Source of the DNA: Protonemura montana
Taxonomy: Eukaryota > Arthropoda > Insecta > Plecoptera > Nemouridae
DNA: 64,000 bases
Direction: 5' to 3'
Assembly (NCBI GenBank): GCA_947568835.1
Contig: OX387608.1
Coordinates: 1-64,000 of the forward strand
The position numbers and the translations under genes are program-made. Shown piece by piece: positions 1 to 64,000 of this stretch; within the stretch, counting starts at the first letter, position 1, and every line of letters begins with the position of its first letter. The notes under the pieces are model-generated. The model worked only from the letters and a program-made list of their open reading frames with translations, ran no database searches and had not been told where the DNA came from.

Positions 1-69
1 ATTCCCGTTCGTCGTACAACGTGAGGTTGACCAAGCACCACGAGTTACACAGGGACCGCTGAAAACGTT

Positions 70-189
70 GTCAACGGCCATACCATGTTGAAAACACCGG
101 TTCTCGTCCGATCACCGAAGTTAAGCAACATCGGGCGTGGTCAGTACTTGGATGGGTGACCGCTTGGGAACACCACGTGCCGTTGGCAA
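70..189 (+). rRNA. 5S ribosomal RNA gene, position A, unit 1
   Basis: This 120-base gene encodes the RNA of the large ribosomal subunit that is transcribed by RNA polymerase III. The 5' end (70-78) pairs with 179-187 to form helix I. The internal control region is intact: A-box-like AGTTAAGCAACAT, the intermediate element, and a C box around TTGGATGGGTGACC. T-rich sequence (TTTTTATTTCATTTTTG) follows the gene as a terminator. Ends were set from helix I and could shift by one or two bases. The other two 5S genes of the unit have the same sequence, and this one lies opposite in direction to the copy at 2205-2324. Confidence 0.97.
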
Positions 190-520
190 CTTGTATTTTT
201 ATTTCATTTTTGTAACGTTCTGCAACCAAACTTCAAATGCTAGCCAATCTATCTATCTACTTGGGTACTTGGGTGACGTTAGGTTAGGCCTAGTATCTCA
301 TGAATTTCACCAAACTTTGTCCTTTGAGCTTCGTGCGAGTCGGAAAGTGATATTATCGCGCTACGATTCTTTTAAGCACTTCTACGCCGTTATATGAAAA
401 AAGGTTACGCTTAACATTCAGGCTTAACATTCAGCACTAGGCGTTATCCTGCGACAAAGCGCGGAACTAGTGAGTGAGCCAGGGAGATTCAAATGTCGAT
501 GCGCTTGTATGCCAAGAATC
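190..520. other. Spacer downstream of 5S-A
   Basis: AT-rich sequence with no convincing gene. At 275-310 lies a short degenerate copy of the end of the TTAGG array: a TTAGGTTAGG core followed by CTAGTAT and AATTTC, matching 9346-9380. A short direct repeat (TTAACATTCAG) follows around 411-435. Open frames here lack ATG starts or are short. Recurs in every unit, including unit 7. Confidence 0.6.
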
Positions 521-798
521 GTATGTAAAAGGGCGTAAATCGAAGTCCTGGCAGGCTGGATCGAAAATGTCGTTAAACAGTGTGTATACTGGTGCAATCG
601 CGTGCGAATATCGAAAGATTTCGTTTTTGAACACTCGTTGGGTCAAAAAGTCGAGCTGTGTTGCATTTGGCTAACTGCACAATGCTCTAGACCGACTGCG
701 GTGAATTAAAAAAAAAGAAAATTCTAATAACTTTGGTGTTTATCAAAATAATCAAACGAAAATTTTATCCCACATAGATCTCGGTACGAACTACCACT
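521..798 (+). repeat. Diverged direct repeat, copy A
   Basis: This stretch is repeated in diverged form at 870-1142. Shared blocks include GTATGTAAAAG, GAGGCTGGATC or a close variant, GTCGTTAAACAGTGTGTAT, AAAAAGTCGAGCTGT, CTGCACAATGCTCT, a short A-run, CTAATAACTTTGGTGTTTA and CAGATCTCGGTA or a close variant. No coding function is evident. Counterparts begin at 10029, 19537, 29045, 38553, 48065 and 62792. Confidence 0.8.
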
Positions 799-869
799 TT
801 TTGCAATTTCGTAACGTTCCCTCAATAATTGCACCTTGTTTAATTTTTTCTTTTTTCAGTGCTAAAACT

Positions 870-1233
870 GTATGTAAAAGAGCCTAAATCTAACTCCTAC
901 GAGGCTGGATCTGAAAAAGTCGTTAAACAGTGTGTATGCTTTGAATATCAAAAGACACGTTCGTTTTCGAAAACTCGGTCGGCCAAAAAGTCGAGCTGTT
1001 TCGCATTTAGCCAACTGCACAATGCTCTGGACAGACTGCGGTGAAATAAAAAAAAAAAAAACGCTAATAACTTTGGTGTTTAGCAAAGTAATCGAACCGA
1101 AATTGTATTCCACACAGATCTCGGTAAAAACTAGCATATTTTGCCAACCTACCGTCGACTCGACTATCGAGTTCCCGCATAGCTTTCAGTCACCGTACCC
1201 TATTTTTCCGGCCTTTGCGGGCGGGGGAGGGTC
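870..1233 (+). repeat. Diverged direct repeat, copy B
   Basis: Second copy of the 521-798 repeat. Its right part (1062-1233) is itself repeated at 1270-1440. It is preceded by a polypyrimidine tract ending in CAG (846-859) that looks like a splice acceptor, but no coding exon follows convincingly. The A-run after GGTGAAAT is 14 bases in most units and 17 in unit 7. Confidence 0.8.
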
Positions 1234-1269
1234 AAAAAACAACGCCCTCCTAGGATTTTTACTAGTTTA

Positions 1270-1440
1270 AACGCTAATAACTTTGGTGTTTGGTGAATAC
1301 AAAATTGTATTCCACACAGATCTCGGTAAAAACTAGCATATTTTCCCAACCTTCCGTCGACTCGACTATCGAGTTCCCGCATAGCTTTCAGTCACCGCAC
1401 CATATTTTCCGGCCTTTGCGGGCGGGGGAGGGGGTAAAAA
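1270..1440 (+). repeat. Diverged direct repeat, partial copy C
   Basis: Matches 1062-1233: CTAATAACTTTGGTGTTT, TTGTATTCCACACAGATC, the CGTCGACTCGACTATCGAG block and the GCATAGCTTTCAGTCACCG block. It runs directly into the G/A-rich minisatellite. Confidence 0.8.
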
Positions 1441-1653
1441 AAACTCTCTGCGGGGGGTAAAAAAACAACGCCCCCCTAGGATTTTTACTAGTTTACGGGG
1501 GAGGGGGTAAAAAAAAAACTCTCTGCAGGCGGTCAAAAAACAATGCCCCCCCCTAGGATTTTACTAGTTTACAAGGGGGAGGAGGGGAAAAAAAAACTCT
1601 CTGCAGGGGGTCAAAAAACAACGCCCCCCCTAGGATTTTACTAGTTTACGGGG

Positions 1654-1691
<38 letters not shown>
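1409..1691. repeat. G/A-rich minisatellite and A-run, unit 1
   Basis: Three monomers of about 77-87 bp (starts near 1409, 1496 and 1572). Each has a G-run (GGGGGAGGGGGT or a variant), an A-run, CTCTCTGC, a second G-run and A-run, a C-run, CCTAGGATTTTACTAGTTTAC or a close variant. A shortened monomer lies at 1208-1271. The array ends in a run of 34 A (1658-1691). Strand asymmetry is strong. Counterparts begin near 10916, 20424, 29932, 39440, 48952 and 63679. Confidence 0.9.
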
Positions 1692-1694
<3 letters not shown>

Positions 1695-2204
1695 TCCAGG
1701 GCTCCGCTACTTTTCACGGGCTGGGACTCTGGGCCTAGGTTGCCAGTGTCGGCTCAGCCCGTGATTCGGCTGGCATCGGTGTCAGTGTGTTTCAGTCGCG
1801 AGGTCCTCTACGATCGTTGGCAGCTGACTGAGCTGTGGCTAGAGTGTGGCTAGTGAGGTGCAGAGGTGTTTCAGTCGCGAGGCCGAGTGACACCTTTGCG
1901 CTCCTGTTGCTGGTGCCACCCTCGGTGAACCGTCCAGATAGAGAGGGAGAGATGGATTGCCATATTAGTCGCCACTCGCACCGTTTTCGACGCGATTTTA
2001 CTCGCCACCCCCGGGGCAGGTAGATCCTCTTGGATCTCGAGTGTTTTGACTGCAATGGTGACATTCTCGAGCTCTACCGGCAAGCCACGTAAAGGCCGCG
2101 TTCACGTAAAGCACGCGACGGTGCCGTGCCATGGCACGCACTCTCAGTCATGGGTCATGTTTTGAAGAACAAATAAGAGAAGTGAGAAAAAAAAAAAGAA
2201 TTGG
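1692..2204. other. GC-rich spacer between minisatellite and 5S-B
   Basis: No gene recognised. Visible structure: CACGGGCTG (about 1718) pairs perfectly with CAGCCCGTG about 40 bases downstream. GTGTTTCAGTCGCGAGG is repeated at 1787-1803 and 1866-1882. GTGCCATGGCAC (2126-2137) is a perfect 12-base palindrome. An A-run at 2187-2197 is the T-run terminator of the 5S gene on the minus strand. Confidence 0.6.
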
Positions 2205-2324
2205 TTGCCAACGGCACGTGGTGTTCCCAAGCGGTCACCCATCCAAGTACTGACCACGCCCGATGTTGCTTAACTTCGGTGATCGGACGAGAACCGGTGT
2301 TTTCAACATGGTATGGCCGTTGAC
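2205..2324 (-). rRNA. 5S ribosomal RNA gene, position B, unit 1
   Basis: Same 120 bases as the gene at 70-189, on the opposite strand. On the minus strand the gene is followed by CCAATTC and a run of T as the polymerase III terminator. It lies about 270 bases from the 3' end of H2B, in the same direction as H2B. Confidence 0.97.
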
Positions 2325-2510
2325 GAGAACGGAGGGTGTCTCAGAGCCTCTTGATCACAATTTCGCATTCGTTATCAAACGGCAACACGTGATGATAGCG
2401 GGTATCATCGCGCCAATTGCGTGCCCTTCAATGCGGCCGAACGGCCCTCTGCTGCTGCTCTCCCCAACGTGCCGGCTAAAGGGTGCCGAAGGTTTGCGCG
2501 TGCTACCGAA
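2325..2510. other. Spacer between 5S-B and H2B 3' end
   Basis: Holds the upstream flank of the minus-strand 5S gene and the H2B downstream region. No gene, AATAAA on the H2B strand or repeat was seen. Confidence 0.5.
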
Positions 2511-2517
2511 GGCTCTG
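2511..2517 (-). promoter_or_regulatory. H2B histone downstream element candidate
   Basis: CAGAGCC on the gene strand, 17 bases after the H2B stem-loop. The same heptamer lies 17-18 bases after the H2A and H4 stem-loops, so it is the likely U7 snRNA pairing site. Confidence 0.6.
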
Positions 2518-2534
2518 TTTTGAACATTTTGGGT

Positions 2535-2550
2535 GGCCTTTAAAAAGGCC
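2535..2550 (-). terminator. Histone 3' stem-loop, H2B unit 1
   Basis: GGCCTTTTTAAAGGCC on the gene strand: 6-bp stem with loop TTTA, followed by ACCCA. This is the conserved 3' end signal of replication-dependent histone mRNA, bound by SLBP. Confidence 0.95.
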
Positions 2551-2598
2551 GGTTGGTGTGCGAACGGTCCAAGCCACGAGGACAAGGAGGATGCCGAT

Positions 2599-2970
2599 CT
2601 ACTTGGAGCTGGTGTACTTGGTGACCGCCTTGGTCCCCTCGCTGACGGCGTGCTTGGCGAGCTCGCCGGGCAGCAGCAGACGCACCGCGGTCTGGATCTC
2701 GCGACTCGTGATCGTCGATCGCTTGTTGTAGTGCGCCAGGCGGCTGGCCTCGGCGGCGATGCGCTCGAAGATGTCGTTGACGAAGCTGTTCATGATGCTC
2801 ATCGCCTTCGACGAGATGCCGGTGTCGGGGTGGACCTGCTTCAGTACCTTGTAGATGTAGATAGCGTAGCTCTCTTTCCTCTTGCGCTTCTTTTTCTTGT
2901 CGCCCTTGCTGATGTTCTTCTGGGCCTTGCCGGCCTTCTTGGCGGCTTTTCCACTGGTCTTTGGCGGCAT
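2599..2970 (-). CDS. H2B: Histone H2B, unit 1
   Basis: Core histone of 123 residues that pairs with H2A in the nucleosome. Residues 1-32 form the basic tail, starting [12 protein letters not shown] and ending in a KKKKRKRKE patch. The histone fold follows, with the [33 protein letters not shown] and [17 protein letters not shown] segments. The C-terminal helix ends AVTKYTSSK, which contains the usual ubiquitinated lysine. Only a few tail residues appear to differ from Drosophila H2B. It is intronless and ends in a stem-loop, so it is replication-dependent. It is divergent from H2A across 325 bp. The start codon is fixed by the family N-terminus. Confidence 0.99.
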
Positions 2971-3020
2971 TATGGTCGGTGTCCGGTCAAAGTATGGAGT
3001 GTAATTTTAGTTGGTCGCTC

Positions 3021-3027
3021 TTATAAG
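3021..3027 (-). promoter_or_regulatory. H2B TATA box
   Basis: CTTATAA on the minus strand, about 51 bp before the H2B start codon. A CCAAT on the minus strand (3129-3133) lies about 106 bp upstream of it. Counterparts lie at the unit offsets, and the unit-6 copy is intact. Confidence 0.75.
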
Positions 3028-3091
3028 TGGCAAAAGATGCACGGCACTACTGAATCGACGCTGACAGCGTCGTCGCGGAGGGCAGAAGCCA

Positions 3092-3096
3092 CCAAT
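3092..3096 (+). promoter_or_regulatory. CCAAT box of H2A
   Basis: CCAAT on the plus strand, 106 bp before the H2A TATA box. It mirrors the minus-strand CCAAT at 3129-3133 that lies the same distance from the H2B TATA box. Confidence 0.5.
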
Positions 3097-3197
3097 TGAC
3101 GTGCTTTTTCCGTGAATTTGGGCAATCAATTGGCGCGGTGTCCGCTACGCGTCGCGGCGGCGCCTCTGTGCTGGATCGTTTGTCGCACGCCGTCCGC

Positions 3198-3229
3198 TAT
3201 AAATTCGTTCGCGTGGAAATTTTGAGTCA
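3198..3229 (+). promoter_or_regulatory. H2A core promoter (TATA box and predicted start)
   Basis: TATAAA at 3198-3203 and an initiator-like TCAATT with A(+1) at 3229, 31 bp downstream, which is the standard arthropod spacing. The start site is inferred from spacing, not measured. The predicted leader is 67 bases to the ATG at 3296. It contains a perfect hairpin, GCTACG-TGT-CGTAGC, at 3246-3260. In unit 6 the retrotransposon enters this leader. Confidence 0.75.
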
Positions 3230-3259
3230 ATTCTCTGAAACCTCTGCTACGTGTCGTAG

Positions 3260-3670
<411 letters not shown>

Positions 3671-3708
3671 GTCCGTCGCTACGCTTTCGTCTACGGCACC
3701 TAACAACC

Positions 3709-3724
3709 GGCCTTTTTAAAGGCC
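3709..3724 (+). terminator. Histone 3' stem-loop, H2A unit 1
   Basis: GGCCTTTTTAAAGGCC followed by ACCCAAA, identical to the H2B stem-loop. Confidence 0.95.
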
Positions 3725-3741
3725 ACCCAAAATATTTACAT

Positions 3742-3748
3742 CAGAGCC
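3742..3748 (+). promoter_or_regulatory. H2A histone downstream element candidate
   Basis: CAGAGCC inside ACATCAGAGCCGA (3738-3750), starting 17 bases after the stem-loop. The 13-mer recurs exactly behind H4 at the same spacing. Confidence 0.65.
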
Positions 3749-3795
3749 GAGTTGCTACATGGCATCGTATGTCGCCGTTGAACAAGAAGGCTGAT

Positions 3796-3801
3796 AATAA
3801 A
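3796..3801 (+). promoter_or_regulatory. Possible back-up poly(A) signal after H2A
   Basis: AATAAA 72 bases beyond the H2A stem-loop. It could give polyadenylated H2A mRNA when stem-loop processing fails, as described for Drosophila histone genes. No evidence of use is visible here. Confidence 0.35.
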
Positions 3802-3815
3802 AACGATCAAAAGAC

Positions 3816-3882
3816 ACACGTGGTGGTGGTGGAGGTGGTCACCCATCCAAGTGCTGGATCGCGCTCGACGTTGCTGAACTAG
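3816..3882 (-). pseudogene. 5S rRNA relic, unit 1
   Basis: On the minus strand this stretch aligns with the second half of the 5S gene. AGTTCAGCAACGTCGAGCG matches the A-box region, CACTTGGATGGGTGACC matches the C-box region, and CACGTG matches the 3' part. The 5' half of the gene is missing, and a GGT repeat replaces the helix IV/V sequence. It cannot make 5S rRNA, yet the polymerase III internal control region is the part that survives. It lies between the 3' ends of H2A and H4. Confidence 0.8.
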
Positions 3883-4075
3883 AGTTGGGTTAGCTTCTTT
3901 TCAATCTCGTTTCGAACATAGACGTGAACGTGATTCACGTTGACGTTTCAGAAAACCCTTCCTTAACTCGTCGACAAGTTGCTCACGCTATTAGCTTAAC
4001 GCTACTCAACGGAAAAAGGTACAATGCAATGCAATGTCGTCGTCTTTGTGCCCTAACAGTAGTGTGCTGCAGCAA
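3883..4075. other. Spacer between 5S relic and H4 3' end
   Basis: No gene seen. It has a short inverted pair, ACGTGAA and TTCACGT (about 3922-3940), and a tandem TGCAA (ACAATGCAATGCAATG, about 4021-4036). Confidence 0.5.
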
Positions 4076-4077
4076 TC

Positions 4078-4084
4078 GGCTCTG
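4078..4084 (-). promoter_or_regulatory. H4 histone downstream element candidate
   Basis: CAGAGCC on the gene strand inside ACATCAGAGCCGA (4076-4088), 18 bases after the H4 stem-loop. Confidence 0.65.
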
Positions 4085-4102
4085 ATGTGAATTCAATTTG
4101 GT

Positions 4103-4118
4103 GGTCCTTAAAAGGACC
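4103..4118 (-). terminator. Histone 3' stem-loop, H4 unit 1
   Basis: GGTCCTTTTAAGGACC on the gene strand. The stem differs from the other four by paired changes in both arms, and the loop is TTTA. Confidence 0.95.
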
Positions 4119-4168
4119 GTTTGGTAGGCCGCAGTAGCTGGAGGGTGCAGCAGTGTCAGGCCGCGAAC

Positions 4169-4564
<396 letters not shown>

Positions 4565-4725
4565 TCACGAGGTGCGAGCCGGCCGACAGTAGACGCGGCT
4601 GCCGCCGCTGACACAAACCCATCGCACCCTGGGCCATGCATTTTACAACCGACGCCTCCGACGCCGCCCGCGGCACGTGTTGGGCACGATTTTTGTCACC
4701 TCCAAACATGCCCGAGTGTCTTTAA

Positions 4726-5262
<537 letters not shown>

Positions 5263-5304
5263 GTCACGTACGAACACGTCCCTCGTGCGGCAATGTCAAC
5301 AAAA

Positions 5305-5320
5305 GGCCTTTTTCAAGGCC
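5305..5320 (+). terminator. Histone 3' stem-loop, H3 unit 1
   Basis: GGCCTTTTTCAAGGCC, loop TTTC, followed by AAAACCAAA. Confidence 0.95.
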
Positions 5321-5691
5321 AAAACCAAACTTATCACATGAGAGAGTTTCCAATGCACGGCGAACATTTTGTTTCCACGCTACGGCAGCCCGGCACGGGC
5401 GATGCGTTCTGGCCGTACTGAATCTCGCGGTCAAGTCTGCTCAGATCTTCGTGCATGCCAAGTGATTTGTGGTACATAAGATTTTTTTTTTTTTTTTGCC
5501 GTCGCCTCGTTACTTGCCTACCTGGTTTCTAAAAAGGAAGAAGTTAATAAAAACGTAGACCGAGGCAGAATCTAAAATCTACCCCACGGCATAACCGGCA
5601 CCGGCCGCGTTCTAGAACGTTGCAATACGATGGAGACACGTGACATGTCACACCGGGGTGCACGAAAAGCTCTTTTTCGATCAGATTTGGA
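5321..5691. other. Convergent spacer between H3 and H1 3' ends
   Basis: No gene. GAGAGAG at 5340-5346 is the likely H3 downstream element. A run of 16 T lies at 5482-5497. AATAAA at 5546-5551 is a possible back-up poly(A) signal for H3. On the minus strand, TCGAAAAAGA at 5671-5680, 11 bases after the H1 stem-loop, is a purine-rich candidate downstream element for H1. Confidence 0.6.
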
Positions 5692-5707
5692 GGCCTTGAA
5701 AAAGGCC
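5692..5707 (-). terminator. Histone 3' stem-loop, H1 unit 1
   Basis: GGCCTTTTTCAAGGCC on the gene strand, identical to the H3 stem-loop. Confidence 0.95.
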
Positions 5708-5802
5708 GTTTGGGTTCACGGCCCTGTGTGCACAGGGGACAGTGCGCCGTTGACGACTCCGTGGTCGCCGCGGTCGCAGTCGTCTCCGAAGCTCGGCGGA
5801 GC

Positions 5803-6564
5803 TCACTTGCGACTGCGGCTCGTCGACGTCGCCTTCTTCGCCGGCGACGGCTTGGCCTTCACAGCCACGGCCTTCTTCGGCTTGGGTGCCTTCGGCTTCT
5901 TGGTCGGCACCTTGGTCACCTTCTTCTGCACCTTCGAGACTGCGGCCGGGGCGGCTGCCTTCTTCGGCTTAGCGGCGACCGACGCCTTGGCTGCCTTCGC
6001 GGCCGGCGCTTTCTTGGCGACAGGAGCGGCGGACTTGGTCTTCTTGATCGCGGTCTTCTTTTTGGCAGGCGAGCCAGCCGAAGAGGCGCGCTTGGTCACG
6101 GCCTTGACAGACTTTTTCTTCGCCGCGGCCACCTTGCCGACGGTCGACTTCCGGGCCTTGGCGACGCCGCCACCTCCGCTGGCAGGGTGGTGAGCACCGG
6201 CCGCGCCGGCGGGTTTGGCGCTCGACAGTTTGAACGAGCCGGACGCGCCCTTGCCCTTCGTCTGCACCAGCTCGCCGCTGGTTACGGCCGACTTCAGGTA
6301 CTTCTTGATGAACGGCGACAACTTCTCGGCGTCGACCTTGTAGTTGGCCGAGATGTACTTCTTGATCGCCTGCAGGGACGAGCCGCCGCGCTCCTTCAGC
6401 GCCTTGATCGCGCCGTTGACCATCTCCGAGGTGCGGGGATGCGCTGGCTTGCCTCGTGGCTTCTTCGACGCTGCCGCCGCCGCCGACTTGGCGGTCTTCT
6501 TCGCGGGCGATGCCGCCGCGGCCGGAGCCGGCGCGGGCGCTGCAACTGCTGCTGTGTCTGCCAT
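5803..6564 (-). CDS. H1: Linker histone H1, unit 1
   Basis: Linker histone of 253 residues that binds nucleosome entry/exit DNA. The Ala/Pro-rich N-terminal tail (1-41) includes SPAKK. The winged-helix globular domain (about 42-117) contains [35 protein letters not shown] and [16 protein letters not shown]. The K/A/P-rich C-terminal tail (118-253) has further SPAKK motifs, which are typical CDK sites. It is intronless with a histone stem-loop 95 bases after the stop codon. No clear TATA box was found upstream; TTAAAATGCA at 6681-6690 is a weak candidate. A G/A difference at 6199 between unit types is synonymous. Confidence 0.98.
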
Positions 6565-7861
6565 TTCACAAGATTCGACGCTAGGTGCTTAGACTTGCCG
6601 GGAAAGGTAGCTTTTTCCCGACGAGGGTCAATCGGAAACGTTGGTATCTGACCGCAGCACCGGGTGGGAAATAGCCAGGGTGCATTTTAACAAGGAAATA
6701 TCAGTTGTCCTGAAAAAGTGAAAATATCTCCAACTTCGAGCCACCGCAAACACTTGAAACGTGCACTCGTCGAAAGTCAAAGGATCCGGCCAACTTTTGG
6801 TGAAAACCGGAAGCCGCTAGCCCTCCGGCGACTATTTTAGCCGGCCTCGCCAAGTTGGAAGTGTATTTTTCCAGAATGACCCTGCGCGCCGAAAGAATGA
6901 CGGATTTTGGACGTTTGGCTCAACGAAATGCCACCAATTTTGGCACGCGTCTAGCCCCATCTTTTGGCTCGACACTCACCAAGTTTCACCACGATCGCAT
7001 CGATAGGAACGGAACGGCACGCTTTCGTGCAAACCATTGCGCCGAACGTGCCCCGCACGTTGGGTAGTCCGAATTGAAAGAGTCGTCGGAAAATCGCCGA
7101 AGATCGCATCGAATTCGGGTGAAAACAGCCGATTTCGTCACAATTTGGGCTTTCCAACGCCACCTTTGCCGACCCGCTGGCACCGGTGGCGCCCGAACTA
7201 TGATCGACGCCATCTACACGTGTCACCGGTCACCGGCCGGTTTTCCACTGCGGAGCGACGCGTCTCGAAGTGAGCGACCAATCCGCGACGTCGATTCGGC
7301 GTCGCTTATGGACGTCGGGCCGTCGGTCACCCCAAAGAAATGCAGCGAATTTCGCAATTGTTCGTGCCAAAATATTCCCCACGCTCGTCGAGGATTCCAT
7401 CCGCAGACTCTGCCGGGTCCTTGCTCTCCGGCGAGATTGTCGGGCATGAGTTAAACGGTCGACAAAATTGCGCTCGCATAGGTCGTGTTCTCCGGCCAGT
7501 GTACTATCCCCGCCCTCGACCGGTCGGAAAAGCGTCTCACAACATTTCAATGATTCGAATGATCGGTCTTGTCACGTCTCATTTGCCTCGCGCGTATGCC
7601 ACAGTAGTTGCATTTCTTACATTTCGTGCATTAATATTGCACTCGTCTCCGCGGTAACAGACGACTGCAATCGCGCGACAATGTCGTGCATTTTCGTCGA
7701 TTTTCTTACACACCACTGGCCGTATCGTGGCAACGTGAACTTGAATATGTCTCCTGCGGTGCGTCCATCGAGCAGAGTGCCTGCATTCAGAGTGCTGCTG
7801 CACCTAGTAATTGTCAACTAGAATCAACATCCACCCCGTTACCCGAACGGTTCGAGTAGCG
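6565..7861. other. H1 upstream region, non-coding
   Basis: About 1.3 kb with no supported gene on either strand. The open frames are short, overlap each other in both directions and match nothing I recognise. The sequence is CpG-rich, with inverted motifs such as CACCGGTCACCGGCCGG (about 7222-7238). It presumably contains the H1 promoter. The A/G site at 6609 distinguishes unit types. Confidence 0.6.
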
Positions 7862-7944
7862 CCTACCTACCTACCTACCTACCTACCTACCTACCTACCT
7901 ACCTACCTACCTACCTACCTACCTACCTACCTACCTACCTACCT
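7862..7944. repeat. (CCTA)n microsatellite, unit 1
   Basis: About 20 perfect copies of CCTA on the plus strand (TAGG on the minus). The open frame reading YLPT through it is an artefact. Confidence 0.97.
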
Positions 7945-8230
7945 GCGCAAGGTGCAGATCGCGACTCTGGTGACAACATTTTGGCCAACCTGCAGGTTAG
8001 GCCGGGTTAGGTGACGTTATGCGTTGGTTAAGTTTCAGTTTCATTTATTCAAATGTGTGCCTTTCCAAAGTCAAAGTTGGGTTTGTTCTGGTCTATTTTC
8101 ACTGAGATCTATGCTTTTATTTCGCTTCCTGGCCCTTCCCTAGACACTTCTTGTTCACGTTTTACTTGTTATTCACGTTCGACGTACAAAGTGAGGGCGA
8201 TTAGGCACCACGAGTTACAGCCCCAAACTC
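7945..8230. other. Upstream flank of 5S-C
   Basis: No gene. The last 60 bases (GTTCGACGTACAAAGTGAGG, then GGCACCACGAGTTACA) align with the upstream flank of 5S-A (1-69). The two plus-strand 5S genes therefore share flanks as well as coding sequence. Confidence 0.6.
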
Positions 8231-8350
8231 GTCAACGGCCATACCATGTTGAAAACACCGGTTCTCGTCCGATCACCGAAGTTAAGCAACATCGGGCGTG
8301 GTCAGTACTTGGATGGGTGACCGCTTGGGAACACCACGTGCCGTTGGCAA
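8231..8350 (+). rRNA. 5S ribosomal RNA gene, position C, unit 1
   Basis: Identical 120 bases to the gene at 70-189. Followed by CCTATATTTTTAACC, whose T-run is the likely terminator. Confidence 0.97.
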
Positions 8351-8403
8351 CCTATATTTTTAACCAGCAGTACCCGCTGCCCGACGGTCGGCCGCTTTAG
8401 ATT

Positions 8404-8742
8404 TTGAGAGTCAAAATAGTATTGACCATTTCATTCGTTGAAACCTATTTTTTTGTATTTGAAATTTGCCGCTTATGTCACTCGGGGTCTCTGCATTGTG
8501 GAAACTCTGTGAATTCCAAGGTGACCATGATGAAGATTTCAAAAACATACGACGTTGGCTGTCAAAAGATTTCCGTGCATGATTTCTTAGAGAGTAACAC
8601 TTGTGAAATACCTTTTACATCTCCACCAGATCGAGTGCAAGTGAAATGTAACTTTATTCGGCAATTAAGTTGTTTGACATTGTTCGAGAACTGTCTAAAC
8701 ATGCATGAACAGTATTTCCGCGATGTTGCATGTCATTTCAAG
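8404..8742 (+). pseudogene. Exon-like fragment of unknown origin, unit 1
   Basis: An open frame runs from a stop codon at 8398-8400 to CAAG|GTAAGT at 8739-8748, a consensus splice-donor site with the exon end at 8742. The peptide is Cys-rich near its start (ICRLCHSG) and unlike the low-complexity frames elsewhere. The first ATG in frame is 8527. The TTAGG array starts about 30 bases after the donor, so no downstream exon can follow directly. I do not recognise a domain. It may be a captured gene fragment or chance. Counterparts begin at 17912, 27420, 36928, 46440 and 61394. Confidence 0.3.
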
Positions 8743-8773
8743 GTAAGTTTTAAATAAAATAAAAATCAAACTG

Positions 8774-9358
8774 TAGGTTAGGTTAGGTTCCGTTGGGTTT
8801 GATTAGATTAGATTTGGTTCCGTTAGGTTAGGTTAGGTTAGGTTGGGTTAGGTTAGGTTAGGTTAGGTTAGGCTAGGTTAGGTTAGGTTAGGTTAGGTTA
8901 TGTTAGGTTAGGTTAGGTTAGGTTAGGTTAGGTTAGGTTAGGTTAGGTTAGGTTTGGTTAGGTTAGGTTTGGTTACGTTAGGTTAGGTTAGGTTAGGTTA
9001 GGTTAGGTTAGGTTTGGTTAGGTTAGGTTTGGTTACGTTAGGTTAGGTTAGGTTAGGTTAGGTTAGGTTAGGTTAGGTTAGGTTAGGTTAGGTTAGGTTA
9101 GGTTAGGTTAGGTTAGGTTAGGTTAGGTTAGGTCAGGTTAGGTTTGGTTAGGTTAGGTTACGTTAGGTTAGGTTAGGTTAGGTTAGGTTAGGTTAGGTTA
9201 GGTTAGGTTAGGTTAGGTTAGGTTAGGTTAGGTTAGGTTAGGTTAGGTTAGGTTAGGTTAGGTCAGGTTAGGTTTGGTTAGGTTAGGTTAGGTTAGGTTA
9301 GATTTGGTTAGGTTAGGTTAGGTTAGGTTAGATTAGGTTCCGTTAGGTTAGGTTAGGT
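8774..9358 (+). repeat. Interstitial TTAGG telomeric array, unit 1
   Basis: About 585 bp of TTAGG in plus orientation, the arthropod telomere repeat. Variant pentamers (TTTGG, TTACG, TCAGG, TTATG, CTAGG, TTGGG) sit at fixed places. A block with TTTGG and TTACG recurs 60 bp apart, and a TCAGG/TTTGG block recurs about 130 bp apart. The array is flanked by 5S-C and by the 5S-A of the next unit. Confidence 0.97.
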
Positions 9359-9577
9359 CTAGTATTTGACAAATTTCAAAAGTTAGGTTAGATTAGGTTT
9401 GAAATGGTCTATATTCAGTGATATTCAGATATTAGATATTCAGAAGGTCACTTCTAGGCACTTCTTTGCAAGATCTGACTTACCAGAAATGTTCACATTT
9501 GACTCGTTATTCCCGTTCGTCGTACAACGTGAGGTTGACCAAGCACCACGAGTTACACAGGGACCGCTGAAAACGTT
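9359..9577. other. Spacer between TTAGG array and next 5S-A
   Basis: Unique AT-rich sequence with ATATTCAG repeated (about 9410-9443), then the 60-base 5S upstream flank. Most of this stretch is deleted between units 6 and 7. Confidence 0.6.
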
Positions 9578-9697
9578 GTCAACGGCCATACCATGTTGAA
9601 AACACCGGTTCTCGTCCGATCACCGAAGTTAAGCAACATCGGGCGTGGTCAGTACTTGGATGGGTGACCGCTTGGGAACACCACGTGCCGTTGGCAA
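9578..9697 (+). rRNA. 5S ribosomal RNA gene, position A, unit 2
   Basis: Identical to the gene at 70-189. Confidence 0.97.
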
Positions 9698-11160
9698 CTT
9701 GTATTTTTATTTCATTTTTGTAACGTTCTGCAACCAAACTTCAAATGCTAGCCAATCTATCTATCTACTTGGGTACTTGGGTGACGTTAGGTTAGGCCTA
9801 GTATCTCATGAATTTCACCAAACTTTGTCCTTTGAGCTTCGTGCGAGTCGGAAAGTGATATTATCGCGCTACGATTCTTTTAAGCACTTCTACGCCGTTA
9901 TATGAAAAAAGGTTACGCTTAACATTCAGGCTTAACATTCAGCACTAGGCGTTATCCTGCGACAAAGCGCGGAACTAGTGAGTGAGCCAGGGAGATTCAA
10001 ATGTCGATGCGCTTGTATGCCAAGAATCGTATGTAAAAGGGCGTAAATCGAAGTCCTGGCAGGCTGGATCGAAAATGTCGTTAAACAGTGTGTATACTGG
10101 TGCAATCGCGTGCGAATATCGAAAGATTTCGTTTTTGAACACTCGTTGGGTCAAAAAGTCGAGCTGTGTTGCATTTGGCTAACTGCACAATGCTCTAGAC
10201 CGACTGCGGTGAATTAAAAAAAAAGAAAATTCTAATAACTTTGGTGTTTATCAAAATAATCAAACGAAAATTTTATCCCACATAGATCTCGGTACGAACT
10301 ACCACTTTTTGCAATTTCGTAACGTTCCCTCAATAATTGCACCTTGTTTAATTTTTTCTTTTTTCAGTGCTAAAACTGTATGTAAAAGAGCCTAAATCTA
10401 ACTCCTACGAGGCTGGATCTGAAAAAGTCGTTAAACAGTGTGTATGCTTTGAATATCAAAAGACACGTTCGTTTTCGAAAACTCGGTCGGCCAAAAAGTC
10501 GAGCTGTTTCGCATTTAGCCAACTGCACAATGCTCTGGACAGACTGCGGTGAAATAAAAAAAAAAAAAACGCTAATAACTTTGGTGTTTAGCAAAGTAAT
10601 CGAACCGAAATTGTATTCCACACAGATCTCGGTAAAAACTAGCATATTTTGCCAACCTACCGTCGACTCGACTATCGAGTTCCCGCATAGCTTTCAGTCA
10701 CCGTACCCTATTTTCCGGCCTTTGCGGGCGGGGGAGGGTCAAAAAACAACGCCCTCCTAGGATTTTTACTAGTTTAAACGCTAATAACTTTGGTGTTTGG
10801 TGAATACAAAATTGTATTCCACACAGATCTCGGTAAAAACTAGCATATTTTCCCAACCTTCCGTCGACTCGACTATCGAGTTCCCGCATAGCTTTCAGTC
10901 ACCGCACCATATTTTCCGGCCTTTGCGGGCGGGGGAGGGGGTAAAAAAAACTCTCTGCGGGGGGTAAAAAAACAACGCCCCCCTAGGATTTTTACTAGTT
11001 TACGGGGGAGGGGGTAAAAAAAAAACTCTCTGCAGGCGGTCAAAAAACAATGCCCCCCCCTAGGATTTTACTAGTTTACAAGGGGGAGGAGGGGAAAAAA
11101 AAACTCTCTGCAGGGGGTCAAAAAACAACGCCCCCCCTAGGATTTTACTAGTTTACGGGG

Positions 11161-11202
<42 letters not shown>

Positions 11203-11712
11203 TCCAGGGCTCCGCTACTTTTCACGGGCTGGGACTCTGGGCCTAGGTTGCCAGTGTCGGCTCAGCCCGTGATTCGGCTGGCATCGGTGTCAGTGTGTTT
11301 CAGTCGCGAGGTCCTCTACGATCGTTGGCAGCTGACTGAGCTGTGGCTAGAGTGTGGCTAGTGAGGTGCAGAGGTGTTTCAGTCGCGAGGCCGAGTGACA
11401 CCTTTGCGCTCCTGTTGCTGGTGCCACCCTCGGTGAACCGTCCAGATAGAGAGGGAGAGATGGATTGCCATATTAGTCGCCACTCGCACCGTTTTCGACG
11501 CGATTTTACTCGCCACCCCCGGGGCAGGTAGATCCTCTTGGATCTCGAGTGTTTTGACTGCAATGGTGACATTCTCGAGCTCTACCGGCAAGCCACGTAA
11601 AGGCCGCGTTCACGTAAAGCACGCGACGGTGCCGTGCCATGGCACGCACTCTCAGTCATGGGTCATGTTTTGAAGAACAAATAAGAGAAGTGAGAAAAAA
11701 AAAAAGAATTGG

Positions 11713-11832
11713 TTGCCAACGGCACGTGGTGTTCCCAAGCGGTCACCCATCCAAGTACTGACCACGCCCGATGTTGCTTAACTTCGGTGATCGGACGAGA
11801 ACCGGTGTTTTCAACATGGTATGGCCGTTGAC
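11713..11832 (-). rRNA. 5S ribosomal RNA gene, position B, unit 2
   Basis: Identical to the gene at 2205-2324. Confidence 0.97.
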
Positions 11833-12042
11833 GAGAACGGAGGGTGTCTCAGAGCCTCTTGATCACAATTTCGCATTCGTTATCAAACGGCAACACGTGA
11901 TGATAGCGGGTATCATCGCGCCAATTGCGTGCCCTTCAATGCGGCCGAACGGCCCTCTGCTGCTGCTCTCCCCAACGTGCCGGCTAAAGGGTGCCGAAGG
12001 TTTGCGCGTGCTACCGAAGGCTCTGTTTTGAACATTTTGGGT

Positions 12043-12058
12043 GGCCTTTAAAAAGGCC
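12043..12058 (-). terminator. Histone 3' stem-loop, H2B unit 2
   Basis: Same as 2535-2550. Confidence 0.95.
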
Positions 12059-12106
12059 GGTTGGTGTGCGAACGGTCCAAGCCACGAGGACAAGGAGGAT
12101 GCCGAT

Positions 12107-12478
12107 CTACTTGGAGCTGGTGTACTTGGTGACCGCCTTGGTCCCCTCGCTGACGGCGTGCTTGGCGAGCTCGCCGGGCAGCAGCAGACGCACCGCGGTC
12201 TGGATCTCGCGACTCGTGATCGTCGATCGCTTGTTGTAGTGCGCCAGGCGGCTGGCCTCGGCGGCGATGCGCTCGAAGATGTCGTTGACGAAGCTGTTCA
12301 TGATGCTCATCGCCTTCGACGAGATGCCGGTGTCGGGGTGGACCTGCTTCAGTACCTTGTAGATGTAGATAGCGTAGCTCTCTTTCCTCTTGCGCTTCTT
12401 TTTCTTGTCGCCCTTGCTGATGTTCTTCTGGGCCTTGCCGGCCTTCTTGGCGGCTTTTCCACTGGTCTTTGGCGGCAT
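12107..12478 (-). CDS. H2B: Histone H2B, unit 2
   Basis: Protein identical to the unit-1 H2B, 123 residues, intact, same promoter. Confidence 0.99.
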
Positions 12479-12767
12479 TATGGTCGGTGTCCGGTCAAAG
12501 TATGGAGTGTAATTTTAGTTGGTCGCTCTTATAAGTGGCAAAAGATGCACGGCACTACTGAATCGACGCTGACAGCGTCGTCGCGGAGGGCAGAAGCCAC
12601 CAATTGACGTGCTTTTTCCGTGAATTTGGGCAATCAATTGGCGCGGTGTCCGCTACGCGTCGCGGCGGCGCCTCTGTGCTGGATCGTTTGTCGCACGCCG
12701 TCCGCTATAAATTCGTTCGCGTGGAAATTTTGAGTCAATTCTCTGAAACCTCTGCTACGTGTCGTAG

Positions 12768-13178
<411 letters not shown>

Positions 13179-13216
13179 GTCCGTCGCTACGCTTTCGTCT
13201 ACGGCACCTAACAACC

Positions 13217-13232
13217 GGCCTTTTTAAAGGCC
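13217..13232 (+). terminator. Histone 3' stem-loop, H2A unit 2
   Basis: Same as 3709-3724. Confidence 0.95.
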
Positions 13233-13323
13233 ACCCAAAATATTTACATCAGAGCCGAGTTGCTACATGGCATCGTATGTCGCCGTTGAACAAGAAGGCT
13301 GATAATAAAAACGATCAAAAGAC

Positions 13324-13390
13324 ACACGTGGTGGTGGTGGAGGTGGTCACCCATCCAAGTGCTGGATCGCGCTCGACGTTGCTGAACTAG
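13324..13390 (-). pseudogene. 5S rRNA relic, unit 2
   Basis: Same as 3816-3882. Confidence 0.8.
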
Positions 13391-13610
13391 AGTTGGGTTA
13401 GCTTCTTTTCAATCTCGTTTCGAACATAGACGTGAACGTGATTCACGTTGACGTTTCAGAAAACCCTTCCTTAACTCGTCGACAAGTTGCTCACGCTATT
13501 AGCTTAACGCTACTCAACGGAAAAAGGTACAATGCAATGCAATGTCGTCGTCTTTGTGCCCTAACAGTAGTGTGCTGCAGCAATCGGCTCTGATGTGAAT
13601 TCAATTTGGT

Positions 13611-13626
13611 GGTCCTTAAAAGGACC
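13611..13626 (-). terminator. Histone 3' stem-loop, H4 unit 2
   Basis: Same as 4103-4118. Confidence 0.95.
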
Positions 13627-13676
13627 GTTTGGTAGGCCGCAGTAGCTGGAGGGTGCAGCAGTGTCAGGCCGCGAAC

Positions 13677-14072
<396 letters not shown>

Positions 14073-14233
14073 TCACGAGGTGCGAGCCGGCCGACAGTAG
14101 ACGCGGCTGCCGCCGCTGACACAAACCCATCGCACCCTGGGCCATGCATTTTACAACCGACGCCTCCGACGCCGCCCGCGGCACGTGTTGGGCACGATTT
14201 TTGTCACCTCCAAACATGCCCGAGTGTCTTTAA

Positions 14234-14770
<537 letters not shown>

Positions 14771-14812
14771 GTCACGTACGAACACATCCCTCGTGCGGCA
14801 ATGTCAACAAAA

Positions 14813-14828
14813 GGCCTTTTTCAAGGCC
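14813..14828 (+). terminator. Histone 3' stem-loop, H3 unit 2
   Basis: Same as 5305-5320. Confidence 0.95.
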
Positions 14829-15199
14829 AAAACCAAACTTATCACATGAGAGAGTTTCCAATGCACGGCGAACATTTTGTTTCCACGCTACGGCAGCCCG
14901 GCACGGGCGATGCGTTCTGGCCGTACTGAATCTCGCGGTCAAGTCTGCTCAGATCTTCGTGCATGCCAAGTGATTTGTGGTACATAAGATTTTTTTTTTT
15001 TTTTTGCCGTCGCCTCGTTACTTGCCTACCTGGTTTCTAAAAAGGAAGAAGTTAATAAAAACGTAGACCGAGGCAGAATCTAAAATCTACCCCACGGCAT
15101 AACCGGCACCGGCCGCGTTCTAGAACGTTGCAATACGATGGAGACACGTGACATGTCACACCGGGGTGCACGAAAAGCTCTTTTTCGATCAGATTTGGA

Positions 15200-15215
15200 G
15201 GCCTTGAAAAAGGCC
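15200..15215 (-). terminator. Histone 3' stem-loop, H1 unit 2
   Basis: Same as 5692-5707. Confidence 0.95.
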
Positions 15216-15310
15216 GTTTGGGTTCACGGCCCTGTGTGCACAGGGGACAGTGCGCCGTTGACGACTCCGTGGTCGCCGCGGTCGCAGTCGTCTCCGAAGC
15301 TCGGCGGAGC

Positions 15311-16072
15311 TCACTTGCGACTGCGGCTCGTCGACGTCGCCTTCTTCGCCGGCGACGGCTTGGCCTTCACAGCCACGGCCTTCTTCGGCTTGGGTGCCTT
15401 CGGCTTCTTGGTCGGCACCTTGGTCACCTTCTTCTGCACCTTCGAGACTGCGGCCGGGGCGGCTGCCTTCTTCGGCTTAGCGGCGACCGACGCCTTGGCT
15501 GCCTTCGCGGCCGGCGCTTTCTTGGCGACAGGAGCGGCGGACTTGGTCTTCTTGATCGCGGTCTTCTTTTTGGCAGGCGAGCCAGCCGAAGAGGCGCGCT
15601 TGGTCACGGCCTTGACAGACTTTTTCTTCGCCGCGGCCACCTTGCCGACGGTCGACTTCCGGGCCTTGGCGACGCCGCCACCTCCGCTGGCAGGGTGGTG
15701 AGCACCAGCCGCGCCGGCGGGTTTGGCGCTCGACAGTTTGAACGAGCCGGACGCGCCCTTGCCCTTCGTCTGCACCAGCTCGCCGCTGGTTACGGCCGAC
15801 TTCAGGTACTTCTTGATGAACGGCGACAACTTCTCGGCGTCGACCTTGTAGTTGGCCGAGATGTACTTCTTGATCGCCTGCAGGGACGAGCCGCCGCGCT
15901 CCTTCAGCGCCTTGATCGCGCCGTTGACCATCTCCGAGGTGCGGGGATGCGCTGGCTTGCCTCGTGGCTTCTTCGACGCTGCCGCCGCCGCCGACTTGGC
16001 GGTCTTCTTCGCGGGCGATGCCGCCGCGGCCGGAGCCGGCGCGGGCGCTGCAACTGCTGCTGTGTCTGCCAT
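15311..16072 (-). CDS. H1: Linker histone H1, unit 2
   Basis: Protein identical to the unit-1 H1, with a synonymous type-B base at 15707. Confidence 0.98.
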
Positions 16073-17369
16073 TTCACAAGATTCGACGCTAGGTGCTTAG
16101 ACTTGCCGGGAAAGGTGGCTTTTTCCCGACGAGGGTCAATCGGAAACGTTGGTATCTGACCGCAGCACCGGGTGGGAAATAGCCAGGGTGCATTTTAACA
16201 AGGAAATATCAGTTGTCCTGAAAAAGTGAAAATATCTCCAACTTCGAGCCACCGCAAACACTTGAAACGTGCACTCGTCGAAAGTCAAAGGATCCGGCCA
16301 ACTTTTGGTGAAAACCGGAAGCCGCTAGCCCTCCGGCGACTATTTTAGCCGGCCTCGCCAAGTTGGAAGTGTATTTTTCCAGAATGACCCTGCGCGCCGA
16401 AAGAATGACGGATTTTGGACGTTTGGCTCAACGAAATGCCACCAATTTTGGCACGCGTCTAGCCCCATCTTTTGGCTCGACACTCACCAAGTTTCACCAC
16501 GATCGCATCGATAGGAACGGAACGGCACGCTTTCGTGCAAACCATTGCGCCGAACGTGCCCCGCACGTTGGGTAGTCCGAATTGAAAGAGTCGTCGGAAA
16601 ATCGCCGAAGATCGCATCGAATTCGGGTGAAAACAGCCGATTTCGTCACAATTTGGGCTTTCCAACGCCACCTTTGCCGACCCGCTGGCACCGGTGGCGC
16701 CCGAACTATGATCGACGCCATCTACACGTGTCACCGGTCACCGGCCGGTTTTCCACTGCGGAGCGACGCGTCTCGAAGTGAGCGACCAATCCGCGACGTC
16801 GATTCGGCGTCGCTTATGGACGTCGGGCCGTCGGTCACCCCAAAGAAATGCAGCGAATTTCGCAATTGTTCGTGCCAAAATATTCCCCACGCTCGTCGAG
16901 GATTCCATCCGCAGACTCTGCCGGGTCCTTGCTCTCCGGCGAGATTGTCGGGCATGAGTTAAACGGTCGACAAAATTGCGCTCGCATAGGTCGTGTTCTC
17001 CGGCCAGTGTACTATCCCCGCCCTCGACCGGTCGGAAAAGCGTCTCACAACATTTCAATGATTCGAATGATCGGTCTTGTCACGTCTCATTTGCCTCGCG
17101 CGTATGCCACAGTAGTTGCATTTCTTACATTTCGTGCATTAATATTGCACTCGTCTCCGCGGTAACAGACGACTGCAATCGCGCGACAATGTCGTGCATT
17201 TTCGTCGATTTTCTTACACACCACTGGCCGTATCGTGGCAACGTGAACTTGAATATGTCTCCTGCGGTGCGTCCATCGAGCAGAGTGCCTGCATTCAGAG
17301 TGCTGCTGCACCTAGTAATTGTCAACTAGAATCAACATCCACCCCGTTACCCGAACGGTTCGAGTAGCG

Positions 17370-17452
17370 CCTACCTACCTACCTACCTACCTACCTACCT
17401 ACCTACCTACCTACCTACCTACCTACCTACCTACCTACCTACCTACCTACCT
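17370..17452. repeat. (CCTA)n microsatellite, unit 2
   Basis: Same length as in unit 1. Confidence 0.97.
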
Positions 17453-17738
17453 GCGCAAGGTGCAGATCGCGACTCTGGTGACAACATTTTGGCCAACCTG
17501 CAGGTTAGGCCGGGTTAGGTGACGTTATGCGTTGGTTAAGTTTCAGTTTCATTTATTCAAATGTGTGCCTTTCCAAAGTCAAAGTTGGGTTTGTTCTGGT
17601 CTATTTTCACTGAGATCTATGCTTTTATTTCGCTTCCTGGCCCTTCCCTAGACACTTCTTGTTCACGTTTTACTTGTTATTCACGTTCGACGTACAAAGT
17701 GAGGGCGATTAGGCACCACGAGTTACAGCCCCAAACTC

Positions 17739-17858
17739 GTCAACGGCCATACCATGTTGAAAACACCGGTTCTCGTCCGATCACCGAAGTTAAGCAACAT
17801 CGGGCGTGGTCAGTACTTGGATGGGTGACCGCTTGGGAACACCACGTGCCGTTGGCAA
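17739..17858 (+). rRNA. 5S ribosomal RNA gene, position C, unit 2
   Basis: Identical to the gene at 8231-8350. Confidence 0.97.
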
Positions 17859-18281
17859 CCTATATTTTTAACCAGCAGTACCCGCTGCCCGACGGTCGGC
17901 CGCTTTAGATTTTGAGAGTCAAAATAGTATTGACCATTTCATTCGTTGAAACCTATTTTTTTGTATTTGAAATTTGCCGCTTATGTCACTCGGGGTCTCT
18001 GCATTGTGGAAACTCTGTGAATTCCAAGGTGACCATGATGAAGATTTCAAAAACATACGACGTTGGCTGTCAAAAGATTTCCGTGCATGATTTCTTAGAG
18101 AGTAACACTTGTGAAATACCTTTTACATCTCCACCAGATCGAGTGCAAGTGAAATGTAACTTTATTCGGCAATTAAGTTGTTTGACATTGTTCGAGAACT
18201 GTCTAAACATGCATGAACAGTATTTCCGCGATGTTGCATGTCATTTCAAGGTAAGTTTTAAATAAAATAAAAATCAAACTG

Positions 18282-18866
18282 TAGGTTAGGTTAGGTTCCG
18301 TTGGGTTTGATTAGATTAGATTTGGTTCCGTTAGGTTAGGTTAGGTTAGGTTGGGTTAGGTTAGGTTAGGTTAGGTTAGGCTAGGTTAGGTTAGGTTAGG
18401 TTAGGTTATGTTAGGTTAGGTTAGGTTAGGTTAGGTTAGGTTAGGTTAGGTTAGGTTAGGTTTGGTTAGGTTAGGTTTGGTTACGTTAGGTTAGGTTAGG
18501 TTAGGTTAGGTTAGGTTAGGTTTGGTTAGGTTAGGTTTGGTTACGTTAGGTTAGGTTAGGTTAGGTTAGGTTAGGTTAGGTTAGGTTAGGTTAGGTTAGG
18601 TTAGGTTAGGTTAGGTTAGGTTAGGTTAGGTTAGGTTAGGTCAGGTTAGGTTTGGTTAGGTTAGGTTACGTTAGGTTAGGTTAGGTTAGGTTAGGTTAGG
18701 TTAGGTTAGGTTAGGTTAGGTTAGGTTAGGTTAGGTTAGGTTAGGTTAGGTTAGGTTAGGTTAGGTTAGGTCAGGTTAGGTTTGGTTAGGTTAGGTTAGG
18801 TTAGGTTAGATTTGGTTAGGTTAGGTTAGGTTAGGTTAGATTAGGTTCCGTTAGGTTAGGTTAGGT
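18282..18866 (+). repeat. Interstitial TTAGG array, unit 2
   Basis: Same length and same variant-pentamer pattern as 8774-9358. Confidence 0.97.
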
Positions 18867-19085
18867 CTAGTATTTGACAAATTTCAAAAGTTAGGTTAGA
18901 TTAGGTTTGAAATGGTCTATATTCAGTGATATTCAGATATTAGATATTCAGAAGGTCACTTCTAGGCACTTCTTTGCAAGATCTGACTTACCAGAAATGT
19001 TCACATTTGACTCGTTATTCCCGTTCGTCGTACAACGTGAGGTTGACCAAGCACCACGAGTTACACAGGGACCGCTGAAAACGTT

Positions 19086-19205
19086 GTCAACGGCCATACC
19101 ATGTTGAAAACACCGGTTCTCGTCCGATCACCGAAGTTAAGCAACATCGGGCGTGGTCAGTACTTGGATGGGTGACCGCTTGGGAACACCACGTGCCGTT
19201 GGCAA
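19086..19205 (+). rRNA. 5S ribosomal RNA gene, position A, unit 3
   Basis: Identical to the gene at 70-189. Confidence 0.97.
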
Positions 19206-20668
19206 CTTGTATTTTTATTTCATTTTTGTAACGTTCTGCAACCAAACTTCAAATGCTAGCCAATCTATCTATCTACTTGGGTACTTGGGTGACGTTAGGT
19301 TAGGCCTAGTATCTCATGAATTTCACCAAACTTTGTCCTTTGAGCTTCGTGCGAGTCGGAAAGTGATATTATCGCGCTACGATTCTTTTAAGCACTTCTA
19401 CGCCGTTATATGAAAAAAGGTTACGCTTAACATTCAGGCTTAACATTCAGCACTAGGCGTTATCCTGCGACAAAGCGCGGAACTAGTGAGTGAGCCAGGG
19501 AGATTCAAATGTCGATGCGCTTGTATGCCAAGAATCGTATGTAAAAGGGCGTAAATCGAAGTCCTGGCAGGCTGGATCGAAAATGTCGTTAAACAGTGTG
19601 TATACTGGTGCAATCGCGTGCGAATATCGAAAGATTTCGTTTTTGAACACTCGTTGGGTCAAAAAGTCGAGCTGTGTTGCATTTGGCTAACTGCACAATG
19701 CTCTAGACCGACTGCGGTGAATTAAAAAAAAAGAAAATTCTAATAACTTTGGTGTTTATCAAAATAATCAAACGAAAATTTTATCCCACATAGATCTCGG
19801 TACGAACTACCACTTTTTGCAATTTCGTAACGTTCCCTCAATAATTGCACCTTGTTTAATTTTTTCTTTTTTCAGTGCTAAAACTGTATGTAAAAGAGCC
19901 TAAATCTAACTCCTACGAGGCTGGATCTGAAAAAGTCGTTAAACAGTGTGTATGCTTTGAATATCAAAAGACACGTTCGTTTTCGAAAACTCGGTCGGCC
20001 AAAAAGTCGAGCTGTTTCGCATTTAGCCAACTGCACAATGCTCTGGACAGACTGCGGTGAAATAAAAAAAAAAAAAACGCTAATAACTTTGGTGTTTAGC
20101 AAAGTAATCGAACCGAAATTGTATTCCACACAGATCTCGGTAAAAACTAGCATATTTTGCCAACCTACCGTCGACTCGACTATCGAGTTCCCGCATAGCT
20201 TTCAGTCACCGTACCCTATTTTCCGGCCTTTGCGGGCGGGGGAGGGTCAAAAAACAACGCCCTCCTAGGATTTTTACTAGTTTAAACGCTAATAACTTTG
20301 GTGTTTGGTGAATACAAAATTGTATTCCACACAGATCTCGGTAAAAACTAGCATATTTTCCCAACCTTCCGTCGACTCGACTATCGAGTTCCCGCATAGC
20401 TTTCAGTCACCGCACCATATTTTCCGGCCTTTGCGGGCGGGGGAGGGGGTAAAAAAAACTCTCTGCGGGGGGTAAAAAAACAACGCCCCCCTAGGATTTT
20501 TACTAGTTTACGGGGGAGGGGGTAAAAAAAAAACTCTCTGCAGGCGGTCAAAAAACAATGCCCCCCCCTAGGATTTTACTAGTTTACAAGGGGGAGGAGG
20601 GGAAAAAAAAACTCTCTGCAGGGGGTCAAAAAACAACGCCCCCCCTAGGATTTTACTAGTTTACGGGG

Positions 20669-20710
<42 letters not shown>

Positions 20711-21220
20711 TCCAGGGCTCCGCTACTTTTCACGGGCTGGGACTCTGGGCCTAGGTTGCCAGTGTCGGCTCAGCCCGTGATTCGGCTGGCATCGGTGTCA
20801 GTGTGTTTCAGTCGCGAGGTCCTCTACGATCGTTGGCAGCTGACTGAGCTGTGGCTAGAGTGTGGCTAGTGAGGTGCAGAGGTGTTTCAGTCGCGAGGCC
20901 GAGTGACACCTTTGCGCTCCTGTTGCTGGTGCCACCCTCGGTGAACCGTCCAGATAGAGAGGGAGAGATGGATTGCCATATTAGTCGCCACTCGCACCGT
21001 TTTCGACGCGATTTTACTCGCCACCCCCGGGGCAGGTAGATCCTCTTGGATCTCGAGTGTTTTGACTGCAATGGTGACATTCTCGAGCTCTACCGGCAAG
21101 CCACGTAAAGGCCGCGTTCACGTAAAGCACGCGACGGTGCCGTGCCATGGCACGCACTCTCAGTCATGGGTCATGTTTTGAAGAACAAATAAGAGAAGTG
21201 AGAAAAAAAAAAAGAATTGG

Positions 21221-21340
21221 TTGCCAACGGCACGTGGTGTTCCCAAGCGGTCACCCATCCAAGTACTGACCACGCCCGATGTTGCTTAACTTCGGTGATC
21301 GGACGAGAACCGGTGTTTTCAACATGGTATGGCCGTTGAC
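21221..21340 (-). rRNA. 5S ribosomal RNA gene, position B, unit 3
   Basis: Identical to the gene at 2205-2324. Confidence 0.97.
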
Positions 21341-21550
21341 GAGAACGGAGGGTGTCTCAGAGCCTCTTGATCACAATTTCGCATTCGTTATCAAACGGCA
21401 ACACGTGATGATAGCGGGTATCATCGCGCCAATTGCGTGCCCTTCAATGCGGCCGAACGGCCCTCTGCTGCTGCTCTCCCCAACGTGCCGGCTAAAGGGT
21501 GCCGAAGGTTTGCGCGTGCTACCGAAGGCTCTGTTTTGAACATTTTGGGT

Positions 21551-21566
21551 GGCCTTTAAAAAGGCC
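21551..21566 (-). terminator. Histone 3' stem-loop, H2B unit 3
   Basis: Same as 2535-2550. Confidence 0.95.
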
Positions 21567-21614
21567 GGTTGGTGTGCGAACGGTCCAAGCCACGAGGACA
21601 AGGAGGATGCCGAT

Positions 21615-21986
21615 CTACTTGGAGCTGGTGTACTTGGTGACCGCCTTGGTCCCCTCGCTGACGGCGTGCTTGGCGAGCTCGCCGGGCAGCAGCAGACGCA
21701 CCGCGGTCTGGATCTCGCGACTCGTGATCGTCGATCGCTTGTTGTAGTGCGCCAGGCGGCTGGCCTCGGCGGCGATGCGCTCGAAGATGTCGTTGACGAA
21801 GCTGTTCATGATGCTCATCGCCTTCGACGAGATGCCGGTGTCGGGGTGGACCTGCTTCAGTACCTTGTAGATGTAGATAGCGTAGCTCTCTTTCCTCTTG
21901 CGCTTCTTTTTCTTGTCGCCCTTGCTGATGTTCTTCTGGGCCTTGCCGGCCTTCTTGGCGGCTTTTCCACTGGTCTTTGGCGGCAT
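21615..21986 (-). CDS. H2B: Histone H2B, unit 3
   Basis: Protein identical to the unit-1 H2B. Confidence 0.99.
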
Positions 21987-22275
21987 TATGGTCGGTGTCC
22001 GGTCAAAGTATGGAGTGTAATTTTAGTTGGTCGCTCTTATAAGTGGCAAAAGATGCACGGCACTACTGAATCGACGCTGACAGCGTCGTCGCGGAGGGCA
22101 GAAGCCACCAATTGACGTGCTTTTTCCGTGAATTTGGGCAATCAATTGGCGCGGTGTCCGCTACGCGTCGCGGCGGCGCCTCTGTGCTGGATCGTTTGTC
22201 GCACGCCGTCCGCTATAAATTCGTTCGCGTGGAAATTTTGAGTCAATTCTCTGAAACCTCTGCTACGTGTCGTAG

Positions 22276-22686
<411 letters not shown>

Positions 22687-22724
22687 GTCCGTCGCTACGC
22701 TTTCGTCTACGGCACCTAACAACC

Positions 22725-22740
22725 GGCCTTTTTAAAGGCC
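22725..22740 (+). terminator. Histone 3' stem-loop, H2A unit 3
   Basis: Same as 3709-3724. Confidence 0.95.
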
Positions 22741-22831
22741 ACCCAAAATATTTACATCAGAGCCGAGTTGCTACATGGCATCGTATGTCGCCGTTGAACA
22801 AGAAGGCTGATAATAAAAACGATCAAAAGAC

Positions 22832-22898
22832 ACACGTGGTGGTGGTGGAGGTGGTCACCCATCCAAGTGCTGGATCGCGCTCGACGTTGCTGAACTAG
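22832..22898 (-). pseudogene. 5S rRNA relic, unit 3
   Basis: Same as 3816-3882. Confidence 0.8.
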
Positions 22899-23118
22899 AG
22901 TTGGGTTAGCTTCTTTTCAATCTCGTTTCGAACATAGACGTGAACGTGATTCACGTTGACGTTTCAGAAAACCCTTCCTTAACTCGTCGACAAGTTGCTC
23001 ACGCTATTAGCTTAACGCTACTCAACGGAAAAAGGTACAATGCAATGCAATGTCGTCGTCTTTGTGCCCTAACAGTAGTGTGCTGCAGCAATCGGCTCTG
23101 ATGTGAATTCAATTTGGT

Positions 23119-23134
23119 GGTCCTTAAAAGGACC
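23119..23134 (-). terminator. Histone 3' stem-loop, H4 unit 3
   Basis: Same as 4103-4118. Confidence 0.95.
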
Positions 23135-23184
23135 GTTTGGTAGGCCGCAGTAGCTGGAGGGTGCAGCAGTGTCAGGCCGCGAAC

Positions 23185-23580
<396 letters not shown>

Positions 23581-23741
23581 TCACGAGGTGCGAGCCGGCC
23601 GACAGTAGACGCGGCTGCCGCCGCTGACACAAACCCATCGCACCCTGGGCCATGCATTTTACAACCGACGCCTCCGACGCCGCCCGCGGCACGTGTTGGG
23701 CACGATTTTTGTCACCTCCAAACATGCCCGAGTGTCTTTAA

Positions 23742-38221: not shown

Positions 38222-39684
38222 CTTGTATTTTTATTTCATTTTTGTAACGTTCTGCAACCAAACTTCAAATGCTAGCCAATCTATCTATCTACTTGGGTAC
38301 TTGGGTGACGTTAGGTTAGGCCTAGTATCTCATGAATTTCACCAAACTTTGTCCTTTGAGCTTCGTGCGAGTCGGAAAGTGATATTATCGCGCTACGATT
38401 CTTTTAAGCACTTCTACGCCGTTATATGAAAAAAGGTTACGCTTAACATTCAGGCTTAACATTCAGCACTAGGCGTTATCCTGCGACAAAGCGCGGAACT
38501 AGTGAGTGAGCCAGGGAGATTCAAATGTCGATGCGCTTGTATGCCAAGAATCGTATGTAAAAGGGCGTAAATCGAAGTCCTGGCAGGCTGGATCGAAAAT
38601 GTCGTTAAACAGTGTGTATACTGGTGCAATCGCGTGCGAATATCGAAAGATTTCGTTTTTGAACACTCGTTGGGTCAAAAAGTCGAGCTGTGTTGCATTT
38701 GGCTAACTGCACAATGCTCTAGACCGACTGCGGTGAATTAAAAAAAAAGAAAATTCTAATAACTTTGGTGTTTATCAAAATAATCAAACGAAAATTTTAT
38801 CCCACATAGATCTCGGTACGAACTACCACTTTTTGCAATTTCGTAACGTTCCCTCAATAATTGCACCTTGTTTAATTTTTTCTTTTTTCAGTGCTAAAAC
38901 TGTATGTAAAAGAGCCTAAATCTAACTCCTACGAGGCTGGATCTGAAAAAGTCGTTAAACAGTGTGTATGCTTTGAATATCAAAAGACACGTTCGTTTTC
39001 GAAAACTCGGTCGGCCAAAAAGTCGAGCTGTTTCGCATTTAGCCAACTGCACAATGCTCTGGACAGACTGCGGTGAAATAAAAAAAAAAAAAACGCTAAT
39101 AACTTTGGTGTTTAGCAAAGTAATCGAACCGAAATTGTATTCCACACAGATCTCGGTAAAAACTAGCATATTTTGCCAACCTACCGTCGACTCGACTATC
39201 GAGTTCCCGCATAGCTTTCAGTCACCGTACCCTATTTTCCGGCCTTTGCGGGCGGGGGAGGGTCAAAAAACAACGCCCTCCTAGGATTTTTACTAGTTTA
39301 AACGCTAATAACTTTGGTGTTTGGTGAATACAAAATTGTATTCCACACAGATCTCGGTAAAAACTAGCATATTTTCCCAACCTTCCGTCGACTCGACTAT
39401 CGAGTTCCCGCATAGCTTTCAGTCACCGCACCATATTTTCCGGCCTTTGCGGGCGGGGGAGGGGGTAAAAAAAACTCTCTGCGGGGGGTAAAAAAACAAC
39501 GCCCCCCTAGGATTTTTACTAGTTTACGGGGGAGGGGGTAAAAAAAAAACTCTCTGCAGGCGGTCAAAAAACAATGCCCCCCCCTAGGATTTTACTAGTT
39601 TACAAGGGGGAGGAGGGGAAAAAAAAACTCTCTGCAGGGGGTCAAAAAACAACGCCCCCCCTAGGATTTTACTAGTTTACGGGG

Positions 39685-39726
<42 letters not shown>

Positions 39727-40236
39727 TCCAGGGCTCCGCTACTTTTCACGGGCTGGGACTCTGGGCCTAGGTTGCCAGTGTCGGCTCAGCCCGTGATTCG
39801 GCTGGCATCGGTGTCAGTGTGTTTCAGTCGCGAGGTCCTCTACGATCGTTGGCAGCTGACTGAGCTGTGGCTAGAGTGTGGCTAGTGAGGTGCAGAGGTG
39901 TTTCAGTCGCGAGGCCGAGTGACACCTTTGCGCTCCTGTTGCTGGTGCCACCCTCGGTGAACCGTCCAGATAGAGAGGGAGAGATGGATTGCCATATTAG
40001 TCGCCACTCGCACCGTTTTCGACGCGATTTTACTCGCCACCCCCGGGGCAGGTAGATCCTCTTGGATCTCGAGTGTTTTGACTGCAATGGTGACATTCTC
40101 GAGCTCTACCGGCAAGCCACGTAAAGGCCGCGTTCACGTAAAGCACGCGACGGTGCCGTGCCATGGCACGCACTCTCAGTCATGGGTCATGTTTTGAAGA
40201 ACAAATAAGAGAAGTGAGAAAAAAAAAAAGAATTGG

Positions 40237-40356
40237 TTGCCAACGGCACGTGGTGTTCCCAAGCGGTCACCCATCCAAGTACTGACCACGCCCGATGTTG
40301 CTTAACTTCGGTGATCGGACGAGAACCGGTGTTTTCAACATGGTATGGCCGTTGAC
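40237..40356 (-). rRNA. 5S ribosomal RNA gene, position B, unit 5
   Basis: Identical to the gene at 2205-2324. Confidence 0.97.
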
Positions 40357-40566
40357 GAGAACGGAGGGTGTCTCAGAGCCTCTTGATCACAATTTCGCAT
40401 TCGTTATCAAACGGCAACACGTGATGATAGCGGGTATCATCGCGCCAATTGCGTGCCCTTCAATGCGGCCGAACGGCCCTCTGCTGCTGCTCTCCCCAAC
40501 GTGCCGGCTAAAGGGTGCCGAAGGTTTGCGCGTGCTACCGAAGGCTCTGTTTTGAACATTTTGGGT

Positions 40567-40582
40567 GGCCTTTAAAAAGGCC
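40567..40582 (-). terminator. Histone 3' stem-loop, H2B unit 5
   Basis: Same as 2535-2550. Confidence 0.95.
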
Positions 40583-40630
40583 GGTTGGTGTGCGAACGGT
40601 CCAAGCCACGAGGACAAGGAGGATGCCGAT

Positions 40631-41002
40631 CTACTTGGAGCTGGTGTACTTGGTGACCGCCTTGGTCCCCTCGCTGACGGCGTGCTTGGCGAGCTCGCCG
40701 GGCAGCAGCAGACGCACCGCGGTCTGGATCTCGCGACTCGTGATCGTCGATCGCTTGTTGTAGTGCGCCAGGCGGCTGGCCTCGGCGGCGATGCGCTCGA
40801 AGATGTCGTTGACGAAGCTGTTCATGATGCTCATCGCCTTCGACGAGATGCCGGTGTCGGGGTGGACCTGCTTCAGTACCTTGTAGATGTAGATAGCGTA
40901 GCTCTCTTTCCTCTTGCGCTTCTTTTTCTTGTCGCCCTTGCTGATGTTCTTCTGGGCCTTGCCGGCCTTCTTGGCGGCTTTTCCACTGGTCTTTGGCGGC
41001 AT
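40631..41002 (-). CDS. H2B: Histone H2B, unit 5
   Basis: Protein identical to the unit-1 H2B. Confidence 0.99.
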
Positions 41003-41291
41003 TATGGTCGGTGTCCGGTCAAAGTATGGAGTGTAATTTTAGTTGGTCGCTCTTATAAGTGGCAAAAGATGCACGGCACTACTGAATCGACGCTGACAGC
41101 GTCGTCGCGGAGGGCAGAAGCCACCAATTGACGTGCTTTTTCCGTGAATTTGGGCAATCAATTGGCGCGGTGTCCGCTACGCGTCGCGGCGGCGCCTCTG
41201 TGCTGGATCGTTTGTCGCACGCCGTCCGCTATAAATTCGTTCGCGTGGAAATTTTGAGTCAATTCTCTGAAACCTCTGCTACGTGTCGTAG

Positions 41292-41702
<411 letters not shown>

Positions 41703-41740
41703 GTCCGTCGCTACGCTTTCGTCTACGGCACCTAACAACC

Positions 41741-41756
41741 GGCCTTTTTAAAGGCC
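41741..41756 (+). terminator. Histone 3' stem-loop, H2A unit 5
   Basis: Same as 3709-3724. Confidence 0.95.
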
Positions 41757-41847
41757 ACCCAAAATATTTACATCAGAGCCGAGTTGCTACATGGCATCGT
41801 ATGTCGCCGTTGAACAAGAAGGCTGATAATAAAAACGATCAAAAGAC

Positions 41848-41914
41848 ACACGTGGTGGTGGTGGAGGTGGTCACCCATCCAAGTGCTGGATCGCGCTCGA
41901 CGTTGCTGAACTAG
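41848..41914 (-). pseudogene. 5S rRNA relic, unit 5
   Basis: Same as 3816-3882. Confidence 0.8.
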
Positions 41915-42134
41915 AGTTGGGTTAGCTTCTTTTCAATCTCGTTTCGAACATAGACGTGAACGTGATTCACGTTGACGTTTCAGAAAACCCTTCCTTAACT
42001 CGTCGACAAGTTGCTCACGCTATTAGCTTAACGCTACTCAACGGAAAAAGGTACAATGCAATGCAATGTCGTCGTCTTTGTGCCCTAACAGTAGTGTGCT
42101 GCAGCAATCGGCTCTGATGTGAATTCAATTTGGT

Positions 42135-42150
42135 GGTCCTTAAAAGGACC
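42135..42150 (-). terminator. Histone 3' stem-loop, H4 unit 5
   Basis: Same as 4103-4118. Confidence 0.95.
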
Positions 42151-42200
42151 GTTTGGTAGGCCGCAGTAGCTGGAGGGTGCAGCAGTGTCAGGCCGCGAAC

Positions 42201-42596
<396 letters not shown>

Positions 42597-42757
42597 TCAC
42601 GAGGTGCGAGCCGGCCGACAGTAGACGCGGCTGCCGCCGCTGACACAAACCCATCGCACCCTGGGCCATGCATTTTACAACCGACGCCTCCGACGCCGCC
42701 CGCGGCACGTGTTGGGCACGATTTTTGTCACCTCCAAACATGCCCGAGTGTCTTTAA

Positions 42758-43294
<537 letters not shown>

Positions 43295-43336
43295 GTCACG
43301 TACGAACACGTCCCTCGTGCGGCAATGTCAACAAAA

Positions 43337-43352
43337 GGCCTTTTTCAAGGCC
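43337..43352 (+). terminator. Histone 3' stem-loop, H3 unit 5
   Basis: Same as 5305-5320. Confidence 0.95.
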
Positions 43353-43723
43353 AAAACCAAACTTATCACATGAGAGAGTTTCCAATGCACGGCGAACATT
43401 TTGTTTCCACGCTACGGCAGCCCGGCACGGGCGATGCGTTCTGGCCGTACTGAATCTCGCGGTCAAGTCTGCTCAGATCTTCGTGCATGCCAAGTGATTT
43501 GTGGTACATAAGATTTTTTTTTTTTTTTTGCCGTCGCCTCGTTACTTGCCTACCTGGTTTCTAAAAAGGAAGAAGTTAATAAAAACGTAGACCGAGGCAG
43601 AATCTAAAATCTACCCCACGGCATAACCGGCACCGGCCGCGTTCTAGAACGTTGCAATACGATGGAGACACGTGACATGTCACACCGGGGTGCACGAAAA
43701 GCTCTTTTTCGATCAGATTTGGA

Positions 43724-43739
43724 GGCCTTGAAAAAGGCC
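43724..43739 (-). terminator. Histone 3' stem-loop, H1 unit 5
   Basis: Same as 5692-5707. Confidence 0.95.
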
Positions 43740-43834
43740 GTTTGGGTTCACGGCCCTGTGTGCACAGGGGACAGTGCGCCGTTGACGACTCCGTGGTCGC
43801 CGCGGTCGCAGTCGTCTCCGAAGCTCGGCGGAGC

Positions 43835-44596
43835 TCACTTGCGACTGCGGCTCGTCGACGTCGCCTTCTTCGCCGGCGACGGCTTGGCCTTCACAGCCAC
43901 GGCCTTCTTCGGCTTGGGTGCCTTCGGCTTCTTGGTCGGCACCTTGGTCACCTTCTTCTGCACCTTCGAGACTGCGGCCGGGGCGGCTGCCTTCTTCGGC
44001 TTAGCGGCGACCGACGCCTTGGCTGCCTTCGCGGCCGGCGCTTTCTTGGCGACAGGAGCGGCGGACTTGGTCTTCTTGATCGCGGTCTTCTTTTTGGCAG
44101 GCGAGCCAGCCGAAGAGGCGCGCTTGGTCACGGCCTTGACAGACTTTTTCTTCGCCGCGGCCACCTTGCCGACGGTCGACTTCCGGGCCTTGGCGACGCC
44201 GCCACCTCCGCTGGCAGGGTGGTGAGCACCGGCCGCGCCGGCGGGTTTGGCGCTCGACAGTTTGAACGAGCCGGACGCGCCCTTGCCCTTCGTCTGCACC
44301 AGCTCGCCGCTGGTTACGGCCGACTTCAGGTACTTCTTGATGAACGGCGACAACTTCTCGGCGTCGACCTTGTAGTTGGCCGAGATGTACTTCTTGATCG
44401 CCTGCAGGGACGAGCCGCCGCGCTCCTTCAGCGCCTTGATCGCGCCGTTGACCATCTCCGAGGTGCGGGGATGCGCTGGCTTGCCTCGTGGCTTCTTCGA
44501 CGCTGCCGCCGCCGCCGACTTGGCGGTCTTCTTCGCGGGCGATGCCGCCGCGGCCGGAGCCGGCGCGGGCGCTGCAACTGCTGCTGTGTCTGCCAT
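43835..44596 (-). CDS. H1: Linker histone H1, unit 5
   Basis: Protein identical to the unit-1 H1, type-A base as in unit 1. Confidence 0.98.
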
Positions 44597-45893
44597 TTCA
44601 CAAGATTCGACGCTAGGTGCTTAGACTTGCCGGGAAAGGTAGCTTTTTCCCGACGAGGGTCAATCGGAAACGTTGGTATCTGACCGCAGCACCGGGTGGG
44701 AAATAGCCAGGGTGCATTTTAACAAGGAAATATCAGTTGTCCTGAAAAAGTGAAAATATCTCCAACTTCGAGCCACCGCAAACACTTGAAACGTGCACTC
44801 GTCGAAAGTCAAAGGATCCGGCCAACTTTTGGTGAAAACCGGAAGCCGCTAGCCCTCCGGCGACTATTTTAGCCGGCCTCGCCAAGTTGGAAGTGTATTT
44901 TTCCAGAATGACCCTGCGCGCCGAAAGAATGACGGATTTTGGACGTTTGGCTCAACGAAATGCCACCAATTTTGGCACGCGTCTAGCCCCATCTTTTGGC
45001 TCGACACTCACCAAGTTTCACCACGATCGCATCGATAGGAACGGAACGGCACGCTTTCGTGCAAACCATTGCGCCGAACGTGCCCCGCACGTTGGGTAGT
45101 CCGAATTGAAAGAGTCGTCGGAAAATCGCCGAAGATCGCATCGAATTCGGGTGAAAACAGCCGATTTCGTCACAATTTGGGCTTTCCAACGCCACCTTTG
45201 CCGACCCGCTGGCACCGGTGGCGCCCGAACTATGATCGACGCCATCTACACGTGTCACCGGTCACCGGCCGGTTTTCCACTGCGGAGCGACGCGTCTCGA
45301 AGTGAGCGACCAATCCGCGACGTCGATTCGGCGTCGCTTATGGACGTCGGGCCGTCGGTCACCCCAAAGAAATGCAGCGAATTTCGCAATTGTTCGTGCC
45401 AAAATATTCCCCACGCTCGTCGAGGATTCCATCCGCAGACTCTGCCGGGTCCTTGCTCTCCGGCGAGATTGTCGGGCATGAGTTAAACGGTCGACAAAAT
45501 TGCGCTCGCATAGGTCGTGTTCTCCGGCCAGTGTACTATCCCCGCCCTCGACCGGTCGGAAAAGCGTCTCACAACATTTCAATGATTCGAATGATCGGTC
45601 TTGTCACGTCTCATTTGCCTCGCGCGTATGCCACAGTAGTTGCATTTCTTACATTTCGTGCATTAATATTGCACTCGTCTCCGCGGTAACAGACGACTGC
45701 AATCGCGCGACAATGTCGTGCATTTTCGTCGATTTTCTTACACACCACTGGCCGTATCGTGGCAACGTGAACTTGAATATGTCTCCTGCGGTGCGTCCAT
45801 CGAGCAGAGTGCCTGCATTCAGAGTGCTGCTGCACCTAGTAATTGTCAACTAGAATCAACATCCACCCCGTTACCCGAACGGTTCGAGTAGCG

Positions 45894-45980
45894 CCTACCT
45901 ACCTACCTACCTACCTACCTACCTACCTACCTACCTACCTACCTACCTACCTACCTACCTACCTACCTACCTACCTACCT
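45894..45980. repeat. (CCTA)n microsatellite, unit 5
   Basis: One CCTA longer than in the other units; this accounts for the 9512-bp unit length. Confidence 0.97.
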
Positions 45981-46266
45981 GCGCAAGGTGCAGATCGCGA
46001 CTCTGGTGACAACATTTTGGCCAACCTGCAGGTTAGGCCGGGTTAGGTGACGTTATGCGTTGGTTAAGTTTCAGTTTCATTTATTCAAATGTGTGCCTTT
46101 CCAAAGTCAAAGTTGGGTTTGTTCTGGTCTATTTTCACTGAGATCTATGCTTTTATTTCGCTTCCTGGCCCTTCCCTAGACACTTCTTGTTCACGTTTTA
46201 CTTGTTATTCACGTTCGACGTACAAAGTGAGGGCGATTAGGCACCACGAGTTACAGCCCCAAACTC

Positions 46267-46386
46267 GTCAACGGCCATACCATGTTGAAAACACCGGTTC
46301 TCGTCCGATCACCGAAGTTAAGCAACATCGGGCGTGGTCAGTACTTGGATGGGTGACCGCTTGGGAACACCACGTGCCGTTGGCAA
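46267..46386 (+). rRNA. 5S ribosomal RNA gene, position C, unit 5
   Basis: Identical to the gene at 8231-8350. Confidence 0.97.
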
Positions 46387-46809
46387 CCTATATTTTTAAC
46401 CAGCAGTACCCGCTGCCCGACGGTCGGCCGCTTTAGATTTTGAGAGTCAAAATAGTATTGACCATTTCATTCGTTGAAACCTATTTTTTTGTATTTGAAA
46501 TTTGCCGCTTATGTCACTCGGGGTCTCTGCATTGTGGAAACTCTGTGAATTCCAAGGTGACCATGATGAAGATTTCAAAAACATACGACGTTGGCTGTCA
46601 AAAGATTTCCGTGCATGATTTCTTAGAGAGTAACACTTGTGAAATACCTTTTACATCTCCACCAGATCGAGTGCAAGTGAAATGTAACTTTATTCGGCAA
46701 TTAAGTTGTTTGACATTGTTCGAGAACTGTCTAAACATGCATGAACAGTATTTCCGCGATGTTGCATGTCATTTCAAGGTAAGTTTTAAATAAAATAAAA
46801 ATCAAACTG

Positions 46810-47394
46810 TAGGTTAGGTTAGGTTCCGTTGGGTTTGATTAGATTAGATTTGGTTCCGTTAGGTTAGGTTAGGTTAGGTTGGGTTAGGTTAGGTTAGGTT
46901 AGGTTAGGCTAGGTTAGGTTAGGTTAGGTTAGGTTATGTTAGGTTAGGTTAGGTTAGGTTAGGTTAGGTTAGGTTAGGTTAGGTTAGGTTTGGTTAGGTT
47001 AGGTTTGGTTACGTTAGGTTAGGTTAGGTTAGGTTAGGTTAGGTTAGGTTTGGTTAGGTTAGGTTTGGTTACGTTAGGTTAGGTTAGGTTAGGTTAGGTT
47101 AGGTTAGGTTAGGTTAGGTTAGGTTAGGTTAGGTTAGGTTAGGTTAGGTTAGGTTAGGTTAGGTTAGGTCAGGTTAGGTTTGGTTAGGTTAGGTTACGTT
47201 AGGTTAGGTTAGGTTAGGTTAGGTTAGGTTAGGTTAGGTTAGGTTAGGTTAGGTTAGGTTAGGTTAGGTTAGGTTAGGTTAGGTTAGGTTAGGTTAGGTC
47301 AGGTTAGGTTTGGTTAGGTTAGGTTAGGTTAGGTTAGATTTGGTTAGGTTAGGTTAGGTTAGGTTAGATTAGGTTCCGTTAGGTTAGGTTAGGT
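46810..47394 (+). repeat. Interstitial TTAGG array, unit 5
   Basis: Same pattern as 8774-9358. Confidence 0.97.
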
Positions 47395-47613
47395 CTAGTA
47401 TTTGACAAATTTCAAAAGTTAGGTTAGATTAGGTTTGAAATGGTCTATATTCAGTGATATTCAGATATTAGATATTCAGAAGGTCACTTCTAGGCACTTC
47501 TTTGCAAGATCTGACTTACCAGAAATGTTCACATTTGACTCGTTATTCCCGTTCGTCGTACAACGTGAGGTTGACCAAGCACCACGAGTTACACAGGGAC
47601 CGCTGAAAACGTT

Positions 47614-47733
47614 GTCAACGGCCATACCATGTTGAAAACACCGGTTCTCGTCCGATCACCGAAGTTAAGCAACATCGGGCGTGGTCAGTACTTGGATGGG
47701 TGACCGCTTGGGAACACCACGTGCCGTTGGCAA
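47614..47733 (+). rRNA. 5S ribosomal RNA gene, position A, unit 6
   Basis: Identical to the gene at 70-189. Confidence 0.97.
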
Positions 47734-49196
47734 CTTGTATTTTTATTTCATTTTTGTAACGTTCTGCAACCAAACTTCAAATGCTAGCCAATCTATCTAT
47801 CTACTTGGGTACTTGGGTGACGTTAGGTTAGGCCTAGTATCTCATGAATTTCACCAAACTTTGTCCTTTGAGCTTCGTGCGAGTCGGAAAGTGATATTAT
47901 CGCGCTACGATTCTTTTAAGCACTTCTACGCCGTTATATGAAAAAAGGTTACGCTTAACATTCAGGCTTAACATTCAGCACTAGGCGTTATCCTGCGACA
48001 AAGCGCGGAACTAGTGAGTGAGCCAGGGAGATTCAAATGTCGATGCGCTTGTATGCCAAGAATCGTATGTAAAAGGGCGTAAATCGAAGTCCTGGCAGGC
48101 TGGATCGAAAATGTCGTTAAACAGTGTGTATACTGGTGCAATCGCGTGCGAATATCGAAAGATTTCGTTTTTGAACACTCGTTGGGTCAAAAAGTCGAGC
48201 TGTGTTGCATTTGGCTAACTGCACAATGCTCTAGACCGACTGCGGTGAATTAAAAAAAAAGAAAATTCTAATAACTTTGGTGTTTATCAAAATAATCAAA
48301 CGAAAATTTTATCCCACATAGATCTCGGTACGAACTACCACTTTTTGCAATTTCGTAACGTTCCCTCAATAATTGCACCTTGTTTAATTTTTTCTTTTTT
48401 CAGTGCTAAAACTGTATGTAAAAGAGCCTAAATCTAACTCCTACGAGGCTGGATCTGAAAAAGTCGTTAAACAGTGTGTATGCTTTGAATATCAAAAGAC
48501 ACGTTCGTTTTCGAAAACTCGGTCGGCCAAAAAGTCGAGCTGTTTCGCATTTAGCCAACTGCACAATGCTCTGGACAGACTGCGGTGAAATAAAAAAAAA
48601 AAAAACGCTAATAACTTTGGTGTTTAGCAAAGTAATCGAACCGAAATTGTATTCCACACAGATCTCGGTAAAAACTAGCATATTTTGCCAACCTACCGTC
48701 GACTCGACTATCGAGTTCCCGCATAGCTTTCAGTCACCGTACCCTATTTTCCGGCCTTTGCGGGCGGGGGAGGGTCAAAAAACAACGCCCTCCTAGGATT
48801 TTTACTAGTTTAAACGCTAATAACTTTGGTGTTTGGTGAATACAAAATTGTATTCCACACAGATCTCGGTAAAAACTAGCATATTTTCCCAACCTTCCGT
48901 CGACTCGACTATCGAGTTCCCGCATAGCTTTCAGTCACCGCACCATATTTTCCGGCCTTTGCGGGCGGGGGAGGGGGTAAAAAAAACTCTCTGCGGGGGG
49001 TAAAAAAACAACGCCCCCCTAGGATTTTTACTAGTTTACGGGGGAGGGGGTAAAAAAAAAACTCTCTGCAGGCGGTCAAAAAACAATGCCCCCCCCTAGG
49101 ATTTTACTAGTTTACAAGGGGGAGGAGGGGAAAAAAAAACTCTCTGCAGGGGGTCAAAAAACAACGCCCCCCCTAGGATTTTACTAGTTTACGGGG

Positions 49197-49238
<42 letters not shown>

Positions 49239-49748
49239 TCCAGGGCTCCGCTACTTTTCACGGGCTGGGACTCTGGGCCTAGGTTGCCAGTGTCGGCTCA
49301 GCCCGTGATTCGGCTGGCATCGGTGTCAGTGTGTTTCAGTCGCGAGGTCCTCTACGATCGTTGGCAGCTGACTGAGCTGTGGCTAGAGTGTGGCTAGTGA
49401 GGTGCAGAGGTGTTTCAGTCGCGAGGCCGAGTGACACCTTTGCGCTCCTGTTGCTGGTGCCACCCTCGGTGAACCGTCCAGATAGAGAGGGAGAGATGGA
49501 TTGCCATATTAGTCGCCACTCGCACCGTTTTCGACGCGATTTTACTCGCCACCCCCGGGGCAGGTAGATCCTCTTGGATCTCGAGTGTTTTGACTGCAAT
49601 GGTGACATTCTCGAGCTCTACCGGCAAGCCACGTAAAGGCCGCGTTCACGTAAAGCACGCGACGGTGCCGTGCCATGGCACGCACTCTCAGTCATGGGTC
49701 ATGTTTTGAAGAACAAATAAGAGAAGTGAGAAAAAAAAAAAGAATTGG

Positions 49749-49868
49749 TTGCCAACGGCACGTGGTGTTCCCAAGCGGTCACCCATCCAAGTACTGACCA
49801 CGCCCGATGTTGCTTAACTTCGGTGATCGGACGAGAACCGGTGTTTTCAACATGGTATGGCCGTTGAC
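49749..49868 (-). rRNA. 5S ribosomal RNA gene, position B, unit 6
   Basis: Identical to the gene at 2205-2324. Confidence 0.97.
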
Positions 49869-50078
49869 GAGAACGGAGGGTGTCTCAGAGCCTCTTGATC
49901 ACAATTTCGCATTCGTTATCAAACGGCAACACGTGATGATAGCGGGTATCATCGCGCCAATTGCGTGCCCTTCAATGCGGCCGAACGGCCCTCTGCTGCT
50001 GCTCTCCCCAACGTGCCGGCTAAAGGGTGCCGAAGGTTTGCGCGTGCTACCGAAGGCTCTGTTTTGAACATTTTGGGT

Positions 50079-50094
50079 GGCCTTTAAAAAGGCC
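50079..50094 (-). terminator. Histone 3' stem-loop, H2B unit 6
   Basis: Same as 2535-2550. Confidence 0.95.
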
Positions 50095-50142
50095 GGTTGG
50101 TGTGCGAACGGTCCAAGCCACGAGGACAAGGAGGATGCCGAT

Positions 50143-50514
50143 CTACTTGGAGCTGGTGTACTTGGTGACCGCCTTGGTCCCCTCGCTGACGGCGTGCTTG
50201 GCGAGCTCGCCGGGCAGCAGCAGACGCACCGCGGTCTGGATCTCGCGACTCGTGATCGTCGATCGCTTGTTGTAGTGCGCCAGGCGGCTGGCCTCGGCGG
50301 CGATGCGCTCGAAGATGTCGTTGACGAAGCTGTTCATGATGCTCATCGCCTTCGACGAGATGCCGGTGTCGGGGTGGACCTGCTTCAGTACCTTGTAGAT
50401 GTAGATAGCGTAGCTCTCTTTCCTCTTGCGCTTCTTTTTCTTGTCGCCCTTGCTGATGTTCTTCTGGGCCTTGCCGGCCTTCTTGGCGGCTTTTCCACTG
50501 GTCTTTGGCGGCAT
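50143..50514 (-). CDS. H2B: Histone H2B, unit 6
   Basis: Protein identical to the unit-1 H2B. Its own promoter is intact. The H2A gene that normally faces it has been pushed 5.4 kb away by the retrotransposon. Confidence 0.99.
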
Positions 50515-50741
50515 TATGGTCGGTGTCCGGTCAAAGTATGGAGTGTAATTTTAGTTGGTCGCTCTTATAAGTGGCAAAAGATGCACGGCACTACTGAATC
50601 GACGCTGACAGCGTCGTCGCGGAGGGCAGAAGCCACCAATTGACGTGCTTTTTCCGTGAATTTGGGCAATCAATTGGCGCGGTGTCCGCTACGCGTCGCG
50701 GCGGCGCCTCTGTGCTGGATCGTTTGTCGCACGCCGTCCGC

Positions 50742-50773
50742 TATAAATTCGTTCGCGTGGAAATTTTGAGTCA
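50742..50773 (+). promoter_or_regulatory. Orphaned H2A core promoter, now upstream of the retrotransposon
   Basis: TATAAA at 50742-50747 and the predicted +1 A at 50773, as at 3198 and 3229. The sequence is unchanged up to the insertion, so transcripts from this promoter would run into the five 18-base repeats and then the element. Confidence 0.7.
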
Positions 50774-50862
50774 ATTCTCTGAAACCTCTGAATTCTCTGA
50801 AACCTCGAATTCTCTGAAACCTCGGAATTCTCTGAAACCTCTCAATTCTCTGAAACCTCTGG
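50773..50862 (+). repeat. Five tandem copies of the H2A leader start at the element's 5' junction
   Basis: Copies start at 50773, 50791, 50808, 50826 and 50844, each beginning AATTCTCTGAAACCTC. The first is AATTCTCTGAAACCTCTG, which equals 3229-3246 of unit 1. Differences occur only at copy ends: CTCTG, CTCG, CTCGG, CTCTC and CTCTGG. Intact units have one copy. The repeat phase coincides with the predicted H2A transcription start. Confidence 0.95.
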
Positions 50863-51437
50863 TTCGAGATAGTTCGTTGTCGAGAGCGGACGTGCTTTTC
50901 TTGCTCTGACAGATTTCACAGATTTCAAAGAGCAAATGTGACAGTGTCGATTTTCAAAGTGAATTACTTTTAAAGTGCAACTTGCACTTTATTTACATTT
51001 TTGTGCCTTTCGCGTGTCGAAATTGTGTTGTGATAATGTTTGCGTGTGAAAAGCGTAAGTTTCAGAACACGAGTGTTTAACACGACCCTTTTTCTCTCAT
51101 ACTGAGAAATCACGAACACGAGTGTTTTTACACGAAATTTTCTTGTTAGTTTTTAAAAGCATGAACACGAGTGTTTTTCACGCCATTTCTATGTAAAATC
51201 TGTTCGCCAGAAAAATTCCATCAGTTTGATCTCTGATCTTAAAGGGGATAGACTTCGTTCTCGCCAATATCCCGTCAACCAATGACACACGCCCTTTCTT
51301 CTGACGACCAATGACAACGCGTGTTTCAAACCGTGTTGGATCAAAGATCACAGATTAAAGGTGATAGACTTCGTTTTCTCGTTTTTGACAAGTGACATTG
51401 AACTCGAGTACCTTCAGTACGAAAACAGATTTGAATT
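50863..51437 (+). promoter_or_regulatory. Retrotransposon 5' UTR
   Basis: AT-rich leader with visible repeats. The palindromic motif AACACGAGTGTT occurs at 51066-51077, 51115-51126 and 51164-51175, exactly 49 bp apart. TAAAGTGCAA and TTGCACTTTA (50971-50991) form an inverted pair. A 29-base stretch containing GATAGACTTCGTT occurs at 51235-51263 and 51353-51381. ACCAATGACA or a close variant occurs twice between 51278 and 51320. An internal promoter may lie here but is not proven. Confidence 0.7.
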
Positions 51438-52868
51438 ATGGAATCATCGGATTCTTTTCCGGCACTCCCCGCGCCGTCTGTCAGGCGCTTTACCAAACGT
51501 AAAGGTGCATTTGTACCAGTTAATGCGCCCTTGAAAGGTTTCCCTCAAATTGCCTCATCTCCTGATAACAGCGAGGATGAGATGGACTTTCAAGTCGCAT
51601 CAAACAAACGTGGAGCGGCACCCAGCAGCTCCGACGACGAGCGCCGCATCGCGAAGCGAGTGGCACAAGTGTCCCCAACCTTGACGGCTAATCGCTTTTC
51701 CCCGATTGCGCCGATCGACGTTCCGGCTAGCTCGGCCGAACCAGACCAGACCAACGATGCCGAGCCAGAGGCATCAGTCAAAAACTACAAGATCCCGCCC
51801 GTGTGCGTCAAAAACTTTGCCACACACAAAGCCTTAGTCACATACATTTCTCAAGTGACAAAAGCTTTCATCGTCACTCCTCGCCGTGACTTCTCCCGCG
51901 TCCAGCTGGAGAAAATTCCTGACTACCGGGCACTGACATCGGCCTTGGAGGAAGACAAAATCGAGCACTACACCTTTTCCGAGTCGCGCCCGAAAACTCA
52001 GAGATTCGTGATCCGCGGGCTCCCAACAAACGCCGACCCGGCCGAGATCCGAGAAGAGTTGGAGTGGCTCGGTATCCCGACACGCTCAGTGACCCAACTG
52101 CATCGCCATGCAAGCGGCAACATCGAAGGCCGCAAAGCTCTCGGCGACAAACTGCCGCTATACGCAGTTTCCCTCGCCGCTCGACAACCCGGCACCAAGC
52201 CGGTCGATCTGACCGGGCTCATCCGACTCCAGAACTGCGTGGTGTCGGTCGAGGCGCCGCGTGACTCGACGCCAAAAGCCCCGATGTGTTTCCGCTGCCA
52301 ACACATCGGACACGTATCGGAATTCTGCCGGCGTCAAGCTCGCTGCGTGAGCTGCGGCCAGGACCACGCGTCGAACACTTGCACGGTCCCCATGACCGTC
52401 AAGGCTACATGCGCGAACTGTGGCGGAGAACACCCGGCCAACTATCGCGGGTGCGAATATCTCCGAAGAGCCCAGGCACGCCACCACCAACAGCGGCCGT
52501 CCCTGGGAGAAGCAGTCCGTGGATCCCGGAACAGCGATGGGCAACGCCGGCGACTGGAGGTACCAGACCGTACCCCGGCAAAGCCAGTGAGCGCGACACT
52601 GAGCTTTGCCCGGGCAACGGCCGGAACAAACCCTTTCGTAGACCCGGCTCCCGAACCAATCGCAGAGCAAATCCAGGAACCAGTTTCGACCAGCCAATCG
52701 AACGCCGAATCCAACATCTTTGGCGTTCCATTGGCGGGGATTGACTGGCGCTCAATCATTCTGACTTTGGCCAAAGCAATTGCCGACGCAAAAATCCATC
52801 CGACCATCACGATGCTCGCGCAACTTGCGCCGACACTCATTGCGACCCTGATGCCCCAAAATGCCTGA
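51438..52868 (+). CDS. Retrotransposon ORF1, gag-like nucleic-acid-binding protein
   Basis: 476 residues starting at an ATG. The N-terminal 110 residues are Ser/Pro/acidic-rich and probably disordered. Residues about 189-275 (RFVIRGLPTNADPAEIREEL onward) resemble the region preceding the zinc knuckles in Jockey-type ORF1 proteins. Three zinc knuckles follow: C284-x2-C-x4-H-x4-C297, C303-x2-C-x3-H-x4-C315 and C325-x2-C-x3-H-x6-C339, the spacing typical of Jockey, I and R1 elements. The protein is expected to coat element RNA. No frameshift or stop. The stop codon overlaps the ORF2 start. Confidence 0.92.
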   Translation: MESSDSFPALPAPSVRRFTKRKGAFVPVNAPLKGFPQIASSPDNSEDEMDFQVASNKRGAAPSSSDDERRIAKRVAQVSPTLTANRFSPIAPIDVPASSAEPDQTNDAEPEASVKNYKIPPVCVKNFATHKALVTYISQVTKAFIVTPRRDFSRVQLEKIPDYRALTSALEEDKIEHYTFSESRPKTQRFVIRGLPTNADPAEIREELEWLGIPTRSVTQLHRHASGNIEGRKALGDKLPLYAVSLAARQPGTKPVDLTGLIRLQNCVVSVEAPRDSTPKAPMCFRCQHIGHVSEFCRRQARCVSCGQDHASNTCTVPMTVKATCANCGGEHPANYRGCEYLRRAQARHHQQRPSLGEAVRGSRNSDGQRRRLEVPDRTPAKPVSATLSFARATAGTNPFVDPAPEPIAEQIQEPVSTSQSNAESNIFGVPLAGIDWRSIILTLAKAIADAKIHPTITMLAQLAPTLIATLMPQNA

Positions 52869-55512
52869 ACATCCTCGGCAAACCAATCTTATGACTTGGA
52901 ACGCCAACAGCGTCATTCCGAAACGGACCGAACTACACGACTTTCTAGACAGACACAGCATCGCTGTAGGACTTCTGACTGAGACCAGACTTTCACCAAA
53001 CAGACAATTTGCCATGGCAAATTACGTGACTTACCGGACAGACAGACCTCACAACAATCAACCAAACCAGATCGGTGGCGGCGTCGCCGTGCTGGTTCGA
53101 CGCGGCATCAAGCACGAGCCGCTGGCCCTGCCCACGTTACGATCTATTGAAGCCGTCGGCGTACTGGTACATACAGACAACGGGCCGTTACGTGTCTTTT
53201 CTGTGTACTGCCCCCCACTATCACGGCTACACAAAGAGGACATCAACGTGCTGATCGACTCTCCGCTTCCCACATTAATAGCGGGCGATCTGAACGCCAA
53301 ACACCCGGCGTGGAACTCGCGCAAGACAAACGCGAAGGGCAAGACGCTTCTCCGACACTCCATCGACGCCGGCTTTATTGTCGCCGGACCCACGGACCCG
53401 ACGCACCATCACGGCAACCGTGCCGACAGTGCAGACGTCCTCGACATCGCTCTGCTCAACAACATCGAACACACTGTCGAACTCGCGACACTCCCCGAGC
53501 TCTCCTCTGATCACAACCCTGTCATCATCAGAATCGGGGAAGGGGTTGAGACCGTGACACCGGCACCGACACGCAACTTTCGACGGGCTGACTGGGATGC
53601 ATTTCGCATCAAGACTGACGAACTGACTGACGACTCTGACATAACGACCCCGGCCGAACTTGACGCCGCGACCGACAACCTCACCGCGGCAATCCAGGCC
53701 GCCATCGCCGACGCTGTGCCTCTCCGCAACGACAAGCGCTGCGATCGTTTCGATCTGCCGCAGCACTTGATACTTGCCATCAAGGACAAAAACAGAAGCA
53801 AGCGAGCCTGGCAACAGTTTCGCACTGCAACCTTGAAATCAACTTACAACAGGAAGACGAAGGCACTGCGACGAGCACTCGATGAGTTTCGCGAGAAACG
53901 ATGGTCGACCTTGGTGGGCGAGCTCGCCACGACTGACGGCAGCACTTGGCGCATGACGCGCAAACTGCTCAACAAGCAGTCGGCTAGTTCGCCGGTTCAG
54001 GGCCGCCTCCATCTGGCCGTGACCTCGCGCGACAAAGCCGCTGCTTTTGCCGAGTCACTGCAGGAGCAGTTTACTCCAAACCCTGCCAATCGCTACTCGG
54101 GAGGCATCGAACGCCGAGTTGAAACATTCCTCGCCGAACAACGCGAGAGAGACCTTGGCGACATCGAACCGGCCACCTTCGCCGAGGTAGCAACGATCGT
54201 CGCGAAGCTGAAGAAACAGAAGGCACCGGGTCCGGACCAGATTCCGAACATAGCCATCTCAGAGCTGTGCCAAAAAGCGGCCCAACGGCTGGTCGACATC
54301 ACAAACGCGTCGCTGCGATTGCGCAGATTCCCTGGCCAATGGAAGACTGCTAAAATCATAGTCTTCCCAAAGCCAGGCAAGTCACCTAGGGATGTCAAGA
54401 ACTATCGCCCGATATCCCTACTCTCATGCCTCTCAAAGGTATGCGAGAAGGTGATTCTGCGCCGCCTACAGCGACAAGTCGACGACGCGGCCTTGCTGAT
54501 ACCCCAGCAGTTCGGCTTCCGGGCAAAGCATTCGACGAGCCACCAACTCCTGCGCGTGACAGACGCGATACGCGACGGCTTTGCGCGGAAACATCTGACC
54601 GGCATCGTCTGCCTCGACATCGCCAAGGCCTTCGATCGCGTCTGGCACGCCGGGCTCATCGACAAGCTTCGAGCGCTTGGCATCGACGCCGACCTTGTCA
54701 CGCTACTGGCAAGCTACCTCGACGGGCGCCGTTTCTTCGTGACGCACGGGGACGCGCGCTCTGAAGAACGACCGATATCTGCCGGGGTCCCGCAAGGCAG
54801 CCTGCTGTCGCCGCTGCTGTACAACTTGTACACAAATGACATGCCGACCGAGCTGCCGGGGACGCAGATAGCCCTCTACGCCGACGACGCCGCAGTGTTC
54901 TGTCAATCCAAGCTGGCCAGGACACTGCAATACGACTTGCAAGACGCACTCGACATACTTTCACGCTACTTCCGACGACACCGGATCGAGGTGAACGCGA
55001 CCAAGACAACTGCGACGCTGTTCTCTCGACGGACTAAACCAGACTACGTGCCATCGATTGCACTGGGCGACGTTGACATTACCTGGCAAGACTCCGTCAA
55101 ATACCTCGGAGTGACTCTCGACAAAAAACTGACTTTCCGACAACACTTGGACACGACAAGAAACAAGGCCGTGGGCAAACTCAACGCCCTCAGACCCCTT
55201 CTCACCTCGAAGACGATGTCGGTAGAGCAGAAGACCTTGCTCTACACAGCGATCATCAGACCGACACTAACGTACGGCTGTGCGGTCTGGGCAGACTGCG
55301 CTCAAAAACACCGAGCGAGTCTGCAAAGAATCCAGAACCGGGCGCTTCGGGCCGCCCTACGACTGCCGATGTTCGCGAGGACAGCCGACATTCACCGGCA
55401 ATGTGACTTGCCGATGCTCGACGACTTCATCGACCGACTGAACGAGCCGTTCTTCGCCGCGCTCGGCGAACACGAAAACCCGCTGATCAGCCGACTCGGA
55501 CTGACTGACTGA
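52861..55512 (+). CDS. Retrotransposon ORF2, endonuclease and reverse transcriptase
   Basis: 883 residues. The N-terminal apurinic-type endonuclease has N14 (TWNANS), E41 (LLTETRL), the GDLN motif at 142-145 and SDH at 216-218, so its catalytic residues are present. The reverse transcriptase has NYRPISLLS, motif A with D586 (CLDIAKAFDRVW), motif B GVPQGSLLSPLLYNLYTND, motif C YADD at 673-676, and VKYLGVTLD. The C-terminus has the YGCAVW motif common in Jockey-type elements and no RNase H domain. The start codon lies in ATGCCTGA, where the last three bases are the ORF1 stop codon, so translation by termination-reinitiation is plausible. Confidence 0.94.
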   Translation: MPEHPRQTNLMTWNANSVIPKRTELHDFLDRHSIAVGLLTETRLSPNRQFAMANYVTYRTDRPHNNQPNQIGGGVAVLVRRGIKHEPLALPTLRSIEAVGVLVHTDNGPLRVFSVYCPPLSRLHKEDINVLIDSPLPTLIAGDLNAKHPAWNSRKTNAKGKTLLRHSIDAGFIVAGPTDPTHHHGNRADSADVLDIALLNNIEHTVELATLPELSSDHNPVIIRIGEGVETVTPAPTRNFRRADWDAFRIKTDELTDDSDITTPAELDAATDNLTAAIQAAIADAVPLRNDKRCDRFDLPQHLILAIKDKNRSKRAWQQFRTATLKSTYNRKTKALRRALDEFREKRWSTLVGELATTDGSTWRMTRKLLNKQSASSPVQGRLHLAVTSRDKAAAFAESLQEQFTPNPANRYSGGIERRVETFLAEQRERDLGDIEPATFAEVATIVAKLKKQKAPGPDQIPNIAISELCQKAAQRLVDITNASLRLRRFPGQWKTAKIIVFPKPGKSPRDVKNYRPISLLSCLSKVCEKVILRRLQRQVDDAALLIPQQFGFRAKHSTSHQLLRVTDAIRDGFARKHLTGIVCLDIAKAFDRVWHAGLIDKLRALGIDADLVTLLASYLDGRRFFVTHGDARSEERPISAGVPQGSLLSPLLYNLYTNDMPTELPGTQIALYADDAAVFCQSKLARTLQYDLQDALDILSRYFRRHRIEVNATKTTATLFSRRTKPDYVPSIALGDVDITWQDSVKYLGVTLDKKLTFRQHLDTTRNKAVGKLNALRPLLTSKTMSVEQKTLLYTAIIRPTLTYGCAVWADCAQKHRASLQRIQNRALRAALRLPMFARTADIHRQCDLPMLDDFIDRLNEPFFAALGEHENPLISRLGLTD

Positions 55513-56221
55513 CTACCTGACTGACCGACCAGACCATCATCACTGACTTAGCTGGCTTTCAGCTTTGTCAGGCCACCTCTCATTCCCTGCCGCAAAAAAA
55601 AAAAAGGCACCACACCTCATCTCCTACATCCTGCACTTCTTCGTCAAACACGACAACAACTCACATCTCTCCGCTTTGTTTGACAACCTTTCATTGTCAA
55701 ACACCAAAACAACACACAATTAGTCAGATCTTTTCTGGCTAATTGTACTCACCTCATTCCACGCCGCAACAAACAAAAAAGGCACCAAATTCACATCACC
55801 TCATCATCATCATCAACTCTTCGCCGCTTTCCCACGGAACCTACCCATACGTCCTTCTGGCCACGTGACTTTTCATCACTTGGCCAAAAATTCCCGCATT
55901 CGCAACAAAAAAAAAAAAAAAGAATGTTCCCAAATTTCCTCTAAGTCTCGCGATTTTGAGACAGCCAGTCGGGGTCACTAACGGCTTGCCGGACCCCGGC
56001 GAGAAGACATCCTCTCCCCGGTAAACACCACAGGCAGAACGACCGGGCATGTTGAGATCCCATCCCCACCACTCCTACCCCGCACCAATCAGATCACGCG
56101 ATTTGATATTTCCGTGCAAATCCTTCCCGTGCTTCACACATCCAAGATTTTATTTCAAAGCCCCCGCAGGGCAGTATAAATTCAATTCCCCCGGTGCAAA
56201 CCGGACAGATAGCGACCACTG
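55513..56221 (+). other. Retrotransposon 3' UTR
   Basis: Contains tandem CTGA after the stop codon, three internal A-runs (about 55594-55605, 55770-55780 and 55908-55921) and two hairpins. GTTTGACAA pairs with TTGTCAAAC (55678-55702). AATTAGTCAGA pairs with TCTGGCTAATT (55718-55744, one wobble). The end has no poly(A) tail. The final 140 bases have promoter-like motifs, listed separately. Confidence 0.7.
56085..56207 (+). promoter_or_regulatory. Promoter-like cluster at the element's 3' end
   Basis: CCAAT at 56085-56089, GTGCAAAT at 56114-56121 (one base off the octamer ATGCAAAT) and TATAAATTC at 56175-56183, the same nonamer as in the native H2A promoter. A possible start A lies about 32 bp after the TATA at 56207. 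It could drive the displaced H2A gene at 56286. Function is inferred from motif order and spacing only. Confidence 0.4.
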
Positions 56222-56236
56222 TCTCTGAAACCTCTG
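56222..56236 (+). repeat. 3' target-site duplication
   Basis: TCTCTGAAACCTCTG, followed directly by the intact H2A leader hairpin. Confidence 0.92.
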
Positions 56237-56249
56237 CTACGTGTCGTAG

Positions 56250-56660
<411 letters not shown>

Positions 56661-56698
56661 GTCCGTCGCTACGCTTTCGTCTACGGCACCTAACAACC

Positions 56699-56714
56699 GG
56701 CCTTTTTAAAGGCC
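56699..56714 (+). terminator. Histone 3' stem-loop, H2A unit 6
   Basis: Same as 3709-3724. Confidence 0.95.
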
Positions 56715-56805
56715 ACCCAAAATATTTACATCAGAGCCGAGTTGCTACATGGCATCGTATGTCGCCGTTGAACAAGAAGGCTGATAATAAAAACGATCAA
56801 AAGAC

Positions 56806-56872
56806 ACACGTGGTGGTGGTGGAGGTGGTCACCCATCCAAGTGCTGGATCGCGCTCGACGTTGCTGAACTAG
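56806..56872 (-). pseudogene. 5S rRNA relic, unit 6
   Basis: Same as 3816-3882. Confidence 0.8.
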
Positions 56873-57092
56873 AGTTGGGTTAGCTTCTTTTCAATCTCGT
56901 TTCGAACATAGACGTGAACGTGATTCACGTTGACGTTTCAGAAAACCCTTCCTTAACTCGTCGACAAGTTGCTCACGCTATTAGCTTAACGCTACTCAAC
57001 GGAAAAAGGTACAATGCAATGCAATGTCGTCGTCTTTGTGCCCTAACAGTAGTGTGCTGCAGCAATCGGCTCTGATGTGAATTCAATTTGGT

Positions 57093-57108
57093 GGTCCTTA
57101 AAAGGACC
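57093..57108 (-). terminator. Histone 3' stem-loop, H4 unit 6
   Basis: Same as 4103-4118. Confidence 0.95.
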
Positions 57109-57158
57109 GTTTGGTAGGCCGCAGTAGCTGGAGGGTGCAGCAGTGTCAGGCCGCGAAC

Positions 57159-57554
<396 letters not shown>

Positions 57555-57715
57555 TCACGAGGTGCGAGCCGGCCGACAGTAGACGCGGCTGCCGCCGCTG
57601 ACACAAACCCATCGCACCCTGGGCCATGCATTTTACAACCGACGCCTCCGACGCCGCCCGCGGCACGTGTTGGGCACGATTTTTGTCACCTCCAAACATG
57701 CCCGAGTGTCTTTAA

Positions 57716-58252
<537 letters not shown>

Positions 58253-58294
58253 GTCACGTACGAACACGTCCCTCGTGCGGCAATGTCAACAAAA

Positions 58295-58310
58295 GGCCTT
58301 TTTCAAGGCC
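58295..58310 (+). terminator. Histone 3' stem-loop, H3 unit 6
   Basis: Same as 5305-5320. Confidence 0.95.
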
Positions 58311-58681
58311 AAAACCAAACTTATCACATGAGAGAGTTTCCAATGCACGGCGAACATTTTGTTTCCACGCTACGGCAGCCCGGCACGGGCGATGCGTTCT
58401 GGCCGTACTGAATCTCGCGGTCAAGTCTGCTCAGATCTTCGTGCATGCCAAGTGATTTGTGGTACATAAGATTTTTTTTTTTTTTTTGCCGTCGCCTCGT
58501 TACTTGCCTACCTGGTTTCTAAAAAGGAAGAAGTTAATAAAAACGTAGACCGAGGCAGAATCTAAAATCTACCCCACGGCATAACCGGCACCGGCCGCGT
58601 TCTAGAACGTTGCAATACGATGGAGACACGTGACATGTCACACCGGGGTGCACGAAAAGCTCTTTTTCGATCAGATTTGGA

Positions 58682-58697
58682 GGCCTTGAAAAAGGCC
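58682..58697 (-). terminator. Histone 3' stem-loop, H1 unit 6
   Basis: Same as 5692-5707. Confidence 0.95.
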
Positions 58698-58792
58698 GTT
58701 TGGGTTCACGGCCCTGTGTGCACAGGGGACAGTGCGCCGTTGACGACTCCGTGGTCGCCGCGGTCGCAGTCGTCTCCGAAGCTCGGCGGAGC

Positions 58793-59554
58793 TCACTTGC
58801 GACTGCGGCTCGTCGACGTCGCCTTCTTCGCCGGCGACGGCTTGGCCTTCACAGCCACGGCCTTCTTCGGCTTGGGTGCCTTCGGCTTCTTGGTCGGCAC
58901 CTTGGTCACCTTCTTCTGCACCTTCGAGACTGCGGCCGGGGCGGCTGCCTTCTTCGGCTTAGCGGCGACCGACGCCTTGGCTGCCTTCGCGGCCGGCGCT
59001 TTCTTGGCGACAGGAGCGGCGGACTTGGTCTTCTTGATCGCGGTCTTCTTTTTGGCAGGCGAGCCAGCCGAAGAGGCGCGCTTGGTCACGGCCTTGACAG
59101 ACTTTTTCTTCGCCGCGGCCACCTTGCCGACGGTCGACTTCCGGGCCTTGGCGACGCCGCCACCTCCGCTGGCAGGGTGGTGAGCACCGGCCGCGCCGGC
59201 GGGTTTGGCGCTCGACAGTTTGAACGAGCCGGACGCGCCCTTGCCCTTCGTCTGCACCAGCTCGCCGCTGGTTACGGCCGACTTCAGGTACTTCTTGATG
59301 AACGGCGACAACTTCTCGGCGTCGACCTTGTAGTTGGCCGAGATGTACTTCTTGATCGCCTGCAGGGACGAGCCGCCGCGCTCCTTCAGCGCCTTGATCG
59401 CGCCGTTGACCATCTCCGAGGTGCGGGGATGCGCTGGCTTGCCTCGTGGCTTCTTCGACGCTGCCGCCGCCGCCGACTTGGCGGTCTTCTTCGCGGGCGA
59501 TGCCGCCGCGGCCGGAGCCGGCGCGGGCGCTGCAACTGCTGCTGTGTCTGCCAT
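58793..59554 (-). CDS. H1: Linker histone H1, unit 6
   Basis: Protein identical to the unit-1 H1, type-A base. Confidence 0.98.
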
Positions 59555-60851
59555 TTCACAAGATTCGACGCTAGGTGCTTAGACTTGCCGGGAAAGGTAG
59601 CTTTTTCCCGACGAGGGTCAATCGGAAACGTTGGTATCTGACCGCAGCACCGGGTGGGAAATAGCCAGGGTGCATTTTAACAAGGAAATATCAGTTGTCC
59701 TGAAAAAGTGAAAATATCTCCAACTTCGAGCCACCGCAAACACTTGAAACGTGCACTCGTCGAAAGTCAAAGGATCCGGCCAACTTTTGGTGAAAACCGG
59801 AAGCCGCTAGCCCTCCGGCGACTATTTTAGCCGGCCTCGCCAAGTTGGAAGTGTATTTTTCCAGAATGACCCTGCGCGCCGAAAGAATGACGGATTTTGG
59901 ACGTTTGGCTCAACGAAATGCCACCAATTTTGGCACGCGTCTAGCCCCATCTTTTGGCTCGACACTCACCAAGTTTCACCACGATCGCATCGATAGGAAC
60001 GGAACGGCACGCTTTCGTGCAAACCATTGCGCCGAACGTGCCCCGCACGTTGGGTAGTCCGAATTGAAAGAGTCGTCGGAAAATCGCCGAAGATCGCATC
60101 GAATTCGGGTGAAAACAGCCGATTTCGTCACAATTTGGGCTTTCCAACGCCACCTTTGCCGACCCGCTGGCACCGGTGGCGCCCGAACTATGATCGACGC
60201 CATCTACACGTGTCACCGGTCACCGGCCGGTTTTCCACTGCGGAGCGACGCGTCTCGAAGTGAGCGACCAATCCGCGACGTCGATTCGGCGTCGCTTATG
60301 GACGTCGGGCCGTCGGTCACCCCAAAGAAATGCAGCGAATTTCGCAATTGTTCGTGCCAAAATATTCCCCACGCTCGTCGAGGATTCCATCCGCAGACTC
60401 TGCCGGGTCCTTGCTCTCCGGCGAGATTGTCGGGCATGAGTTAAACGGTCGACAAAATTGCGCTCGCATAGGTCGTGTTCTCCGGCCAGTGTACTATCCC
60501 CGCCCTCGACCGGTCGGAAAAGCGTCTCACAACATTTCAATGATTCGAATGATCGGTCTTGTCACGTCTCATTTGCCTCGCGCGTATGCCACAGTAGTTG
60601 CATTTCTTACATTTCGTGCATTAATATTGCACTCGTCTCCGCGGTAACAGACGACTGCAATCGCGCGACAATGTCGTGCATTTTCGTCGATTTTCTTACA
60701 CACCACTGGCCGTATCGTGGCAACGTGAACTTGAATATGTCTCCTGCGGTGCGTCCATCGAGCAGAGTGCCTGCATTCAGAGTGCTGCTGCACCTAGTAA
60801 TTGTCAACTAGAATCAACATCCACCCCGTTACCCGAACGGTTCGAGTAGCG

Positions 60852-60934
60852 CCTACCTACCTACCTACCTACCTACCTACCTACCTACCTACCTACCTAC
60901 CTACCTACCTACCTACCTACCTACCTACCTACCT
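60852..60934. repeat. (CCTA)n microsatellite, unit 6
   Basis: Same length as in unit 1. Confidence 0.97.
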
Positions 60935-61220
60935 GCGCAAGGTGCAGATCGCGACTCTGGTGACAACATTTTGGCCAACCTGCAGGTTAGGCCGGGTTAG
61001 GTGACGTTATGCGTTGGTTAAGTTTCAGTTTCATTTATTCAAATGTGTGCCTTTCCAAAGTCAAAGTTGGGTTTGTTCTGGTCTATTTTCACTGAGATCT
61101 ATGCTTTTATTTCGCTTCCTGGCCCTTCCCTAGACACTTCTTGTTCACGTTTTACTTGTTATTCACGTTCGACGTACAAAGTGAGGGCGATTAGGCACCA
61201 CGAGTTACAGCCCCAAACTC

Positions 61221-61340
61221 GTCAACGGCCATACCATGTTGAAAACACCGGTTCTCGTCCGATCACCGAAGTTAAGCAACATCGGGCGTGGTCAGTACTT
61301 GGATGGGTGACCGCTTGGGAACACCACGTGCCGTTGGCAA
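61221..61340 (+). rRNA. 5S ribosomal RNA gene, position C, unit 6
   Basis: Identical to the gene at 8231-8350. Confidence 0.97.
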
Positions 61341-61763
61341 CCTATATTTTTAACCAGCAGTACCCGCTGCCCGACGGTCGGCCGCTTTAGATTTTGAGAG
61401 TCAAAATAGTATTGACCATTTCATTCGTTGAAACCTATTTTTTTGTATTTGAAATTTGCCGCTTATGTCACTCGGGGTCTCTGCATTGTGGAAACTCTGT
61501 GAATTCCAAGGTGACCATGATGAAGATTTCAAAAACATACGACGTTGGCTGTCAAAAGATTTCCGTGCATGATTTCTTAGAGAGTAACACTTGTGAAATA
61601 CCTTTTACATCTCCACCAGATCGAGTGCAAGTGAAATGTAACTTTATTCGGCAATTAAGTTGTTTGACATTGTTCGAGAACTGTCTAAACATGCATGAAC
61701 AGTATTTCCGCGATGTTGCATGTCATTTCAAGGTAAGTTTTAAATAAAATAAAAATCAAACTG

Positions 61764-62306
61764 TAGGTTAGGTTAGGTTCCGTTGGGTTTGATTAGATTA
61801 GATTTGGTTCCGTTAGGTTAGGTTAGGTTAGGTTGGGTTAGGTTAGGTTAGGTTAGGTTAGGCTAGGTTAGGTTAGGTTAGGTTAGGTTATGTTAGGTTA
61901 GGTTAGGTTAGGTTAGGTTAGGTTAGGTTAGGTTAGGTTAGGTTTGGTTAGGTTAGGTTTGGTTACGTTAGGTTAGGTTAGGTTAGGTTAGGTTAGGTTA
62001 GGTTTGGTTAGGTTAGGTTTGGTTACGTTAGGTTAGGTTAGGTTAGGTTAGGTTAGGTTAGGTTAGGTTAGGTTAGGTTAGGTTAGGTTAGGTTAGGTTA
62101 GGTTAGGTTAGGTTAGGTTAGGTCAGGTTAGGTTTGGTTAGGTTAGGTTACGTTAGGTTAGGTTAGGTTAGGTTAGGTTAGGTTAGGTTAGGTTAGGTTA
62201 GGTTAGGTTAGGTTAGGTTAGGTTAGGTTAGGTTAGGTTAGGTTAGGTTAGGTCAGGTTAGGTTTGGTTAGGTTAGGTTAGGTTAGGTTAGATTTGGTTA
62301 GGTTAG
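61764..62306 (+). repeat. Interstitial TTAGG array, unit 6, truncated
   Basis: Follows the unit-1 pattern up to the point equal to 9316, then jumps to the flank 34 bases before the 5S gene of unit 7. The deletion removes 227 bp (unit-1 coordinates 9317-9543) and shows a 2-base AG microhomology. Confidence 0.93.
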
Positions 62307-62340
62307 CACCACGAGTTACACAGGGACCGCTGAAAACGTT

Positions 62341-62460
62341 GTCAACGGCCATACCATGTTGAAAACACCGGTTCTCGTCCGATCACCGAAGTTAAGCAAC
62401 ATCGGGCGTGGTCAGTACTTGGATGGGTGACCGCTTGGGAACACCACGTGCCGTTGGCAA
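62341..62460 (+). rRNA. 5S ribosomal RNA gene, position A, unit 7
   Basis: Gene sequence identical to 70-189, but only 34 bases of its normal upstream flank remain before the TTAGG array. Confidence 0.96.
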
Positions 62461-63678
62461 CTTGTATTTTTATTTCATTTTTGTAACGTTCTGCAACCAA
62501 ACTTCAAATGCTAGCCAATCTATCTATCTACTTGGGTACTTGGGTGACGTTAGGTTAGGCCTAGTATCTCATGAATTTCACCAAACTTTGTCCTTTGAGC
62601 TTCGTGCGAGTCGGAAAGTGATATTATCGCGCTACGATTCTTTTAAGCACTTCTACGCCGTTATATGAAAAAAGGTTACGCTTAACATTCAGGCTTAACA
62701 TTCAGCACTAGGCGTTATCCTGCGACAAAGCGCGGAACTAGTGAGTGAGCCAGGGAGATTCAAATGTCGATGCGCTTGTATGCCAAGAATCGTATGTAAA
62801 AGGGCGTAAATCGAAGTCCTGGCAGGCTGGATCGAAAATGTCGTTAAACAGTGTGTATACTGGTGCAATCGCGTGCGAATATCGAAAGATTTCGTTTTTG
62901 AACACTCGTTGGGTCAAAAAGTCGAGCTGTGTTGCATTTGGCTAACTGCACAATGCTCTAGACCGACTGCGGTGAATTAAAAAAAAAGAAAATTCTAATA
63001 ACTTTGGTGTTTATCAAAATAATCAAACGAAAATTTTATCCCACATAGATCTCGGTACGAACTACCACTTTTTGCAATTTCGTAACGTTCCCTCAATAAT
63101 TGCACCTTGTTTAATTTTTTCTTTTTTCAGTGCTAAAACTGTATGTAAAAGAGCCTAAATCTAACTCCTACGAGGCTGGATCTGAAAAAGTCGTTAAACA
63201 GTGTGTATGCTTTGAATATCAAAAGACACGTTCGTTTTCGAAAACTCGGTCGGCCAAAAAGTCGAGCTGTTTCGCATTTAGCCAACTGCACAATGCTCTG
63301 GACAGACTGCGGTGAAATAAAAAAAAAAAAAAAAACGCTAATAACTTTGGTGTTTAGCAAAGTAATCGAACCGAAATTGTATTCCACACAGATCTCGGTA
63401 AAAACTAGCATATTTTGCCAACCTACCGTCGACTCGACTATCGAGTTCCCGCATAGCTTTCAGTCACCGTACCCTATTTTCCGGCCTTTGCGGGCGGGGG
63501 AGGGTCAAAAAACAACGCCCTCCTAGGATTTTTACTAGTTTAAACGCTAATAACTTTGGTGTTTGGTGAATACAAAATTGTATTCCACACAGATCTCGGT
63601 AAAAACTAGCATATTTTCCCAACCTTCCGTCGACTCGACTATCGAGTTCCCGCATAGCTTTCAGTCACCGCACCATAT

Positions 63679-64000
63679 TTTCCGGCCTTTGCGGGCGGGG
63701 GAGGGGGTAAAAAAAACTCTCTGCGGGGGGTAAAAAAACAACGCCCCCCTAGGATTTTTACTAGTTTACGGGGGAGGGGGTAAAAAAAAAACTCTCTGCA
63801 GGCGGTCAAAAAACAATGCCCCCCCCTAGGATTTTACTAGTTTACAAGGGGGAGGAGGGGAAAAAAAAACTCTCTGCAGGGGGTAAAAAAACAACGCCCC
63901 CCTAGGATTTTTACTAGTTTACGGGGGAGGGGGTAAAAAAAAAACTCTCTGCAGGCGGTCAAAAAACAATGCCCCCCCCTAGGATTTTTACTAGTTTAAG
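63679..64000. repeat. G/A-rich minisatellite, unit 7, expanded
   Basis: After the third monomer the other units go into the long A-run. Here the array instead continues with at least two more monomers (about 63880-63997) and ends TTTAAG at the window edge. This is a copy-number expansion relative to units 1-6. Confidence 0.88.

Follow-up and report, generated by a model that had tools for sequence, protein, structure and literature searches.

LINEs in the genome of Protonemura montana are, on strong evidence, aimed at the starts of histone genes. One of them, element A, an intact LINE with two ORFs, lies in the leader of a histone H2A gene and is separated from the TATA promoter of that gene by five tandem copies of the leader. 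The window, that is the whole stretch of DNA that we analysed, comprises the 64,000 nucleotides of C11:1-64000, and the genome searched comprises 258 Mb in 34 contigs (C11, C16, C3 and so on). The window contains a histone array with units of about 9.5 kb, in which the genes are ordered H2B-, H2A+, H4-, H3+, H1- (strands as signs) and are accompanied by 5S rRNA genes. The H2A coding region occurs nine times genome-wide, with 100% identity and on C11 alone. Six of these H2A genes are in the window. Five have uninterrupted leaders, each with a single leader copy that serves as the empty-site comparison (3229..3246 on the plus strand, and likewise at 12737, 22245, 31753 and 41261), and the sixth is split between positions 50773 and 56221. 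The coding region of the interrupted unit (56286..56660, plus strand) is intact and identical to that of the other units.

A five-copy leader array at the H2A start

In the interrupted unit the TATAAA box of the H2A promoter (50742..50747, plus strand) is followed by five tandem copies of the H2A leader, +1..+18 (50773..50861, plus strand), which start at 50773, 50791, 50808, 50826 and 50844. The first leader A is located 31 bases after the first T of TATAAA, both here and in one intact unit, so that the phase of the array begins at the predicted H2A +1, as the original prediction had stated. In the H2B, H4 and H3 genes of this unit, too, an A follows TATA at a distance of 30 or 31 bases. Because other As stand near by, and because no TATA was found within 160 bases of H1, +1 is to be read as a predicted and not a mapped start.

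The unit of the array is AATTCTCTGAAACCTC(TG), of which each of the eight other C11 H2A genes has one copy. TRF reports an 18-bp period with 5.0 copies and 93% matches. When the window was searched for the 16-mer with at most two mismatches, ten matches were obtained, five in the array and one in each of five other units, compared with none in 100 shuffles. Exact matches to the 16-mer number 16 genome-wide (five in the array, eight in the other C11 H2A genes and three in other A copies), while the 18-mer with at most two mismatches has 43 genome matches versus 15 when the control, the reversed sequence, was searched; 19 of the 43 are accounted for by H2A genes and A copies, and the remaining 24 are somewhat more than the control. 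The claim of five leader copies against one per intact unit is therefore confirmed by the window and genome matches and by TRF.

The first 16 bases of the leader are identical in all five copies and variation is confined to the copy ends, in agreement with the constant starts and variable ends described originally. In order, the copies end with CTCTG, CTCG, CTCGG, CTCTC and CTCTG (then G). With a slash marking the junction, the joins are CTCTG/AATT, CTCG/AATT, CTCGG/AATT and CTCTC/AATT, and the last copy enters element A as CTCTG/GTTCG. Three departures from the 18-mer all fall within its last two positions, which has a chance of (2/18)^3 = 0.0014 in a test chosen after the data had been seen; the differing joins thus argue for separate events. 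It is very improbable that the five copies are an artefact of assembling or polishing near-identical tandem repeats: the histone array is highly repetitive and contains the start of C11, but the four junctions are mutually different, which would not be expected from mere repetition of a unit. A plain 15-bp duplication produced by staggered cuts without insertion was also considered as the source of the leader array and was rejected, the period being 18 and starting at +1.

Element A and its insertion site

Element A is a non-LTR retrotransposon of 5360 bp, counted from where the last leader copy stops through its 3' terminus ...GCGACCACTG (50862..56221, plus strand); the 3' end is the same or similar in the A copies at L011, L025 and L026. 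ORF1 (51438..52868, plus strand) encodes 476 aa with three CCHC zinc knuckles, and ORF2 (52861..55512, plus strand) encodes 883 aa, without a stop, comprising an apurinic-type endonuclease and a reverse transcriptase. Pfam gave no match for ORF1, while the matches for ORF2 (E <= 0.001) were limited to Exo_endo_phos, Exo_endo_phos_2 and RVT_1, with RNase H absent. The best solved-structure matches of ORF2 were an RNA-directed DNA polymerase (8c8j), LINE-1 ORF2p and R2. Three CCHC knuckles are found in ORF1 of each of elements A, B and C (the latter two are described below), and we take their spacing to mark the Jockey clade. Classed by its predicted domains and knuckles, element A is an intact Jockey-like non-LTR retrotransposon, which probably inserted recently.

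The 3' flank of the element opens with TCTCTGAAACCTCTGCTACG, which is H2A from +4; the target duplication is therefore +4..+18, or 15 bp, and its 3' copy, TCTCTGAAACCTCTG, is at 56222..56236 (plus strand). The element thus does sit in the H2A leader, as had been proposed, with a target duplication that ends at +18. The target duplication alone is 15 bp, but the leader repeat has a period of 18, the distance that separates the predicted start and the cut of the top strand at +18; joining of target DNA that ends at +18 to cDNA of an RNA that starts at +1 should produce just this period.

The 5' region of element A has 17 matches in the genome, 16 on C11 (50,870 to 926,108) and one in a histone unit on C16. 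The 3' region has 11 matches, six on C11, two on C16 and three on C3; the C3 matches, away from histone genes, indicate that targeting of H2A is not absolute. Most other A copies are decayed or partial and lie within the first 0.93 Mb of C11, and many of those on C11 are decayed duplicates of each other and thus not independent. No relic H2A coding sequence was found beside the decayed copies, as the genome search gave just the nine C11 genes.

Further insertions at or beside the H2A site are nevertheless present, in keeping with the predicted reinsertion at the same site. At L011 (C11:428.8 kb) two A elements are arranged head to tail. The 3' end of the first is followed by H2A +4..+17, then by CAATT, a loss of five bases, AAACCTCT and the second element, beginning with its 5' end; this locus has the same +4 edge as the window copy, and its second leader copy is present but damaged. 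The histone unit at C16:29487.5 kb, covered by L056 (C16:29487300-29489500) and L018, is 96% identical over 1142 aligned bases and includes 5S, H2B, the divergent promoter and H2A up to -1. From H2A -1 this unit carries a 5'-shortened LINE, E, which ends in poly(A) and TTTCAGTC. Between the TTTCAGTC duplication of E and leader +1 there are 18 unexplained bases (CTGGGCATCCTGGGCCCC), after which come AATTCTCTGAAACCTCT and, at +17, element A without about 20 bases of its 5' end. Targeting of the same base is therefore seen in the 3' edges of the window copy and L011, both at H2A +4, while the C16 copy has its 5' edge at +17 and its 3' edge out of view. The expectation that most full-length copies would be at H2A +18, with differing numbers of repeats, holds weakly: one full-length on-target copy, the shortened C16 copy and the L011 pair agree with it, but most others are decayed or partial.

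The start of the element A RNA

Information on the RNA start comes from an off-target insertion. The loci L009, L010, L012 and L013 (C11:369.8, 488.9, 760.3 and 925.5 kb) are four segmental duplicates of one off-target A insertion and count as one event. These copies begin after ..CCTGCATCTG with AATT(C/T)TCTGAAACC(T/A)CTGG, so that the junction GCATCT/G/AATT.. consists of an extra G followed by H2A +1..+18, exactly one leader. The 55 bases that precede the junction match the 3'UTR of a dispersed LINE and, in three cases (C4, C12 and C14), lie about 250 bases past a same-strand ORF2 match. We fetched 12 other copies of this host LINE from among 77 matches, many of which are in one tandem array on C3, and all 12 continue past GCATCT or a close variant without the leader. 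It therefore seems that the RNA brought the leader with it; the preceding G does not come from the target. RNA caps can give an extra G, and a cap-derived origin fits the G seen here. Since the off-target insertion opens with an extra G and H2A +1..+18, the RNA of element A probably starts at H2A +1, and as far as sequence can tell we hold this with considerable confidence. In L010, where the copy extends to a 3' end, the sequence beyond that end is not from the host LINE. The insertion is thus supported on one side, and fusion by rearrangement or a template jump is possible.

Three other observations were set aside as evidence on the RNA start. The leader of L018 belongs to the target, since this copy is part of the C16 histone unit, and L017, which comes directly after a B-like LINE 3' end, may likewise represent an H2A site that has decayed. 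The sequence upstream of the L009 group, with 50-bp repeats and a TATA-like stretch, was considered as another promoter and rejected, as the repeats are a satellite and the 55 bases are LINE 3'UTR. The 50-bp satellite occurs near many contig ends and several times in C11:354-925 kb among decayed elements (L009:601-1050).

It had been proposed that the element is transcribed from the H2A promoter at +1. The start at +1 is supported by the off-target G and the +1..+18 sequence after it; that the host promoter is the driver we infer, and we consider it likely that the H2A promoter and not an internal one produces the A RNA. An internal promoter, the chief alternative, would consist of an initiator in AATTC and a DPE at +28, and would start RNA at the innermost leader A at any location. 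The leader would then be a fixed 5' end, an on-target insertion would give two leaders, and the rest would have arisen by slippage or unequal exchange. A DPE-like AGTTC is indeed located at 50871..50875 (plus strand), at +28..+32 from the innermost leader A, a position at which we take it to fit the DPE consensus. It is present in four of the five copies tested (window, L009, L010 and L012; not L017) and the intact H2A gene has no AGTTC at that offset, but L009, L010 and L012 are duplicates of one insertion. The off-target group with its single leader also agrees with an internal promoter, and PMC2861651 describes promoters of this type in non-LTR elements of Drosophila, jockey among them. However, the host TATA box is intact 31 bases upstream, and an internal promoter alone would predict two on-target leaders where five are present. 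Slippage, moreover, copies junctions, yet no two of the four junctions between copies are alike, and the 16-base cores are uniform. We therefore regard an internal promoter, with this origin of the leaders, as rather unlikely.

How the leader copies may have accumulated

The best explanation of the whole, in our judgement with roughly an even chance of being right, combines site-specific insertion, H2A-driven RNA and the addition of a leader in each round. Element A would insert by target-primed reverse transcription at one site in the H2A leader, where a cut of the bottom strand before +4 and of the top strand after +18 would produce the 15-bp duplication. Its RNA, starting at H2A +1, would carry the 18-base leader. 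A full-length copy joined to the cut H2A leader without leader homology would add one target leader in front of the leader or leaders of the RNA, and repeated rounds from the H2A promoter would lead to five copies, each junction keeping its own small scar (a trimmed TG, an extra G, or a C as at -1).

The gain of one leader per round, as originally proposed, is plausible, at even chances or slightly below. The restriction of copy differences to the junctions speaks for it. The comparison of copies speaks against it: more than two leaders are found in the window copy only, with five, while L011 has two, damaged, and the off-target group has one. An improbable alternative is that one insertion made all the extra leaders, the reverse transcriptase having stuttered or jumped between leader templates and added non-templated bases. 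The junctions do carry an extra G or C, 3' ends of other clade LINEs are joined to A copies (L017, L024), and the text available from PMC8857657 reports template jumping and non-templated addition for a non-LTR reverse transcriptase. On the other hand, the innermost junction, CCTCTC/AATT, recurs in the diverged L011 pair, as if it had been carried by the RNA, although a single shared base is weak evidence.

The 3' end of element A contains AGGGCAGTATAAAT (56168..56181, plus strand), which is identical in all six aligned 3' ends that reach it; the 3' region has 11 matches altogether. The TATAAA of this sequence begins, in the window copy, 46 bases before the last base of the element. It is a possible candidate for a 3' promoter. 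The candidate could put the H2A gene that the element interrupts back under transcription or, in the manner of the 3' promoter of HeT-A, drive a tandem copy located downstream.

Other LINE lineages at histone gene starts

Two further elements were found at histone starts. Element B (C11:71144-77435; L028, L029), an intact LINE, is in the H2A gene of the next C11 unit, with the duplication TTCGAGTCAATTC at -8..+5. Element C (C11:65430-70905; L028:1430-6905), likewise intact, is on the minus strand in an H2B leader, with the duplication ATTACACTCC; its first base lies 30 bases after the H2B TATA, where the predicted H2B A(+1) stands in other units. The ORFs of both elements are open, and ORF2 identities among A, B and C are 39-43%. 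LINE E of the C16 unit was considered as a fourth family, but its ORF2 part is 66% identical to that of B over 385 residues (44% to A and 43% to C). It was accordingly grouped with B, which gives three lineages and leaves the number of start-site insertions unaffected.

Elements A, B, C and E are all in sense orientation to the histone gene. The chance that three of three (A, B and C) would be in sense and within 20 bases of one of four starts is about 7e-8, assuming even insertion over both strands of the unit and with the 20-base limit set after the data had been seen. The earlier proposal of a single histone-gene-specific element is upheld as regards a LINE in the H2A leader, but it understated the case, since three LINE lineages are present at histone starts.

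A joint reading of these observations, which we offer tentatively and hold at somewhat less than an even chance as a whole, is that LINEs of three or more lineages (A; B with E; C) form a guild that specialises in the RNA polymerase II starts of replication-dependent H2A and H2B genes. Its members would insert in sense from -1 to +18 and use the S-phase histone promoter as their own; element A, at least, would return to the gene a TATA promoter located in its 3' end, and the leader copies of A would count H2A-driven rounds.

Several composite elements were also observed. A stretch at C11:927525 is 97% identical to B from query base 60 on, with other sequence before it, as if its 5' end had been swapped. 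Chimeras at C11:356-856 kb are of A type to ORF2 codon ~759 and have a B-like 3' end, and the reciprocal type occurs as well. The breakpoint is just beyond the RVT_1 match (503-753), and it looks as if the LINE lineages exchange their 3' parts where the reverse transcriptase domain ends. At L024:1275-1420 and L017:600-800, A copies (one of them 5'-truncated) are joined to B-like LINE 3' ends directly or within about 12 bases, possibly by template jumping.

Relation to known elements

The LINEs at histone starts employ machinery of a known kind. No histone-targeted LINE is named in the literature that we searched, which covered titles and the starts of abstracts; subscription papers and Repbase were outside this scope. 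Mouse L1 elements have 5' monomers, tandem promoter-region units of about 200 bp. They are like element A in having tandem units at the 5' end of a LINE, and unlike it in the ~200 bp length of the unit, which is not host-gene leader sequence.

SLACS, CZAR and CRE of trypanosomatids take a position in a leader and use the host promoter. According to the section of PMC12278014 at hand, these elements occupy one relative position in spliced leader RNA genes and have a restriction-like endonuclease. Element A shares with them a single relative position in a repeated host gene; it differs in its apurinic-type endonuclease, its protein-coding H2A target and the presence of two other lineages at nearby starts. 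It thus has neither the restriction-like endonuclease nor the spliced-leader target of the SLACS/CRE clade.

HeT-A, TART and TAHRE of Drosophila are Jockey-like, form head-to-tail arrays, have a 3' promoter and gain 5' tags when transcription starts upstream. The H2A +1..+18 carried by the off-target insertion may be a tag of the last type. Transcription of these elements is linked to S phase, as stated in the extract of PMC11698117 available. They target chromosome ends, while element A targets a defined internal site with a 15-bp duplication.

In the part of PMC4640811 (Utopia) covered here, a precise 3' junction, a varied 5' junction, a multicopy target and occasional tandem insertion are described; R1/R2 and other LINEs of rDNA, snRNA and telomeric repeats share these junction and target traits with element A. 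The targets given there are rRNA, spliced leader, tRNA, transposons, microsatellites and telomeric repeats; the paper itself deals with U2 snRNA, and most known targets are credited to the early-branched, Tx1 and R1 groups. The words 'histone' and 'Jockey' have no occurrences in its main text as available, nor does 'histone gene' in the available text of PMC12910113 and PMC2881922.

If the targeting is as we describe, LINEs have repeatedly settled on histone gene starts. Histone genes exist in many copies and are highly active during S phase, the time when a target-primed element could best use them. The system would then parallel that of the rDNA elements, but with a protein-coding target transcribed by RNA polymerase II, and it suggests that these LINEs live off the switches by which the cell makes histones. 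The leader array could also be used to find out if the number of 5' leader copies reflects past rounds of retrotransposition. As the leader marks the RNA start from within, it bears, too, on the making of full-length LINE RNAs, their caps and their 5' junctions.

Setting of the histone array

C11 starts inside the histone array, as noted, and C16 terminates in satellite; the two contigs may flank one gap. At C11:105916 (L055:2916) similarity to the histone unit ends just short of the H2B 3' end, a possible right end of the array. The Drosophila histone cluster is flanked by dense transposon regions, as described in the text available of PMC1794594. The P. montana histone units also contain a (CCTA)20 run (window 7862-7944 plus its copies) and a (TAGGT)n array of 543 to 585 bp (window 8774-9358 plus its copies), which resembles the insect telomere repeat and, together with the histones, points to an insect. 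In the first 12 kb, which were scanned for 5S rRNA genes, there are three per histone unit (70-188, 2206-2324 and 8231-8349), with equal score and in both orientations.
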